From the NCBI RefSeq assembly GCF_003990915.1, contig NZ_BHXQ01000002.1, positions 62,001 to 126,000 on the forward strand: a DNA stretch of 64,000 nucleotides, given 5' to 3'. Position numbers and translations under genes: made by a program. Origin of the DNA: Chryseotalea sanaruensis (GTDB taxonomy: Bacteria; Bacteroidota; Bacteroidia; Cytophagales; Cyclobacteriaceae). This document shows, one piece after another, positions 1 through 64,000 of this stretch (its first letter is position 1; each line of letters starts with the position of its first letter). A model generated the notes under the pieces. It made no database searches. It was not told the origin of the DNA and worked only from the letters and a program-made list of their open reading frames with translations.

Positions 1-317
1 TACGTGCATTGAGCGATGGCCCTGTTGCTTCTAACTTCTTCAGAAATTTACAACTTACTGCTTTTTATGATATTGGTACCAGCTGGTCAGGCGAGCCCCC
101 CTTCACATCGGGCAATAGTGTTAGTTATGATGTAATAAAACAACCACCGTTTGAGGTCGAGATCAAAAATTACCTCAATCCATGGTTATACAGTTATGGC
201 TTTGGTATGCGCTCTGTTATTCTAGGCTACTATATGAAGTTTGACTTTGCATGGCCAGTAGAAAACTTCGAGCGTCAGGATCCAAGACTTTTCATAACGT
301 TGGGTTACGATTTTTAA
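1..317 (+). CDS. 3' end of an outer-membrane beta-barrel protein
   Basis: An open frame enters from the left edge and stops at 317; the codons before position 9 are also open, so the TTG there is not a start. The visible 104 or so residues alternate polar and hydrophobic and end in a terminal Phe (GYDF), as in barrels assembled by the BAM machine. The pattern with a conserved Gly-Phe-Gly stretch and a final aromatic strand resembles the last strands of BamA/surface-antigen barrels, which in Bacteroidota are often fused to TolB-like propellers. The N-terminal part lies outside the window, so the family cannot be settled. It is followed 63 bases later by yicC on the same strand. Confidence 0.6.
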   Translation, partial: RALSDGPVASNFFRNLQLTAFYDIGTSWSGEPPFTSGNSVSYDVIKQPPFEVEIKNYLNPWLYSYGFGMRSVILGYYMKFDFAWPVENFERQDPRLFITLGYDF

Positions 318-380
318 GGCTAAAAAGCTGTTGTTATTCATTGCCGATACTAAATAGTATCTTGCCTCTTTATTGCTCCT

Positions 381-1259
381 ATGATTAAATCCATGACAGG
401 CTTTGGCCAGGCCTCTTTTGAAGGTGGTCACTTTCAACTCAACATTGAGGTAAGAAGCCTTAACTCAAAGTTTCTTGATTTAAACCTTCGTCTTCCTAAA
501 CTCTTCACCGAGAAGGAGCTTGAGATTAGAAATCTCATTACCGAAAAATTGGAAAGAGGAAAGGTTTCTATTTCAATTGATTATCAGCAACAAGGGCAGC
601 AAGAGCCACAAATTACCTATAACAAGGACTTATTTAAGGCTTACTATATCCAATTACAAAAATTAGCAAATACCGTAGAAGCATCTCAGGATTCTCTTTT
701 TCAGCTTGCCTTAAACTCTCCCGGTGTAACTGAGAACAAGTTCGATGAAACACTTACAGAAGAAGATTGGAATAATCTTAAGAATACGCTTTTGAAAGCA
801 ATGGCCGATTGCGAAGTTTTCAGGGTAAAAGAAGGCGCAATCCTACTACAGAAATTTCACGAATACATCAATACCATCAGCAAAGGATTAGCTAGTGTAA
901 ATGAGATTGACCCAAAGAGGGTACAGCGAGTAAGAGAAAAATTGAAGGGTGGAATTCATGATTTTTTTGGTGATGAGGGCTTCGATAAAAACAGACTGGA
1001 ACAAGAAATTATTTTCTACATAGAAAAACTTGATATACAGGAGGAGATTGTTCGTCTGGGTACGCACCTTGAGTACTTTAAACAGGTGTTGGATGACAAA
1101 CAATCGAATGGAAAAAAACTCGGATTCATCGCTCAGGAAATTGGCAGAGAGATCAATACCATTGGCAGCAAAAGTAATGATGCCGACATGCAAAAAGTAG
1201 TAGTAGTAATGAAAGAAGAATTGGAAAAAATTAAAGAACAACTGAACAATATACTCTAA
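381..1259 (+). CDS. yicC: YicC/YloC family endoribonuclease
   Basis: 292 residues, the usual length of the family. The N-terminus MIKSMTGFGQA is the YicC signature, followed by RSLNSKFLDLNLRLP; the C-terminal DUF1732 part ends with a GKKLGFIAQEIGREINTIGSK stretch and an acidic helix. YicC proteins are known RNA-cleaving or RNA-decay factors of the cytoplasm. In many Bacteroidota yicC is followed by guanylate kinase; here it is followed by a CDGSH protein, with the stop and the next ATG overlapping as TAATG, which suggests translational coupling. The ATG at 381 is the only start that keeps the conserved N-terminus. Confidence 0.93.
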   Translation: MIKSMTGFGQASFEGGHFQLNIEVRSLNSKFLDLNLRLPKLFTEKELEIRNLITEKLERGKVSISIDYQQQGQQEPQITYNKDLFKAYYIQLQKLANTVEASQDSLFQLALNSPGVTENKFDETLTEEDWNNLKNTLLKAMADCEVFRVKEGAILLQKFHEYINTISKGLASVNEIDPKRVQRVREKLKGGIHDFFGDEGFDKNRLEQEIIFYIEKLDIQEEIVRLGTHLEYFKQVLDDKQSNGKKLGFIAQEIGREINTIGSKSNDADMQKVVVVMKEELEKIKEQLNNIL

Positions 1260-1483
1260 TGGCAACAACAAAAATTATAGTTAATAATAACGGCTCACTA
1301 AAAGTAGAAGGCGATTTCGAAATTGTAGATGCGCAGGGAAACACTTACGGCCTACAAGGCAGAACAGTTCTTTCACTTTGTCGTTGTGCCCAATCGAAAA
1401 ACAAACCCTTTTGCGATGGATCTCATAAAAACGGTTTCGAGCATGAGGCAACTGCTTTTGAGCTCCCGCCACGCAAAGTGTAG
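1259..1483 (+). CDS. CDGSH iron-sulfur domain protein
   Basis: 74 residues, a single CDGSH domain. The ligand pattern C-x-C-x2-S-x3-P-x-C-D-G-x-H is visible as CRCAQSKNKPFCDGSH near residues 41-56, which binds a 2Fe-2S cluster with three Cys and one His. Such small soluble proteins are thought to act in electron transfer or cluster handling. The ATG overlaps the yicC stop by one base, so the two are probably co-transcribed. No signal peptide. The family is clear; the partner is unknown. Confidence 0.9.
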   Translation: MATTKIIVNNNGSLKVEGDFEIVDAQGNTYGLQGRTVLSLCRCAQSKNKPFCDGSHKNGFEHEATAFELPPRKV

Positions 1484-1489
1484 TGCTTC

Positions 1490-1654
1490 ATGAAACTAAA
1501 AGAGTGCCCATCATGCGCAATGGAAATTGACGAAAAGGCGAAAGTGTGCCCTATTTGTCAATATGAGTTTACAGGTTACAGCGCTGGAATTAAATGGACT
1601 GCGGTACTACTGGTGATTGTCTTTATTCTATATCTCCTCCTCAATATCTTTTAG
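1490..1654 (+). CDS. Small zinc-ribbon membrane protein (54 aa)
   Basis: A 54-residue frame starting six bases after the CDGSH stop. It encodes two CxxC knuckles (CPSC near residue 6 and CPIC near residue 20), a spacing that fits a single zinc ribbon, followed after a short linker (FTGYSAGIKW) by one hydrophobic helix from about residue 37 to the C-terminus. The Cys pairs, the tight spacing and the same strand make chance unlikely. It was probably missed by length filters. It is probably the last gene of the yicC-CDGSH transcript. Function unknown; zinc ribbon plus a C-terminal anchor is a common plan for small cytoplasm-facing membrane proteins. Confidence 0.62.
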   Translation: MKLKECPSCAMEIDEKAKVCPICQYEFTGYSAGIKWTAVLLVIVFILYLLLNIF

Positions 1655-1665
1655 GTTATGCATCT

Positions 1666-1689
1666 CATGGACAGTTATAACTGTTCATG
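1666..1689. promoter_or_regulatory. 24-bp near-perfect palindrome
   Basis: CATG, one mismatched base, ACAGTTATAACTGT, one mismatched base, CATG. The dyad axis lies between 1677 and 1678. In RNA the mismatch is a G-U pair, so it can form a hairpin, but no clean T-run follows. It sits between the zinc-ribbon gene and the S9 peptidase, so it is either a weak terminator or an operator for the peptidase. Confidence 0.35.
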
Positions 1690-1744
1690 TAATTATGTTT
1701 AAGCAGATTGGCTACATGCTTATCTTAGCTTAAAATAAATTTGT

Positions 1745-4066
1745 ATGCTAAAACGCTTCCTTTTCATTGCTTGCCTTTTCATTGTTAGCCTTGCACAGGC
1801 ACAAACACTTGGTGAGCTAACTGTCGAAAAAATTATGCGCGATCCTAAATGGATTGGTACAGCCCCAAGCAATGTGCGTTGGTCGCTGGATAGTAAAACC
1901 ATTTATTTTAATTGGAATCCTGATAAAGCAAAGGCTGATTCTCTTTACAAAATAACGCTAACTAATAGAACACCTCAAAAAGTATCGAAACAAGAGCGTT
2001 TAAATTTACCCTCTGGTAACGGCACCTTCAATAAAGCCTATACTTCTTATCTGTTTGAAAAAAATGGGGATATCTTCATTTTTGATATCATCACTTCAAA
2101 AAGCAGGCAAGTTACCAATACAATAAATAGAGAAAGTAATCCTTCATTCTCAAGTGATGAGCGTAAAATCATTTTTACAGCAGATCAAAATTTATTTAGT
2201 TGGGAAATTGCAAATGGCAATCTGACACAATTAAGCGATTTCAAAAAAGGAAAGAAAAACTTGTCTACTCCTTTAAATGAACAAGAGAAATGGTTGAAGG
2301 AGGACCAGTTGGCAATCATTCAAATTTTAAAGGAGCGCAACGATGATCGCGAAGAAACTGCGAGCATCAGAAAAGCAGAACAAGTAAAAAGACCTAAAGA
2401 AATTTATCTGGACGATAAAAACGTAGATCAGGCAAGGCTTAGCCCTGATGGCAACTTTATTACTTACAGACTAACAAAAAATAGTAGTGCCAAAAATACT
2501 ATCGTACCCAATTATGTAACAACCTCTGGCTTTACTGAAAATATTCCGGCACGTACGAAAGTAGGTGCCGCCCAAAATACATCAGAACTTTTTGTATACG
2601 ATATCAAACGCGATACTGTACTGCAAGTAAAAGTAGATGAGCTCCCTGGCATTACTGAAAAACCTGTTTTTGTAAAGGACGACTCAAAAGATAAGAAGCC
2701 TGTAAACAGAGCAGTTTCTTTCTTCGGTCCTATCTGGTCTGATGATGGCAAGCAAGCAATATTAATGTTGCGTGCTGCAGATAATAAAGATCGTTGGATT
2801 GTTCTATTAGATGTGGCTACACAAAAACTAAACCTTGTTCATCGTTTACATGATGATGCATGGGTTGGAGGACCAGGCAGTTATAGTATGGGTTGGATCA
2901 ATAACGCAAGTTTATGGTTTATCTCTGAAGAAACCGGTTATTCTCATCTTTACAGTTACGACACAAATAACAAAACACAAAAGGCGCTTACCTCAGGTAA
3001 GTATGAAGTGCAACAAGTAGAGTTGTCCCGTTCTAAAAAACATTTTTATATTACGACAAATGAAGTACATCCTGGTGAAAAGCATTTTTACAAATTACCT
3101 GTAAGTGGTGGTAATACTGAAAAAATTACATCTGTTATTGGTGCGCATGAGGTGGAAATATCGCCTGATGAAAAAATGTTGGCTTACCGTTTTTCGTACA
3201 GCAATAAACCTTGGGAATTATTCTTTAGCGAAAACAAAGCAGGTGCTAAAACTCAACAGATTACGCAATCACTTACTACAGAATTCACTTCTTACAACTG
3301 GCGCGATCCAGTTGTCACCACTGTAAAGGCCCGTGATGGCGCTGACATTTACACACGCTTGTATAAGCCAACTAAACCAAATGGCGCTGCAGTAATTTTT
3401 GTACACGGTGCTGGTTATTTACAGAATGCACACAAATGGTGGAGCAGTTATTTCCGCGAATACATGTTCCACAATTTATTGGTTGATAAAGGTTATACTG
3501 TAATCGACATGGACTATCGAGCCAGTGCTGGTTATGGTCGCGATTGGCGGACTGGCATTTATCAATTTATGGGTGGTAAAGATTTAACAGATCATGTAGA
3601 TGGTGCGGAATGGTTGGTGAAAGAGCATGGTATAGATCCTAAACGAATTGGCATTTACGGTGGCTCTTATGGTGGATTTATTACCTTAATGGGTATGTTT
3701 ACTACACCTGATGCCTTTGCAGCTGGTGCGGCTTTACGCCCGGTTACTGATTGGGCACATTATAACCATGGTTACACTTCTAATATTTTAAACACACCTG
3801 TGCTAGATAGTCTTGCGTATGCAAAGAGTTCTCCTATTTATTATGCTGAGGGCTTAAAAGGATCATTGTTGATCTGTCACGGCATGATAGATGTGAATGT
3901 ACATTTTCAAGATGTAGTAAGATTATCGCAGCGCTTAATTGAATTGAAGAAGGAAAACTGGGAACTGGCTGTATATCCAGTAGAAGATCATGGCTTTGTT
4001 GAGCCTAGCAGCTGGACAGATGAGTACAAACGGATATTAAAATTATTTGAGGAGAAACTTAAGTAA
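1745..4066 (+). CDS. S9 family prolyl oligopeptidase-type serine peptidase (DPP-IV-like)
   Basis: 773 residues. A signal peptide (LFIACLFIVSLAQAQ) leads into a DPP-IV-type beta-propeller and a C-terminal alpha/beta hydrolase domain from about residue 530. The catalytic triad is visible: Ser641 in GGSYGG, Asp716 in HGMIDVNVHF and His749 in EDHGF. The protein should be exported and cleave after Pro or small residues at peptide N-termini. There is no T9SS C-terminal sorting domain, so it is probably periplasmic or lipid-associated rather than surface-secreted by T9SS. Its last ten codons, stop and 3' flank are repeated 188 bp downstream (see the repeat entries). It stands alone on its strand. 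Confidence 0.95.
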   Translation: MLKRFLFIACLFIVSLAQAQTLGELTVEKIMRDPKWIGTAPSNVRWSLDSKTIYFNWNPDKAKADSLYKITLTNRTPQKVSKQERLNLPSGNGTFNKAYTSYLFEKNGDIFIFDIITSKSRQVTNTINRESNPSFSSDERKIIFTADQNLFSWEIANGNLTQLSDFKKGKKNLSTPLNEQEKWLKEDQLAIIQILKERNDDREETASIRKAEQVKRPKEIYLDDKNVDQARLSPDGNFITYRLTKNSSAKNTIVPNYVTTSGFTENIPARTKVGAAQNTSELFVYDIKRDTVLQVKVDELPGITEKPVFVKDDSKDKKPVNRAVSFFGPIWSDDGKQAILMLRAADNKDRWIVLLDVATQKLNLVHRLHDDAWVGGPGSYSMGWINNASLWFISEETGYSHLYSYDTNNKTQKALTSGKYEVQQVELSRSKKHFYITTNEVHPGEKHFYKLPVSGGNTEKITSVIGAHEVEISPDEKMLAYRFSYSNKPWELFFSENKAGAKTQQITQSLTTEFTSYNWRDPVVTTVKARDGADIYTRLYKPTKPNGAAVIFVHGAGYLQNAHKWWSSYFREYMFHNLLVDKGYTVIDMDYRASAGYGRDWRTGIYQFMGGKDLTDHVDGAEWLVKEHGIDPKRIGIYGGSYGGFITLMGMFTTPDAFAAGAALRPVTDWAHYNHGYTSNILNTPVLDSLAYAKSSPIYYAEGLKGSLLICHGMIDVNVHFQDVVRLSQRLIELKKENWELAVYPVEDHGFVEPSSWTDEYKRILKLFEEKLK

Positions 4067-4111
4067 TAAATTTCTTCTTTTAGAAAGTCAATGGCTTGTG
4101 AAATCACAAGC
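4035..4111 (+). repeat. Direct repeat copy 1: tail of the S9 peptidase gene
   Basis: 77 bases identical to 4223-4299. They cover the last ten codons of the peptidase (ILKLFEEKLK), the stop codon, the 3' flank and the left part of a terminator hairpin. The identity breaks exactly where the palindromic element begins at 4112, so this copy of the terminator lacks its final stem bases and its T-run. Confidence 0.9.
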
Positions 4112-4222
4112 TCCGCTGTTCGACATGTTAGCGTAGCGCATGTCGAACTAATAATACTGCCGGATATATATCCGGTTTATTAAAAGTTCCAGATGCCCTG
4201 CGGAACATCTGGAACAGCGTAG
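4112..4222. repeat. 111-bp palindromic element between the two tail copies
   Basis: Three inverted repeats lie side by side: GTTCGACATG with CATGTCGAAC (4118-4127 and 4139-4148), the perfect palindrome CCGGATATATATCCGG (4160-4175), and GTTCCAGATG with CATCTGGAAC (4186-4195 and 4206-4215). The outer ends also pair with each other: CGCTGTTC at 4114-4121 against GAACAGCG at 4212-4219. No reading frame fits inside. The build resembles REP/REPIN-like or MITE-like non-autonomous elements; no transposase is nearby. Confidence 0.7.
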
Positions 4223-4299
4223 TATTAAAATTATTTGAGGAGAAACTTAAGTAATAAATTTCTTCTTTTAGAAAGTCAATGGCTTGTGAAATCACAAGC
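4223..4299 (+). repeat. Direct repeat copy 2: second S9 tail with intact terminator
   Basis: Exact repeat of 4035-4111, offset 188 bases. It still encodes the ten C-terminal residues and a stop in frame with itself but is cut off from the gene. Here the terminator hairpin is complete, so this is probably the ancestral 3' end, with the element and the other copy arriving later. Confidence 0.9.
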
Positions 4300-4308
4300 C
4301 ATTTTTTT
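4279..4308 (+). terminator. Rho-independent terminator of the S9 peptidase transcript
   Basis: ATGGCTTGTGA pairs with TCACAAGCCAT across a two-base gap, followed by seven T. The hairpin core GTGAAATCAC is also found in the uvrC terminator. Confidence 0.8.
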
Positions 4309-4595
4309 CACCTTCGATGAAATGTTTCTGTCTGTGAAGACACAGACTAAGAAGAGTAGATCAAGAAAGTAAAAATCAACTAGAACGTTAGTATTACAAA
4401 ATCAGTATACGTAATCTGTTTTAAATTTTCTTTGCGTCCAGTATCCAACCGAATGACTGCTCTAGGTGTCTATACTTGATTATTCACGTATAAGAATAGC
4501 AACTGCAGAATAATTTCTAAATTATTTCTACGAAGGCTCACAACCTATCTATACAACGTAGTGTCTATCGGTCATTAAACAAAATAACTTTAAAA
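4309..4595. other. 287-bp gap without a gene
   Basis: No supported frame. It contains one short hairpin at 4330-4347 (GTCTGTG, loop AAGA, CACAGAC), of the same shape as the hairpin at 28155-28179. The last 100 bases are AT-rich and presumably hold the promoter of the following lipoprotein gene; TAACTTTA at 4575 or so is close to the TAnnTTTG box but not exact. Confidence 0.5.
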
Positions 4596-4985
4596 ATGAA
4601 AAGAGTAATTCAAAACACGCTGTCAAACCGTTTATCTATGTTGTTGCTTTTATGTGCTGTGCTATTTGTTACAGCAAGTTGCAGTGATGACGATGATGCA
4701 GTTATTATTGCTGCGCCTACACTTGGTAATACCTCTGCTATCACTGCTACGGGCTTTACTGTTAACTGGACTGCTGTGACCGGAGCTGACAAGTATTTAT
4801 TAGACGTTTCTACTTCTAATAATTTTGCTACAACTGTGACCGGATTTAGTAAAAAAGAAGTAACAGGAACTTCTACAAATGTGACCGGCTTAACCGCTCA
4901 AACGAAATACTATTTCCGTTTGTATGCAAAAAAGGGAACCGCTACTTCTGTTGCTTCCACTACTAAAGATGCAACTACACTGTAG
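4596..4985 (+). CDS. Fibronectin type III domain lipoprotein
   Basis: 129 residues. A basic start and hydrophobic stretch end in the lipobox VTASC, followed by SDDDD, the acidic Ser-Asp signal that sends Bacteroidota lipoproteins to the cell surface. The rest is one Fn3 domain (about residues 38-125) with the typical FTVNW, GADKYLLDV and YYFRLYA strands. It is probably a small surface-exposed binding module. It stands alone and ends in its own terminator. The TGTGACCGG word occurs three times in the gene, at Val-Thr-Gly codons in the strands; this looks like codon choice rather than a DNA repeat. Confidence 0.88.
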   Translation: MKRVIQNTLSNRLSMLLLLCAVLFVTASCSDDDDAVIIAAPTLGNTSAITATGFTVNWTAVTGADKYLLDVSTSNNFATTVTGFSKKEVTGTSTNVTGLTAQTKYYFRLYAKKGTATSVASTTKDATTL

Positions 4986-5001
4986 TTAAATTCAATCCTA
5001 T

Positions 5002-5031
5002 AGGCTTTTGTGCTGCAGAACAAAAGCCTGT
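5002..5031. terminator. Terminator hairpin between convergent genes
   Basis: AGGCTTTTGT pairs with ACAAAAGCCT around an eight-base loop (5012-5019). It sits between the Fn3 lipoprotein (plus) and the arginase-family gene (minus) and can serve both, though the T-run on the plus side is short. Confidence 0.7.
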
Positions 5032-5112
5032 TTGATTATAGCCAAACAGCAATCAACTAACATAGAAACAGCTAATTATATTTCCTCTTTTGAAAACTTT
5101 TTCAATAAATTA

Positions 5113-6249
5113 TTAAATCAATTTAGCCAACGTACTAATGTACCTTTCCGGCACCTCACCCTTTGTAGCAGCTTGGTAATCGCTATAGCTACAAGGAATA
5201 ATACTATTTCTGGAATAACGTTTCTTACCATTTGGATTAGGTACTTCTAGCCACCACTTCTCACTCATCTTACTTTTATAGAAAGAAATGGTTTCAGGAT
5301 CGGATGGCATAGACACTGTGTACTTTGTAAAATCGTTGCCTTTAAAATTCTGTTCATTCTTGCGGTTATAATACCCTTCAATAAAATACCAGATCATAGT
5401 AGCAATAACAGAAGCTGTCTTTTGATGTGCATCATCCAATTCAGGATGATATCCGTAAAAACCGACTGAACTCAACTTCTCATTCAACCCTGCATACCAA
5501 CAAATCTGACACGCTTCTTCTCCTGTTAACCCAAAGGGTTGAGCATAACGGTTACCAGGCGCATCACTAGAACGAATAGCAGTAATATCAAAAGAAAGTA
5601 AATCGGCATGGCGAATGGCTGGTTCCATCTCCTGCATATTGGTACGCATTTGCCCGATGCGAAAAGCTTCAAAGTAAAGTTTCTCCAACACAGACACCGA
5701 CAAAGGATCGATCAAATAACTCTGATAACCTAAATGAATATAATTAAAGAGGAAGTTTGGTTCGTGAAGTAATATCTTATGTACATGTCTCCGTTCAACG
5801 CTGACTTGTGGATCGTCTTCCAGATCTAAGAAAGCATCAACATTTAAAAAGCTAACCAGCTTCTCAAAAGTTTCGTAGGCTGCATATTGACCAAAGTCTA
5901 AATCATGACCTCCCCCAATAATTATTGGTAGTACGTTTTGCTCCAGCACAATGCGACAGACTTCGCTGATGCGGGTGTACATTTCATCCCGATCATGACC
6001 GGGATTCAAATTTCCTAAATCAACAATTCTGAAAGCACCTTGACCTCGTTTGAGGTTATACAATTTTTTCCGAATTTCATTAGCTGCTTTTGTGTCTGGA
6101 TCACTCACACCAATTAACACAATATGTGCATCACGGTAGTCGGGCATCTTATCGCCATACACACGAATGTTTTTATAGAATGAAGAGGTAGACGAAATGT
6201 TCTCGTAAATGCTTTCGTCAACGGGTGAAAAGAAAATGGTTAAGTCCAT
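5113..6249 (-). CDS. Arginase/formimidoylglutamase-family protein with degenerate metal site
   Basis: 378 residues of the ureohydrolase fold. The first ligand motif is intact (GGGHDL, His115). The second, normally DAHxD, reads D138-A-F140-L-D142, so the His is replaced by Phe. The third, normally SFDxD, reads SFDIT, with Thr223 in place of Asp. The usual binuclear Mn site therefore lacks at least two ligands. Similar degenerate arginase-fold proteins are common in Bacteroidota, usually annotated formimidoylglutamase, and I recall them near gldK in flavobacteria; here gldK is about 50 kb away. Catalysis is doubtful; a structural or regulatory role is possible. No signal peptide. Confidence 0.82.
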   Translation of the reverse strand: MDLTIFFSPVDESIYENISSTSSFYKNIRVYGDKMPDYRDAHIVLIGVSDPDTKAANEIRKKLYNLKRGQGAFRIVDLGNLNPGHDRDEMYTRISEVCRIVLEQNVLPIIIGGGHDLDFGQYAAYETFEKLVSFLNVDAFLDLEDDPQVSVERRHVHKILLHEPNFLFNYIHLGYQSYLIDPLSVSVLEKLYFEAFRIGQMRTNMQEMEPAIRHADLLSFDITAIRSSDAPGNRYAQPFGLTGEEACQICWYAGLNEKLSSVGFYGYHPELDDAHQKTASVIATMIWYFIEGYYNRKNEQNFKGNDFTKYTVSMPSDPETISFYKSKMSEKWWLEVPNPNGKKRYSRNSIIPCSYSDYQAATKGEVPERYISTLAKLI

Positions 6250-6308
6250 GCTGGCCGGAATGAAGTGTGAATATAATCATTCCAAATCTGAACTTGAACA
6301 CCTCCTGG

Positions 6309-6650
6309 TTATGACTTAAAAATTACTTTTATAAATTTCGCTTTAACCGAAAAATTTGGGCAGTCATTATAGCCCGCAATACCGCCAAACTTACATAATT
6401 CATTACCGGAACAGTCGTAGACTACTGTCATTGCATCTGCGCAACCAACACAGTTATTTACCGAAATCACAACCTGCCCCTCGTACTCATATTGTTCTAT
6501 CAGTGCTTTCTGCGATCCGGATTTTTTCAGCTCCTTCACTTTTGTCTGTAACCAGTCGTTGTTATCACATGGTAAATCAAGTGAGTCTTCGCAGGTAAAT
6601 GCCGAAAGCGATAGGCCAAGCGTAAGTAGTATAACTATTCCTTTATTCAT
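6309..6650 (-). CDS. Small exported cysteine-rich protein
   Basis: 113 residues from the Met at 6650; an in-frame Met five codons upstream (6665) is also possible, but the shorter start gives a cleaner signal peptide (MNKGIVILLTLGLSLSAF, then TCEDS). The mature part has several Cys, including NNCVGCAD, VYDCSG, ELCKFGG and NDCPNF, and the string EQYEYEGQVV. This layout resembles small Bacteroidota proteins grouped under DUF6970, but I am not certain. Probably periplasmic or lipid-anchored with disulfides. It lies 59 bases upstream of the arginase-family gene on the same strand and may share its transcript. Confidence 0.65.
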   Translation of the reverse strand: MNKGIVILLTLGLSLSAFTCEDSLDLPCDNNDWLQTKVKELKKSGSQKALIEQYEYEGQVVISVNNCVGCADAMTVVYDCSGNELCKFGGIAGYNDCPNFSVKAKFIKVIFKS

Positions 6651-6711
6651 ATCCGTGCTTTTCATTTAGACACATATCCGTGTCATCAAGTTGGAATCTA
6701 CTATCCTATAA

Positions 6712-6738
6712 CAAAAAAGCCCTCCGATATGGAGGGCT
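6712..6738 (-). terminator. Terminator of nqrF
   Basis: AGCCCTCC pairs with GGAGGGCT around GATAT. On the minus strand the hairpin is followed by a run of six T (A-run at 6713-6718). It lies 22 bases beyond the nqrF stop. Confidence 0.82.
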
Positions 6739-6759
6739 CTTTGTATAGTTTGGTGAAGA

Positions 6760-8055
6760 TTAACCACCGAAATCGTCAAAGCGAATATTTTCTTTTGGCG
6801 TGCCCATTTCATCGAGCATTTTCAATACCGCAGCATTCATCAACGGAGGTCCGCATAAGTAGAATTCGATATCCTCAGGTGCTGGGTGATTCTTCAAGTA
6901 ATTATCAAATAAACACTGGTGAATGAAACCAACATAACCATCAGCCTCTCTGTCTTCAAGGTTTTTCTTTACTTTCCAATTGTCTTCCGGTAATGGTTCA
7001 CTCAAACCAATGTTAAATTGGAAGTTTGGAAACTCCTGCTCGATTTTACGGAAGTGCTCAACATAGAACAACTCTTTCTTAGAGCGACCACCGTACCAGT
7101 AAGATACTTTACGGTTTGTTTTTTCTGTATGGAACAAATGGAAGATCTGTGCACGCAATGGAGCCATACCAGCACCACCACCAATGTACACCATTTCACG
7201 TTGTGTCTTATTGATGTGGAATTCACCGTAAGGTCCTGAGATAGTTACTTTATCTCCAGGCTTGCGGGAGAAAACGTACGAAGAACAGATACCAGGATTT
7301 ACATCCATCCATTTATTGTTGGCACGATCCCATGGTGGCGTAGCAATGCGAATATTCAACATCACAATATTACCTTCAGCGGGGTGGTTAGCCATTGAAT
7401 AGGCTCGGAAGATGGGCTCATCGTTCTTCATCTTCAGATCCCATAACTTGAACTTATCCCAATCACCTTTGAATACATCTTTGCTGCTATGGCCCAATTC
7501 CGGGTGAGGCGTGATGTCCATCGTTTTGAAATCAACCGTCAAAGACGGCACATCAATCTGGATATAGCCACCCGCTTCGAAATGCAATGTTTCTCCAGGA
7601 GGTAGTTTTACTACGAATTCTTTAATGAAGGTTGAAACGTTATAGTTAGAAACCACCTCGCACTCCCACTTCTTGATACCGAAGATTTCATCAGGAATGC
7701 GGATGTTCATATCCTGCTTAACTTTTACCTGGCAACCCAGGCGCACATGACCCAATTTCTCAGCACGGCTTAAGTGCCCCATTTCTGTTGGCAATACATC
7801 GCCACCACCTGATTCAACCACGCACTTGCACATGGCGCAGGTACCCCCTCCACCACAGGCAGAAGGCAAAAATATTTTTTCATTTGCCAAAGTTGACAAC
7901 AAGGAGCTACCGGCAGAAACAGTGATCTCTTTTTCACCATTAATCATAACCTTTACTGGTCCGGATTGCACCAATTTAGCCTGAGCAAAAATAAGAAGCG
8001 CCACCAGCAAAAGGATAACAACGGTGAACGCCAGAATGGAAGAGGTAATAACCAT
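6760..8055 (-). CDS. nqrF: Na+-translocating NADH:quinone reductase subunit F
   Basis: 431 residues, close to the 407-430 usual for NqrF. One N-terminal membrane helix (about residues 4-24) is followed by a 2Fe-2S ferredoxin domain with ligands Cys67, Cys73, Cys76 and Cys108, then an FAD domain with RAYSMAN and an NADH-binding domain with [10 protein letters not shown]. It is the NADH-oxidising subunit that passes electrons through FAD and the cluster to the rest of the sodium pump. No other nqr gene is adjacent: the upstream neighbour is hom, and a terminator follows directly. It therefore has its own promoter in this window. Confidence 0.93.
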
Positions 8056-8076
8056 AACAGGTAAAATTTAAGTCCA

Positions 8077-8084
8077 CAAATATA
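8077..8084 (-). promoter_or_regulatory. Likely -7 box of the nqrF promoter
   Basis: TATATTTG on the minus strand matches the Bacteroidota TAnnTTTG box, 21 bases before the nqrF ATG. No clear TTTG lies 19-21 bases upstream. An inverted repeat, TCACGAA with TTCGTGA (8092-8112), sits in the spacer and could be an operator. Confidence 0.5.
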
Positions 8085-8228
8085 AGGCAGGTCACGAATT
8101 TTTGCTTCGTGAAGCCTATAATTTTTGATTGGTTAAATATTTGATTATTAATGGTTTAAGTAAATACTAACCACAAGCCTTTACCTTCTGTCAGACTAAG
8201 TCATTTTTGCTGGTCAAAAGCGCCACTT

Positions 8229-9455
8229 TCAGGACGCCAACAGGTCTTCCGGGACTGACTCAGCAATGGGACTAAAGGTGGCATTTGCAGCTAATAAAAC
8301 ACTTACGCCATCACGTTCACTTAACGCTTTAAACTGCGCTAATGTTAAGATGCCTTGCAGTAATTGTTTACCATTTGCGGCATACCCTGACTTAAAAGTC
8401 TCAAAATCCTTAATGCTTACCGAGTGTTGATCTTCAAAAGTTACAACCGCCTCTACCCGCAAATCATTTGAAAAGGAGAGTGCTTCATGTTGTGCCCGCT
8501 TTTTGTACTCATACGCATAACCATACGTTAGTGCCGAAACATCAGATAGTACGGCCGAACCTGTCGGGTAACTCCCTGCACCTTTGCCTACAAAGGTTTG
8601 TTTTTCAGCAAAAGCACCCTCTACCAAAACAGCATTGTATTCATTCCGAATAGAGGCCAAAGGATGGTGGGCTTCAATAAACTGGGGGGCAACAAAAGCA
8701 AAAACTTTATCACCTTGCTTAAATGCGCGCGCTACAAGTTTTATTGAAAGGTTATTTTCTTTAGCATACTTCAAATCCGTTGCCGAAATTTTATCGATAC
8801 CTATGTTAATGACATCTGCAGGTTTTACAAAAACACCAAAAGTGTGTGCGATGGCAATAACCAGTTTAAACTTAGCATCGTACCCTTCTACATCAAGTGC
8901 CGGATCAGTTTCAGCAAACCCCAATTCTTGTGCTTTTAACAAAGCATCGGCATAGGATTTCTTCTCTTCAAATACTTTTGTTAAGATGTAATTAGTTGAG
9001 CCGTTAAATATTCCTTCTATGGAGGTTAAGAGATCGTTATCATAATACTCTTCAAGGTTTCGGATAATAGGAATACTTCCACAAACTGATCCCTCATATA
9101 GAATTGATTTTCCATAACGTTGCTGTAATTCGTAAAACTCTTCAAGATTCTCAGCCAACATTCTTTTATTAGCTGTAACCACATGCTTACCTTTTTCTAT
9201 TGCTTCTTTTACAATAGCATAAGCCGCTTCATGATCGTTGATTAACTCTACGACTATATCTATAGAAGGATCATTGAGAATTTCAGTCTTATCAGTTGTA
9301 AATAATTCCTGAGGTAAAGTTCTGGTTTTACTTTTATCCTTGATGGCTATTCGCTTTATCTCAGCTTTTACTCCATGTGTTTGGCTGAGTACGTTATAGA
9401 GACCCTGCCCTACTACACCAAATCCAAATAGTCCAATTGTCAATTTCTTTTTCAT
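8229..9455 (-). CDS. hom: Homoserine dehydrogenase
   Basis: 408 residues. The Rossmann motif GFGVVGQG is at the N-terminus, the substrate domain has GSVCGSIPIIRNLEEYY and GIFNGSTNYILTKV, and the central ALDVEGYDAKFK matches the family. A C-terminal extension of about 70 residues (from VEAVVTFED) is in the place of an ACT-like regulatory domain but is not a clear one. The enzyme makes homoserine from aspartate semialdehyde with NAD(P)H. It is the third gene of metY-metX-hom, 21 bases after metX, so homoserine supply is tied to methionine synthesis and should fall under the upstream SAM riboswitch. Confidence 0.93.
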   Translation of the reverse strand: MKKKLTIGLFGFGVVGQGLYNVLSQTHGVKAEIKRIAIKDKSKTRTLPQELFTTDKTEILNDPSIDIVVELINDHEAAYAIVKEAIEKGKHVVTANKRMLAENLEEFYELQQRYGKSILYEGSVCGSIPIIRNLEEYYDNDLLTSIEGIFNGSTNYILTKVFEEKKSYADALLKAQELGFAETDPALDVEGYDAKFKLVIAIAHTFGVFVKPADVINIGIDKISATDLKYAKENNLSIKLVARAFKQGDKVFAFVAPQFIEAHHPLASIRNEYNAVLVEGAFAEKQTFVGKGAGSYPTGSAVLSDVSALTYGYAYEYKKRAQHEALSFSNDLRVEAVVTFEDQHSVSIKDFETFKSGYAANGKQLLQGILTLAQFKALSERDGVSVLLAANATFSPIAESVPEDLLAS

Positions 9456-9476
9456 TGTTAGAATAATTTATCTCTT

Positions 9477-10517
9477 TTATTTTTCATTTAATACATCAGT
9501 CTCCTGGTAAAATTTGTTGATGTACTTAATCAACTGATCATACTCAATCAGGAAACCATCATGCCCATAAAGTGATTGCATAATGGCAATATCTGCATGA
9601 GGAATTTTCTCTGCCAGGAACAGTTGTTCCGTTAAAGGAAACAGTACATCGCTGTCAATACCAATAACCAGTGTTTTTGCTTTAATCTTTTTCAACGCAT
9701 CCTCAGTACCTGATCTGTCGCGACCAACTTGCTGACTGTCCATCATTTTAGTTAATGTCCAGTAGGCAAAAGCATTGAATCGTTTTACGAGTTTTACTCC
9801 CTGATATTGCTGATATGTTGCAGCTCTGAAAGCATCGGTTATGTTGTTGTTGCCCTCTCCTTGTGTTTGGCCGTAGGTGTCGTATGTTCTGTAGGAAAGC
9901 ATGCCAATTGCTCTTGCCGCTTTTAGTCCTTCCGCTCCTGCCAAGTAGTCGTTGTTTTTCCAAGTAACATCTGCAGCAATAGCCATACGTTGTGCTTCAT
10001 TGAATGCAATGCCCCAAGGTGAGTGTGCAGCATTTGTTGCAATAGGAATAATGTGTTCAAAAACATCAGGTTCCTGAATAGCCCACTCTAAAACGTGTTG
10101 CCCTCCCAACGATCCTCCTATGAGCGTATGCACTGAATGAATACCTAGTGATCTGCGTAATAAATCAAAGGCCCTAACCACATCACGGTTAGTCAGCGTG
10201 GGGAAATCATGAAAGTAAATGCGCTCTGTTTCTGGATTAATGGAGAAAGCATTGGTTGAACCATAGCAACTACCCAGAATATTGGCGCAAACAATAAAGT
10301 ATTTATCAGGACTGTATACACCTTCTTTAGTAAATAATTTTCCCCACCAATCCGTAAAGTCTGAACTTCCTGTTAATGCATGACAAACCCAGATCACATT
10401 ATCACGTTCTGCATTAAGCTTACCTAAAGTGGTATATTGAAGTTGAAAGCCGGGCAAATAATCGCCCAACTCCAACTCAAAGGATTCATTGAAATAATAT
10501 GTGGATGTCTGTTTCAT
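9477..10517 (-). CDS. metX: Homoserine O-acetyltransferase
   Basis: 346 residues, an alpha/beta hydrolase-fold acyltransferase. The nucleophile elbow GGSLGGQ lies near residue 140; the acid is in GIDSDVLFPL and the base in YGHDGFLIEY, giving the Ser-Asp-His set of the MetX family. It converts homoserine to O-acetylhomoserine (or O-succinyl in some relatives) for direct sulfhydrylation. It sits between metY and hom on the same strand. The 83-base metY-metX spacer holds a weak hairpin (CGTTC, CTC, loop, GAG, GAACG). Confidence 0.93.
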   Translation of the reverse strand: MKQTSTYYFNESFELELGDYLPGFQLQYTTLGKLNAERDNVIWVCHALTGSSDFTDWWGKLFTKEGVYSPDKYFIVCANILGSCYGSTNAFSINPETERIYFHDFPTLTNRDVVRAFDLLRRSLGIHSVHTLIGGSLGGQHVLEWAIQEPDVFEHIIPIATNAAHSPWGIAFNEAQRMAIAADVTWKNNDYLAGAEGLKAARAIGMLSYRTYDTYGQTQGEGNNNITDAFRAATYQQYQGVKLVKRFNAFAYWTLTKMMDSQQVGRDRSGTEDALKKIKAKTLVIGIDSDVLFPLTEQLFLAEKIPHADIAIMQSLYGHDGFLIEYDQLIKYINKFYQETDVLNEK

Positions 10518-10600
10518 AAAAATCGCCCCGCTCGTTCCTCATTGAAGAGTGAACGGAGATTAAAAAACCCTTATATGTTACTGTTTTTATACATCAGTGA

Positions 10601-11986
<1,386 letters not shown>

Positions 11987-12025
11987 TCAAGCCTTGAATA
12001 TTGTGTTACGAAAAAAGATTAATCG

Positions 12026-12208
12026 TTAACAACAACAACCTGCCTGTGCGGCAGATATACGCATACAACATGTGCATGACGTATTTGCCTCCGGCTGCAT
12101 GGCAACGGGAAGACAACAACAAATAATGGATTGAATAAAGTCGCGAATAGAAGTCTCAAGGCTTAGATTACCCTGCTTTGTGATGTTAATGAAGTTAATT
12201 GTTTTCAT
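12026..12208 (-). CDS. Cysteine-codon-rich leader frame of the met operon (60 aa)
   Basis: 60 codons from the ATG at 12208, three bases after the riboswitch P1 helix; the longer frame to 12262 runs through the riboswitch and is not a credible start. The N-terminal half is KTINFINITKQGNLSLETSI. The rest carries nine Cys in three clusters: CCCLP near residue 31, CTCC near residue 45, and GCCC as the last codons before the stop. It has no signal peptide. I do not recognise the family. Position and composition suggest either a peptide whose translation reports cysteine supply, as in known cysteine-attenuation leaders of Actinobacteria, or a small metal-binding protein. It is 102 bases upstream of metY. 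Confidence 0.6.
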   Translation of the reverse strand: MKTINFINITKQGNLSLETSIRDFIQSIICCCLPVAMQPEANTSCTCCMRISAAQAGCCC

Positions 12209-12211
12209 TTT

Positions 12212-12335
12212 CAATCGTTTTATAGTTCTCCTCAACACCTTGTTGGGAGCAGGATTTAGCACCTTTCCACATTTTGTGGCGGTTGCTAGTGCTTCTTTGA
12301 GCCTGTTCTCTCAGCACTTCTTTATAAATCGATTG
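12212..12335 (-). ncRNA. SAM-I (S-box) riboswitch
   Basis: Read on the minus strand. P1 pairs CAATCG-A-TTTATA with TATAAA-A-CGATTG. P2 is GTGCT with AGCAC, holding an inner GAG/CTC stem and a loop with CAGG that can pair with CCTG downstream as the pseudoknot. The invariant GCAACC follows. P3 is CCAC with GTGG, then the diagnostic AAGGTGCTAAATCC core. P4 pairs CTCC-CAACA with TGTTG-A-GGAG around AGG. This matches the SAM-I consensus stem by stem. No terminator follows; the 3' strand of P1 ends three bases before the leader ATG, so control of translation initiation is the simplest reading. Confidence 0.93.
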
Positions 12336-12364
12336 GGCGAATGGCCTTCTCGACTATGATGACA

Positions 12365-12396
12365 CAAACGTATACTGGTTTAGTAGAGTTTCCAAA
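12365..12396 (-). promoter_or_regulatory. Promoter of the met operon
   Basis: On the minus strand TTTG (12393-12396), exactly 20 bases, then TACGTTTG (12365-12372): a full match to the Bacteroidota TTTG-N20-TAnnTTTG promoter. The expected start of transcription is about 25 bases before the riboswitch P1 helix. Confidence 0.8.
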
Positions 12397-12429
12397 TACT
12401 TAAAGAAATATTTTAAAATATCTTTTGCC

Positions 12430-12894
12430 TTACAGCTGTTCGTTATGGTATTTCTTCAGCAACATAATCTGACCGGTGTGATATAAATCATGGTGAATGA
12501 TACCGTTTAACATGACTTTAAATTTGAAAGGACGCCCCGGAACTTTTTCTTCTAATTTCTCAACAGGTGTTTGTTCGAGCAATGTTAACAATCGTTTCTG
12601 ACTCGCTTTTAATTCCAGTATTGCTGTTTTCAGATTTTTTGTGCCCGGAAAATTCATTTCATCTGTATCAATATCAAAGGCAGCATTCCCTTCCAGTTTT
12701 TCGCAAACAAAATTTCTCCACGCAGTCATGTGCGCAATCAATTCTATAATACTATGCGAGTTCCCAATTCGTTGATCAGCTTGTACATCACGCAAGTCCT
12801 CCAGTGCTTCCAACACGGCAGGCCCATGCCAGGCATTCTTTTCAAAAGTATGCGATAGCGTGTCAACAAGATTTTGAATTTCAGTTTTTCTCAT
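12430..12894 (-). CDS. DinB/YfiT-like superfamily protein
   Basis: 154 residues, a four-helix DinB-type bundle. His near residue 54 (IAHMTAWR) and the pair in GIIHHDLYHTGQI near residues 132-137 give the three-His metal site typical of the superfamily. Members include thiol-dependent transferases and hydrolases, but this one has no assigned substrate. It stands alone: a terminator lies upstream, and the met promoter region lies just beyond the start of the next gene. A distant second DinB-like protein is at 33179. Confidence 0.8.
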   Translation of the reverse strand: MRKTEIQNLVDTLSHTFEKNAWHGPAVLEALEDLRDVQADQRIGNSHSIIELIAHMTAWRNFVCEKLEGNAAFDIDTDEMNFPGTKNLKTAILELKASQKRLLTLLEQTPVEKLEEKVPGRPFKFKVMLNGIIHHDLYHTGQIMLLKKYHNEQL

Positions 12895-12910
12895 ATATCA
12901 ATAAATAAAA

Positions 12911-12933
12911 ATGACCAGTACAAGACTGGTCAT
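12911..12933 (-). terminator. Terminator after the DUF3566-like gene
   Basis: ATGACCAGT pairs with ACTGGTCAT around ACAAG. On the minus strand it is followed by a T-rich run interrupted by one A. Confidence 0.75.
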
Positions 12934-12961
12934 TAATTATAATTTTACGAAGTGAATAAGT

Positions 12962-13270
12962 TTACTCACCTACTTCAATCATTACGCCACCTACCCAACT
13001 TGCTACTAAATTATAAAGTGCCGCTGTAATTACACCTGCAACCAGCCCAATGATGCCGTAAAAAATCGGGAAGAAAATGATACTGCCAATGCCAAAAAAG
13101 CTAAGGATGGTTTTCGTTGTCTCATCACTTTCTGCCATATGCAAATTTGACATCACAGAGCCCCAGGCAGCGAACATCAAACCAATAATTACGCCCAGTA
13201 ACGCATAAAGAATACCTAGTACTTTCGCCAGTGAAAAAGGATCTACTTTTTTAATTTCTCTTTTAGCCAT
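12962..13270 (-). CDS. Small membrane protein, DUF3566-like
   Basis: 102 residues with a short charged N-terminus (MAKREIKKVDPFSLAK), then a hydrophobic helix (about residues 15-40), a polar loop (SNLHMAESDETTK) and one or two further hydrophobic helices (about 55-98). The layout LAKVLGILYALLGVIIGL and a second glycine-rich helix fit DUF3566 transmembrane proteins. Function unknown. It lies 45 bases downstream of fabG on the same strand, so it may be co-transcribed with it. Confidence 0.7.
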   Translation of the reverse strand: MAKREIKKVDPFSLAKVLGILYALLGVIIGLMFAAWGSVMSNLHMAESDETTKTILSFFGIGSIIFFPIFYGIIGLVAGVITAALYNLVASWVGGVMIEVGE

Positions 13271-13281
13271 GATCTTTTAAT

Positions 13282-13313
13282 AATTGACAATTTACAATGG
13301 ACAGTTGACAATT
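13282..13313. repeat. Short direct repeat in the fabG downstream spacer
   Basis: The word TTGACAATT occurs at 13284-13292 and 13305-13313, separated by TACAATGGACAG. It fills most of the spacer. Such AATTGACAATT-type words are common in Bacteroidota spacers; no function seen. Confidence 0.4.
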
Positions 13314-13315
13314 GA

Positions 13316-14062
13316 TTAAGTGAGCATTCCGCCATCAACCTGCAACACCTGTCCGGTAATGTAAGCCGACATATCTGAACCTAAGAAAACACAAGCATCT
13401 GCTACATCATCAGGACTACCACCACGTTTCAATGGAATGGCATCTCTCCAGCTTTGCACCGTCTTTTCATCCAATTTACCTGTCATTTCTGTTTCAATAA
13501 AACCAGGTGCAATCGCATTGCTGCGCACGCCACGAGAACCCAACTCAAGGGCTACTGATTTTGTAAATCCTATAATGCCTGCTTTTGATGCCGAATAATT
13601 TGCCTGACCCGCGTTGCCTTTTAAGCCCACCACGGAAGTCATGTTAATAATAGAGCCGCTTTTCTGCTTCATCATTTGCTTGGTGGCAGCCTTCACCGTA
13701 TTAAAGCATGATTTCAAATTAACGTTGATCACACGATCCCAGGCTTCTTCATTCATGCGAAGCAAAAGGTTGTCCATGGTAATGCCGGCATTGTTTACTA
13801 AAATATCTAATGAACCAAAATCAGCAATTACATCAGCAATCAGTTTATCGGCTTGTGCGAAATCAGAGGCATCCGAGCGATAACCTTTTGCCTTTACACC
13901 TTTGGCCGCCAGTTCTGCCTCCAGTGCTTGTCCCTGTTCCACACTTGATAAATAGGTAAAAGCCACATTTGCACCCTGCTCAGCATACTTTAAAGCAATG
14001 GATCTTCCGATACCCTTAGAGGCTCCGGTAACCAAAGCCGTTTTATTTTGAAGTAGTTTCAT
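13316..14062 (-). CDS. fabG: 3-oxoacyl-ACP reductase
   Basis: 248 residues, the standard FabG length. It has the NADP-binding TGASKGIG near residue 12, the structural NNAG near residue 90 and the catalytic Ser143, Tyr156 and Lys160 in the YSASK motif. The C-terminus SAYITGQVLQVDGGML is typical. It reduces the beta-keto group in fatty-acid elongation in the cytoplasm. The start overlaps the end of the upstream small membrane gene by 20 bases, pointing to coupled translation. Confidence 0.93.
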   Translation of the reverse strand: MKLLQNKTALVTGASKGIGRSIALKYAEQGANVAFTYLSSVEQGQALEAELAAKGVKAKGYRSDASDFAQADKLIADVIADFGSLDILVNNAGITMDNLLLRMNEEAWDRVINVNLKSCFNTVKAATKQMMKQKSGSIINMTSVVGLKGNAGQANYSASKAGIIGFTKSVALELGSRGVRSNAIAPGFIETEMTGKLDEKTVQSWRDAIPLKRGGSPDDVADACVFLGSDMSAYITGQVLQVDGGMLT

Positions 14063-14231
14063 TGTTGGATTTTAGGTGTTTATAAAATAGGATGATAAAT
14101 ACGACTAAACCGACCAGTCCTGCATCGCGCACAAAAAGTCCTTCAACCATGTGGAATTTCAAATTCATGAAAGTACCACCCACTATGGCTAGCGAGCTTA
14201 TAGATAAAAGTACAATGTGGACGATCTTCAT
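14043..14231 (-). CDS. Small two-helix membrane protein
   Basis: 62 residues from the Met at 14231; a Met six codons upstream (14249) is also possible. Two hydrophobic helices (about residues 3-20 and 35-52) separated by NLKFHMVEGLFVRDAG, then a charged tail. Conserved-looking Gly and Phe residues and the overlap with fabG make it likely real. Family not recognised. Confidence 0.55.
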   Translation of the reverse strand: MKIVHIVLLSISSLAIVGGTFMNLKFHMVEGLFVRDAGLVGLVVFIILFYKHLKSNNETTSK

Positions 14232-14276
14232 TTTGTCAAAAGTAAGCAAAAGCCGTAAATCTGTTAAATTTTGAGT

Positions 14277-14306
14277 TTTGAAAGCGCAAATGCAGGCTTA
14301 TCTTTG
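14277..14306 (+). promoter_or_regulatory. Promoter of lpdA
   Basis: TTTG (14277-14280), 18 bases, TATCTTTG (14299-14306), a Bacteroidota-type promoter with the -7 box 24 bases before the lpdA ATG. Confidence 0.65.
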
Positions 14307-14329
14307 GCAGCGAATTTAAAAGCATAGCT

Positions 14330-15721
14330 ATGTCTAAATATGATTTAATCGTTATTGGCAGCGGGCCTGGTGGGTATGTAGCCGCTATCCGTGCCTCTCA
14401 ACTGGGCATGAAAGTGGGTGTGGTAGAAAAAGCAGAATTAGGCGGTATCTGCCTGAATTGGGGCTGTATTCCTACAAAAGCGTTATTAAAGAGTGCCAAC
14501 GTTTTTGAATATATAAAGCACGCCAAAGATTACGGAGTAACGGTAGGCGAGGCCAAAGCTGATATTAAGGACATGGTAAAACGCAGTCGCGATGTAGCGG
14601 CAGGCATGAGCAAAGGCATTCAGTTTTTATTTAAGAAAAATAAAATCGACCATATTGTTGGCTTCGGTAAAGTTAAAAAAGGTGGTAAAGTAGAAGTAAC
14701 AGATGCCGAAGGCAAAAAAGTTGACTATGAAGCCAAGCATACCATCATAGCAACAGGTGGTCGTTCACGCGAGTTGCCTTCTATGAAATTCGATGGTAAA
14801 AAAATTATCGGCTACCGCGAAGCCATGGTACTACAAGAGCAACCCAAAAAATTATTGGTGGTAGGTTCAGGTGCTATTGGTGTTGAGTTTGCTTATTTCT
14901 ACAACGCAATAGGTACGGAAGTAACTATCGTAGAATTCATGCCACGTATTGTACCTGTTGAAGATGAAGAAGTTTCTAAACAATTAGAAAAGTCCTTCAA
15001 AAAATCAGGTATGACTATACATACCAGCGCTGAAGTAACTGGTGTAGATACCAGTGGTAAAGGTTGTGTTGCAACTGTTAAAACACCAACCGGTGAAATC
15101 AAGATTGAAGCTGACATCGTATTATCGGCAGCCGGAGTGGTGACCAACCTGGAAGGTATTGGTTTGGAAGAAACCGGTGTGAAGCACGAGAAAGGAAAAA
15201 TCATAGTTGATGATTATTATAAAACAAACGTACCGGGCATCTACGCCATTGGTGATGTCGTAAAAGGCCCTGCACTGGCACACGTAGCTTCAGCTGAAGG
15301 CATTATTTGCGTAGAGAAAATTGCAGGACAAAACCCTCATCCACTTAATTATAACAATATTCCTGGTTGTACTTATGCATCGCCTGAAATTGCTTCAGTA
15401 GGTTATACTGAAGAAGCAGCCAAGAAAGCCGGATATGAAGTGAAGGTAGGCAAGTTCCCATTCACGGCATCAGGAAAAGCGAAAGCTGCCGGTGCTCCTG
15501 ATGGTTTTGTAAAAGTAATTTTTGATGCCAAGTATGGCGAGTGGTTAGGCGCACACATGATTGGTGCTAACGTAACTGAAATGATTGCGGAGGTGGTGGT
15601 AGCTCGCAACCTGGAGACTACTGGTCACGAAATTGTGAAGTCGGTGCACCCACATCCTACCATGAGCGAAGCCATTATGGAAGCGGCTGCAGCAGCGTAT
15701 GGTGAAGTGATTCACCTCTAG
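14330..15721 (+). CDS. lpdA: Dihydrolipoyl dehydrogenase
   Basis: 463 residues. FAD-binding GSGPGG near residue 11; the redox disulfide is Cys41 and Cys46 in GGICLNWGCIPTK; a second dinucleotide site GSGAIGVEF is near residue 178; the C-terminal HPHPTMSE motif supplies the His-Glu pair. It reoxidises the lipoyl groups of 2-oxoacid dehydrogenase or glycine-cleavage complexes with NAD+. No lipoyl or E1 gene is next to it. It ends in a strong terminator shared with the fasciclin gene. Confidence 0.95.
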   Translation: MSKYDLIVIGSGPGGYVAAIRASQLGMKVGVVEKAELGGICLNWGCIPTKALLKSANVFEYIKHAKDYGVTVGEAKADIKDMVKRSRDVAAGMSKGIQFLFKKNKIDHIVGFGKVKKGGKVEVTDAEGKKVDYEAKHTIIATGGRSRELPSMKFDGKKIIGYREAMVLQEQPKKLLVVGSGAIGVEFAYFYNAIGTEVTIVEFMPRIVPVEDEEVSKQLEKSFKKSGMTIHTSAEVTGVDTSGKGCVATVKTPTGEIKIEADIVLSAAGVVTNLEGIGLEETGVKHEKGKIIVDDYYKTNVPGIYAIGDVVKGPALAHVASAEGIICVEKIAGQNPHPLNYNNIPGCTYASPEIASVGYTEEAAKKAGYEVKVGKFPFTASGKAKAAGAPDGFVKVIFDAKYGEWLGAHMIGANVTEMIAEVVVARNLETTGHEIVKSVHPHPTMSEAIMEAAAAAYGEVIHL

Positions 15722-15743
15722 GCTTTATAAATTTATATTAATA

Positions 15744-15776
15744 GAAAAAGCTCACCAAAATGGTGAGCTTTTCTAT
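15744..15776. terminator. Bidirectional terminator, lpdA and fasciclin
   Basis: GAAAAAGCTCACC pairs with GGTGAGCTTTTC around AAAAT, with A-rich and T-rich sides, so it works for lpdA on plus and fasciclin on minus. Confidence 0.88.
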
Positions 15777-15796
15777 TTTCCAATAGTGCTTACCAA

Positions 15797-16339
15797 TTAT
15801 TTTGGCAACACTACTGACTCTACTACGTGAATCACACCATTTGACTGGTTCACATCGAAGATAGAGATTTTAGATGTGTTCCCTTTTTCATCTTTCAACA
15901 ATACATCCTTGCCACTCATCATCGCTTGAAGTTTACCACCTTGTACTGTGGTTAGCGTTGCTGTGCCCTTGCCTGCTTTAATAGCGTTCGCTACATCAGC
16001 TGCACTTAATTTACCAGCCACTACATGGTAAGTTAATACTGCTGTAAGTGTTCCTTTATTTTCAGGCTTCAACAAATTTTCAACTGTGCCTGCAGGTAAT
16101 TTTTCAAATGCTGCATTCGTTGGTGCAAACACTGTGAAAGGACCAGCACCTGATAATGTTTCGACTAAACCTGCTGCTTTTACTGCTGCCACAAGCGTTG
16201 TGTGATCTTTTGAGTTTACTGCATTCTCAATGATGTTTTTTGTCGGATACATCGGTGCGCCTCCTACAGTAACTGGTTTCTGTGCATATGCAGCAACAGA
16301 TAACAATAAACTAAATGATGCAATCAATACTTTTTTCAT
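15797..16339 (-). CDS. Fasciclin-domain secreted protein
   Basis: 180 residues. A signal peptide (MKKVLIASFSLLLSVAAYAQ) is followed by one FAS1 domain: NAVNSKDHTTLVAAVKAAG, GPFTVFAPTNAAFEKLP (H1 box), and a C-terminal NGVIHVVESVVLP (H2 box). FAS1 proteins are secreted or surface adhesion modules. It is divergent from an ECF sigma/anti-sigma pair about 650 bases away, a frequent neighbourhood in Bacteroidota, so it may be a target of that sigma factor. A terminator-like hairpin facing this gene lies 70 bases upstream of its start. Confidence 0.93.
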   Translation of the reverse strand: MKKVLIASFSLLLSVAAYAQKPVTVGGAPMYPTKNIIENAVNSKDHTTLVAAVKAAGLVETLSGAGPFTVFAPTNAAFEKLPAGTVENLLKPENKGTLTAVLTYHVVAGKLSAADVANAIKAGKGTATLTTVQGGKLQAMMSGKDVLLKDEKGNTSKISIFDVNQSNGVIHVVESVVLPK

Positions 16340-16408
16340 AAAATGATTTTTGTTTGTTTAATTAACATCACTTACGTACGATGGTTATTGATTGGATTTT
16401 ATTAAACC

Positions 16409-16453
16409 AAAAAAAAACTCATCACACCGTTAAAAGGTTGTTAACGGGTGACC
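16409..16453 (-). terminator. Terminator-like hairpin upstream of fasciclin
   Basis: On the minus strand TCACCCGTTAA pairs with TTAACGGTGTGA (one bulged base) around a short loop; then four bases and a run of nine T. It points toward the fasciclin start, yet no gene on this strand lies upstream for over 500 bases. Either an attenuator in the fasciclin leader or the end of a small RNA. Confidence 0.65.
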
Positions 16454-16951
16454 AGTAACATTTTAAGCACATCGAAATATTTTGTTTAACGTAATATGAT
16501 TTTTTCATCACTTTATACTTTGAAATCAGTACTTAAGCTGAAAATTGAAGTAATCATCTATACACGAAAACGACACTTTTATTTAAAATCGAACTTTTGT
16601 AACATCATTCATTTTGTTTAAGGTCTACTCTATTTTGATCCATCTAACTTTTTTAACAACACTTTAGGATCCTTATTATTACGAGAACTAACGCCAATCG
16701 TTACTTCTTTGAAGTCTAAAAGACAGAGAACAAACTCGACTGTCAAACCTACTGCTTTCAATATAGACTTCGTGCAAGAAATTTTCGATAATAACTCAAT
16801 GCTATGTGATAGTTAATAAGGATTTTATCTCCATCAACAATCGAGATACGTTTGGTGCTTCATTCGACATCCTAATCTATCCCGTTTAAATACCTCACTT
16901 AATTTTTAAATGCTTATCGCAAACATTCTCAATATGATTCTTTTTTAATAA
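16454..16951. other. About 500-bp gap without a supported gene
   Basis: AT-rich, no frame with coding character. On the minus strand TTG (16775-16777), 23 bases, TAGGTTTG (16744-16751) could be a promoter for a transcript of roughly 330 bases ending at the hairpin at 16409. On the plus strand the region must hold the promoter of the sigma operon, but I see no TAnnTTTG box, which would fit an autoregulated ECF promoter. Confidence 0.4.
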
Positions 16952-16993
16952 TTTGAGCTTTTAATCAATACTACCATCACTTTAAGGATACAT

Positions 16994-17524
16994 ATAGAGG
17001 AAGAAGAACTAGTCAGCCGCCTGCGTGCTAAAGACAAGTCAGCTCTATCATATCTCTATGATCATTATTCAGGTGCTTTATATGGTGTAATCCACCGAAT
17101 TCTTAAACATGAAGACATAGCTGAAGAGGTTTTGCAGGACATCTTCCTGAAAATCTGGGATCGCATCGATCAATACGACTCCTCTAAAGGCAAATTATTT
17201 ACCTGGATGCTCAACATTGCCCGTAATCAGGCAATCGACAAAACCAGGTCTAAAGAAATTTCCAAAGATCAGAAAACCAAAGGCATTGATTCTCTCGTAC
17301 ATACAATAGACAGGCAGGATGCTCTTGAACAAAATATAGACGGCATCGGTCTGAAAGAAGTTTTAAACAAATTAGTGGCAGAACAACGCTTTGTTGTGGA
17401 ACACCTTTACTTTAAAGGCTATTCCCAATCCGAGCTGGCAGAAGAGTTTAATATTCCGCTGGGTACGGTTAAAACAAGATTGCGTTCGGCCATGCAACAA
17501 TTACGATCAATAGTAGGCGCTTGA
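16994..17524 (+). CDS. ECF RNA polymerase sigma factor
   Basis: Region 2 is seen as YLYDHYSGALYGVIHRILKH, then EEVLQDIFLKIWDRI; FTWMLNIARNQAIDKTRSK completes it, and region 4 is VVEHLYFKGYSQSELAEEF with IPLGTVKTRLRSAMQQLR. The frame is open from 16952, but between there and 17132 it holds no ATG, GTG or TTG; the TTG at 17132 would cut off most of region 2. The start given here is the ATA at 16994 (protein begins IEEEELVSRLRAKDK), which sits five bases after AAGGA; ATA at 16988 is also possible. About 176 residues, normal for the family. It overlaps the anti-sigma gene by four bases (TTGA). Confidence 0.85.
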   Translation: MEEEELVSRLRAKDKSALSYLYDHYSGALYGVIHRILKHEDIAEEVLQDIFLKIWDRIDQYDSSKGKLFTWMLNIARNQAIDKTRSKEISKDQKTKGIDSLVHTIDRQDALEQNIDGIGLKEVLNKLVAEQRFVVEHLYFKGYSQSELAEEFNIPLGTVKTRLRSAMQQLRSIVGA

Positions 17525-18324
17525 ATTTAGAAGAATACATATCGAGTGGGGTTTTAGAGGCTTATGCTGCTGGCTTGCTTGCGGAAAATGAACGCAAAGA
17601 AGTAGAGCAGAATGTGCAACTATACCCAGCGCTAAAAACTGAATTGGAGCAGATAGAAGCAACGCAGGAGCTACTGTTAATGAAGGGAGCAATACAACCG
17701 GCCTCCAATGTAAAAGCGTTGATTTTCGAAGCGCTCGATCAGCAAAATGATAAAAAAGTAATCCCTTTAAAATCTACCAACAATCAAACGCGCTTTTGGC
17801 AATTCGCTGTAGCCGCCTCTTTAAGTCTGGCGATTATCAGTTCGTTTCTGGCTTACAACTATTACAACAAGTGGCGCACAACTGTTATCAGCTTCAATGA
17901 TCTGCTTACACGCAACCAACAAATAGCAGAGGACTACAATACTGTAAACAACCGCATCAGTGAAATTGAAACTGACTTGCGCGTGATGAATAACCCTGAC
18001 TTCAAACGTGTTGTAATGAAGGGTACTGACAATGCTCCGCAAGCTTTAGCGGCTGTCTATTGGAATGAAAATAGTCAGGAAGTGTACCTCAGCCTTCAGA
18101 ATATGAAGGCGCTTTCAAAAGAAAATCAATATCAACTTTGGGCTATCATTGATGGGAAGCCGGTTGATGCTGGTGTTTTCGATGGAAATCTGGCCGGTCT
18201 TATCAAAATGAAGAATATTGGACAAGGTGCAGCAGCATTTGCAGTAACCATTGAACCAAAGGGCGGCAAATCAAGTCCTACACTTGAAACCATGCAAGTT
18301 ATAGGCAACACAACAGCAGTCTAA
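17521..18324 (+). CDS. Anti-sigma factor, RskA-like
   Basis: 267 residues starting at TTG within the TTGA that ends the sigma gene. The N-terminal cytoplasmic part (EEYISSGVLEAYAAGLLAE) matches the zinc-less anti-sigma domain, one membrane helix lies at about residues 93-112, a coiled stretch follows, and the C-terminal periplasmic RskA domain shows QLWAIIDGKPVDAGVF and FAVTIEPKGG. It should hold the sigma factor at the membrane until an envelope signal frees it. The four-base overlap implies coupled translation and fixed stoichiometry. Confidence 0.9.
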   Translation: MNLEEYISSGVLEAYAAGLLAENERKEVEQNVQLYPALKTELEQIEATQELLLMKGAIQPASNVKALIFEALDQQNDKKVIPLKSTNNQTRFWQFAVAASLSLAIISSFLAYNYYNKWRTTVISFNDLLTRNQQIAEDYNTVNNRISEIETDLRVMNNPDFKRVVMKGTDNAPQALAAVYWNENSQEVYLSLQNMKALSKENQYQLWAIIDGKPVDAGVFDGNLAGLIKMKNIGQGAAAFAVTIEPKGGKSSPTLETMQVIGNTTAV

Positions 18325-18412
18325 TGTCTGCCAAATGACTTAAATCACCTTGTTTTTTTGCCTTTTCACAGCCTTTTTAGACTTTTTACCTGAACAATGG
18401 TTTACTAAAGCG

Positions 18413-18420
18413 TATCTTTG
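18413..18420 (+). promoter_or_regulatory. -7 box ahead of the 39-residue membrane protein
   Basis: TATCTTTG, identical to the lpdA box, 14 bases before the GTG at 18435. No clear TTTG at the expected -33 position. Confidence 0.45.
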
Positions 18421-18434
18421 ATCATTAATTTAAA

Positions 18435-18554
18435 GTGAAAAAAAATCTACCCGTACAAGGCTATTACAAAAGAGCGAAAGTTTTTGGCTTGATGCTGATC
18501 GCTATTTTGGCCATTCTTACAGCCATCTACCTCTACAATTGGTATAATTCCTGA
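18435..18554 (+). CDS. Single-helix membrane miniprotein (39 aa)
   Basis: GTG start, 39 residues: a basic N-terminus (KKNLPVQGYYKRAKVFG), one hydrophobic helix (LMLIAILAILTAIYLY) and a short NWYNS tail. A TAnnTTTG box lies just upstream. The basic-inside pattern and the promoter argue for a real gene, but there is no family match I can name. It lies between the anti-sigma gene and the large TPR gene. Confidence 0.45.
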   Translation: MKKNLPVQGYYKRAKVFGLMLIAILAILTAIYLYNWYNS

Positions 18555-18615
18555 TCTGATTGCCTTCAGATAAGCGCTGTTTTTTGATAATTTAGCAGAC
18601 TAAACAGCTTCAACC

Positions 18616-21600
18616 ATGAAGGCATACACTATAGGCATTTTTCTCCTTTTCAGTTTAACACTGCACGCGCAAAAGCAAGACTCAATCATGCAGGTGCAAT
18701 ATGCTTCTGCATTAAAAAAACTGGAGGCTAATGATTTGAATGATGCCATTCTCCAATTCACCCAACTCATTAACTCTGGCTTCAGCAATAAAGAAGTGTT
18801 TGTCAAAAGAGGCGTTTCGCATGCTAAACAACAGCAATATGACAAAGCCAGGTTAGACCTGGATGAAGCGATAAAAGCACGCATCAATACTGCCGAACTT
18901 TTTGAATACCGTGGCATAGCCAAATATAATTTGAATGATGCTACTGGTGCCGCTACTGATCTCGAAAAAGCCACAAGTATGGGCGCCAATAATTTTGATG
19001 TCTTTGCTACACTAGGTAATGCTAAATTTAAACTGGAAAGTTATAAAGATGCCATTGCTAATTACGACAAGGCCATAGCGCTTGGTAAAGCAGACCACAT
19101 ACTTTACAACAACCGCGGTAAGGCCAAATTCAACTTACAAGATTTTCAAAATGCTTTACCCGATTTCGATAAAGCCTTAGCATTGAAAAGCGACTATGAT
19201 AAAGCCCTTGAAAACAGAGCGGCCACACGTTATGCTTTAAAAGATTGGAAAGGCAGTGTAGAAGATTTCGAAAAAATGATTGCGGCCGGAAAAACTGAAA
19301 CAGAACTTTTTCAGAAAGCAGGAACAGCTAAATATGAATTGAAAGATACCAAAGGCACCATAGATGCACTCAGTAAAGTTACAGTCAAAGGTGTTCGCGA
19401 TAAAGATGTATTCCAGATGCTTGGGCTTAGTTTGGCTACTTCAGGTGATTGTACAGAAGCACAAAAAAACCTGAGTGCTGCTGTTGCTATGGGTAGCACT
19501 GATAAAGATGTATTTCGTCAGCTCGGCACTTGCCAGTTTAAAAATAAAGAGTTTACACCAGCTATCGAGTCATTAAGTCGCGCCATCACAGCGGGTGTTA
19601 ATGAAGTAGATGTATTTGTAATGCGTGGCCATGCTTACTTCAACACTAAAAACAATGAAGCTGCAGCTAAAGATTATGAAAAAGCTATTTCGCTTGGTGC
19701 CAAAGAGTATGATGTTTTCAAAAATATGGGAGATATCAGTTTCCTGAAAAATGATTTTCCTGCTGCCATAAAACATTACGATGCCGCACTTTCACTAAAC
19801 GACAAAGATCCAATTGTTTGGAATAATCGTGGCAAGGCTAAAGCAAATACACAAGACTTAAAAAATGCCATCCCTGATTTTGATAAAGCTATTGCACTAA
19901 AAGAAGATTACGACAAAGCCATTGAAAATCGTGCTAACACACATTATGCTCTACAAAACTGGAAAGAGGCTTCTTCTGATTTTGATAAATTGATTGCCTC
20001 CGGAAAAACCGAAACAGAATTTCTGCAGAAAACTGGAACTGCCAAATACACACTTAAAGATTTTAAAGGAAGTGCTGATGCTTTAAACAAAGTAATCGCT
20101 AAAGGAGTAAAAGATAAAGATGTTTATAAAATGCTTGGCTTAAGTCAGGCACAAAATGGCGATTGTGTAGAGTCTGCAAAAAATCTGACAGCAGCAGTAA
20201 ACATGGGGATTAGTGATGCAGAAACACTCAATCAATTAGGAACATGCCAATACAAGAATAAAGATTTCAGTGGCGCATTAGAGTCATTAAGCAAAGCGGT
20301 AACAGCGGGCGCCAGTAGTGCAGATTTATTCTTAATGAAAGGTCTGTCTGCCATCAACCTGCAAAAGCCAGATCTTGCTGAACCTGATCTTGAAAAAGCC
20401 ATAGCTATGGGGGCCAAAGATTTTGATGCCTTTAAAAATTTAGGTGATATCACTTTCAAGAAAAATGATTTTCCAAAAGCCATCTCTTACTATAATGAAG
20501 CATCAGTGCTTAATGATAAAGATCCAGTGCTCTTCAATAACAGAGGAAAAGCAAAAATGAATAGCGGTCAAATACCCGCATCAATTCCAGACTTCGACAA
20601 AGCTATTCAGTTAAAAAATGATTATTCAAAGGCTTACTTAAATAGAGGTACTGCTAAATACAACACAAAAGATTATGCAGGTGCTTTACCTGATCTGGAA
20701 AAAGCAAAAGTAGCAGAAGGTGAAACAGCCGAATTGCTACAAATGCTTGCGCTGGGTAATTACAACATGGCGAAAAAAGATGCAGCCAAAGATTACTTGG
20801 AGAAAGCCATTAAGGCTGGAGTAAAAGACGCAAAGGTTCTCCTCTATGCCGGCTACCTGCGCTACGATACAAAAGATTATAAAGGTACCGTTGAAGCACT
20901 TACAGCAGCTGAAGTTGCTGGTGAAAAAGAAGATGGTATCTATGAAAAAAGGGGGAAGGCTTCATTCCAATTAAAAGATTATGCGGCTGCAGAAATTGAT
21001 CTTCAAAAAACAATTACAAAAAATACAAACGACCTACTCGCCCACGAAAACCTTGCCCTAAGCAAACTGCAACTAAAAAAAGAAGAAGAGGCTCAACCCA
21101 TACTGGAAAAAGCAGTTACACTAAACTCTCAAAACAAAGAAGTTTACTATGCAGCAGGTAATGGACGCTTCAAACAAAATAATTTTACGGGAAGTATTGA
21201 GGCTTATGATAAGGCAATTACACTAGGGCAAAACGATGAGGTGATTTACAACAACAGAGGGAAAGCTAAAGTAAATGCTGGATTAGTTAAAGAGTCACTT
21301 ACCGACTTTGATCGTGCCATCGGACTCAAGAATGAATATACGCTTGCCTTCAACAATCGTGGTAAAGCACGTTACGCTCTAAATGATTTTAAAGGTGCCG
21401 GTGCTGATATGGCTATTGTTGCATCTCGCAATCAGGCCGGAACAGATGAATTCGCCATACTTGCCATCTCAAAATATAAAACTGAAGATTACAAAGGCAC
21501 TCTCGATCCTGCTACAAAAGCTATTGATGCAGGTTCCACAAATGCCAAGGTGTATGAGGCCCGAGGAGGATCACAATTTAAACTAAAAACTTATGATAAG

Positions 21601-22803
21601 GCTATTGTCGATTTAGCCAAAGCAATTGAATTAGGCGAGAAAACCGCTGAAGTTTATTATCAACTTGGTACAGCACGCTTTGAGCTAAAAGATTTCACTA
21701 CTGCACTAACTGATTTAGACAATGCCATCAATAGTGGCATTAATGATGCTATTGCATATGATATGCGCGGTGTATGCAAACTAGAAACTAAAAGATATGA
21801 TGAAGCACAAAGTGATTTTACAACAGCTATAGAAAAAGATAGTAAACTAGCCGTTGCGTTCTTTCACCGTGGCGATGCCCGTTACTGGCTAAAAAATGCT
21901 ACTGGCGCGTTAGATGATTACACTCAAGCCGTTACGCTTGGTCACCGTGATCCAGCACTTTATAATAATAGAGGCCGCATTTATCTGGAAATGGAAAATT
22001 ATCCTGATGCACTTAAAGATTTTAACACTGCACTTACCAGTAATAAAGAATACGTAACTGCTTACCAGAACAGAGGTTCTCTTTATGTTAAAACAAATAA
22101 GTTTGATGAGGCTGCAAAAGACTTCCGCATGGTTGAAAAAATCACCCAAAAGCCTGATGCCGAACTTAATCGCCAGCTGGCAGATGCCTACTACAATGGA
22201 AACAATTATGTAGCTGCAGAAGAATATTTAGAAAGATTGATTGCTTCAGGTATTAAAGACAAAACCGTTTTTTACAGAAGAGGCCGTGTAAGTTTAGAAC
22301 AAGAGATGTACAGAGAGGCCATCAAAAATTATGATGAAGCTCAGAAAGCCGGTGAAAACTCACCATTGCTTTTTGCAGATAAAGCCAAAGCTTATTTAGG
22401 ACTTGACGATACAAAGTCTGCTATAGTTGAACTGGGCAACGCGGTTAACGCTGATCCTAAAAATCCTGACAATTATTTTAATAGAGCTTTGATTAAAGAA
22501 GAGATTGAAGATTTTGAGGGAGCAATATTAGATTACAACCGTGTTATTCAACTCAACCCTGAAGATGGTATAGCCTATTATAACCGAGCAACTTGTAAAG
22601 CTAACAACGATGACGTAGGTGCTGCTATTTCTGATATGGATGAAGCTATTCGTATTGAACCTAAAAATGCTTCTTACTTTAAACAGCGTGGTAACTTTTA
22701 TTATCAAATGGAAGACAAACAAAAAGCTTGTGTTGATTGGAGACGTGCTGTTGAACTTGGAGACTCTAAAGCCAGATTCTCAATTGATTCTTATTGTAAG
22801 TAG
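18616..22803 (+). CDS. Giant TPR-repeat protein (1395 aa)
   Basis: Signal peptide (IGIFLLFSLTLHAQ), then from about residue 63 a continuous array of 34-residue tetratricopeptide repeats, close to 39 units, to the C-terminus. Repeats carry the usual marks, such as NNRGKAK at the start of helix A and DFDKAIAL in helix B. Residues 165-402 and 403-640 are two copies of a seven-unit block (238 residues each), and a third, more diverged copy starts at 641. No enzymatic domain, no T9SS sorting domain. Probably a periplasmic scaffold solenoid. It is alone on its strand; the gene starts 62 bases after the miniprotein. Confidence 0.93.
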   Translation: MKAYTIGIFLLFSLTLHAQKQDSIMQVQYASALKKLEANDLNDAILQFTQLINSGFSNKEVFVKRGVSHAKQQQYDKARLDLDEAIKARINTAELFEYRGIAKYNLNDATGAATDLEKATSMGANNFDVFATLGNAKFKLESYKDAIANYDKAIALGKADHILYNNRGKAKFNLQDFQNALPDFDKALALKSDYDKALENRAATRYALKDWKGSVEDFEKMIAAGKTETELFQKAGTAKYELKDTKGTIDALSKVTVKGVRDKDVFQMLGLSLATSGDCTEAQKNLSAAVAMGSTDKDVFRQLGTCQFKNKEFTPAIESLSRAITAGVNEVDVFVMRGHAYFNTKNNEAAAKDYEKAISLGAKEYDVFKNMGDISFLKNDFPAAIKHYDAALSLNDKDPIVWNNRGKAKANTQDLKNAIPDFDKAIALKEDYDKAIENRANTHYALQNWKEASSDFDKLIASGKTETEFLQKTGTAKYTLKDFKGSADALNKVIAKGVKDKDVYKMLGLSQAQNGDCVESAKNLTAAVNMGISDAETLNQLGTCQYKNKDFSGALESLSKAVTAGASSADLFLMKGLSAINLQKPDLAEPDLEKAIAMGAKDFDAFKNLGDITFKKNDFPKAISYYNEASVLNDKDPVLFNNRGKAKMNSGQIPASIPDFDKAIQLKNDYSKAYLNRGTAKYNTKDYAGALPDLEKAKVAEGETAELLQMLALGNYNMAKKDAAKDYLEKAIKAGVKDAKVLLYAGYLRYDTKDYKGTVEALTAAEVAGEKEDGIYEKRGKASFQLKDYAAAEIDLQKTITKNTNDLLAHENLALSKLQLKKEEEAQPILEKAVTLNSQNKEVYYAAGNGRFKQNNFTGSIEAYDKAITLGQNDEVIYNNRGKAKVNAGLVKESLTDFDRAIGLKNEYTLAFNNRGKARYALNDFKGAGADMAIVASRNQAGTDEFAILAISKYKTEDYKGTLDPATKAIDAGSTNAKVYEARGGSQFKLKTYDKAIVDLAKAIELGEKTAEVYYQLGTARFELKDFTTALTDLDNAINSGINDAIAYDMRGVCKLETKRYDEAQSDFTTAIEKDSKLAVAFFHRGDARYWLKNATGALDDYTQAVTLGHRDPALYNNRGRIYLEMENYPDALKDFNTALTSNKEYVTAYQNRGSLYVKTNKFDEAAKDFRMVEKITQKPDAELNRQLADAYYNGNNYVAAEEYLERLIASGIKDKTVFYRRGRVSLEQEMYREAIKNYDEAQKAGENSPLLFADKAKAYLGLDDTKSAIVELGNAVNADPKNPDNYFNRALIKEEIEDFEGAILDYNRVIQLNPEDGIAYYNRATCKANNDDVGAAISDMDEAIRIEPKNASYFKQRGNFYYQMEDKQKACVDWRRAVELGDSKARFSIDSYCK
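19108..19821 (+). repeat. Seven-TPR super-repeat, copy A
   Basis: 714 bases, 238 codons, seven 34-residue TPRs beginning NNRGKAKFNLQDF. It aligns without gaps to copy B; shared strings include GKTETE, QLGTCQ and the unit with a Cys in SGDC/NGDC. Confidence 0.85.
19822..20535 (+). repeat. Seven-TPR super-repeat, copy B
   Basis: 714 bases directly after copy A, beginning NNRGKAKANTQDL. Same order of seven distinct TPR units as copy A, so the array grew by duplication of a seven-unit block, not one repeat at a time. Confidence 0.85.
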
Positions 22804-22865
22804 GATCAGGATTGGATCAGGCTTTAAAGATTTACTGGATTTCAGAAATTCTAAATTCTAAATAC

Positions 22866-23081
22866 TTATTTTCTAACCTTCCCTTTCTTCTTCTTAACCT
22901 CTGCCGGTTTTTCGGCAGTACGTTTACCCGTTACGCGTCTATAGATGAGGGTAAAAAAAAGAACAGTAGAGATCATGACTGCCCAATAGCCGTTTGCAAA
23001 ACCAAAACTCATGATCTGATGTAGCCCCATGATAAAAAATGCTACGGAAGCGGATAAGAGAATTGCATCAACTAATTTCAT
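22866..23081 (-). CDS. Small two-helix membrane protein
   Basis: 71 residues: two hydrophobic helices (about 4-26 and 31-48) and a strongly basic tail (RRVTGKRT, then VKKKKGKVRK). It begins nine bases after lptC on the same strand, so it is probably in the lptC transcript. Not recognised beyond that. Confidence 0.6.
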   Translation of the reverse strand: MKLVDAILLSASVAFFIMGLHQIMSFGFANGYWAVMISTVLFFTLIYRRVTGKRTAEKPAEVKKKKGKVRK

Positions 23082-23090
23082 AAGATCTTA

Positions 23091-23612
23091 TTAATCCTCA
23101 TTTACTTCAATTACTCCAGTAACATGTTTGATCTCAAAATCAGATAGATCTTGATTCGCCTTCATCCCCTCTCCGTAAATTACGTTTCCTTGTTCGCGAA
23201 TGGTTACAAACTTATCTGTGAATATTTTCTGATCTGCTGGTGTCCAGAATAATTCTTCAGTATTTAATTGTTCATGCTTTATCACATTTTTAACCACTAC
23301 GTTACCTCTACCCCGCCATTTATTCTCCTCCTTAAAATAAAAAGCGTGATCAGCTGTCAGGGTGCTTTCAAGATTGCCTGCTATATCATAGAACTCCAGG
23401 TATAAACCCTCTGGAAATTCCTTGTCATCGTTTTTAAACTCATGAACCAGTGGTGTTTTCATTTTTACCTTAACGGTACTGTTCTGGCTATAGAACATTT
23501 CCATGTCCTCCATCTCACGCAAAGGACCTTCGTAAATGATTGGCTCTCTTACCTCAGTTTTTCCACAGGCAATTAGTAAAAGAGAAAAAAAAAGAACTTT
23601 TGCTTGATTCAT
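23091..23612 (-). CDS. lptC: LPS export protein LptC (lipoprotein form)
   Basis: 173 residues. The signal ends in LLLIACGK, a lipobox, as in Bacteroidota LptC. The body has the LptC beta-jellyroll strings: YSQNSTVKVKMKTP, FPEGLYLEFYDIAG, LTADHAFYF, WRGRGNVVVKN, LNTEELFW and GEGMKANQDLSDFEI. It bridges the inner-membrane LptBFG transporter to LptA in LPS transport. The gene after it on the same strand is a small membrane protein; the gene before it is a TPR protein, separated by a terminator. Confidence 0.85.
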   Translation of the reverse strand: MNQAKVLFFSLLLIACGKTEVREPIIYEGPLREMEDMEMFYSQNSTVKVKMKTPLVHEFKNDDKEFPEGLYLEFYDIAGNLESTLTADHAFYFKEENKWRGRGNVVVKNVIKHEQLNTEELFWTPADQKIFTDKFVTIREQGNVIYGEGMKANQDLSDFEIKHVTGVIEVNED

Positions 23613-23623
23613 TTTCTATTAAA

Positions 23624-23655
23624 TAAAAAAGCCATCCTGTGCATGCAGGATGGCT
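23624..23655 (-). terminator. Terminator of the TPR/barrel transcript
   Basis: AGCCATCCTG pairs with CAGGATGGCT around TGCATG. On the minus strand a run of about seven T follows, 19 bases beyond the TPR gene stop. Confidence 0.88.
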
Positions 23656-23673
23656 CTTATAGATTAGGTGAAC

Positions 23674-25002
23674 TTAATCACGAGTTCTGATTGTCGTATT
23701 TTCATTAATCCAGCAATCAACTCGGATGCTTTGTCCTTGTGAATAATTCTTAAGGAAGATATCTTCTTTTGAGGGGAAGTTAGATTTCGCAGCGCTCATC
23801 TTCTGGGTAGCACCTGCTTTTGCATAATAATCGTAAGCGATTAAGTAAACAGCTCGGTCATCTGCTTGACTATCCATTTTCTTACAATCATTGAAGCTAT
23901 TAAGGTACAAGTCACCGATTCGCTCAAAGGCATCTTTGTTAGATGGATCTGCTGCTGCTGCTTGTCTGAACAATTCTCTTGCGTCACTTTTTGATCCTTT
24001 TCTTGAAGCCATTGATCCTTGAAGAATTAACATTTCAGCTTTTGCAGCATTGTCTGGTGCCAGAGCAAGTGCTTCACTGAAATAGAATTCAGCCTTTTCA
24101 AAATTGTCCATAGTAAAGTAGCGAAGACCAAGATTTTTAGCAAGTCCATAATCTTTCTGACCATCTGCTGCATTGTGAATAGCCTCACCAGCCTCTAACC
24201 AAAGTGGATCATCAGTACACTTACCTTGCAACATAAATCCAAAGATTTTTTTAGCAAGGTTAATATCAGAAGGGTTTTGCTTAAACTTTGGAGCAAGTGT
24301 TGATTTTACACGGTCGCAATCAAAAGATACTAAAGTCAATAATATCGCATCGATTTCATCTTTAGTTTTCTTCAGTTTATCAATTGGTTTGGCTTCGCTT
24401 TGCGCCTTCTTAATTTTGGCATCAACCACAGCGCTTACCATATCATATTTTTCAAGGATCTGGTCTTCTGTCAGCTTCTTAAATTTAGCAGCAGAAATAC
24501 GCACGGACTGCATGTAGGGCACCAACAAGCCATCCATAATATTATTACCATTCAATTCGAAGGCTTTGTCCATTACTGGTAGCACTTCAGCGCCTTTTGC
24601 TCCATTGATATTGAACTTATAGTAAGAGAGTGCCTTGCGGGCCATTACTGATGCTTCTTCACCACAGTTTTTGATACGCATATCATATATGATCATCAGC
24701 GAGTCAATAAAAATCTGCTTTTTGGTAGCATCCTTTTCTACATCAGCTAACTCATCAAATATCTCAGCTCCTTGAATGTATATGCTGGTATTGAGATTGG
24801 GTGCATTAGTTAATAACCACTGATGAGGAGCAATAGCCTGCTTATAATGCTTATTTCTAACGGCATCACCGTAAAGCACATTTTTTTCTTCAGCCGTGGC
24901 TTTGTCTTCAGGCCAAGTCCAGTCTTTGCACTGTGCAAAGCTGCTCAGGCTACCAACAGATAAGGATATTACCAGAATCGCTTTGAGAACATTCATTTTC
25001 AT
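23674..25002 (-). CDS. Exported TPR protein
   Basis: 442 residues. Signal peptide (ILVISLSVGSLSSFAQ), then mostly helical repeats; clear TPRs are seen at FTMDNFEKAEFYFSEALAL and SKSDARELFRQAAAADPSN in the second half. The N-terminal WTWPEDKATAEEK stretch and a Cys near position 26 are also seen. No enzymatic motif. It lies 14 bases downstream of the barrel gene on the same strand; a helical protein next to a barrel suggests an outer-membrane assembly, but this is inference. Ends in a terminator. Confidence 0.82.
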   Translation of the reverse strand: MKMNVLKAILVISLSVGSLSSFAQCKDWTWPEDKATAEEKNVLYGDAVRNKHYKQAIAPHQWLLTNAPNLNTSIYIQGAEIFDELADVEKDATKKQIFIDSLMIIYDMRIKNCGEEASVMARKALSYYKFNINGAKGAEVLPVMDKAFELNGNNIMDGLLVPYMQSVRISAAKFKKLTEDQILEKYDMVSAVVDAKIKKAQSEAKPIDKLKKTKDEIDAILLTLVSFDCDRVKSTLAPKFKQNPSDINLAKKIFGFMLQGKCTDDPLWLEAGEAIHNAADGQKDYGLAKNLGLRYFTMDNFEKAEFYFSEALALAPDNAAKAEMLILQGSMASRKGSKSDARELFRQAAAADPSNKDAFERIGDLYLNSFNDCKKMDSQADDRAVYLIAYDYYAKAGATQKMSAAKSNFPSKEDIFLKNYSQGQSIRVDCWINENTTIRTRD

Positions 25003-25016
25003 CTTCTTTATATTAA

Positions 25017-26294
25017 CTAGTCAAACTTCCTTTTAACAAACCATCTGTCATTGAGTGTGACTCCCAAATAAACTTTAAGATAATTTTCTTTAAGTCCATT
25101 TTCTTGAACACTACCTCGTTGACCGGCTTTAAAGGCCAAATCAATGCTTGATTGTCCTGTTGGTAAAGAGAGGCCAAAATTAATGCCAAAATCATTAACC
25201 TTCTTACCGTTTGCGAAAAAAGGCGCCTGACTGAGGCCAATTCTATAGGTTACACGCTTAAAATAATTCAAAGAACTATAATCCGGAGTAAATTCACCTC
25301 CCAGAGACCAGCGCCATGTTTGTCCCAAATCATCATCTACAACATTTAACGAGCGGAAAGTGCTCCAATCCTGGTAGTAATAATCAATGCCAAACGACCA
25401 CTTAGCATCTTTTGCAAAAGAAATCCCGCCTCCAAATCCTGAAGGAAGCTCAAGCTTACCTTTTCTGGTAGCCAACACATCATTGTCAAGGGTATCTAAA
25501 GTGCTGCCGTTAAGTCTGAAATATTCAACATCTCTTTCAGCGTTGAGACGGCCATTAAAATCGTACACAGCACCAAAGTTTAATCTATAGTTACCATTGA
25601 AAAGCGAATCTATACTATATGAAATGCCTCCACCCAATAGAAAGCCTTTGGAGTAAGTCGATTCATCAACACCAGGAATAAAAGGAACTAGCTGATTATC
25701 AAGTTGAATTTCATTTAAGGTAAGTGTATTGACTGAGCCGAAAATATAGCTGGCTTTTAGACCTACCGACAAGCCTTTGTAAATTCTAAAGCCATTTGAC
25801 CAATACAACTGTGTAAGTCCCCCCGAACCCTGCTCTGTAACTTTGGTTGTATCAATTAGCTGATTGTTATTGTCAAAAACCTGCAAATCATATTGAAGAC
25901 TGTAATCAACATTGGTATAAGGCATTAAACCAACTGAGGTAGTTATTTTTCTAAAAAGTACAGGAAATGCAATAGCCAGATAGTTTAGGTTACCTGAACG
26001 AATACTTTGGTTGTTAACCCCATCTGTCAGATCAAGTTGCTCTGCAACTAAACCCACCTGAAACACAGTCAGGGTGTTATATACCAACAGGGCTGGATTT
26101 TGATTATTTAGGTGCAGAAACTGTGGTTGACTAAAGCCTAATCCCCCCATTCCCTGATTGGGTGCAAGGGCATTTCCATAGCTTTCGCCAATACCAAAAG
26201 TTGAATATGGGCTTTTTGCTGCCTGCCCTAAAACATTACTGCCCGTCAATAAAACCAACGAAAAACAGAAAAAAATACTTCTACTGACTGACAT
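25017..26294 (-). CDS. Outer-membrane beta-barrel protein, FadL-like
   Basis: 425 residues. Signal peptide up to LTGSNVLGQ, then SPYSTFGIGE, a string seen in Bacteroidota barrels located next to coaX. Many amphipathic strands follow, such as LYWSNGFRIYKGLSVGLKAS and WSFGIDYYYQDW, and a final YLKVYLGVTLNDRWFVKRKFD. It is probably an outer-membrane porin or transporter. The ATG lies within the last codons of coaX (overlap of 14 bases), so the two are translationally coupled. Confidence 0.82.
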   Translation of the reverse strand: MSVSRSIFFCFSLVLLTGSNVLGQAAKSPYSTFGIGESYGNALAPNQGMGGLGFSQPQFLHLNNQNPALLVYNTLTVFQVGLVAEQLDLTDGVNNQSIRSGNLNYLAIAFPVLFRKITTSVGLMPYTNVDYSLQYDLQVFDNNNQLIDTTKVTEQGSGGLTQLYWSNGFRIYKGLSVGLKASYIFGSVNTLTLNEIQLDNQLVPFIPGVDESTYSKGFLLGGGISYSIDSLFNGNYRLNFGAVYDFNGRLNAERDVEYFRLNGSTLDTLDNDVLATRKGKLELPSGFGGGISFAKDAKWSFGIDYYYQDWSTFRSLNVVDDDLGQTWRWSLGGEFTPDYSSLNYFKRVTYRIGLSQAPFFANGKKVNDFGINFGLSLPTGQSSIDLAFKAGQRGSVQENGLKENYLKVYLGVTLNDRWFVKRKFD

Positions 26295-27003
26295 TGTGTA
26301 ATAAAATGCTGTTTAAACCCTTCAAAACCAGATTTGGGACCGCAAATATGGCCCCTTTCAAACTGTTTTCAAAAAAATGCGTGTCTCCTCCGCATAATAT
26401 CACCCTCATTTGGGGGTAATGCTGCCTATAACGCTCAATTGTGCCTTCTATTTCAACGCACATCCCATTAAGAGCCCCACTTTGCATGCAAGATTTTGTG
26501 GTATTGCCTATAAGTGGAATATCCCCCTCAATTGCAACCTGCGGAAGTCGGGCGGTAAACTCATGCATGGCGCGTAAACGCATGTTCAGGCCGGGGGAAA
26601 TGGCGCCTCCCAGATACTCGGCATTTTGATTGATGAAATCATAGGTAATGCAGGTGCCACTGTCAATCACCAGACAAGGTTCAGCTGGAAACATTTGCAC
26701 TGCGCCACAAACACCAGCCAGGCGATCTACCCCTAAGGTTTCTGGCGTGGCATATAAATTAACAATAGGCAAAGGCAAATTATGCGTAAGGGTAATTATA
26801 CTGGGTATATGAGTTAATGAAGGAAGGATTGTATCGTAAGTTTTACTCACTGAAGCAACAATGACGGCTTGCACCCGAACACCAAGCAGGTATTCTCTTA
26901 AAGCGGCATGATCGGCAAACACCCTTTCTTCTAACAAATTGTGCTGTTTGAAAATACCTACCTTGCTGCTTGTATTTCCAATATCCACCACCAGATTATC
27001 CAT
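26281..27003 (-). CDS. coaX: Type III pantothenate kinase
   Basis: 240 residues. ASKHA-type motifs: DIGNTSSKVGIF near the N-terminus, the PHOSPHATE 2-like VIDSGTCITYDF near residue 118 and the adenosine motif GGDTHFF near residue 210. It phosphorylates pantothenate, the first step to CoA, and does not need feedback inhibition by CoA. It is divergent from anmK: the two start codons are only five bases apart. Confidence 0.93.
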   Translation of the reverse strand: MDNLVVDIGNTSSKVGIFKQHNLLEERVFADHAALREYLLGVRVQAVIVASVSKTYDTILPSLTHIPSIITLTHNLPLPIVNLYATPETLGVDRLAGVCGAVQMFPAEPCLVIDSGTCITYDFINQNAEYLGGAISPGLNMRLRAMHEFTARLPQVAIEGDIPLIGNTTKSCMQSGALNGMCVEIEGTIERYRQHYPQMRVILCGGDTHFFENSLKGAIFAVPNLVLKGLNSILLHNVSQ

Positions 27004-27008
27004 ATCGT

Positions 27009-28106
27009 ATGAGCAATATCAAAAGTAAAGATTCTGTCGCCAAGTATAAAGTAATTGGACTTATGTCAGGCACCTCTCTGGACGGGCTGGATATCGCCCT
27101 CTGTGTTTTTAACAAGCATGAAACAGGTAAATGGTCATTCTCCATTGAAATAGCGGAAACCATTCGTTATGCTAAGAACTGGCAAAAGTTATTATCAAGC
27201 GCACATCAGGTTAAAGCTGAAGAGCTTTTGATTTTGAATACTGCCTATGGTAGGCTGATTGGTGAAGAGGTCACAAATTTTATTGCAAAGAACAAAATCA
27301 AGGGTGTGGATTTCATTGCTTCACACGGCCATACTATTTTTCACCAACCTCAAAAGGGTTTCACCTTTCAATTGGGTAATGGAAATGCTTTACATCAAGC
27401 TAGTAATCTACCAACGATTTGGGATTTCAGAACCATGGATGTAGCGCTTGGTGGCGAAGGTGCGCCTTTAGTACCAATAGGTGATCAGTTGCTTTTCGCT
27501 GATTATGATGTTTGTCTCAATCTCGGGGGTATTGCCAACCTCTCTACTGAGCAAAAGAGCAAGCGTATTGCTTATGATATTTGCTACACCAATATGACGC
27601 TAAACTATCTGGCTCAAAAAAACAATAAAGCTTTTGATAAAAATGGCGGCATGGCTTCTGATGGTCAGGTTCATGTCGGTTTACTAAAAGCATTATCAAA
27701 GGTGTACGCAACATTAAGAAAGCCAAGGCCTTCACTAAGCCGAGAAATTTTTGAAAAACAAATAAAACCACTTCTCGACAACGAGAAAATTAATTTGAAA
27801 GACAGACTCCGCACCGTTACTGAAAGCATGGCAGCAGAAATAATCAGTGCTATCGGTACTGAAAAAGAAAAAAATGTGTTGATAACCGGAGGTGGTGCGC
27901 ACAATAGCTTTTTACTTTACCGATTGGTCGAGCTGGGTGGCGATCAGCTAAGATTTATTAAACCTGATGATCCAATTGTAAATTTTAAGGAAGCACTGGT
28001 CTTTGCTTTTTTAGGTGTATTAAAGGTAAGGGGAGAAGAAAACGTACTTAAGTCCGTGACGGGGGCATTAAAAAATAGCAGCAGTGGGGTGATGACTGGA
28101 TTCTAA
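27009..28106 (+). CDS. anmK: Anhydro-N-acetylmuramic acid kinase
   Basis: 365 residues from the ATG at 27009 (MSNIKSKDS); an in-frame ATG 13 codons earlier would lie inside coaX and is less likely. GLMSGTSLDGLDIAL is the ATP-binding signature, HGHTIFHQP and LGNGNALH the sugar-site strings, and NLGGIANLS and ITGGGAHN the remaining family motifs. It recycles the anhydro-sugar of peptidoglycan to GlcNAc/MurNAc-6-P. The C-terminus NSSSGVMTGF is repeated with silent differences 100 bases downstream. Confidence 0.93.
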   Translation: MSNIKSKDSVAKYKVIGLMSGTSLDGLDIALCVFNKHETGKWSFSIEIAETIRYAKNWQKLLSSAHQVKAEELLILNTAYGRLIGEEVTNFIAKNKIKGVDFIASHGHTIFHQPQKGFTFQLGNGNALHQASNLPTIWDFRTMDVALGGEGAPLVPIGDQLLFADYDVCLNLGGIANLSTEQKSKRIAYDICYTNMTLNYLAQKNNKAFDKNGGMASDGQVHVGLLKALSKVYATLRKPRPSLSREIFEKQIKPLLDNEKINLKDRLRTVTESMAAEIISAIGTEKEKNVLITGGGAHNSFLLYRLVELGGDQLRFIKPDDPIVNFKEALVFAFLGVLKVRGEENVLKSVTGALKNSSSGVMTGF

Positions 28107-28154
28107 ACACAAACCCCTCTACTCTCTCATAAAACATTTTATAAAAAATACTTT

Positions 28155-28179
28155 ATTGGCTGTGAGGACACAGCCCAAT
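28155..28179. repeat. Hairpin between the two anmK tail copies
   Basis: ATTGGCTGTG pairs with CACAGCC-C-AAT (one bulged C) around AGGA. No T-run follows on the plus strand, so it is not a simple terminator. It has the same GCTGTGARGACACAGC-like shape as the hairpin at 4330-4347. Confidence 0.6.
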
Positions 28180-28182
28180 GAA

Positions 28183-28206
28183 AGTAGTGTGATGACAGGT
28201 TTTTAA
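28183..28206 (+). pseudogene. Second copy of the anmK 3' coding tail
   Basis: Reads Ser-Ser-Val-Met-Thr-Gly-Phe-stop, matching the end of anmK (Ser-Ser-Gly-Val-Met-Thr-Gly-Phe-stop at 28080-28106), preceded in both by AAT and one differing codon. The differences are one missing Gly codon and third-position changes (ACT/ACA, GGA/GGT, TTC/TTT). The copy is detached from any start. Confidence 0.7.
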
Positions 28207-28214
28207 TAGATTTG
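28207..28214 (+). promoter_or_regulatory. -7 box of the glutamate dehydrogenase promoter
   Basis: TAGATTTG, starting directly after the stop of the second anmK tail and 19 bases before the dehydrogenase ATG. No clear -33 TTTG. Confidence 0.45.
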
Positions 28215-28233
28215 TATTTTATTTTTTTACTTC

Positions 28234-29460
28234 ATGAAAGATTTACTTCAAAAATTTGAAAATAAGCGACCTGAAATAGTTTTCGAATGGAAAGATCCTG
28301 AAACTGAAGCAGTGGGTTGGGTTGTCATTAACTCACTAAGAGGTGGCGCTGCGGGTGGTGGTACTCGCATGCGTGCCGGTTTGGATAAACGTGAAGTAGA
28401 ATCGTTAGCTAAAACAATGGAAGTAAAATTTACTGTGTCTGGTCCGCCTATTGGTGGCGCCAAATCTGGTATAAACTTCGACCCTGCTGATCCTCGCAAA
28501 TTAGGTGTTTTACAGCGTTGGTACGCTGCAGTAATGCCACTGCTAAAATATTATTATGGTACAGGTGGTGATTTAAATGTTGATGAGATTCATGAAGTCA
28601 TCCCTATCACCGAAGACTCAGGTATCTGGCATCCACAAGAGGGTGTATTTACCGGCCACTACAAACCAAGCGAAGCACAGAAAGTAAATCGTATCGGGCA
28701 ATTACGTCAAGGTGTGGTTAAAGTTATTGAAGATGCTGACTTCGTACCCAATTTGGAGAAGAAATACACGATAGCGGATATGTGTACAGGTTACGGTGTG
28801 GCCGAGGCTGTAAAACATTATTACGAACTCTGGGGTGGCAAACTGGAAGGTAAGCGTGCTGTTGTACAAGGTTGGGGAAATGTAGGCGCAGCTGCAGGAT
28901 TCTATTTAGCTAAGATGGGGGTAAAAGTTGTTGGCATTATCAGTCGCGAAGGTGGGTTGATTAATAAAAATGGTTTCTCTCAGGAAGAAATAAACAAACT
29001 GGTGCTCGATAGAAAAGGCAACAGAATTATATCAGATAAGCTTTTATCTTTTGATGAAATCAATTCAAAAATATGGGATGAGGAATTTGAAATCTTTATT
29101 CCAGCTGCAGCTTCACGCTTAGTTACACGCGATCAGGTAGATCGCATGATCGCTTCAAAGCTGGAAGTGATTTCATCTGGAGCTAATGTTCCTTTTGCTG
29201 ATCCGGAAATATTTTTCGGTTCAACAGGGCTACATGCAGATCAGCAAGTATCAATTATTCCAGACTTTATTGCTAACTGTGGTATGGCGCGTGTGTTTGC
29301 TTACTTTATGGAACGTGAAGTGAGTATGACAGATAATGCAATCTTCAACGACATCTCTGCGACTATTAGAAAAGGCTTAGAGAAATCTTTCAAAAAGAGT
29401 ACAGCCAAAACTAATATTGCGCAGCATTCATTTGAGATTGCTTTGCGACAGTTGGTATAA
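28234..29460 (+). CDS. Glu/Leu/Phe/Val dehydrogenase
   Basis: 408 residues. The substrate Lys is Lys77 in GGAKSGI; a second family mark is GGDLNVDEIHEV; the NAD-binding motif is GWGNVGAAAG near residue 210. The family oxidatively deaminates an amino acid to its 2-oxo acid, or runs in reverse to fix ammonia. The length and GGAKSGI motif fit glutamate or branched-chain members; I cannot tell which from sequence alone. It is alone on its strand between anmK and a minus-strand oxygenase gene. Confidence 0.92.
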   Translation: MKDLLQKFENKRPEIVFEWKDPETEAVGWVVINSLRGGAAGGGTRMRAGLDKREVESLAKTMEVKFTVSGPPIGGAKSGINFDPADPRKLGVLQRWYAAVMPLLKYYYGTGGDLNVDEIHEVIPITEDSGIWHPQEGVFTGHYKPSEAQKVNRIGQLRQGVVKVIEDADFVPNLEKKYTIADMCTGYGVAEAVKHYYELWGGKLEGKRAVVQGWGNVGAAAGFYLAKMGVKVVGIISREGGLINKNGFSQEEINKLVLDRKGNRIISDKLLSFDEINSKIWDEEFEIFIPAAASRLVTRDQVDRMIASKLEVISSGANVPFADPEIFFGSTGLHADQQVSIIPDFIANCGMARVFAYFMEREVSMTDNAIFNDISATIRKGLEKSFKKSTAKTNIAQHSFEIALRQLV

Positions 29461-29512
29461 CCATTTGTTACACATCTGGCTCTCTGGTTTCACATCTAAA
29501 GGGATAAATGAG

Positions 29513-30115
29513 TTACATGATTTGTTGATCCAAAATCCAGCCTGTCAAACTTAAACGCTGCCGTGTAGCGGGTAACACCTCATGTTCCAAAACATCACTG
29601 CGAAAACACACCAACCTTCCGGCTACTGGCAACACATCAAATGAGTCATGGTCTGTATAGATTCTGAGTTGACCGCCTTCTTCTTCCTTCCAATTAGTAT
29701 TCAAATAACAGATAACAGAAAGTTTGCGGTGGTCGTCTTTTTTAAATTGATCCAGATGTCTTTTGTAATAAGTGCCTACCGGATAAACAGTCATATGCAC
29801 TTCATAATCTTTCATGCTTAAAAACAAACTTCTATTAAGATGTTGTATTAACTCATTAAGTCTGTTTAGGTAAACCATTGCGGCAGGCGGTGCGGTATTT
29901 TTATCCAGCCACAAAATATAATCTCCCCTAATCGCTTCGTTTATCTGTAGGTCAGCATTTTTACCAATACCTGCCTTTTTAAACAATTGTTCATGCTGAT
30001 TAAAATGAGGTAAGGTTAGAATCTGAGCTACTTCGTCTGTTGTCAGGAAATTGTCGATAATTGCATAACTTTTGTCGACCAAACCATCAGCTACCGAATC
30101 AAAAAGTTCGTTCAT
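29513..30115 (-). CDS. 2OG-Fe(II) oxygenase (prolyl 4-hydroxylase-like)
   Basis: 200 residues. The iron triad is His120-x-Asp122 in YYKRHLDQF and His178 in VLEHEV; an Arg (185 or 187) in RQRLS should bind 2-oxoglutarate. The double-stranded beta-helix strings SVICYLNTNW and GQLRIY are clear. It belongs to the small P4H/SM-20-like hydroxylases that modify a peptidyl residue, substrate unknown. Divergent from the LEA-like lipoprotein gene; starts are about 50 bases apart. Confidence 0.88.
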   Translation of the reverse strand: MNELFDSVADGLVDKSYAIIDNFLTTDEVAQILTLPHFNQHEQLFKKAGIGKNADLQINEAIRGDYILWLDKNTAPPAAMVYLNRLNELIQHLNRSLFLSMKDYEVHMTVYPVGTYYKRHLDQFKKDDHRKLSVICYLNTNWKEEEGGQLRIYTDHDSFDVLPVAGRLVCFRSDVLEHEVLPATRQRLSLTGWILDQQIM

Positions 30116-30167
30116 GTAACAAAGTTACGCGATGTCTGTCTATACTAAAGCACTTCACTTAAAATCC

Positions 30168-30620
30168 ATGAAAAACAGCACTAACTTTATTCTTTTCCTT
30201 TTTCTGATAATAACGCTTACCGCCTGTGGAGACTATGAGGCAGTTGAGCTTCGTCAGATTAAAAGTGTGGTGGCTGACGTTAGCGATGACCCGATGTTAA
30301 GGACGGAAGCCATTTTTTACAACCCCAATAACAAAAGCGGAAAACTTAAAGCCGTTAATGTTGATGTTTTTGTGGAAGGGAAAAAAGCTGCCATTGTAAA
30401 ACAGAAGATGAAAATCAAAGTGCCAGCCAGAGGTGAGTTCAGCGTTCCTTTAATGGTTAAAATAAATCTTAAAGAACAAGGACTAATGAATACCCTCTTA
30501 AGCGTGCTAGGAGCAAAACGCTTAAAAGTGCGTTACAAAGGTCATGTGCGCATCAGTTATCACGGCCTACCCATCATTGTCCCTGTCGACCACGAAGAAG
30601 AAGTCAGAATCAGATTCTGA
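30168..30620 (+). CDS. LEA type 2 family lipoprotein
   Basis: 150 residues from the ATG at 30168; the ATG 12 codons upstream gives a poor signal. The signal ends in the lipobox ITLTAC. The mature part is a LEA14-like beta-sandwich: VELRQIKSV, TEAIFYNPNNKSGKLKAVNVD, VPARGEFSVPLMVKINL and VRYKGHVRISYHGL. LEA-2 domains in bacterial envelopes may bind lipid or act as chaperone-like modules. It lies upstream of an esterase gene on the same strand. Confidence 0.82.
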   Translation: MKNSTNFILFLFLIITLTACGDYEAVELRQIKSVVADVSDDPMLRTEAIFYNPNNKSGKLKAVNVDVFVEGKKAAIVKQKMKIKVPARGEFSVPLMVKINLKEQGLMNTLLSVLGAKRLKVRYKGHVRISYHGLPIIVPVDHEEEVRIRF

Positions 30621-30729
30621 TTATAGATTTACTAGAGTTTGAGAAACTTAAATTATCCCAAAGCCATTCATCATTGATTTATTGTTACTGAGAAAACAGC
30701 TGCTTATCTTAAGCAATAAACCAATAGAT

Positions 30730-32457
30730 ATGAAAAGGTTCGTCTACCTGTTTATGTTAAGCACTTTACTGCTTAACTGTAACCTGGAGCAAAAAAATAA
30801 AAATACTTTTAGTATCACCTTTACCGATTCACTGAGTAAAGACGTTCAAGATGGTCGTCTGCTTTTGTTACTTGCCAAAGACGATAAAACAGAGCCACGT
30901 TTTCAAATAAGCGATGGCTTAACTACGCAACTTGTTTTTGGTATTGATGTAGAGGGCATGAAACCCGGTGACGAAATTATCATCGATGAAAAAGCTTTTG
31001 GCTTTCCTATTAGAAATATCAATGATTTACCTACTGGGGATTATGTGGTTCAGGCACTCATCAATAGATACGAAACTTTCAATTTAAAAACAGGACACAC
31101 TGTAAAGCTGCCTCCCGATCAGGGCGAAGGGCAGCAGTGGAACAGAAAGCCAGGTAATTTTTACAGTAAACCAGTTAAGGTTAGCCTGGATAATACTAAA
31201 ACACAACATACGACCATCACACTGGATCAAATCATTCCGGCTGTTGAAGAACCTAAAGACAGCAAGTACATCAAGCATATTAAAATTCAAAGTAAACTCT
31301 TAACTGAGTTTTGGGGACGTCCAATGTTTTTAGGTGCACACGTTTTACTTCCTGAAGGCTTTGATGAACACCCGGAATCACGTTATCCTTTAATGGTATT
31401 TCACGGTCACTTCCCCGATGATTTCGGTGGATTTAGTGAGACACCACCCCCGGCAGATATGGATACTACTGATTACAGTGCGCGCTTTGGTATTTATGGT
31501 TATAGAAAATTTCAAGCGCAGGAGTCTTATAATTTTTATAAGCAGTGGACAAGTAAAAATTTTCCACGCTTTCTCATTATTGAAATTCAGCATGCTAATC
31601 CCTACTACGATGACTCCTATTCTGTAAACTCGGCTAACCTCGGCCCTTACGGAGATGCCATTATGCAAGAATTAATTCCTGAGATTGAAAAACAATTTCG
31701 CGGCATTGGTGAGGGTTGGGCTCGCTTTACTTATGGCGGTTCCACCGGTGGATGGGAGGCGCTTGCTGTACAGATGTTTTATCCTGATGAATTTAACGGT
31801 TGCTTCGCTGCCTGCCCTGATCCCATAGATTTCCGCGCGTATTGTCTGGTCGATATCTACAAAGATAAAAATGCTTACTGGTATGAAAGTGACTTTAAAA
31901 AAGTACCTATATCCTCCCACCGAAATTATCTCGGACAAATACAATCTACCATGCAGGAAAGCAATTATTATGAACTAGCACTAGGAACAAAATCGAGAAG
32001 CGGCCAGCAATGGGATATATGGGAAGCAGTGTATTCACCACAAGGTGAAGATGGATATCCGAAAAGAATTTTTGATAAGGAAAGTGGTGAGATTAATAAA
32101 GAAGTAGCTGCTTATTGGAAAGAGCATTATGATCTACGCCATATTTTAGAAAGAGATTGGTCAACACTTGGCCCAAAGCTGCAAGGGAAAATTCATATCT
32201 ATTGTGGAGATATGGACAACTACTATCTAAATAATGCTGTATATCTGATGGAGGATTTTTTAAAGAAGACGAACAATCCTTTTTATGCCGGTGAAGTAGC
32301 CTATGGCGACAGGGCGGAACACTGCTGGAATGGCGATGCTGTCAATCCTAACTATGTTTCAAGGTTGCGCTACAACAGCATGTATCTCCCTAAAATATTA
32401 AAACGCATACAAGAAAGCGCACCAAAAGGTGCGGATACCAAAAGTTGGAGGTATTAA
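30730..32457 (+). CDS. Exported alpha/beta-hydrolase (esterase-like)
   Basis: 575 residues from the ATG at 30730; an upstream in-frame ATG gives a non-signal N-terminus. A hydrophobic start is followed by Cys (LLLNCNLEQ), a weak lipobox. An N-terminal beta-domain leads to an esterase D-like hydrolase domain: MVFHGHFPDDFG and the nucleophile elbow YGGSTGGWEAL; a His near the end lies in AEHCWNGD. It should cleave an ester in the periplasm or at the surface, substrate unknown. It ends four bases into the opposing gene. Confidence 0.85.
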   Translation: MKRFVYLFMLSTLLLNCNLEQKNKNTFSITFTDSLSKDVQDGRLLLLLAKDDKTEPRFQISDGLTTQLVFGIDVEGMKPGDEIIIDEKAFGFPIRNINDLPTGDYVVQALINRYETFNLKTGHTVKLPPDQGEGQQWNRKPGNFYSKPVKVSLDNTKTQHTTITLDQIIPAVEEPKDSKYIKHIKIQSKLLTEFWGRPMFLGAHVLLPEGFDEHPESRYPLMVFHGHFPDDFGGFSETPPPADMDTTDYSARFGIYGYRKFQAQESYNFYKQWTSKNFPRFLIIEIQHANPYYDDSYSVNSANLGPYGDAIMQELIPEIEKQFRGIGEGWARFTYGGSTGGWEALAVQMFYPDEFNGCFAACPDPIDFRAYCLVDIYKDKNAYWYESDFKKVPISSHRNYLGQIQSTMQESNYYELALGTKSRSGQQWDIWEAVYSPQGEDGYPKRIFDKESGEINKEVAAYWKEHYDLRHILERDWSTLGPKLQGKIHIYCGDMDNYYLNNAVYLMEDFLKKTNNPFYAGEVAYGDRAEHCWNGDAVNPNYVSRLRYNSMYLPKILKRIQESAPKGADTKSWRY

Positions 32458-33083
32458 AGATCACAATCTTCATACATGCGATTAAGTGCTTTTTTTATGG
32501 CCTTTTTGTGAAGCACCGAGAGTGATCCTGTATTGACAACATGAATACCCCCTTTATTGTCATCTATGTTGGTTGCAGATCTATTTGCTCTTGCAATATT
32601 TTCGTAAATGAATTGCCTGCTCTTTACACTATAAAGCCGAAGGAGTATTGTTAATTTCATATCTGCCCCCGGTACTATGTACGGCACAGATGTATCGTGT
32701 TTATTCCCTAACTCAATCTCTCTATAGTGTTCCCACAAGTCAGCGTTTTGTATAGAGGTCAGTTGGAAAAATAAAAGGTATCCAAATCCTGCATCCAATA
32801 ATCGTGTGTAGGTAGATGTATCTTCTAACACTACACCTAATCGCTTCAACTCCCATTCCAAAGATGGCTCATGATGGACACTAATTTTATCAGCTGTGCT
32901 GGGCTTTACAATATTTTCAAAGAAATTTTCATTCTCTCTAACCGTCATTGATTGCAGGGGGAAAACAACAACAGCCTTCTCTCGCTCTACTTTTTCAAAA
33001 TTGGGTTTTTTAACAATAACTTTTACTGTCGTACACGCCAATAGTAAAAGAGAGAACGCAGTTATTAATATTCTAAAACTCAT
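32454..33083 (-). CDS. Hypothetical lipoprotein
   Basis: 209 residues. Signal ending in the lipobox LLLLACTT. The mature part has strings such as KAVVVFPLQSMT, LEWELKRLGVVL, GFGYLLFFQLTSI and TILLRLYSVKSRQFIYEN, an alternating alpha/beta pattern that resembles lipoproteins of the CsgG/GNA1162 type at a distance; I cannot assign it. It ends four bases inside the convergent esterase gene. Confidence 0.6.
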   Translation of the reverse strand: MSFRILITAFSLLLLACTTVKVIVKKPNFEKVEREKAVVVFPLQSMTVRENENFFENIVKPSTADKISVHHEPSLEWELKRLGVVLEDTSTYTRLLDAGFGYLLFFQLTSIQNADLWEHYREIELGNKHDTSVPYIVPGADMKLTILLRLYSVKSRQFIYENIARANRSATNIDDNKGGIHVVNTGSLSVLHKKAIKKALNRMYEDCDL

Positions 33084-33126
33084 AGTTGGCTTAATTCTGT
33101 TTTTATAATCAAATTCTTTGCCAGAG

Positions 33127-33144
33127 ACTATTATCCATAATAGT
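33127..33144. promoter_or_regulatory. Inverted repeat in a divergent intergenic region
   Basis: ACTATTA, TCCA, TAATAGT, a perfect seven-base dyad between the lipoprotein (minus) and the DinB-like gene (plus). Candidate operator or weak hairpin; no T-run. Confidence 0.35.
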
Positions 33145-33178
33145 TGTATTTACTTATCTTTATACAAATACGAATATT

Positions 33179-33706
33179 GTGAATTCTCAATTAGAAAAGC
33201 ATTTTCATAAGCTTGAAGAGCAGAGGACTGAAATTCTTAATAGTTTACTATCAAAGTCTGCTACGGAACTCTCAGCACCACCCGCACCCGGAAAGTGGTC
33301 TGTGCTTCAGATACTCACCCATCTTTACGCTTCGGAAAAATTATCTTTTGGCTACATTAAAAAGAAATCTTTAGGCATTCAGGATACGGCTAATGCAGAC
33401 TTAAGGCAAGCCATGGTCTTAACTGTTCTTAAAATATCGCAGCGTTTACCATTTCGTTTTAGGGCCCCAAAAGTTGTGGTGGAAAACACACCTGAAACTA
33501 TGTCTTTAGAACAACTTGTTAACCATTGGAATTTATTGAGATTAGAGCTAAAAGCACATCTTGAAAATGTCCCTGATGGACATTTACATAAACTAGTGTA
33601 TAAGCATCCGATGGCTGGCCGATTAAGTTTACCACAAGCACTGCAATTCTTTGCCGAACACATCAATCACCACAAGCCTCAAATAAAAAAGGCCTTAAAA
33701 TTCTAA
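33179..33706 (+). CDS. DinB-like superfamily protein
   Basis: 175 residues, GTG start at 33179. APGKWSVLQILTHLYASE near residues 38-55 is the first helix pair with His; EQLVNHWNLLRLEL follows; FFAEHINHHKPQI near the C-terminus supplies the remaining metal His. No enzymatic substrate known. A TATCTTTA element about 20 bases before the start is near the promoter box consensus. Confidence 0.8.
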   Translation: MNSQLEKHFHKLEEQRTEILNSLLSKSATELSAPPAPGKWSVLQILTHLYASEKLSFGYIKKKSLGIQDTANADLRQAMVLTVLKISQRLPFRFRAPKVVVENTPETMSLEQLVNHWNLLRLELKAHLENVPDGHLHKLVYKHPMAGRLSLPQALQFFAEHINHHKPQIKKALKF

Positions 33707-33746
33707 AACAAATAGTAGTATTCAACCTTACAACCATCCTACCTTC

Positions 33747-36260
33747 ATGAAAAAACTATTGACCGTCCTGTTCACTTTTATAATAGGATTAACCTATGCC
33801 CAATCGGTAAAAAGCCCAGATGAGTTTTTAGGATACACCTTAGGTGATCGCTACACACGCCATCATGAAATGATTGATTATTTCCGCTATGTGGATGCAC
33901 AACTTTCCAATGTGCAAATCACGCAATACGGAAAAACGTATGAGGACAGGCCACTTATTTACACAATAATTACCTCTCAAGAAAACTTTGCGAAGCTAGA
34001 AGATATCCGAATGGATAATCTAAAGCGCACTGGTTTAGCCAGTGGCACTCCATCTGCAAATAAAATTGCCATTGTTTGGATGAGCTATAATGTGCATGGC
34101 AACGAAGCCAGTGGTATGGAGGCAGCACTAAAAACTTTGCATGAGTTGGTGAGCACAACACGAGGGCAAGAATATTTAAAAAACACTGTCGTGATTATGG
34201 ATCCCTGCATCAATCCTGATGGTAGAGATCGTTTCACCAACTTCAACAATCAATACATTAATGTAATTCCGAATTCAAGTAGTGATGCCGCTGAAAATAA
34301 TGAGCCATGGCCAAGGGGAAGAGCCAATCATTACCTCTTCGATTTAAATAGAGACTGGGCATGGTTACAACAAACAGAATCGCAGGCACGCTTAAAAGCA
34401 TACAACCAATGGATGCCGCATATCCATGTTGATTTTCATGAACAGGGTTTTAACAGCCCCTACTACTTTGCTCCGGCTGCAGAGCCTTTTCATGCAGTGA
34501 TCACAAACTGGCAACGCGAATTCCAGACAACCATTGGTAAGAATAATGCTAAATACTTTGACGAAAAGAGTTGGTTGTTTTTTACTAAAGAAAACTTTGA
34601 TTTACTCTATCCAAGTTATGGAGATACTTATCCAACCTATAACGGTGCCATCGGCATGACATACGAGCAAGGCGGCCAGCGTGGCGTGAGTATTATGACC
34701 AGAGAAGGCGTGCCGCTTACTTTAGAACAGCGCTTACTACATCACCACACCACTGGAATGAGCACTGTTGAAGTTGCCTCTAAAAACGCCATCAAACTTG
34801 TAGATGAGTTTGAAAAGTATTTCAAAGAAAACCTAAGCAATCCTTTCGGTACTTATAAAAGCTATGTGATTAAAGCTGATAACAATACTGATAAAATTGA
34901 AGAGTTAACCAGCTGGATGGATAAGCATGCCATTAACTATGGATTTGTGGGAAGTTCAAAAGCAGGTAAAGGTTTCGATTACCAAACACAAACACAAGGC
35001 ACTTTTACACTTAATGCTGAGGACATTGTTGTAAATACTTTTCAACCGAAGTCACGTTTTATCACCACCGTTTTCGAACCACAATCAAAACTGTCTGATT
35101 CTGTCACTTATGACATTACTGCGTGGAATTTGTTTTATGCCTACAACTTAAAAGGATACGCTTTAACGGAACGCCTTAATGCAGGAAAAGCTTACGAAAA
35201 GAAAAAAACAGATGCTCCAGCCATTACCAACGCCTACGCTTACATTTTTAAATATGAATCTGTTAAAGATGCTGAGTTTTTGAGTGAACTGCTTAAACGT
35301 AATTTCAGAGTCCGCATTGCTCAGCAAGCCTTTACTGTAAATGGTAATGCCTTTAATGCAGGAACTATAATTGTTACTAAGACTAACAACGAAGGGATAA
35401 TCGATTTTGATAAAGTAGTTCAAACCCTTGCTACAAACTACAAGAGAACACTATACACAAGTACTACAGGCTTTGTTGATAAGGGCAAAGACTTTGGTTC
35501 CTCAGAAGTTGCTTATTTAGAAACGCCAAAAGTGGCAATGTTGATGGGCGATGGTAGTTCATCTCTATCTGCCGGAGAAGTATGGCATTATTTTGAACAA
35601 CAGCTTCACTATCCACTAACACAAATCAGAACTAACCAACTAAAACGAACTGACCTCGATCAGTACAACGTGTTAATTGTGCCGGAAGGTTACTATGATA
35701 TTTTTGATGATGCACAACTTGAGCGCATCAACACATGGGTAAGCGCAGGCGGCAAACTTATTGTGATTGGTGATGCACTTGAATCATTCTCGGATAAAAA
35801 AGGATTTAGTCTGAAACATTATAAAAATGACGAGGCTAAGAAAGCAATTGAAAAACTAGATGAAGAATGGAAGAAAAAAGACGGATTGATTCGCTATGAA
35901 GATGCCGAAAGAAAAAATATTTCTGAAAACATCTCAGGTGCTATTTATAAAATAGCCGTAGACAACTCGCATCCATTAGCCTTTGGGTTGGGTAACCATT
36001 ACTTCACTTTGAAAACCAATACCATTCGCTACGACTTTATGGAAGACGCTTGGAATGTTGGCGTTTTAAAAGGTAATGCCAAACCAGTTCAGGGTTTTGC
36101 TGGTTACAAGGCCAATAAAAAAATGGACAACACACTATCATTTGGTGTACAGCAAAAAGGCAGAGGTAACATTGTTTATTTCGTGGACAATCCTCTATTC
36201 CGGTGTTTCTGGGAGCAAGGTAAGTTTGTATTCGGCAATGCAGTATTTATGGTTCTTTAG
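33747..36260 (+). CDS. M14 family zinc carboxypeptidase
   Basis: 837 residues. Signal peptide (FTFIIGLTYAQ). Zinc ligands His117 and Glu120 in VHGNEASGMEAA and a third His in DFHEQG near residue 231. The catalytic region is the first 360 residues or so; a long C-terminal part follows, including VLIVPEGYYDIFDD, a glutamine amidotransferase-like fold that often follows M14 domains in Bacteroidota. No T9SS sorting domain. It should act in the periplasm on peptides. It ends in a terminator. Confidence 0.9.
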   Translation: MKKLLTVLFTFIIGLTYAQSVKSPDEFLGYTLGDRYTRHHEMIDYFRYVDAQLSNVQITQYGKTYEDRPLIYTIITSQENFAKLEDIRMDNLKRTGLASGTPSANKIAIVWMSYNVHGNEASGMEAALKTLHELVSTTRGQEYLKNTVVIMDPCINPDGRDRFTNFNNQYINVIPNSSSDAAENNEPWPRGRANHYLFDLNRDWAWLQQTESQARLKAYNQWMPHIHVDFHEQGFNSPYYFAPAAEPFHAVITNWQREFQTTIGKNNAKYFDEKSWLFFTKENFDLLYPSYGDTYPTYNGAIGMTYEQGGQRGVSIMTREGVPLTLEQRLLHHHTTGMSTVEVASKNAIKLVDEFEKYFKENLSNPFGTYKSYVIKADNNTDKIEELTSWMDKHAINYGFVGSSKAGKGFDYQTQTQGTFTLNAEDIVVNTFQPKSRFITTVFEPQSKLSDSVTYDITAWNLFYAYNLKGYALTERLNAGKAYEKKKTDAPAITNAYAYIFKYESVKDAEFLSELLKRNFRVRIAQQAFTVNGNAFNAGTIIVTKTNNEGIIDFDKVVQTLATNYKRTLYTSTTGFVDKGKDFGSSEVAYLETPKVAMLMGDGSSSLSAGEVWHYFEQQLHYPLTQIRTNQLKRTDLDQYNVLIVPEGYYDIFDDAQLERINTWVSAGGKLIVIGDALESFSDKKGFSLKHYKNDEAKKAIEKLDEEWKKKDGLIRYEDAERKNISENISGAIYKIAVDNSHPLAFGLGNHYFTLKTNTIRYDFMEDAWNVGVLKGNAKPVQGFAGYKANKKMDNTLSFGVQQKGRGNIVYFVDNPLFRCFWEQGKFVFGNAVFMVL

Positions 36261-36282
36261 GCTTCTTTTAATATAAATTCGA

Positions 36283-36317
36283 AAGCCTGTGAATATCTAT
36301 TTACAGGCTTTTTTTAT
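36283..36317 (+). terminator. Terminator of the M14 gene
   Basis: AAGCCTGTGAA pairs with TTTACAGGCTT (one G-T) followed by a run of seven T. The right arm overlaps the 3' end of the convergent TIGR03643 gene. Confidence 0.85.
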
Positions 36318-36588
36318 TAACTCGCTTGGCTATTCTGTTTGAGGATATTACCCTTTGTCTTGTGCATTTAAAACGATCGACTTCTTCTACCCTTTGCGCA
36401 ACGTGCTTTGTCTTACGCCCCTGAACGCGAGTACGCCAGCGTTCCCAACTTTTGCGCTGAAGGTTATTGCGCATCAATTCAATTACTTGGCGTTCGCTTA
36501 AACCGAACTGAATTTTAATCGCGTCAAATGGTGTACGATCCTCCCAGGCCATTTCAATAATACGATCTGTTTCTTCTGTTGAAAGCAT
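36301..36588 (-). CDS. TIGR03643/DUF2805 family protein
   Basis: 95 residues from the Met at 36588 (MLSTEETDRIIEMAW); a Met seven codons earlier is possible. EMAWEDRTPFDAIKIQFGLSE followed by VIELMRNNL and KSWERWRTRV is the family signature. It is a small basic protein with a helix-turn-helix-like first half (GLSERQVIELMR). Function unknown. The stop lies inside the terminator of the M14 gene. Confidence 0.8.
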   Translation of the reverse strand: MLSTEETDRIIEMAWEDRTPFDAIKIQFGLSERQVIELMRNNLQRKSWERWRTRVQGRKTKHVAQRVEEVDRFKCTRQRVISSNRIAKRVNKKSL

Positions 36589-36609
36589 ATTATTACAACA
36601 GTAAAACAA

Positions 36610-36955
36610 AGAATTGGTTGAGTTTTATTGCTGTTTATTTAAGATTTCTTAATTGAAAAATCCCCCATTATAAATTAAATGAGCAAATGTTTAAACAGCA
36701 TAACAAAATGTAAGTGGTGCAAAATATTGTTATCCTAAGCTGAAAATGACCAATGCAGAGTTATGTTCAGAAAAGAATATGAACCACAATATTTATATAT
36801 CTGCCCTATACAACATATTGGTTACTTTCAATACTTTGGAAGAATTAATATTTTTCATTCCAAATTTGTTAGCACTGATGCAGAGATCAAGTAATTAATC
36901 AATGCAATTTGACTGATTACTAACAGCATAGATTCATTAAAGCTTCAATATAGCC
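36610..36955. other. 346-bp gap without a supported gene
   Basis: AT-rich. One 43-codon frame (36763-36894) is open but has no promoter box, no family and a biased but unremarkable composition, so it is not called. The end presumably holds the promoter of the GNAT gene. Confidence 0.5.
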
Positions 36956-37555
36956 ATGACAAAAATAAATAGTAGAAATGATTTACTAAACAGCCTCAGA
37001 TTCGAGCCATTAACTAAAGCAAATTGGAGTAAATTTGTTGAACTTTTTGGAGTGAAGGGGGCCTGTGGTAATTGTTGGTGTATGTCATTCCGATTAAGTA
37101 AAGCGGATTTTGACGAAGGGAAATCGAATGATGGGAACAAAGATGCAATGAAGCAACTTGTTTGGGATAACCAGCCCATAGGGCTTATTGGTTTCTATAA
37201 AGATTTACCTATTGCGTGGAGTGCATTTGCACCAAGAGAAAAATTTATCAAACTTCAAAAATCCAGAGTTCATAAACCCATTGATAGCAAACAAGTATGG
37301 TCTATTCCTTGCACCTTTATTGCAAAAGACTTTAGACGGCAAGGAGTTTCTGTTGCTCTTTTGAAAGGAGTAATAGGCTATGCCAAGGAAAATGGCATTA
37401 AAATAATTGAAGCCTATCCAACTATCCCAACCCAAGAAAGCATTCCTGATGCCTTTGCCTGGATAGGTTTATTTAAATCATTTGAAAGAGCTGGGTTTAA
37501 AATCGTTGACCAAACATCGAAAAGCAGGCCCATGGTTCGTTACTATATTGATTAG
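36956..37555 (+). CDS. GNAT family N-acetyltransferase
   Basis: 199 residues. The acetyl-CoA loop is seen as FRRQGVSVALLKGVIGYA near residue 126; the N-terminal GACGNCWCMSF is a Cys-rich string typical of one GNAT subgroup. GIKIIEAYP and SFERAGFKIV complete the fold. Substrate unknown. It is a stand-alone gene with long AT-rich DNA upstream, so it may be a later arrival; this is only a hint. Confidence 0.85.
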   Translation: MTKINSRNDLLNSLRFEPLTKANWSKFVELFGVKGACGNCWCMSFRLSKADFDEGKSNDGNKDAMKQLVWDNQPIGLIGFYKDLPIAWSAFAPREKFIKLQKSRVHKPIDSKQVWSIPCTFIAKDFRRQGVSVALLKGVIGYAKENGIKIIEAYPTIPTQESIPDAFAWIGLFKSFERAGFKIVDQTSKSRPMVRYYID

Positions 37556-37590
37556 AAAAAATACCGATCAGTTTTTAGCTAGCTATAACT

Positions 37591-38166
37591 TTACTGCTCT
37601 TCGTACTTATCTTTATTAAGCCTGAACAAATAGCTTAAACCAAATACAATACCTCCCGGTCGGAGAAATCTCAATACCTGGATACTAACAGGGTCAAGTT
37701 GAGAGCCGTCCTTAATAGTGTAAAAAGTTGAGCTACTTATATTAGTTGAATAACCAAATTCAATATTAAAAGCATTCCCATTGCTGAATGAAAATTCTCG
37801 TATAGCTGTTACGTTAAAAAGCCCTTGTCTATTAAGATCCATAAGCACGACCTGACTATTACCGCCATTAACTTCAAACTCAGTTTCAAAATCCTTTAAG
37901 CCAGAGGCTGAACTATATCCTAAACCAAATCTCCACTTACCGTCAGCATTTGGTTTAAATAAAAAGCCCAGACCCACCTTTGTCCCCCAGGTGCCTATAC
38001 CTGCCCCTACTCTTACTCCGTATTGATCATCTAATTTAAAATCACCACTAAGGCCCAAAAGACCATTGTGTTGATTAACACCTATACCAACACCCAGATA
38101 ATATTTTTGAGCCAAGCAGGTCACAGATAAACATGACACGCACAACAGGAGGAGTAATTTTTTCAT
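37591..38166 (-). CDS. Small outer-membrane beta-barrel protein
   Basis: 191 residues. Signal peptide (LLLLCVSCLSVTCLAQ), then eight or more amphipathic strands: KYYLGVGIGVNQH, YGVRVGAGIG, KVGLGFLFKPN, WRFGLGYSSASG, NAFNIEFGYSTN and IVFGLSYLFRL. It looks like the OmpW/OmpX-size class of barrels. Function unknown. It lies 95 bases beyond the atpG start region on the same strand, after the atp terminator. Confidence 0.72.
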   Translation of the reverse strand: MKKLLLLLCVSCLSVTCLAQKYYLGVGIGVNQHNGLLGLSGDFKLDDQYGVRVGAGIGTWGTKVGLGFLFKPNADGKWRFGLGYSSASGLKDFETEFEVNGGNSQVVLMDLNRQGLFNVTAIREFSFSNGNAFNIEFGYSTNISSSTFYTIKDGSQLDPVSIQVLRFLRPGGIVFGLSYLFRLNKDKYEEQ

Positions 38167-38211
38167 GATGGCTTTATATAATGATAAAAGTTAAGAATAA
38201 GTTATAAAAAC

Positions 38212-38236
38212 AAAAAGCCCACCAATTACGGTGGGC
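38212..38236 (-). terminator. Terminator of the ATP synthase operon
   Basis: GCCCACC pairs with GGTGGGC around AATTAC. On the minus strand a run of five T follows. It lies 26 bases after the atpG stop. Confidence 0.85.
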
Positions 38237-38261
38237 CTTCAAATACCTGTTGTACTATTAA

Positions 38262-39149
38262 TTAAGCTGATTTCAAAGCTTCTGCACCAGCAACGATTTC
38301 CAAAATCTCTTTGGTAATAGCTGCCTGACGTGTACGGTTATAAGTCAGTTTAAGTTCTTTCAATAACTCACCGGCATTCTCTGTTGCTTTGTCCATCGCG
38401 GTCATACGTGCACCATTCTCTGAGGCGTTAGAATCCAACAAGCCTTTGAATAATTGCACCTTCAATGACTTAGGAATTAAGCCAGTGATAATCTCTTCAC
38501 GATCTGGTTGATAAATGTAATCCACCTCTGACGTTTTCTTTCCCTCTTGGGCCGGTGGCTTAACCGGTAAGAACTGCTCAGTGCGTAAAATTTGAGTAGC
38601 TACATTCTTAAATTCGTTGTAAACTATTTCAATTTTATCATAACGACCAGCTTGAAACTCAGTCATTAGAAATTCAGCGGCTTTAGCAGCTTGTTCAAAA
38701 GTAAGGTTAGAAAATAAAGTTGAGTAATCGCCTACCAAGTTTACTTTACGCTTTCCGAAAAATTCAAAAGCTTTTCTGCCAATAGGCAAAATAGTAACGT
38801 TGCCTTTATCGTACTGTGACTGATACTTTTCTGCAATCACTCTCAACACACCTTTAAAAATGTTGCTGTTAAAAGATCCACACAGTCCACGATCAGAGCT
38901 TATCGCAACAATCAAAACCTTTTTTTCTTCACGAACCTGGCTGTACCAAGCATCGCTTGAATTATCGCCTTGCGCTGAAGAAAGATTCTGAAGAATAGAA
39001 GAAAGCTTTTGGGCAAAGGGGCGCATTTGGGTAATGCGATCCTGGGACCTGCGCAACTTGGCTGCCGCAACCATTTTCATGGCCTTGGTAATCTGCTGCG
39101 TAGAAATCACAGAGGTGATTCGTCCTTTTACTTCCTTTAAGTTAGCCAT
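38262..39149 (-). CDS. atpG: F1 ATP synthase gamma subunit
   Basis: 295 residues. N-terminal coiled coil with TSVISTQQITKAMKMVAAAK and the conserved SDRGLCGSFNSN loop near residue 85; the C-terminal helix ends LTYNRTRQAAITKEILEIV. It is the rotating shaft of F1. Last gene of the atp operon here, 81 bases after atpA; the spacer holds an ATTTGAA-type repeat. beta and epsilon are absent, as is usual for Bacteroidota. Confidence 0.95.
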   Translation of the reverse strand: MANLKEVKGRITSVISTQQITKAMKMVAAAKLRRSQDRITQMRPFAQKLSSILQNLSSAQGDNSSDAWYSQVREEKKVLIVAISSDRGLCGSFNSNIFKGVLRVIAEKYQSQYDKGNVTILPIGRKAFEFFGKRKVNLVGDYSTLFSNLTFEQAAKAAEFLMTEFQAGRYDKIEIVYNEFKNVATQILRTEQFLPVKPPAQEGKKTSEVDYIYQPDREEIITGLIPKSLKVQLFKGLLDSNASENGARMTAMDKATENAGELLKELKLTYNRTRQAAITKEILEIVAGAEALKSA

Positions 39150-39163
39150 ATCTTCAATTAGTC

Positions 39164-39231
39164 GATTTGAAAATTTGATGATTTGAAAATGAATTCATCT
39201 TCAAATCACCAAACTGAAATAATTTTCAAAT
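39164..39231. repeat. ATTTGAA-type inverted and direct repeats
   Basis: GATTTGAAAA at 39164-39173 and 39180-39189 in one orientation, TTCAAATC at 39200-39207 and TTTTCAAAT at 39223-39231 in the other. It fills the atpA-atpG spacer. Similar TTCAAAATTTCAAATTC words occur in the atpH-atpA spacer. Confidence 0.6.
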
Positions 39232-40805
39232 TAATATTTTGATGCTAAATCTGTAGCTACCTGCTTAATAATGGCCACGTCTGCATCTTCAAATTTACCA
39301 GCGCGCAAATTGTCAAGCACGTTACGGTGACTTGCATTCATCAACTCAGCAAATTCTTTTTCAAACTGTCTTACTTTATTTACAGGCACTTTATCAATAA
39401 AGCCACGTGTTGAAGCGGTGATGATAGCCACTTGTTGCTCTACAGAAACAGGTGCATACTGATCTTGCTTTAATATCTCTTGATTTCTTCTACCACGCTC
39501 GATTGTCAATTTAGTAGCCGCATCAAGGTCAGAACCGAACTTAGCAAAGGCTTCCAATTCGCGGAACTGTGCCTGATCAAGTTTCAAAGTACCCGCTACT
39601 TTCTTCATTGATTTAATCTGAGCCGAACCACCCACACGTGATACAGAGATACCTACGTTAATCGCAGGACGGATACCAGAGTTGAAAAGGTTTGTTTCAA
39701 GGAAGATCTGACCATCAGTAATTGAAATTACGTTGGTAGGAATGTAAGCTGAAACGTCACCAGCTTGTGTTTCAATTATAGGAAGAGCAGTTAATGAACC
39801 ACCACCTTTTACCAAATGCTTGATAGAGGCCGGAAGGTCATTCATATTTTTCGCGATCTCATCGTTGTTGATGATTTTCGCAGCTCTTTCCAATAAGCGA
39901 GAGTGTAGGTAGAATACATCACCAGGGTAAGCTTCACGTCCCGGAGGTCTTCTCAATAGCAAAGAAACTTCACGATAAGAAACTGCCTGCTTAGACAAGT
40001 CATCGTAAATAACCAAAGCAGGACGACCGGTATCGCGGAAGAACTCACCAATGGCTGCACCTGTAAAAGGAGCAAAGAACTGCATAGGTGCAGGATCTGA
40101 AGCAGTTGCCGAAACAATAACTGTATAAGGAAGAGCACCAGCCTTTTCAAGTTCGGCAGCAACAGAAGCTACTGTAGAACCCTTCTGACCTACGGCTACG
40201 TAGATACAATAAACAGGCTGACCTTTTTCGTAAAATTCTTTTTGGTTGATAATTGTATCAATCGCTACAGCAGTCTTACCTGTCTGGCGGTCACCAATGA
40301 TCAATTCACGCTGACCACGTCCGATAGGAATCATCGCATCAATCGCCTTGATACCTGTCTGAAGTGGCTCATTTACCGGCTGACGGAAAATTACACCAGG
40401 AGCCTTACGCTCTAGTGGCATATCGTAAAGTTCTCCAGCAAGCGGTCCTTTACCATCAATAGGATTACCTAATGTATCTACTACACGACCAAGCACGCCA
40501 TCACCTACTTTTACAGAGGCAATTTGCTTCGTGCGTTTTACTGTATCACCTTCATGAATGTCTTGAGAATCACCCAACAATACCGCTCCTACGTTATCTT
40601 CTTCAAGGTTCAATACCAGGGCCTTCAAGCCATTGTCAAACACTAAAAGTTCACCAGCTTGTGCTTGTGTTAAGCCGTAAATACGAGCTACACCATCACC
40701 AACTGTTAGTACAGTACCAACTTCTTCAAGTTGTGCTTCAGTGCGTGAGTTGGAAAGTTGCTCACGCAATATTGCTGATACTTCTTCTGGTCTTATCTCT
40801 GCCAT
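39231..40805 (-). CDS. atpA: F1 ATP synthase alpha subunit
   Basis: 524 residues. Walker [12 protein letters not shown] near residue 172; catalytic Arg region and [13 protein letters not shown] near residue 375; C-terminal helix bundle intact. It forms the F1 head with beta. Starts with [17 protein letters not shown], the membrane-proximal helix that binds delta. Spacer to atpH is 80 bases. Confidence 0.97.
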
Positions 40806-40885
40806 ATGTCTTAATTCAAAATTTCAAATTCAAAATTGTCTCTCTGTTTCAAGCCTTCTCATCAGAGGAAGGATTGTGGTGAGGT

Positions 40886-41446
40886 TTATAGTTCTTTTAT
40901 ATAAGGGTTGTAGCTAAACTTCACTTTCAATGCCTTCAGTTTGTTTTTCATGCTGGCGTCAATCTGGCGATCACCAACATTTAATACGAAACCACCAATC
41001 ATATCAGCATCTACTTTTTCAATCAACTCAACTTCTTTTTTGTCACTTATCTTCTTCACCATCTCGCCAAACTCTGCACGCAACGATGCATCAATAGGTA
41101 CAGCTGTTGTTAAAGTAGCTTTGCCAATGCCCTTGTAAACATTAAAGGCATTATGAAACTGCTTGGAGATATCAATGAGTATACCCTCACGATTTTTACG
41201 CGTAATGATATCGAAAATAGCGAGTGTCAATGGATGAACCTTTCCTTTAAAAAGTTTTTCAAGAATATCTCGCTTCTTCTCGTGTCTGATGATCGGATTT
41301 TTGAGCATAAGCGCAAATGCACGGTTCTCGTCAGCTACTTTGGCAAACAACAACATATCGTTGTGCACTGCATCAACGGCATTCTGCTCTACTGCTAATC
41401 CAAGCAGCGACTTTACATATCTGGAGGCAACACGGGTTTCGGCCAT
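40886..41446 (-). CDS. atpH: F1 ATP synthase delta subunit
   Basis: 186 residues. N-terminal helices with ASRYVKSLLGLAVEQ; LFKGKVHPLTLAIFDIITRKNRE is the central string; the C-terminal DADMIGGFVLNVGDRQIDASMKN is the family signature. It joins the peripheral stalk to F1. It starts four bases after the atpF stop. Confidence 0.93.
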   Translation of the reverse strand: MAETRVASRYVKSLLGLAVEQNAVDAVHNDMLLFAKVADENRAFALMLKNPIIRHEKKRDILEKLFKGKVHPLTLAIFDIITRKNREGILIDISKQFHNAFNVYKGIGKATLTTAVPIDASLRAEFGEMVKKISDKKEVELIEKVDADMIGGFVLNVGDRQIDASMKNKLKALKVKFSYNPYIKEL

Positions 41447-41450
41447 GTGC

Positions 41451-41945
41451 TTAGTTTAGTTTTAGTTCTTTAATATAACCGTCAACAAGATCCTTCTGTG
41501 CCTTATCACTAGAAAGGTTCTTCTTCATGAGCTTTTCAGCAACTTCTAATGAGAACATCGCCACTTGCGTACGAACATCCTTCATCGCTGCCTGCTTTTC
41601 AATGTTAATGGCCTGACGCGCATCTTCAATGATTCTATCTGCTGTTTTTTTAGCATCGGCTGCTGCTTCATCTTTCATGCGGTTAACAGCATCTCTTGCA
41701 TCTTTTAACATTTTGTCACGCTCTTCACGTGCCAGTTTTAAAAGCTTTTCGTTATCAGACTTTAGCGTAGCAATCTCCAAACGAGCTTGCTCTGCTGTAT
41801 TCAATGCTTCTGTTATTGATGTTTCACGTTCTTTTAATGAAGCAAGAATAGGTTTCCAGGCTAAGAAATATAGCAATACAACTAGCGGGAAGAATATAAT
41901 GGCTTGCCAAATGATCAGGCCAGAGCCGGGGGTTAGTAATTCCAT
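41451..41945 (-). CDS. atpF: F0 ATP synthase b subunit
   Basis: 164 residues. One N-terminal membrane helix (about 8-28: GLIIWQAIIFFPLVVLLYFLAW) and a long charged helix (ALNTAEQARLEIATLKSDNEK and so on) that forms the peripheral stalk. Its start lies 63 bases after the atpE stop, with a strong hairpin in the spacer. Confidence 0.93.
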   Translation of the reverse strand: MELLTPGSGLIIWQAIIFFPLVVLLYFLAWKPILASLKERETSITEALNTAEQARLEIATLKSDNEKLLKLAREERDKMLKDARDAVNRMKDEAAADAKKTADRIIEDARQAINIEKQAAMKDVRTQVAMFSLEVAEKLMKKNLSSDKAQKDLVDGYIKELKLN

Positions 41946-41977
41946 ACGATTTCGATCGTTACGTTGTTAAAGAAAAC

Positions 41978-42000
41978 GAGTTCCGCCAAGTGCGGAACTC
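41978..42000 (-). terminator. Hairpin between atpE and atpF
   Basis: GAGTTCCGC pairs perfectly with GCGGAACTC around a five-base loop, nine bases after the atpE stop. On the minus strand it is followed by GTTTTCTTT. Probably a partial terminator or 3' stability hairpin that raises atpE mRNA over the downstream genes. Confidence 0.6.
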
Positions 42001-42008
42001 CGTTTTTT

Positions 42009-42257
<249 letters not shown>

Positions 42258-42288
42258 CTATTTATTTAAAGTGAAACAAAAACTACTC

Positions 42289-43326
42289 TTAATGGTGGTC
42301 ATCGTGAGCGTGCTCAGCAACAGCCATTCCTATATACAATGACGAGAAGAGCGTAAATACATACGCCTGAATACCCGCCACTAATAATTCAATTAAGTTA
42401 ATGAACATCACAATCAGTGATGAACCAATACCAACATATGCACTGCCAAATACGAAAGCCAAACAAATTAAGCTTAACAATACTATGTGCCCAGCAGTAA
42501 TCGCAACAAACAAACGTATAGTCAATGAAATAGGCTTGGTGATAATACCCAGAATTTCAACAGGCAGGATAACCAACCTTAAAGGAAGAGGCACACCAGG
42601 TGTCCAGAAAATATGCCCCCAATATCCTTTGTTACCGCTTACATTGGTGATCACAAATGTACCTATCGCCAACACTGCCGTTACCGCAATGTTCCCCGTA
42701 AGGTTAGCCGCACCTGGCAATAAACCTAAGAGGTTACCAAAAAGGATAAAGAAGAAAAGCGTTAATAAATAAGGGAGATATTTCTCGTATTTGGGACCAA
42801 TGTTTGGCTTTACTACTTCGTCACGAACAAATACAATAATGGGCTCAATAAATGCCTGAATACCTTTAGGTGCCTTCCCTGCATTTTTCTTGTAGCCACG
42901 CGCTACTGCAGACAAAATCAAGATCATTAAGGTAGCATTGATAAACAGCATCGCTACGTTCTTGGTAATAGAAAGATCTAAAACCGACTTTCCTGAATCT
43001 GCTAGGTAAATATGATTATGATCTAGCTTGTAGCCGTTGTACTCAACAATATTGTGGTGCTCATCATAAAAATTGTGTGATGAGAAAGACTCCAAACCAC
43101 GCTCGGCTGAATAAACAATAACAGGTAGATATAATGTGCCATAATGGCCATCGAAGAAATGCCAGATATGGTCGTCCAATACGTGGTGTAAAATAACCTC
43201 GCTGGCATTAAAAGCCTTGGTAGAATCGTTCGATTCAGCAGCAAAAGAAGCCTGCGATAAGCCTAAGAAAAGCACCACCAGCAAAAGCTTCGAAAACACC
43301 TTTATTTTATCGAAAAAAACGCTCAT
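42289..43326 (-). CDS. atpB: F0 ATP synthase a subunit
   Basis: 345 residues, longer than the E. coli protein because of an N-terminal signal-like stretch (FSKLLLVVLFLGLSQASFA) and a periplasmic domain rich in His (EVILHHVLDDHIWHFFDGHY), a Bacteroidota feature. The essential Arg is in SLTIRLFVAITAGHIV. It forms the proton path with the c ring. First subunit gene of this part of the operon, with its own promoter box. Confidence 0.95.
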   Translation of the reverse strand: MSVFFDKIKVFSKLLLVVLFLGLSQASFAAESNDSTKAFNASEVILHHVLDDHIWHFFDGHYGTLYLPVIVYSAERGLESFSSHNFYDEHHNIVEYNGYKLDHNHIYLADSGKSVLDLSITKNVAMLFINATLMILILSAVARGYKKNAGKAPKGIQAFIEPIIVFVRDEVVKPNIGPKYEKYLPYLLTLFFFILFGNLLGLLPGAANLTGNIAVTAVLAIGTFVITNVSGNKGYWGHIFWTPGVPLPLRLVILPVEILGIITKPISLTIRLFVAITAGHIVLLSLICLAFVFGSAYVGIGSSLIVMFINLIELLVAGIQAYVFTLFSSLYIGMAVAEHAHDDHH

Positions 43327-43355
43327 TTTGGCCTAAAGGGGGTTAAAAACGACCG

Positions 43356-43363
43356 CAAAGGTA
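43356..43363 (-). promoter_or_regulatory. -7 box upstream of atpB
   Basis: TACCTTTG on the minus strand, 29 bases before the atpB ATG, in the only sizeable spacer upstream of the atp genes. No exact TTTG at -33. Confidence 0.5.
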
Positions 43364-43413
43364 TGAATTAAAGCATGCTGAAAAAATGTTTTGAAAAATA
43401 TTTGGTAAGGGGC

Positions 43414-43767
43414 TTATCTGCCCCTTTTCAGGAAGAGGTATAATACCTGTATGGTTATGAAAATCAGGCAGTTAATGAGGAAATATACAGCATTTGCCTT
43501 AATCCCTTCCTGGTCTGCATAGAATACAAAGGCCAGGTAGCCCAACCAGACCAAAAGTTGCAGGATTATGCTCACCAAATAGATAGTGGTAAAAGTTTCC
43601 GGAGCCTGTATCGCCATCAGTTTTCTTACCGACACCCAAATACTAATGGACAGTAGTAAGGTCGTTTGCAAATAATAAGAAGGCTTCCAGGTATCTGGAA
43701 TCATAAACGTACTCACTAGGAGTACAGCGCCCGTAATAAAAACGAGAAGCAGGATAAATCTAAGCAC
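43414..43767 (-). CDS. Four-helix membrane protein in the AtpI position
   Basis: 117 residues with four hydrophobic helices and short loops. It sits between atpZ and atpB, where AtpI (the c-ring assembly factor) lies in other bacteria; sequence similarity to AtpI is not obvious to me. It begins one base after the atpZ stop. Probably an assembly factor of F0; inference from position. Confidence 0.6.
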   Translation of the reverse strand: MLRFILLLVFITGAVLLVSTFMIPDTWKPSYYLQTTLLLSISIWVSVRKLMAIQAPETFTTIYLVSIILQLLVWLGYLAFVFYADQEGIKANAVYFLINCLIFITIQVLYLFLKRGR

Positions 43768-43768
43768 T

Positions 43769-43984
43769 TCAGTCCTTATTTAGGGATCGGTAAATTTGGT
43801 AAAGCATACCACCAAAGGCCAAAAAGCCGAAGATGAGCATGAATGCCGGAAAAGTGATGGATAAGTATTGATCTAATGTATACCCTAACCAGCCTGCCAA
43901 ACCAATACCCAGCAAAAGCTGCAAGGCAAGGTTGCTATACTTTAAATAGCTGTTAGATGGATTTGGCTTGTTGGCTGAACCCAT
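43769..43984 (-). CDS. atpZ: AtpZ/AtpI family protein
   Basis: 71 residues, two hydrophobic helices. ALQLLLGIGLAGWLGYTLDQYL is the AtpZ signature, with a Gly-rich first helix, then FGFLAFGGMLYQIYRSL. AtpZ and AtpI form a Mg/Ca-related or assembly accessory of the ATP synthase. Its start lies within the last 32 bases of the bactofilin gene. Confidence 0.8.
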   Translation of the reverse strand: MGSANKPNPSNSYLKYSNLALQLLLGIGLAGWLGYTLDQYLSITFPAFMLIFGFLAFGGMLYQIYRSLNKD

Positions 43985-44372
43985 TATCGGCCATTATCTT
44001 AATTTCCTTGATGGTAGCGCCCATTTTACAAGTCCCATTAAACACCGCTCCAGGCTCAACAATCAATTTTCCAGTGCTGATATCGCCATTAATCACGGCT
44101 GTTGCTTTAAGCACTAAGACCTCTGAAATCTCCAATCTTCCTTTTACCTCTCCCTCTATATCAGCATTTTGTGCTATAACATTGCCTTCCACATGCGAAA
44201 GATTGCCCAAGGCTACTTTAGATTTTGACTTTACGTCACCCTTTATCTTACCCTCGATACGGATGTTTCCGTAAGTCTCAATATTACCTTCCAGGTAAGT
44301 GCCCTTACCGATAGTGTTACTGGAACTGCTTAGTTCTTCAGCTGCGCGTTTTTGTTCTTTAGTGTTTAGCAT
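43953..44372 (-). CDS. Bactofilin
   Basis: 139 residues from the Met at 44372; the longer frame to 44453 overlaps the M23 gene and lacks a reason to be used. A short tail precedes the right-handed beta-helix core with the bactofilin repeats GTYLEGNIETYGNIRIEGKI, LSHVEGNVIAQNADIEGEV and KATAVINGDISTGKLIVEP. It polymerises at the membrane and positions cell-wall enzymes. It lies directly after an M23 peptidase gene, a pairing known from other bacteria. Confidence 0.9.
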   Translation of the reverse strand: MLNTKEQKRAAEELSSSSNTIGKGTYLEGNIETYGNIRIEGKIKGDVKSKSKVALGNLSHVEGNVIAQNADIEGEVKGRLEISEVLVLKATAVINGDISTGKLIVEPGAVFNGTCKMGATIKEIKIMADNGFSQQAKSI

Positions 44373-44397
44373 GGCTTTGCAAATAGGGTTTGTTAGT

Positions 44398-45270
44398 TTA
44401 AAAAGTAACGAAATCCTCCGGGTTAAGGGAGTTTCCGTTGTACCATAATTCAAAGTGCAGGTGCGGACCGTTTGTCAACTCACCGCTATTGCCAACGATA
44501 GCGATGATTTCACCAGCATTAACAAATGTACCAACTTTTTTATATAGATGAGAATTGTGCTTATAAACCGAGATCAGGTTGCCTTTGTGCTGCAGCATAA
44601 TAACATGCCCGCTGTCTTGCGTCCATGACGAAAAGATCACCATCCCATCAGCTACATTTTTAACAGGTTCGTTCACTTTGGCTACTATATCTACACCCAA
44701 ATGGGCTTTTTTAGCATCGTACTTATCTGAAATAAACCCGTCAATCGGAGTGAAGAAAAACATGGATTGTAGTTCCTGGTATTTAACTGCCGTGTTGGTT
44801 ATTAATGATAATTCCGATTGCTCAAAATTTCTTCTAAAACTCGAATCTGTCGAACTTATTGCGAGGGTCGAGGGCCTCACCAAAGGTTTATTTTCATTTC
44901 GAAGCGCTTCAGCCGGGTCGTTAAAAGTACTAGTATCACCGCTCAATACGCGTTGAAAATTAGCAATGAATTGATCTTTTCTATCCACCTCTAAGGCAAG
45001 TGAATCTACTCTCATTGCAAGGGAAACCAACTCACGGTTGGCCTGTGCCTGAGCAAATTCAGGATCGAACCACTTAGCTAGAATTGTTTTGCTAAGAAAA
45101 AGGCATAGTGCCAACAATAGCACAAAAAGTATGACTGAAAAAAGAATAACTTTAGAGCCCGTTATCCCTATGGCATGACGCTCAGCAAAGTTTTCCTCAT
45201 TGCGAAGAATTAGCTGATAACGTGTGGCCAGGCGGTTAGATAGGGTTTTACGTGCTTTCACTATGCTCAA
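44398..45270 (-). CDS. M23 family metallopeptidase
   Basis: 290 residues. TTG start at 45270 or GTG at 45261. One N-terminal membrane helix (about 36-60), a coiled stretch, then the LytM-type domain: HLGVDIVAKVNEPVKNVADG, the zinc His in HVIMLQHKGN region and the final NGPHLHFELWYNG with the HxH. It cuts peptide cross-links in peptidoglycan. It is followed by a bactofilin that could localise it. Promoter box just upstream. Confidence 0.88.
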   Translation of the reverse strand: MSIVKARKTLSNRLATRYQLILRNEENFAERHAIGITGSKVILFSVILFVLLLALCLFLSKTILAKWFDPEFAQAQANRELVSLAMRVDSLALEVDRKDQFIANFQRVLSGDTSTFNDPAEALRNENKPLVRPSTLAISSTDSSFRRNFEQSELSLITNTAVKYQELQSMFFFTPIDGFISDKYDAKKAHLGVDIVAKVNEPVKNVADGMVIFSSWTQDSGHVIMLQHKGNLISVYKHNSHLYKKVGTFVNAGEIIAIVGNSGELTNGPHLHFELWYNGNSLNPEDFVTF

Positions 45271-45278
45271 TTTTTTGA

Positions 45279-45286
45279 CAAAATTA
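45279..45286 (-). promoter_or_regulatory. -7 box of the M23-bactofilin transcript
   Basis: TAATTTTG on the minus strand, eight bases before the TTG start and 17 before the GTG, so the leader is very short. Confidence 0.5.
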
Positions 45287-45324
45287 GTTATTCCTGCTTA
45301 TTAACATACTCATCTCTTCGGCCA

Positions 45325-47934
45325 ATGCGTTTTGTAACCAATAAACGACTTCTTGTGAAGATTAATATAGCCTCACTTTGCATCGCTATTGGATTACTCC
45401 TGTCTGGCTGTTCTGCCGAAAGAAATACTGTAACCAGTAAAGCCTTTCACAACCTGGCTTCACATTACAATGGCTATTTCTATGCTGAAGAAGAAATGAC
45501 AAAGGTGGAGCTGGGTTATGCCAAAAGCATGACTGACGATTATAATCGGATTTTGCGTTTATACCCAAAACTCGACTCTACTCAATCTGCATCATACGAC
45601 AAAGAATTGAAAGAGGTTGTGAAGATGGCCTCTCTCGCCATTCAATACCATAAAAATAGTAAGTGGGTTGACGACAGTTATATACTAGTAGGTAAAGCAA
45701 GACTCTACGCACTAGATTGGGGTAATGCCATTCAAACTTTCAAATTTGTTAACACTAACAGTAAGGATAAAGATGCACGCCACCAGGCCATCATAAATCT
45801 AATCAGAACTTTTACTGAACATGGCGAATACAATAATGCAAAAGCTGCAGCTGATTTTCTACAAAAAGAAGAGCTTAACACTGAGAATAAAAAGCAGTTG
45901 TTTTTAGAACGCGCATACCTGGCACAAACCCAAAATGATTTAGATAAAATGGTGTTTAACCTTACTCAGGCTGCTCCCTTACTTCAAAAGAAATCAGACA
46001 GACCAGGAAGAATTTATTTCATTATTGGCCAGGTGTATCAGAAACTTGGCTTTGAAGCACAAGCCTACAATTATTATAGAAAATGTTTGGGTACTCACCC
46101 TGAATATGAGGTGGATTTTTATGCTCGTCTCTACTCAGCCCAAGTAACTGAAATCTCCAGAAGTAGAGATATTTCTACAGCCCGAAAATCTTTTAAGCGT
46201 TTGCTGAAGGATAGTAAGAACAGAGACTTCAAAGACAAAATTTATTATGAAATGGGGCTCTTTGAGCGAAAGCGTGGCAACATTGAGCAGGGTGTAGAAT
46301 ATTTAAATCAAGCTATTAGAATTGGCAACAACAAAAGAGTTGATGGAGAAGCCTACCTGCGTTTGGGTGAAATGAACTACGACAAAAAAAAGTACGAATT
46401 GTCGCAAGCCTATTATGATAGTGCTGTTAAAACACTACCTGTGGATTATGAAGGTATTGCCAGTATAAAAAAGCGACAAGAAATTTTGAACGAATTTGTT
46501 CAGCACCTTACCACAATACGTTGGCAGGATAGCTTACTCGTCCTCTCTCAAATGGACACTGCCGCACTACGCTTGCAAGTTGAGGCAGCAGTAAAAGCCA
46601 GCATGAAGCCTGAGTTAGAGGGGAAGAAAAAGAAAAAATCTAATAGAATTAATATCGAACAAGCACCCACATCAATTTTTGCTACAGATCCTAACGATGC
46701 CGGTAATGAAAACAGCACTTGGTATTTTGCAAATGCCACCGCAGTTGCACTTGGACAAACTGAATTTGCACGCGTGTGGGGTAATATTGCGTTAGAAGAT
46801 AACTGGAGAATTTCGCAACGGGCCACCGCCAGACCTCAAGCATCTATCAATGATGTAGAGGCCCCTCAATCAAACAACAATGCAAACGAATCAACCAATA
46901 GCCAGGCAAGCAACATTGAAACAGCTCTTGTAAAAATTAAAGAACAACTCTTAGATACAGATGAGAAAAAAGAAGCGTCATTAAAGATGATTGAAGAGGC
47001 TTACTATATGCTAGGCGATATCTATTCGCTTAAACTTGAGGAACCAGCCAATGCTATTGAAACATATAACACCTTATTGAAACGGTTTCCAGAAACAGAT
47101 TACAGAGCCGAAGTACTTTATCGATTATATATACTGAATAAAGAAAGTAATCCAGATGGAGCTAATGCCTTTGCGAATATTCTCAAAAGCGATTTTCCCG
47201 AATCATCATGGACCAAAATCTTGTTAAACCCTGATTACCTTACAGAAGCTGGTAAAGTGGCTGTGAGACAAAAAGCTTTATATGCTGTTGCCTACAATTA
47301 CTACACAGGTGACGTTTACGATTCTGCCAATGTAATCCTTCAAAATGCAAAAATGCTTGGACTAAGCACCTTCACTCCCAATCTTGAATTGTTGGAAGCC
47401 CTTGTTAGTGCTAAAACGGAAGGTGTTGAAACCTACAAACAAAAACTGCAGACTTTTACTGAAATCTACCCGGAGCACCAACTGTATGCTTATGCTAAGA
47501 AGCTTTTAGAAGCTGCAGAAAAAAAGTTGATTTCAGAATCAACAACTACCGCAATAAAATACGAAACTGAACTACTGGGACAGCATGTTTTTGTTATTGC
47601 CTTCAATAAACAAGAAGGTCTTTCAGATGCATTACAAAATGCATTACAGGCTTTCAATAAACAGCATTATACACAGCAAAACTTTAGCATGAGCAATACT
47701 AAGCTCACTGAAGACAAATTTATATTCATGATATCTGGCATTTCAGACCGTTTAGCGGCAAAAGCGTATATCAATTTGTTTAATGAGAAGTTAGCCGCAA
47801 TGAATGCACTTAAAAATTATAATTTCAATAATTTTGTTATCTCAGAAGAAAATCTTGACACACTAAAGCGAACCCAGGCACTAAATGAGTACCTCATCTT
47901 CTATAAGCAAAACTATCAAACAGAAAATCAATAG
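45325..47934 (+). CDS. sprE: T9SS lipoprotein PorW/SprE
   Basis: 869 residues, very close to SprE of Flavobacterium johnsoniae. The lipobox is SGC29. The start FHNLASHYNGYFYAEE is the PorW/SprE mark; a long array of TPR-like helical repeats fills the protein (for example LGKARLYALDWGNAIQ-type and ALDWGNAIQTFKFVN, and AYYMLGDIYSLKLEEPANAI), with a final domain (LYAYAKKLLEAA onwards). SprE links the GldK-GldN ring to the Sov translocon in type IX secretion. It lies 5 kb from gldKLMN, the first gene of sprE-PBP1A-uvrC. Confidence 0.92.
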   Translation: MRFVTNKRLLVKINIASLCIAIGLLLSGCSAERNTVTSKAFHNLASHYNGYFYAEEEMTKVELGYAKSMTDDYNRILRLYPKLDSTQSASYDKELKEVVKMASLAIQYHKNSKWVDDSYILVGKARLYALDWGNAIQTFKFVNTNSKDKDARHQAIINLIRTFTEHGEYNNAKAAADFLQKEELNTENKKQLFLERAYLAQTQNDLDKMVFNLTQAAPLLQKKSDRPGRIYFIIGQVYQKLGFEAQAYNYYRKCLGTHPEYEVDFYARLYSAQVTEISRSRDISTARKSFKRLLKDSKNRDFKDKIYYEMGLFERKRGNIEQGVEYLNQAIRIGNNKRVDGEAYLRLGEMNYDKKKYELSQAYYDSAVKTLPVDYEGIASIKKRQEILNEFVQHLTTIRWQDSLLVLSQMDTAALRLQVEAAVKASMKPELEGKKKKKSNRINIEQAPTSIFATDPNDAGNENSTWYFANATAVALGQTEFARVWGNIALEDNWRISQRATARPQASINDVEAPQSNNNANESTNSQASNIETALVKIKEQLLDTDEKKEASLKMIEEAYYMLGDIYSLKLEEPANAIETYNTLLKRFPETDYRAEVLYRLYILNKESNPDGANAFANILKSDFPESSWTKILLNPDYLTEAGKVAVRQKALYAVAYNYYTGDVYDSANVILQNAKMLGLSTFTPNLELLEALVSAKTEGVETYKQKLQTFTEIYPEHQLYAYAKKLLEAAEKKLISESTTTAIKYETELLGQHVFVIAFNKQEGLSDALQNALQAFNKQHYTQQNFSMSNTKLTEDKFIFMISGISDRLAAKAYINLFNEKLAAMNALKNYNFNNFVISEENLDTLKRTQALNEYLIFYKQNYQTENQ

Positions 47935-50212
47935 CTTCCTGCTTCTTGAAAAAAGCTGGTTGAAAAAACTATTTACATGGTTTTGGATATTGTTCCTGGC
48001 TGCTATGATAGGATTCCCTATCTACATCTATTCCGTAAGTATCGACTTATTCGGACTTTTTGGAGGTATGCCTAGTCTTAAAGCTATTGAAAACCCTGAA
48101 AACGATCTTTCTTCAGAAATCATCTCAGCAGATGGTACTTCTCTAGGCCGATATTTCCGCTACAATAGAAGCCAGGCTAGCTATCATGATTTATCTCCCG
48201 AGCTAGTAAACACACTGATTCTATCAGAAGATCATCGCTTTTACCAACACAGCGGTATGGACTTTGTAGCCTACCTCCGTGTTTTGTCGGGAATACTTAC
48301 CCTTAATCCGAAGGGTGGTGGAAGTACAATCACACAACAACTCGCAAAAAATTTATATACACAGAATCCAGATATGGGTCTGGATGGTACTTTTTCAAAA
48401 TTAGGAAAGTATCCACGAAGGGTAATTCAAAAAACTAAAGAGTGGATTATTTCTGTTTATCTGGAACGCAATTTTACCAAAGAAGAAATTCTGGCCATGT
48501 ATTTAAATACAACCACGTTTGGAAATAACACCTATGGTATTAAGGTGGCGGCAGAAACCTATTTCAATAAATCTCCAGATAGTTTAAACATACAAGAGTC
48601 TGCAGTGCTTGTTGGAATGCTCCAAGCAGTAACACGTTTTAATCCTGTTTCAAATCCGGAGAATTCATTTAAGAAAAGGAATGAAGTATTGGCCAAGCTT
48701 TTCAGATATGGCTACATCAAAACAAGAGAAGAATACGATTCTATAAAAGAACTTCCAATAGAATTAACTTATAAGGTGCAAAATCAAAATGAAGGACTAG
48801 CCCCTTACTTCCGTACAGTTATACAAAATGATCTGATGCGTTGGTGCAAAGAGAATGGTTATGACTTATGGGATTCAGGTTTAAAAATTTATACAACCAT
48901 TGACAGCCGCATGCAGCGCTATGCCGAAGAGTCGATGAGAGAACACATGACTTATCTGCAAAAAGATTTTGCACAAAGCTGGGAAGGCAGGGATCCGTGG
49001 ATAGATGATAACTATGCACCTATCAAAGGTTTTCTCGATTCACGGATTAAACAAACCGAAACTTATAAAAGTCTGGTGGCACGTTATGGTGAAAACTCTG
49101 ACTCCTTAAAAATAATGCTGAAGCTTAAAAAACCTATGCGTGTTTTTTCATGGAATGGAGAAAGAGATACTTTGTTTAGCTCAATGGATTCGCTTAACCA
49201 TTATAAAAGGTTTTTACAAGCTGGCTTCATGTCAATGGATGCACATACAGGCGCCATTAAAGCATGGGTTGGTGGCATTGATCACAAATACTTTAAGTAC
49301 GATCACGTAAAACAAGGCAGACGCCAACCGGGATCAACTTTTAAAGCATTCGTTTATGGAACAGCTATTGAAACAGGTTACACACCATGTCAACGTCTGC
49401 CCGATATTTCTCCGAGTTTCGATTTGCCGAGTGGAACCTGGAGACCATTGAATGCTGAAGGTGGTTATGGTGATGGCACACGTTACACCTTGCGTCAAGC
49501 AATGGCACGCTCAATTAACTCAATCTCTGCACAACTTATTCAAAAAGTAGATCCTGTAAATGTTGTTGACTTCGCTAAACGTACTGGCATAACAAGCCCA
49601 TTAGAAGCTGTACCCTCTTTATGTCTGGGTGTTAATGATGTTTCACTTTATGAATTAGTTGGTGCTTATTCAGCGTTTGTAAATCAGGGAATTTATACAA
49701 TCCCCTACTATATAACACGTATTGAAGACAAGCACGGAAATGTTATTGAAGCTTTTACACCAAAAACACGCCAAGCAATGAACGAGCAAACTGCCTATAA
49801 AATGGTTTACATGTTGCAAGGCGGTATTCAAGAAGAAGGTGGTACTTCAAGAGGTTTGCCAAGAGAGCTTAAGATTGATAACGAGATTGGTGGTAAAACC
49901 GGTACAACCGACAATGCCTCTGATGGTTGGTATATGGGTATCTCGAAAGATTTAGTATCAGGTTCATGGGTAGGTGGAGACGAGCGCAGCATTCACTATC
50001 GCTCATGGTCAAGTGGTTCGGGTGGTAAAACTGCAAGACCTATCTGGTCTAACTTTATGATGAAGGTTTATGCAGATGCATCACTTCCTTATAAAAAAGG
50101 GAAATTCAAAACGCCTGACTCGGGTATAGACATTACGTTGGATTGTGAACAATACGAAGTGGTTGAAGATCCTGAGAATACAGAAAGCTGGTCTCAAGAT
50201 GATATTCGTTAA
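47885..50212 (+). CDS. Penicillin-binding protein 1A
   Basis: 775 residues. One N-terminal membrane helix (about 28-52), then the transglycosylase domain with Glu115 in EDHRFYQHSG and STITQQLAKNLY; the transpeptidase has Ser484-x-x-Lys487 in PGSTFKAF, SIN in ARSINSIS, and Lys671-Thr-Gly in GGKTGTTDNA. It builds and cross-links peptidoglycan. The ATG lies 50 bases inside sprE, so its translation is coupled to that gene; uvrC starts three bases after its stop. Confidence 0.94.
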   Translation: MSTSSSISKTIKQKINSFLLLEKSWLKKLFTWFWILFLAAMIGFPIYIYSVSIDLFGLFGGMPSLKAIENPENDLSSEIISADGTSLGRYFRYNRSQASYHDLSPELVNTLILSEDHRFYQHSGMDFVAYLRVLSGILTLNPKGGGSTITQQLAKNLYTQNPDMGLDGTFSKLGKYPRRVIQKTKEWIISVYLERNFTKEEILAMYLNTTTFGNNTYGIKVAAETYFNKSPDSLNIQESAVLVGMLQAVTRFNPVSNPENSFKKRNEVLAKLFRYGYIKTREEYDSIKELPIELTYKVQNQNEGLAPYFRTVIQNDLMRWCKENGYDLWDSGLKIYTTIDSRMQRYAEESMREHMTYLQKDFAQSWEGRDPWIDDNYAPIKGFLDSRIKQTETYKSLVARYGENSDSLKIMLKLKKPMRVFSWNGERDTLFSSMDSLNHYKRFLQAGFMSMDAHTGAIKAWVGGIDHKYFKYDHVKQGRRQPGSTFKAFVYGTAIETGYTPCQRLPDISPSFDLPSGTWRPLNAEGGYGDGTRYTLRQAMARSINSISAQLIQKVDPVNVVDFAKRTGITSPLEAVPSLCLGVNDVSLYELVGAYSAFVNQGIYTIPYYITRIEDKHGNVIEAFTPKTRQAMNEQTAYKMVYMLQGGIQEEGGTSRGLPRELKIDNEIGGKTGTTDNASDGWYMGISKDLVSGSWVGGDERSIHYRSWSSGSGGKTARPIWSNFMMKVYADASLPYKKGKFKTPDSGIDITLDCEQYEVVEDPENTESWSQDDIR

Positions 50213-50214
50213 CA

Positions 50215-51999
50215 ATGAATGACGAAAGTGCAAGAGCGTTAATCAATATCCTGCCGGAATCACCAGGTGTCTACAGATATTATAATGATGTAGATGTACT
50301 CATCTATGTAGGTAAGGCAAAAAATATTCGCAAGCGAGTAAGCAGTTACTTTTCCAAAACAGCTGGCATTAGTAGAAAAACATTAAAGCTTGTTTCTGAA
50401 ATTGAGCGAATCGAGTATACCGTTTCTAACAACGAGTTTGATGCATTATTACTCGAGAACAATCTCATTAAACAAAATCAGCCTAAGTATAATATATTAT
50501 TAAAGGACGATAAAACCTTTCCTTATCTCTGCATACTTAAGGAGCGCTTCCCAAGAATTATCTACACAAGAAAATACATTCCACAACAAGGAGAGTATTT
50601 TGGGCCATTCTCTAGTGTTGTCGCTATGAAGAGTGTCCTGGAACTTGTCCAAAAACTTTATGCCATTCGAACATGTTCACTGTTATTGAGTGAGCAGAAT
50701 ATTAAATCGGAAAAATTTAAAGTCTGCCTCGAGTTTCATTTAGGCAACTGTAAAGGCCCCTGTGTAGGCAATCAGCAAGAGCATGATTATTTGGAAGACA
50801 TTGCACAAGCCAGACATATTCTAAAAGGCAATCTAAGTATTGTTGCCCATTACTTCCAAGAACAAATGGAAGCTTTTGCGGCAGCAATGAATTTTGAGCG
50901 TGCTCAATTTTTTAAAGAGAAGATTTTGTTATTGGAAAAATACCAGAGCAAATCTCTAGTGGTGAACCGCGCAATCACTGATGTTGATGTTATTACCCTG
51001 GTGTCCAACGATAACACGTTATACATTAATTTCTTATTGCTGAAAGAAGGCGCCATTATATTTTCTAAAACAGTATTTGCACAGAAACGTGTTGATGAAG
51101 CAGATGAGGAAGTGTTAAGCACAGTTGCTCAGGAACTTCGTGAGCAGGCTAATAGTCAAAATAAAATTATTCTGAGCAACATACCATTAAGCTTTGTAGC
51201 AGAAGGTGTAGAGAATACAGTGCCTCAGATAGGTGACAAAAAGAAACTAATCACTTTGTCCGTAAAAAACGCACTTGAATTAAAGCGTGAAAAAGAAATA
51301 TCAAAAGAAGGTCGCAAAACCAAAAACAGAGAAGTACTTGAAATTCTGCAAAGTGATCTTCAGTTAAAAACATTGCCCATTGTAATTGAGTGTTTCGACA
51401 ACTCGAATTTTCAGGGTACATCTCCCGTTGCCTCCATGGTACGCTTTGTCGATGGAAAACCTGATAAAAAAGGTTATAGGCACTTTAATATTAAAACCGT
51501 AGAAGGCCCCAATGATTTTGCATCGATGAAAGAAATTGTTGGCCGTAGGTATAAAAGATTAATTGAAGAACAAACTGCCTTGCCTGACCTGATAATTGTT
51601 GATGGGGGTAAAGGGCAACTCAGTAGTGCAGTGGAGGCACTTAAAGAATTGAGCGTTTATGGACGTGTACCCATTGCAGGCATCGCCAAAAGACTGGAAG
51701 AAATATATTTACCAGAAGACACACTTCCGCTTCTCATCAACAAAAAATCGCCAGGATTAAGGCTCATCCAGCAAATGCGAGATGAGGCGCACAGGTTTGC
51801 CATCACTTTTCATCGATTGAAAAGATCTAAAGTGAATAGCAGTTCATCATTAGAAGAAATAGAAGGGCTTGGAAAAAAGACAGCTGAGAAACTATTGAAG
51901 CATTTCAAATCGCTGAAGAAAGTAAAAGCAGCAAGTGTAGAGGAGCTAACGGCACTGGTAGGGCCCAGCATAGCAGAAAAGATAAAACAAGTGCAATAA
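50215..51999 (+). CDS. uvrC: Excinuclease ABC subunit C
   Basis: 594 residues. N-terminal GIY-YIG nuclease domain (SPGVYRYYND and LIYVGKAKNIRKRVSSYF), a UVR motif near residues 200-240, the RNase H-like second nuclease (IECFDNSNFQGTSPVASMV, LIIVDGGKGQL) and a C-terminal HhH pair (LEEIEGLGKKTAEKLLKHF). It makes both cuts in nucleotide excision repair. Co-transcribed with PBP1A and sprE, ends in a bidirectional terminator facing gldN. Confidence 0.96.
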   Translation: MNDESARALINILPESPGVYRYYNDVDVLIYVGKAKNIRKRVSSYFSKTAGISRKTLKLVSEIERIEYTVSNNEFDALLLENNLIKQNQPKYNILLKDDKTFPYLCILKERFPRIIYTRKYIPQQGEYFGPFSSVVAMKSVLELVQKLYAIRTCSLLLSEQNIKSEKFKVCLEFHLGNCKGPCVGNQQEHDYLEDIAQARHILKGNLSIVAHYFQEQMEAFAAAMNFERAQFFKEKILLLEKYQSKSLVVNRAITDVDVITLVSNDNTLYINFLLLKEGAIIFSKTVFAQKRVDEADEEVLSTVAQELREQANSQNKIILSNIPLSFVAEGVENTVPQIGDKKKLITLSVKNALELKREKEISKEGRKTKNREVLEILQSDLQLKTLPIVIECFDNSNFQGTSPVASMVRFVDGKPDKKGYRHFNIKTVEGPNDFASMKEIVGRRYKRLIEEQTALPDLIIVDGGKGQLSSAVEALKELSVYGRVPIAGIAKRLEEIYLPEDTLPLLINKKSPGLRLIQQMRDEAHRFAITFHRLKRSKVNSSSSLEEIEGLGKKTAEKLLKHFKSLKKVKAASVEELTALVGPSIAEKIKQVQ

Positions 52000-52000
52000 A

Positions 52001-52030
52001 AAAGGGAGTGAAATCACTCCCTTTTTCTTT
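52001..52030. terminator. Bidirectional terminator, uvrC and gldN
   Basis: AAAGGGAGTG with loop AAAT and CACTCCCTTT, A-rich on the left and T-rich on the right. The GTGAAATCAC core is shared with the S9 peptidase terminator. Confidence 0.88.
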
Positions 52031-52051
52031 ATACCTATTATAACTATGGGA

Positions 52052-52948
52052 TTAATACTCCCAAAGATTATGTTCCTTTTCCATTAAGAGATTTTCTTGG
52101 CGGTATACTTCATAAACACCCTCAAATCTATTTCCACCACTTGCCTGAATCATACCAATGATATCGATATCATCTGGGTTTTCAACTTTGGTAATGTAAC
52201 CATGGAATAATCTTAACAAAATAGCGTCTGCGAAGTTTTTGTTTTGTGCAGTGTTTTGGCGGTTAAACCAAACTGCCTTCTCCGGATACTGACGGAACTT
52301 TGCTTCCAGGTCTTTATATCTAACAATACCTACTTGCTTGTAGAAGCCAGCTATATCATCAAACACTTGCATAGAGATTGATTGAATATCGTAATAAAGT
52401 CTTGATCTTCTTTTATCGAAAATCAAATCTTCGTTAACAACCAAACGAGTTACATCTCTGGCTTCAAAAGTAAGGGCCATACCTTGTTGTGTAACAGCCC
52501 ACTCACCGTTAGGAGACTCCTCAGGATTTACACCTGTATTATCCACTTGTGCTTCGTAGTTTTTACCGTTAAACTTTCTGATATCACCCTGATAGGTAGC
52601 TTCAGAAGGATTCCATTCCGGATACTCTATCGCCTGATTTCTAACTAGGTTAGCAATTGCTTCCTCCTTTGTAAACTTAGTCTTGAGAGAATCATCTTTA
52701 TAAAGCTCTAACTCACCACTCTTTACTAAGTCAAGCATAAGTTTAGTTACCTCACCATTTCTGGCGAAGAAACCTTTATTTTGCTTTTCTAATAGATCGA
52801 CCTGTCTCCACACCTTTACCTTATAATGTTGCTCATAAAGCGCAATAGGGTCAAGTGAATTAGGGTTATACTGTTTTTCCTCAGGCTGCGCTAAAGCAGC
52901 ACCCGAAGAAAGGGCTAGAACAGCGACAGCAAGAATTCTCTTATTCAT
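52052..52948 (-). CDS. gldN: Gliding motility/T9SS protein GldN
   Basis: 298 residues. Signal peptide (ILAVAVLALSSGAALAQ), then KVWRQVDLLEKQNKGFFARNG, the GldN/PorN start; IEYPEWNPSEATYQGDI and YHGYITKVENPDDIDI follow. GldN forms with GldK the periplasmic ring of the type IX secretion machine. Last gene of sprF-gldKLMN, six bases after gldM. Confidence 0.93.
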   Translation of the reverse strand: MNKRILAVAVLALSSGAALAQPEEKQYNPNSLDPIALYEQHYKVKVWRQVDLLEKQNKGFFARNGEVTKLMLDLVKSGELELYKDDSLKTKFTKEEAIANLVRNQAIEYPEWNPSEATYQGDIRKFNGKNYEAQVDNTGVNPEESPNGEWAVTQQGMALTFEARDVTRLVVNEDLIFDKRRSRLYYDIQSISMQVFDDIAGFYKQVGIVRYKDLEAKFRQYPEKAVWFNRQNTAQNKNFADAILLRLFHGYITKVENPDDIDIIGMIQASGGNRFEGVYEVYRQENLLMEKEHNLWEY

Positions 52949-52954
52949 AATTTA

Positions 52955-54544
52955 TTATTTAACCAATATCTGAACCATGTCAGATGTATTTGTAGGAACA
53001 GTTTCGTCTCCTCCTTTGAAAGTTCTGCGTACAATAGTTTTTGGTTCTATTGAAATAACATCACCAGGACGCAATGCACCAAGACCTTTCAAGTCAATAA
53101 TTTCACTTGAGTAATTAGGAAGCGTACCCACTGCAGTACCACCTCTTACTAAGTAAACATTCATCTGACGAATTCTGAAGTTAGCGTCTTTAGGAACTTC
53201 TTCCTTAAAGTTTGCTTCAGCCTCTGCGTTTACCTTAATCTGAGGTGAGTTTGCACGGATACCTTGCTTAGGATCAATATCACGGCCAGATGCGTCCTTT
53301 GCTATTACACGCGGACGTGGAATAGGCTTCGCTTCAAAATTTACTGAGCCTAGACCAGCACCACCATTAGCCACATTAACTGCGAACTTACGCTGTGAAG
53401 GAATGATAGTAACGATACCGGGCTTATTACCTTTTTGAATTTCAGAACCTGTGCTACTAAAAGTAGGATTGAAAGCTGGGCCAAGGCCACTTACTTCAAA
53501 AGTTACAGCATTACCACAGTTCATATAGAGGCGTGGAGCATTACCTGTAGTTACTTTAATGATAGGTTCAGCCACAAAGTATTCAATTGTACTAGAGAAC
53601 GTAGTGTCTGCTAGTTTAATATCAGCCTTAAATGATTTTTTAGCTAAGCCGGTGGATTTATCATATCCGCCACCACTCGCTACAAATTCCACTTTACCAA
53701 TTGGAATACCTGAAGCAGAAGTAGCGTTGGCCAATTTCGTGCCATCGCGATAAAATTCAGGTGTTACTGCAGATGCGGCTCCAGTGATAAACATTTCAGC
53801 TTCGTACTTAGTACCTGCTACAACTGTAGAAGACTTTGGTAATACCATTGGAACGAATTTATCGAAACGAATAGTACCAACATTAGCATCCGCTGCCAGT
53901 CTGGATAAAGCTTTACTTTCGTACTCCAATACTTCAGTCTGGATCTGGGTAACAGAAGCCAAGGCTGCAATAGGAGGTGTGTTTTCGAACATGAAAGTTC
54001 TGAAGTCTTTATTCGCATGCTTATCGTTGCCTTTAAACATATCAATTTCTTCAGGGGACTTAGTTAGTTTCTCGAATTTTTCTTCAGGACACAATGAGCT
54101 GATTTGCGCAACGTAATCATTAAGAAGCTTTTCAAAACCAACACCATGCGGTGAGCGAGGGTCAATCATCATAGTGGCCACTTTAGAACCGTGGTTATTG
54201 ATGAAATTATCATCGATCTTATCAGTGCCCGAAGCCTTCAGCATTTCTGCCTTAAGGTTGTCGATGCTAGCAAGAGTTGTTTTGGTTAACTCTCTTACTT
54301 TACCTGCATTTTCCTTTGCTTTAAGAACTTTAGGGTTTTGACTTTTCCCTGCTTCTTCGATAATATTATTAAACGTAGTTTGGTTTTTAATATTACCATC
54401 AACAATAAGTTCGTCAAGTGTTGCGTGGATGATGGCAAATTTCTCTAATACGGCACTACTTACCTGGAGAGCCAAAAGGGCTGTGAGCACCAGGTACATC
54501 ATACCAATTAGTTTTTGCCTCGGGGTTTCCTTACCACCTGCCAT
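52955..54544 (-). CDS. gldM: Gliding motility/T9SS motor protein GldM
   Basis: 529 residues. MAGGKETPRQKLIGMMYLVL is the family start; one membrane helix (about 12-35) leads to a long periplasmic region of domains that end VPTNTSDMVQILVK. With GldL it makes the proton-driven motor; the periplasmic arms transmit motion to the GldKN ring. Six bases before gldN, 58 after gldL. Confidence 0.94.
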   Translation of the reverse strand: MAGGKETPRQKLIGMMYLVLTALLALQVSSAVLEKFAIIHATLDELIVDGNIKNQTTFNNIIEEAGKSQNPKVLKAKENAGKVRELTKTTLASIDNLKAEMLKASGTDKIDDNFINNHGSKVATMMIDPRSPHGVGFEKLLNDYVAQISSLCPEEKFEKLTKSPEEIDMFKGNDKHANKDFRTFMFENTPPIAALASVTQIQTEVLEYESKALSRLAADANVGTIRFDKFVPMVLPKSSTVVAGTKYEAEMFITGAASAVTPEFYRDGTKLANATSASGIPIGKVEFVASGGGYDKSTGLAKKSFKADIKLADTTFSSTIEYFVAEPIIKVTTGNAPRLYMNCGNAVTFEVSGLGPAFNPTFSSTGSEIQKGNKPGIVTIIPSQRKFAVNVANGGAGLGSVNFEAKPIPRPRVIAKDASGRDIDPKQGIRANSPQIKVNAEAEANFKEEVPKDANFRIRQMNVYLVRGGTAVGTLPNYSSEIIDLKGLGALRPGDVISIEPKTIVRRTFKGGDETVPTNTSDMVQILVK

Positions 54545-54602
54545 ATTTAATTGAGTTTAGATCTTGTTAACTAAAAATACTAAGACAATGAGCAATGAAA
54601 TA

Positions 54603-55430
54603 TTACTGACCGCTACCTTTCATGGCAGTTAACATGCTGCCGTACACTTTATTAAGTGAAGTCAGGTTGTCAGTTAATTTTCCTAATTCGTTGGTGAACT
54701 TGGCGGTGTTATCACCTACTTTAGAAAGACCATTCATAGCACCTGTTAAGCTTTCATAGAACTTGTTCATGTTCTTAACGTGGCTATCCGCATCCTTTAG
54801 CTCCATCTCATATACTGAGTTAAGCGCTGCAAGGTTCTTGGTAACTTTCTGTACCTGAGCGTGGTATTCGCCAGTATCTTTAGAAGCATCTGCCATTGCA
54901 GAAACGGCCTTCATGGCTGATCCGTAAGAGGCATTCATATCTGACAATGATTTTGAAGCAGTTTGTACGTTTTTAGCGTAATCGTTCGTTGCTACAGCAG
55001 CATTTGCCAAGTTAGACATCTGTGAAGCAGACGTAGCCAAGTTTGTCAAACCTTTTCCAAGGTTATCCAATAAGCCTTGATCAACTTTTGCATTCTTCAG
55101 CATGTCATCTATTCTTAATAGAGCAGAATCACCAGCAGCAGGGGCACCAGCTTTACGCACAGTTGGCGTTGCAGGAGCACCTTCAAAGTCTTCAGACAAT
55201 TCAGGGTAAACTTTTGACCAATCTGGTTCTTTGTGAGGCGGTTCAAAGGCGCTCAGGAAGAAGATCGCTGCTTCAACAAGTAGACCGACCATCAACATTT
55301 GGTCAGCACCTGTTAGGTGAAGAATTTTAAATAAAGCTCCGACAATTACCACGGCTGCACCAATACCGTAAACTTTGGGCATAATGGTTTTAAAGAGAAG
55401 CTCAACAAATCCGCCTTTTTTCTTGCTCAT
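54603..55430 (-). CDS. gldL: Gliding motility/T9SS motor protein GldL
   Basis: 275 residues. Two N-terminal membrane helices (VYGIGAAVVIVGALFKILHL and MLMVGLLVEAAIFFLSAF) followed by a long cytoplasmic helical part. Lys35, His38 and Glu53 match in order the conserved charged residues proposed to carry protons in GldL. It forms the membrane pentamer around two GldM helices. Confidence 0.94.
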   Translation of the reverse strand: MSKKKGGFVELLFKTIMPKVYGIGAAVVIVGALFKILHLTGADQMLMVGLLVEAAIFFLSAFEPPHKEPDWSKVYPELSEDFEGAPATPTVRKAGAPAAGDSALLRIDDMLKNAKVDQGLLDNLGKGLTNLATSASQMSNLANAAVATNDYAKNVQTASKSLSDMNASYGSAMKAVSAMADASKDTGEYHAQVQKVTKNLAALNSVYEMELKDADSHVKNMNKFYESLTGAMNGLSKVGDNTAKFTNELGKLTDNLTSLNKVYGSMLTAMKGSGQ

Positions 55431-55491
55431 TGTAGTATGGGTTTAAATCTGATGTTTAACGTTTTTTAAATATAGAGAGACTTTTTAAATA

Positions 55492-56583
55492 TTAAAATTC
55501 TTGTCCGGAAGAGCGACCCAAGTGAGTCATTGCGCAACGGAATCCTATGTAAGCACGTGTTGAATCTTTGAATTCGAAAGTACGTGTACCGGTTTCAAGG
55601 TAGTATGCCACATCCTTCCATGAGCCACCACGAATAACCTTTTTAGGTGCAATTTTCTCGTTGTATTTTTTACTATTCGGATCAGTGCGCTCATCAATAT
55701 ACTGCGGGTTCAAATCCCAAACAGTAGGAACTGAGGCAGCATAGAAATCGTCCAGGCACCATTCTGATGCATTACCTGCCATATCATAGAGGCCATAATC
55801 ATTAGGAAAATATTGGGCAACGGGTGCTGAATAGGCAAAACCATCATCAAAGAAGTTACCTCTGCCAGGCTTAAAGTTAGCCAACATACATCCCTTTGAG
55901 TTACGGATGTAAGGGTTACCCCAAGGATATTTTGCTAAATCGCGACCACCTCTTGCTGAATATTCCCACTCAGCCTCTGAAGGCAGACGGAAAGCAGGCA
56001 TTGGAGGCTCACCATTTGTTTTGCGGAATTCATTCCAATAAGCAGTTCTCCACTCGCTGAAATAAGTTGCTGCATCCCAGTTAATACCTACAACAGGATA
56101 ATCATCGTAGGCTGGGTGCCAGAAATAATAATCCTGAATAGGGTCGCCCATGTGGTGAGCAAAGTCTTTTACCCAAACTGTTGTGTCGGGATAGAAACTC
56201 TGTCTGAAATCTTCAGTTGAGGGTGATTCAAAGCCTTCAATAGCTCCGTTTTCGTACAAATGCCAGTTTACGAACTGACGGTACTCATTATTAGTAATCT
56301 CGGTATCGTCCATAAAGAACGGACCAATAGTTACTTGTTTGTTATAGTTAATCTGAGTTGAGGCAGGGTCTTCATCAGCCTGACCCATGTGGAAAGTTCC
56401 GGCAGGAATAGGCACCATACCGAGGGGTATTACCATTGCCCAACCTTCACGGCCGGCAACGCCAATTACCTGACCTTCATCTCCTCCACTTTGCCCCAAG
56501 CCTAGCAGGCCGCAAGCTCCTGCCACGAATCCAGCAAGAATTAAAAAAATCCTTCCGAGGGTTGTCTTATTCATAGTACGCAA
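55492..56583 (-). CDS. gldK: Gliding motility/T9SS ring lipoprotein GldK
   Basis: 363 residues; a Met three codons in (MNKTTLGR) is an equally good start. The lipobox is VAGAC, then a sulfatase-modifying-factor (FGE-like) domain: IPAGTFHMG, FFMDDTEITNNEYRQF, RLPSEAEWEYSARGG, DMAGNASEWCLD and KVIRGGSWKD. The FGE active-site Cys pair is not evident, as in other GldK proteins. It forms the outer-membrane-associated ring with GldN. Confidence 0.93.
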   Translation of the reverse strand: MRTMNKTTLGRIFLILAGFVAGACGLLGLGQSGGDEGQVIGVAGREGWAMVIPLGMVPIPAGTFHMGQADEDPASTQINYNKQVTIGPFFMDDTEITNNEYRQFVNWHLYENGAIEGFESPSTEDFRQSFYPDTTVWVKDFAHHMGDPIQDYYFWHPAYDDYPVVGINWDAATYFSEWRTAYWNEFRKTNGEPPMPAFRLPSEAEWEYSARGGRDLAKYPWGNPYIRNSKGCMLANFKPGRGNFFDDGFAYSAPVAQYFPNDYGLYDMAGNASEWCLDDFYAASVPTVWDLNPQYIDERTDPNSKKYNEKIAPKKVIRGGSWKDVAYYLETGTRTFEFKDSTRAYIGFRCAMTHLGRSSGQEF

Positions 56584-56665
56584 TTTGATAGTCGAAATAA
56601 GTTGTTTCTAAATAGGTTCACAAATTCTACAAAATTGAACGAAATCCAAAATTAAAAAAAAGCAC

Positions 56666-57622
56666 TTAGTGCCTATACCTTGGCGTTCGAACGATTTTTT
56701 TACTTGTACCGGGGCTAACGGGTAAGTCATAGCTAATCATAACCTCGTGAGATGTAGGCTGTTTAGCTGCCTGATCTTTAACCACATAGTCCATTGAGTA
56801 GCCTAATCTTAATGATTTATCTTTTAATAAGCTGTAGCCTAATAAAATAGAAACAGCTTCTGATTGCCTGAACGACAGGCCACCCCACATCGTATTTTTA
56901 TAAAATGCCAATCCCGATAGATCGACAGATGTCTCGTTAAGATCCGTTTTTACCCATGTAGTGAACAGGAAAGTAAGATCGAAACTCATGTCATAGTAAT
57001 AGCCACCGGTGAAATTCACGTGGTTTTCTAACGCAGCCCTTGTTGCATCAGCGCCAAAATCAAATTCAGACTTAAGCAAGTGGTTAAATCCAACACCAGC
57101 ATAATATTTTTCGGAACGATAAAAAAGACCAAATCCAAGATCCGGTTTAATTTGAGATTCTTTGCCTTCGGTAATGTTTGGGTCGCCCCCATCTACGTAA
57201 CGATAAATTCTGCCATTAACTGTTTGCGAAAACATGCCAACCTTGATACCAATGCTTAATTTATTGTCTTTAATACCTAAATGGTATGCATAATTAACTT
57301 GTGCTTCCAGGCTGTTTAGTGGACCGCTGATATCGTTCATGATGTAAGTACCGAAGCCACTATGTAATTTGAATATAGGTGTATTGAAGCTAACTAATTG
57401 AGAAACAGGCGCATTTCCTTCACCAAAACTTGGTTGGTATCCTAGCCATTGGCTTCTGTGTACTGCAGAAATACGCGTAACACCATCAACCCCTGCAAAT
57501 GCAGGTGTTAAGTACATGTTATTAAACATGTAATGCGTAAACAGTGCGTCTTGCTGAGCTTGAACACTGAAAGCCGCAAAAAATGTTATCGCGAGAGCGG
57601 TATAAAACGACTTCTTTGACAT
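56666..57622 (-). CDS. PorP/SprF family T9SS outer-membrane protein
   Basis: 318 residues. Signal peptide (ITFFAAFSVQAQ), then QQDALFTHYMFNNMYLTPAF and YAGVGFNHLLKSEFDFG, the PorP/SprF marks, with barrel strands to the end. PorP/SprF-type proteins bind T9SS substrates or SprB-type adhesins at the outer membrane. First gene of the gldKLMN operon, a position seen in other Cytophagales. Confidence 0.9.
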   Translation of the reverse strand: MSKKSFYTALAITFFAAFSVQAQQDALFTHYMFNNMYLTPAFAGVDGVTRISAVHRSQWLGYQPSFGEGNAPVSQLVSFNTPIFKLHSGFGTYIMNDISGPLNSLEAQVNYAYHLGIKDNKLSIGIKVGMFSQTVNGRIYRYVDGGDPNITEGKESQIKPDLGFGLFYRSEKYYAGVGFNHLLKSEFDFGADATRAALENHVNFTGGYYYDMSFDLTFLFTTWVKTDLNETSVDLSGLAFYKNTMWGGLSFRQSEAVSILLGYSLLKDKSLRLGYSMDYVVKDQAAKQPTSHEVMISYDLPVSPGTSKKIVRTPRYRH

Positions 57623-57732
57623 GTATTACTAAAACAGATGCTAAAGTAAATGTTTTTTATCGATACAATCAACATTGAGGTGTTAAAGTATTTTAAAAAA
57701 CACTCAATTCTAAAACACCGATAATGAATGAG

Positions 57733-58509
57733 TTATCGAATTCCGTTAGCCTTCTTTATATATATTTCGAGCGCTCCTGTCATGCTTGGGGCATTTGGAA
57801 GCGGGGCTTCAATATCTAAAATCAAGCCCGCATCGCGTGCTGCCTGGGCCGTTGTAGGACCAAACGCTGCAATTCGGGTGTTATTTTGTTTGAAATCAGG
57901 GAAGTTTTGAAATAGTGAAGTAATGCCTGAAGGGCTGAAAAAAGCCACTATGTCATAAAAAACCTCTTTCAGGTCGGAAAGATCAGATGCAACAGTATTA
58001 TATATTATTGCTTCCGTAAAAGAATAACCATGCTGTTTAAAAAAATCAGGGATATCGTTTTTACGAATGTCTGAACAGGGAAAAAGATATTTCTCGTTTT
58101 TATGCTTTTTCACTAGTTCCAGTAAGTCGACAGCAGTTTTAAGGCCTGTGAAAATCTTACGCTTTCTGATTACGATATATTTCTGCAGGTAGTTGGAGGT
58201 CTGCTCTGATACGCAGAAATACTTCATATCAGCAGGCATTTCAATTTTTAGCTCACCACAGATGGTAAAAAAGTGATCAACAGCGTTTCTGCTGGTAAAA
58301 ATGATCGCTGTATGCTGTAGTATGTCTATCTTTTGTTTCCTAAATTCCTTAACAGGAACCGGTTCAACCTGAATGAAGGGTCGAAATTCTATCTTAAGGT
58401 TAAATTTTTCAGCTAACTTAAGGTAAGGAGAATTTGTATCTGCTGGAGCCTCTTGTGTAACCAAAATGCTCTTCACTTTTCGCATTCTGTCCGTAGCAAT
58501 TTCACTCAT
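57733..58509 (-). CDS. hemD: Uroporphyrinogen-III synthase
   Basis: 258 residues, low-conservation HemD fold: SILVTQEAPADTNSPY, HTAIIFTSRNAVDHFF, PCSDIRKNDIPDFF and VAFFSPSGITSLFQNFPDF followed by RIAAFGPTTAQAARDAG. It closes the tetrapyrrole ring in haem synthesis. It sits between sprF and a DUF4271 gene; a gap of 110 bases separates it from sprF. hemW, another haem-linked gene, is 1.2 kb away. Confidence 0.88.
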   Translation of the reverse strand: MSEIATDRMRKVKSILVTQEAPADTNSPYLKLAEKFNLKIEFRPFIQVEPVPVKEFRKQKIDILQHTAIIFTSRNAVDHFFTICGELKIEMPADMKYFCVSEQTSNYLQKYIVIRKRKIFTGLKTAVDLLELVKKHKNEKYLFPCSDIRKNDIPDFFKQHGYSFTEAIIYNTVASDLSDLKEVFYDIVAFFSPSGITSLFQNFPDFKQNNTRIAAFGPTTAQAARDAGLILDIEAPLPNAPSMTGALEIYIKKANGIR

Positions 58510-58527
58510 ATCAACACCTGGGTAGTA

Positions 58528-59610
58528 CTAGTAATACAGAATTTTTAAAATAATTAGAGAGGGTATTATTTCTGTGGCACAAAGGTACGAAAATAAATGG
58601 AATGGACTTATGCGAGCTTTTGCCGCGATTTTGAAAAACGCCAAAACAATCCACATAACCAGTACAGAGCCAGTGGCCATGTAGAAAAAATTAATCCAGC
58701 CTGGTCCTGCTGTGCGAGTAAGTATACTAATAGTTAATAGAGAGACGGAGAATCCAACAAATAAGAAAAATAATCTTGTCCAGTTAAAAAATTGCATTCC
58801 GGCCACATCGCGTAGCTGAAAAAGTGTGGCGAAAAGGTAGATGGTCAGCATTTTAACGCTAAAAATCAAAATCACTAACAAGCTTAGCAAAAGCCAATCA
58901 CGCATAAGATCAGGTAAGGAATCTGGCTTGATTAACAGCTTATCTGGAAGATGTACAAACAAGAGAAGCAAAAAAAAGGCAATAGTGAGGCTGCTAAATC
59001 CAAAAAATAAAAAATTGCCACTGCTTGTAATCCTTGTGTAAACAATATTGTCTTCACTTTCACGCATGGAAAATATTTTGCTAACGGAAAAATAATCTGA
59101 AGCCAGCTTAGGATTGAGCTTAACAATGAGAATAAGCAATAGCAAAATGATGCTTGCTCCAATTAGAACGAAATTGGTAAGAAAAGCAGAAGGTCGTTTT
59201 TCGTAAATAGATTTTGAGGCTACCAAAGGGTATCTGACAAGCTGGGTGAGCAGCGAAGTCTTCTCTATCTTTTCTTTACTATAGATACTGATGGTGAAAG
59301 TTGTTTTTGCAAGGGCCCGTCTTAAGCTATCTATCGAAATCAGTAATGACTTTTGATCTGCCCAAAGCAGTTGCTGGTCAACAAATAGGGAAAAAGGTAT
59401 TGTAGATTTTACCTTTAAATAATCACCACTTCCTAAAGAAGCCTTTTGTTGAATATGAACAGATTTTGCTTGCAGCGCCTCATCGAATTTAACATAACCG
59501 GAATCAGTGTATACAAACCAGTCCTGCTGCAAGTCACGGCTTACTTGTTCGTTTTGGGCAAACAGGCTGAAGTGAAGAAGAATTGCTAAAAACGGTAAGA
59601 GTTGCTTCAT
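58528..59610 (-). CDS. DUF4271 membrane protein
   Basis: 360 residues from the Met at 59610 (MKQLLPFLAILLHF), which opens a signal peptide; the longer frame upstream runs into hemW and is not credible. An N-terminal periplasmic part (LFVDQQLLWADQKSLLISI) and about six to seven hydrophobic helices from residue 140 on. DUF4271 is a Bacteroidota-specific family without assigned function; it is often next to hemD and T9SS genes. Divergent from hemW by 60 bases. Confidence 0.85.
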   Translation of the reverse strand: MKQLLPFLAILLHFSLFAQNEQVSRDLQQDWFVYTDSGYVKFDEALQAKSVHIQQKASLGSGDYLKVKSTIPFSLFVDQQLLWADQKSLLISIDSLRRALAKTTFTISIYSKEKIEKTSLLTQLVRYPLVASKSIYEKRPSAFLTNFVLIGASIILLLLILIVKLNPKLASDYFSVSKIFSMRESEDNIVYTRITSSGNFLFFGFSSLTIAFFLLLLFVHLPDKLLIKPDSLPDLMRDWLLLSLLVILIFSVKMLTIYLFATLFQLRDVAGMQFFNWTRLFFLFVGFSVSLLTISILTRTAGPGWINFFYMATGSVLVMWIVLAFFKIAAKARISPFHLFSYLCATEIIPSLIILKILYY

Positions 59611-59658
59611 GGAATGAAGTGCAAAAATAGGACACTTTCGGCAGCCGCAAAATGCATG

Positions 59659-59666
59659 TAACTTTG
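59659..59666 (+). promoter_or_regulatory. -7 box of the hemW promoter
   Basis: TAACTTTG, only four bases before the hemW ATG; TTTCG lies 19 bases upstream. If used, the transcript starts at or near the A of ATG, that is, it is leaderless. Confidence 0.5.
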
Positions 59667-59670
59667 CTGC

Positions 59671-60801
59671 ATGGCAGGCGTTTATTTTCACATTCCCTTT
59701 TGCAGGCAAGCGTGCCATTATTGCGACTTCCATTTCTCTACCAATCAGGGGCTTAAGGCTGAGATGGTTGAGGCAATACTGCAAGAAATGGTGCTACGGA
59801 AAGATTACCTTATTGAAGAAAGAATAGACACAATCTACTTTGGCGGTGGTACACCCTCCTTACTCGCGGCAAGCGAAATTGCAAAACTCTTAGCAGCGAT
59901 TCAAAAACATTTTATAGTTCTACCAGGTGTTGAAGTTACCCTTGAGGCCAACCCTGATGATCTGGATTTCGACACACTTGTTGCTTTTAAAAGCGTTGGC
60001 ATAAACAGGCTAAGTATTGGTATACAATCATTTCACAGTCACCATTTACAGTTTTTGCATCGTGTACACAATGCCGATCAAGCCAAAAACTGTGTTCAGG
60101 ATGCAAGAAAGGCCGGCTTCGATAATATTAGTATTGATTTAATTTACGCCCTTACCAACGAGACTGATGAGGAGTGGCGCGAGGATATTAGACAAGCCTT
60201 ACTTTTAGAGCCTGAACACATTTCGAGTTATTCCCTTACTATTGAGCCTCAGACTGTTTTTGGAAAGTGGGCAAAGACAGGAAAGTTACGTGTGACTGAT
60301 GATGACGTGGCCGCCCGACACCTGGAAATATTAATTGAACAACTCGAGGCTAGTGGTTATGAACATTACGAAGTTTCAAATTTTGCCAAAGCCGGATTTC
60401 AATCAAAGCACAACAGCAGCTATTGGAAAGGCGCGAAATATCTTGGGCTGGGCCCGAGCGCACATTCTTATAATAAAGTGAGTCGTCAGTTTAATGTTGC
60501 TAATAATCATGCGTACCTGCGTTCCATTAAAAGTGGGGAAGTTCCATTTGAAAAAGAAATTTTAAGTCGTGCAGATAAGGTGAATGAATATATACTTACC
60601 AGCCTGCGAACCAGCTGGGGTTGTAATTGTGACTATCTTAAAAATGAATTTGATTATGATTTGCTTCTTGAGCAGTCTGCCTATATTCAGGATATAATTA
60701 AAAATGAATACGCCCGACTTGACAATGCAGTGCTTTCATTGACCAAGAAGGGGAAATTGCTGGCGGACAAAATTGCTTCAGATCTTTTTATAAGTTTATG
60801 A
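59671..60801 (+). CDS. hemW: Radical SAM haem chaperone/coproporphyrinogen oxidase-like HemW
   Basis: 376 residues. The radical SAM cluster is C-x3-C-x2-C in CRQACHYCDF; GGGTPS follows near residue 50 and ANPDDL near residue 90. There is no extra N-terminal Cys-rich HemN helix, which marks HemW rather than HemN. HemW carries haem in several bacteria. Overlaps the cyclase-family gene by four bases (ATGA). Confidence 0.92.
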   Translation: MAGVYFHIPFCRQACHYCDFHFSTNQGLKAEMVEAILQEMVLRKDYLIEERIDTIYFGGGTPSLLAASEIAKLLAAIQKHFIVLPGVEVTLEANPDDLDFDTLVAFKSVGINRLSIGIQSFHSHHLQFLHRVHNADQAKNCVQDARKAGFDNISIDLIYALTNETDEEWREDIRQALLLEPEHISSYSLTIEPQTVFGKWAKTGKLRVTDDDVAARHLEILIEQLEASGYEHYEVSNFAKAGFQSKHNSSYWKGAKYLGLGPSAHSYNKVSRQFNVANNHAYLRSIKSGEVPFEKEILSRADKVNEYILTSLRTSWGCNCDYLKNEFDYDLLLEQSAYIQDIIKNEYARLDNAVLSLTKKGKLLADKIASDLFISL

Positions 60802-61562
60802 TCATCTCGTTTACATTTAATAACAAACACTACCGTGCAGATTTGCAGGATGGCATTGACATCTCCATTCCATTAAAGAGCGGTGAAGAAAATCCGAACT
60901 GCTATTATGCTGATACACCTCATTTTGAAGTAATCCGGGCCGGAAATTTTGTTGGTAGTGTAAAGGAAGGTGGTGTAGTTAATCACAGAAAAATAACTTT
61001 TACACCGCATGGCAACGGCACCCATACTGAATGTTACGGTCACATCGATGCGGATGAAACTGCTACAATTAATAAAAGACTGAAAAATTCGCATGCACTT
61101 GCAGCTGTTGTTAGTTTAACGCCTGTAGTATCAGCAAATGGCGATAGCATACTTACATTAGATACCTATAAAGAAAAAATGAGGTATGAAGATGCTTCCG
61201 CAATAGTTATTCGAAGTCTGCCAAATGATACCAGTAAACTAACAAGGCAATACTCAGGTACAAACCCACTCTATATTGATGCTGCGCTTGCTGCTTATCT
61301 AGCCGAAAAAGGCGTTGAGCACTTATTGCTAGATTTACCCAGTGTAGATAAAGAAGTGGATGAAGGGAAGTTGGCTGCACATAGGGCTTTTTGGAAAGCT
61401 GGTAATGAGAGTCGAAAACATTGCACCATCACTGAAATGGTGTATGTACCGAATCATGTGCAAGATGGGCTTTACTTATTGAATTTGCAGATCGCGCCCT
61501 TTGAAAATGATGCAAGCCCAAGCAAACCCGTTTTGTATAAAGTGACAGAATTTCTACCTTGA
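60798..61562 (+). CDS. Cyclase-family (kynurenine formamidase-like) hydrolase
   Basis: 254 residues. The metal motif reads H71-x-x-x-x-H76-x-Glu78-x-x-x-His82 in HGNGTHTECYGH; most relatives have Asp where this has Glu. LLLDLPSVDKEVDEGKLAAHRAF and the C-terminal LNLQIAPFENDASPSKPVLY fit the family. It hydrolyses a cyclic or formyl amide in the cytoplasm, substrate unknown. Four-base overlap with hemW. Confidence 0.85.
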   Translation: MIISFTFNNKHYRADLQDGIDISIPLKSGEENPNCYYADTPHFEVIRAGNFVGSVKEGGVVNHRKITFTPHGNGTHTECYGHIDADETATINKRLKNSHALAAVVSLTPVVSANGDSILTLDTYKEKMRYEDASAIVIRSLPNDTSKLTRQYSGTNPLYIDAALAAYLAEKGVEHLLLDLPSVDKEVDEGKLAAHRAFWKAGNESRKHCTITEMVYVPNHVQDGLYLLNLQIAPFENDASPSKPVLYKVTEFLP

Positions 61563-61588
61563 ACATTACTTAGTGCTGAGTGCCCCTT

Positions 61589-61960
61589 ATGGAAAAATCA
61601 TCGGAAGAGAAGCGAGTTTATTTATTATTGAAGGCTGTTATCTTTCATTATCACGGACTTGATGAAACTGAGAAGCGAGACCTTGATAAGACTGCTGAAG
61701 ATTTGCAGGCACCTGAAGAATATAAGTGGGCCTTGGATTTTGTGGCCGAAGATTACATTACCGCCTTTGATCGCGCCCGCGATTATTTGAATTTAATTAT
61801 CAGCGATTACACTAAGGATAAACGTGTTGAACTCATTAACATGGTCTGGCAAGCCAATAACTTAAAGGGCTACGTAACCGAAATGGAAGCTACAGCTATG
61901 CTGAAGCTCGCCAAAGATTGGAATGTGCAGAAAGAGTTGGTTGATCTGGTGTTGAAATAA
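61589..61960 (+). CDS. TerB-like helical protein
   Basis: 123 residues from the ATG at 61589; a GTG three codons earlier (61580) is also open. All-helical, with acidic helix LDKTAEDLQAPEEYKWALDF and the C-terminal LINMVWQANNLKGYVTEMEA followed by LAKDWNV, which resembles the TerB/DjlA-type metal-binding fold. Function unknown. Follows the cyclase gene by 26 bases on the same strand. Confidence 0.65.
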   Translation: MEKSSEEKRVYLLLKAVIFHYHGLDETEKRDLDKTAEDLQAPEEYKWALDFVAEDYITAFDRARDYLNLIISDYTKDKRVELINMVWQANNLKGYVTEMEATAMLKLAKDWNVQKELVDLVLK

Positions 61961-61965
61961 GTCCT

Positions 61966-62688
61966 TTACAAAGACATCATATCCTTAAACTTAGCTGCTT
62001 GTCTGCGGCTTACTTCCACTTTATCACCTCCACGCAAACGCACCATCAGGCCTCCGTTGAACCAGGGCTCTATACCTTCTACCCAACTTAAGTTTACAAT
62101 GTGTTTACGGCTGGCGCGGAAGAATGCTCTTTCATCAAGTTTTTCGTCCAATGCGTTAAGCGATTTATGGATCATTGGTTTATTCGTATCAAAATAAACC
62201 TTGATGTAATTGCCGTCCGACTCGAACATGCGCACGTTGGATAAACTTACAAACCAGCAACGGTCTCCATCTTTTACAAATACCTGATCATTAAGGCCAA
62301 GCTTTTTATCACCATTGGCAATGATCTCTTTTTTCTCTTTTTCTTTTTGAAGTATTTTTTGGATAGTCTCTGATAAACGTTCAGGCTGAATAGGTTTCAG
62401 CAAATAGTCCAAAGCACTTACATCAAAAGCTTTTAGCGCATATTCATCGTAGGCCGTTGTAAACACCACCAGTGGCACTGAATCGAGCATTTCAAGTAAT
62501 TGAAATCCGGTTTTGCCGGGCATTTGTATATCTAGAAAAAGAAGATCAGGATTAAGCGTTTCAATCATTTCAAATGCCTCATCAGCATTTTGCGCCTCTC
62601 CTACCACCTCAATTGCCGAATGATCTTCCAGCAATTTCATCAACTCTTTACGGGCTAGGCGTTCATCATCTACGATCAGGGCTCTCAT
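61966..62688 (-). CDS. LytTR-family response regulator
   Basis: 240 residues. Receiver domain with VDDERLAR and the phospho-acceptor Asp53 in FLDIQMPGKTG; a Lys near residue 103 completes the active site. The C-terminal LytTR DNA-binding domain covers about residues 135-240 (RKHIVNLSWVEGIEPWFNGG). It should regulate genes in response to the LytS-type kinase encoded just upstream; the two genes overlap by 23 bases. Confidence 0.93.
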   Translation of the reverse strand: MRALIVDDERLARKELMKLLEDHSAIEVVGEAQNADEAFEMIETLNPDLLFLDIQMPGKTGFQLLEMLDSVPLVVFTTAYDEYALKAFDVSALDYLLKPIQPERLSETIQKILQKEKEKKEIIANGDKKLGLNDQVFVKDGDRCWFVSLSNVRMFESDGNYIKVYFDTNKPMIHKSLNALDEKLDERAFFRASRKHIVNLSWVEGIEPWFNGGLMVRLRGGDKVEVSRRQAAKFKDMMSL

Positions 62689-63733
62689 GCGAATGCGGGA
62701 TTATAATTTCAGTTAGTACAAAAGTATCGTTTTCATTCTCTATTTTGAAAGATGCATTTTCACCATAGAGCAATTTAAGGCGTTGAGCGGTATTTTTAAG
62801 GCCTAAGCCGCCCTTTCTTTTGATTCCATTTACGTGGTATTCGTGATACTGACCACTATTGCGGATCTGAACGTGCAGCTTATTTTGCTCAACAAAAGTT
62901 TTTACTTCAACAATACCTCCTTCAGTTAACTTGGCAATGCCGTGTTTAATTCCATTTTCAACCAAGGTTTGGATCATTAATGGTGGCACCAGAAAGTCTT
63001 TGGAGTCAGGATGTATGTCGAACTCTGTTTTAAGCCGCTCTTCAAAGCGAATGGTTTCCAGGCTTAGGTAGTCTTTCACGATTTTCAATTCATCATCGAA
63101 CTTAGTAAGCCCGATCCGATCTACTGCCAATGAATTACGTAAAATGTTAGAGAGGTGGTTGATTGCTTGTTTTGATTTTTTCGGATTCTCATCCACCAAT
63201 GCTCTTATACTATTTAGTGCGTTGAAAATAAAATGTGGGTTAAGTTGTGATTTCAGGTTCTGCAACTCAATCTCGATACGCGATGTTTCGTACTTGAGTG
63301 ATTTATTATATTGCTCTACAAAATAGTAAGCGAAATAAAATACAGACCACAGAAAGAAGAAGATTGTAAAGGATGACCATCCATAAATAATCTGAGATGG
63401 ATTAAGTGTTAATTCCGGATTATATTCTCTTCCGGAAATAATAAAGGCTAAGGGCTGCAATGCATACGCAAGCAGTGCCATTATCACTACAGTAAGTAGT
63501 ACGCGTGGAATAAGTGCGGGGAGTGGCAGCTTCATCCAGCGAAAGCGAGAAACCAAGAGGTAGCGAAGCAGATGGGTAAGCAGCAAACATAACAATGCTT
63601 CTAACAAAAAGAAGACTATACGTTTACTGTTAATTGCTCCGGAAAAAATGGTGAAAAAGACAATCTGAAGAATGGCATAGAGTATCCATCCTCCAATTTG
63701 TAAAGTCCAATATAGTCTTTGTTTATTCACCAT
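62666..63733 (-). CDS. LytS-like sensor histidine kinase
   Basis: 355 residues. About four hydrophobic helices in the first 140 residues (5TM-like sensor), a coiled coil, then the His_kinase domain with the phospho-His in LKSQLNPHFIFNALNS (His167) and the ATP-binding N box TLVENGIKHGI near residue 268. No periplasmic ligand domain is seen. Pairs with the LytTR regulator. Confidence 0.92.
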   Translation of the reverse strand: MVNKQRLYWTLQIGGWILYAILQIVFFTIFSGAINSKRIVFFLLEALLCLLLTHLLRYLLVSRFRWMKLPLPALIPRVLLTVVIMALLAYALQPLAFIISGREYNPELTLNPSQIIYGWSSFTIFFFLWSVFYFAYYFVEQYNKSLKYETSRIEIELQNLKSQLNPHFIFNALNSIRALVDENPKKSKQAINHLSNILRNSLAVDRIGLTKFDDELKIVKDYLSLETIRFEERLKTEFDIHPDSKDFLVPPLMIQTLVENGIKHGIAKLTEGGIVEVKTFVEQNKLHVQIRNSGQYHEYHVNGIKRKGGLGLKNTAQRLKLLYGENASFKIENENDTFVLTEIIIPHSHESPDRR

Positions 63734-63796
63734 GTTTTTAAACCACAGTTAAAAAGGCAATATGTGTATGGTGAAATTTTATACTTGAGGATTCTA

Positions 63797-63967
63797 TTAT
63801 AGATAATTAAACTGCAAAAGGTAAAAGAAAGTAAGTCCGGTTGCAATGATAAAAATCCAGGTGGTAATGACTAAAGATTTTTTATGCTGTGCAAGCTTTG
63901 GTTCACTTGCCAGCTGATTAAAAATGAAAGATAATCCCGCCAGAGAGTATAATGTAAATTCGAGCAT
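63797..63967 (-). CDS. Small two-helix membrane protein
   Basis: 56 residues from the Met at 63967 (MLEFTLYSLAGLSF); a Met five codons earlier is open too. Two hydrophobic helices (about 3-18 and 33-50) joined by NQLASEPKLAQHKKS. It lies 63 bases upstream of the sensor kinase on the same strand and may be in its transcript. Not recognised. The window ends 33 bases upstream of this start. Confidence 0.45.
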   Translation of the reverse strand: MLEFTLYSLAGLSFIFNQLASEPKLAQHKKSLVITTWIFIIATGLTFFYLLQFNYL

Positions 63968-64000
63968 TCGTTGCTGATACAATTGAAATATACCAAAAGC

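Follow-up and report, generated by a model that had tools for sequence, protein, structure and literature searches.

A SAM-I riboswitch joined to a cysteine-codon leader before metY-metX-hom of Chryseotalea sanaruensis, a likely two-stage regulator

What does a short cysteine-rich reading frame do between a SAM-I riboswitch and an operon that makes homocysteine? The question is raised by a region of Chryseotalea sanaruensis DNA lying in the window (i.e. the whole stretch of 64,000 nucleotides that was analysed), for which the original prediction, made from the letters alone, had suggested two sensors in series. Read on the minus strand from 12396 to 8229, the region holds a promoter, a SAM-I aptamer, the leader ORF, about 100 nt of structured RNA, metY, metX and hom, in that order. 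Its features are as follows.

12365..12396, minus strand: promoter TTTG-N20-TACGTTTG, Bacteroidota -33/-7 type, enriched before related aptamers
12217..12330, minus strand: SAM-I riboswitch aptamer (RF00162), 74.7 bits, P1 extended to 12212/12335
12026..12208, minus strand: leader ORF, 60 aa, MKTINFINITKQGNLSLETSIRDFIQSIICCCLPVAMQPEANTSCTCCMRISAAQAGCCC, ATG 3 nt past the extended P1
12113..12121, minus strand: Cys cluster 1, CCC, codons 30-32
12065..12076, minus strand: Cys cluster 2, C.CC, codons 45, 47 and 48, followed by Met 49
12029..12037, minus strand: Cys cluster 3, CCC, codons 58-60, abutting the TAA
11999..12037, minus strand: predicted helix I (MFE), terminal Cys codons and stop (12037-12023) paired with CGTAACACAA (12011-11999)
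11968..11995, minus strand: predicted helix II (MFE), AAGGC-t-TGACA-agtcc-TGTCA-tc-GCTTT, with compensatory changes in relatives
10601..11923, minus strand: metY, O-acetylhomoserine sulfhydrylase (TIGR01326, 665 bits)
9477..10517, minus strand: metX, homoserine O-acetyltransferase
8229..9455, minus strand: hom, homoserine dehydrogenase

The complete SAM-I fold (12212-12335) and the good promoter that had been claimed were both recovered. The RF00162 covariance model was matched over its full length (1-108), at a score well above the gathering score of 44.4, and an RNA start is expected near 12359 from the promoter, a kind that also stands before 22 of 69 related aptamers (0.3 in shuffles). In the predicted fold, P1 is longer than in the Rfam model, with 12 pairs and one A.A mismatch (CAATCG-A-TTTATA / TATAAA-A-CGATTG), and it stops at 12212, 3 nt before the leader ATG (12208-12206). 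The frame itself, closed by a TAA at 12028-12026, reads as had been described, i.e. nine Cys codons in three clusters, the last three directly before the stop; it contains only two internal Met codons (37 and 49). Likewise, the genes at 11923-8229 are the homocysteine-making operon that it was said to precede. Within the leader frame (12038-12056, minus strand) there is a hairpin resembling a terminator, ATCTGCCGCACAGGCAGGT, after which comes the TGTTGTTGTT belonging to the last Cys codons. Between leader and metY, the window showed no other Rfam element above noise; helix II is overlapped by an almost perfect E. coli-type sigma-70 site (TTGACA-16-TATACT, 11961-11990, minus strand), probably accidental in this phylum.

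A run of Cys codons could arise by chance or composition, as a TGY-rich stretch in a non-coding leader, all the more as TGYTGYTGYTRA is common in the genome (57 matches). Among the 30 of these 57 matches that were inspected, only the one in the window closes a Cys-rich frame that is leader-sized and opens with an ATG, and no other poly-Cys leader was found. We then turn to the relatives, from which 80 metY loci were fetched; a covariance model from 28 SAM-I aptamers placed a riboswitch before metY in 75 of the 80, all of them in Bacteroidota, giving 76 loci with the window included (counts from related genomes, many of them MAGs). Taking as a leader a short frame with an ATG close after P1 and three or more Cys among its last 20 residues, we found one in 58 of the 76, against 0.9 expected with the downstream sequence shuffled. 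The leader is thus kept in most relatives that keep the riboswitch, and the pair, which the original prediction had called unusual, is what normally stands before metY in much of the group.

These leaders carry the marks of translated frames. Their ATG lies mostly at +7 to +11 past the Rfam end of P1, and the longest TGY run shares its frame in 86 of 87 loci. As both TGT (398) and TGC (231) are used, it is the codon rather than a DNA word that is kept. Among 103 leaders, 57 have AAA as their second codon, which gives the A-rich context expected for putative translated starts. Lengths range from 22 to 63 aa and common ends are CMCCCC, ICMCCCC, CCCCACCC and CCCCCC, with no conserved Cys spacing and no arrest motif. 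A phylum-wide pattern search yielded mostly background and served only as a lead.

Losses of the Cys cluster with the riboswitch before metY retained were seen in an Algoriphagus/Belliella group (L029, L030, L032, L036, L038, L043, L049, L057 and L060) and in Spirosoma (L056, L059 and L064), and in these loci an ATG past P1 is often still present.

The two modules can also come apart. At the L069 locus (3299-4000), the SAM-I aptamer comes with an intrinsic terminator of its own, and a poly-Cys ORF stands apart from it, closer to metY; at L078 only the terminator is present; in L058, L072 and L082 a poly-Cys ORF precedes metY, the riboswitch not being found at E<=0.01. Apart from L078, these loci speak for two independent sensors, i.e. 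a riboswitch with its own expression platform and a separate Cys leader whose adjacency is historical. We judge this quite unlikely, since most loci have just 7-11 nt between P1 and ATG, too little to hold a platform, and the extension of P1 runs in the direction of the ATG.

Whether the peptide or its codons matter was assessed in four independent close pairs of leaders, compared codon by codon. All 25 Cys residues were identical, while 40 of the 148 other residues differed and 108 were the same (Fisher p = 0.0014). Non-Cys codons evolved near neutrality (pN 0.14, pS 0.20), compared with pN 0.003-0.058 and pS 0.22-0.79 for metY of the same pairs. This is the pattern that had been proposed as a sign of attenuation, namely Cys codons conserved and the rest of the peptide not, and the protein-like conservation throughout that would have spoken against it is not seen. 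As the non-Cys part is near neutral and metY constrained, a functional peptide is unlikely. Such a product might be a small Cys-rich peptide (metal, redox or persulfide binding) or a thiol-sensing nascent arrest peptide, and the Cys-rich C-terminus would suit either; the window peptide matched no family in Pfam or NCBIfam, so that no assignment points the other way. Still, neither the whole-peptide purifying selection nor the conserved Cys spacing of a metal-binding peptide was found in the leaders compared, and the variable length, the lack of an arrest motif and the co-enrichment of Met all count against this reading, to which we give very little credence.

This co-enrichment is strong: over the final 15 aa, 115 of the 925 non-Cys residues are Met, compared with 30 of 2408 elsewhere (odds ratio 11, p = 8e-40, a nominal value as the sequences are related). 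It was seen among the Cys codons in leader ORFs of 99 loci (e.g. L019, L107, L154 and L173) and in frame only, ATG standing at about 1% in the other two frames over the last 15 aa; 84 of 133 internal Met adjoin a Cys. It thus looks as if the leaders count sulfur amino acids in general rather than only Cys. In one further locus (L164), the leader past the aptamer is without Cys and ends in MRMSMFS, with Met codons alone. Taken from sequence comparison, the evidence strongly supports a ribosome-mediated cysteine (perhaps cysteine and methionine) leader.

To see where such leaders occur, SAM-I riboswitches of 59 related genomes were divided into two types, and a class-wide sample was added for the breakdown by gene. 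In type A, P1 is GATTTATA/TATAAATT and is extended outward, with an ATG about 9 nt later; its column -1 is paired in 60 of 69 cases by varied pairs (TA 19, TG 16, GC 11, CG 11, also AT). In type B, P1 is CTTATC/GATAAG without outward extension, usually directly before metH. Among the first 59 relatives, a Cys leader follows 47 of 69 type A riboswitches (0.7 expected) and none of 43 type B. The split is repeated within the window genome, whose second SAM-I riboswitch (L002, G000:C1:266455-266571) has a type B P1 and no leader, 50 nt upstream of a gene for the metH N-terminal domain. With the class-wide sample, leaders were counted by first recognised gene at 35 of 44 for metY, 7 of 28 for metZ-like genes and 10 of 18 for others; none was found before metH (0/84), metX (0/7) or hom (0/1). 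Riboswitch and leader also precede sulfite/nitrite-reductase-type genes (L144 and L154), CysH then CysD (L146), an NhaC-family antiporter gene (L129), an ATP-grasp gene (L148) and TonB-dependent receptor genes (L168 and L185). Unnamed genes preceded by a SAM-I riboswitch and a poly-Cys leader were noted as well (among them L170 and L171). By comparison, the leader shows a restriction to putative sulfide-making and sulfide-using genes. The absence before metH, together with the recurrence, the shared frame and the variation of codons, refutes chance or composition, whose probability we regard as negligible. This absence, the Met codons and the leaders of sulfate-reduction genes had not been noted in the original prediction.

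How could such a leader act on the genes behind it? In the window, the region from 24 nt before to 90 nt past the stop folds at z -3.1 relative to shuffles; the mean z of the equivalent region is -1.6 in 25 close relatives and -1.2 in 74 others. In 16 Chryseolinea-like loci a GCAACA that hardly varies lies opposite the Cys codons, with 96.9% paired, and there is no covariation at this helix because both sides are fixed. The structure of this group has 14 cells changed on both sides compared with 5.1 in shuffles, all in helix II, whose pairing is kept in the window genus through TGACA/TGTCA, TGACG/CGTCA and TAACC/GGTTA. The helix II loop GTGAC is strictly conserved in the Chryseolinea-like group (e.g. 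L011, L016 and L173), which pairing does not explain.

Several more general structures were considered and rejected. A universal helix of Cys codons with an anti-Cys segment is clear in the window-close group only (mean duplex z -0.47 across families), and a Cys-arm helix of the size of helix I is also common in shuffles, i.e. not clearly beyond chance; no mutually exclusive alternative partner for the anti-Cys segment was found. As to a classical intrinsic terminator of the trp/his type, terminator-like sites follow 43 of 104 leaders and 33% of shuffles, hardly an enrichment, and the scan of these 104 leaders gave no antiterminator competing with one. An anti-P1 interaction, in which the 3' arm of P1 would pair with the body of the leader (GATTGAA/TTCAATC in the window), gave no signal over 99 leaders (mean z 0.2). 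The sequence past helix II is pyrimidine-rich and G-poor. With no clear enrichment of intrinsic terminators and no general helix I, the output step may be either Rho-dependent termination or translational control.

We consider it likely, from these sequences, that metY-metX-hom are controlled in cis by a two-stage regulator in the 5' region of their mRNA, a SAM-I riboswitch followed by a Cys leader. As only 3 nt separate P1 from the leader start in the window, SAM probably gates leader translation via P1, a step that fits the extension of P1 towards the ATG. With SAM bound, P1 would be held and ribosomes kept from the leader start, so that helices I and II could form and the genes would be off. 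With SAM low, ribosomes would enter the leader. If Cys is plentiful, they would run through to the stop codon and come off there, letting helices I and II form, and expression would be off or low; if Cys-tRNA (perhaps Met-tRNA) is short, they would stall on a Cys cluster, helix I would stay open and the genes would be on. The off state may be Rho-dependent termination or blocked translation. The genes would thus be on only under low SAM combined with a shortage of sulfur amino acids, and strict series logic would leave a Met-starved, Cys-rich cell off unless Met codons stall ribosomes too.

The sign of the second stage could also be the opposite, full translation of the leader barring Rho and a stall at Cys codons turning metY off, which would spare sulfide for cysteine synthesis. 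The lack of enrichment of intrinsic terminators and the pyrimidine-rich, G-poor sequence past helix II, which suits Rho, are in keeping with this, and the Mtb ppe2 riboswitch leader needs uORF translation for downstream expression (PMC11260477). Against it, a cell starved of Cys needs sulfite reductase and CysH-CysD, whose genes have the same leaders in front of them, and the Cys codons are themselves in helix I, so a stalled ribosome would open it. We regard the opposite sign as unlikely. The leaders before sulfite reductase and CysH-CysD genes support Cys shortage as the presumed ON signal, the sensible sign for such genes.

Returning to the two-stage regulator switched on by Cys shortage, comparison shows its parts, namely the riboswitch, the signature of a translated frame, apparent selection on Cys (and Met) codons, covariation of helix II and the restriction to certain genes. 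We tentatively extend it to a widespread Bacteroidota RNA AND-gate, in which SAM via P1 would set ribosome entry and charging of tRNA-Cys (with tRNA-Met) would set sulfide-gene expression; this we hold to be a serious possibility that falls just short of being probable. If true, a metabolite riboswitch would gate an amino-acid attenuator, with the signal passed from one sensor to the other by the ribosome. The locus would then be a natural example of riboswitch control exerted on a uORF rather than on a gene. The pair appears standing rather than accidental, as it is found before most sampled metY operons and also before sulfate-reduction genes and is missing before metH in these same genomes, and it predicts how these bacteria may balance methionine against cysteine synthesis. 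It would also place two textbook RNA sensors in one leader, in a phylum where post-transcriptional regulation has received little study.

Each half has known counterparts. As in other SAM-I (S-box, RF00162) riboswitches, the window has a full aptamer before methionine-pathway genes; unlike the usual ones, it has no terminator after P1, and P1 reaches the start codon of the leader ORF, not that of a gene. Cys leaders without obvious terminators have been described before cys operons of Actinobacteria (PMC1262725), and mycobacterial ones were tested by Canestrari et al. 2020, as cited in PMC9094748. Those leaders are, as here, short ORFs ending in Cys codons without a conserved intrinsic terminator, for which Rho has been proposed; they belong to another phylum, are leaderless in mycobacteria, precede cys operons and have no riboswitch in series, whereas in the Bacteroidota leaders studied here Met codons are co-enriched. 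The uORFC-8-2 motif, a Cys uORF before cysS in Rhodobacterales (PMC8632094), is similar in that two tandem Cys codons pair in a stem and stalling is predicted to cause read-through, but it ends in an intrinsic terminator, targets Cys-tRNA synthetase and has no riboswitch. An interplay of B12 riboswitch and uORF is known in the metE and ppe2 leaders of M. tuberculosis (PMC11260477), where the riboswitch occludes translation initiation in a uORF-bearing leader and uORF translation affects the downstream gene; there, ligand and phylum differ and the uORFs are not described as amino-acid counters. Within Bacteroidota, passages of a study of 5' leaders in Flavobacterium psychrophilum (PMC9723704) give clues for leader-peptide attenuation before amino-acid operons, and no Cys leader or SAM-I combination is named in those main-text passages. 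A search of open-access main texts gave no report of a SAM-I riboswitch with a Cys leader attached. Riboswitch and Cys leader are thus of known kinds, and it is their combination in series, its breadth and the Met codons that seem new as far as searched.
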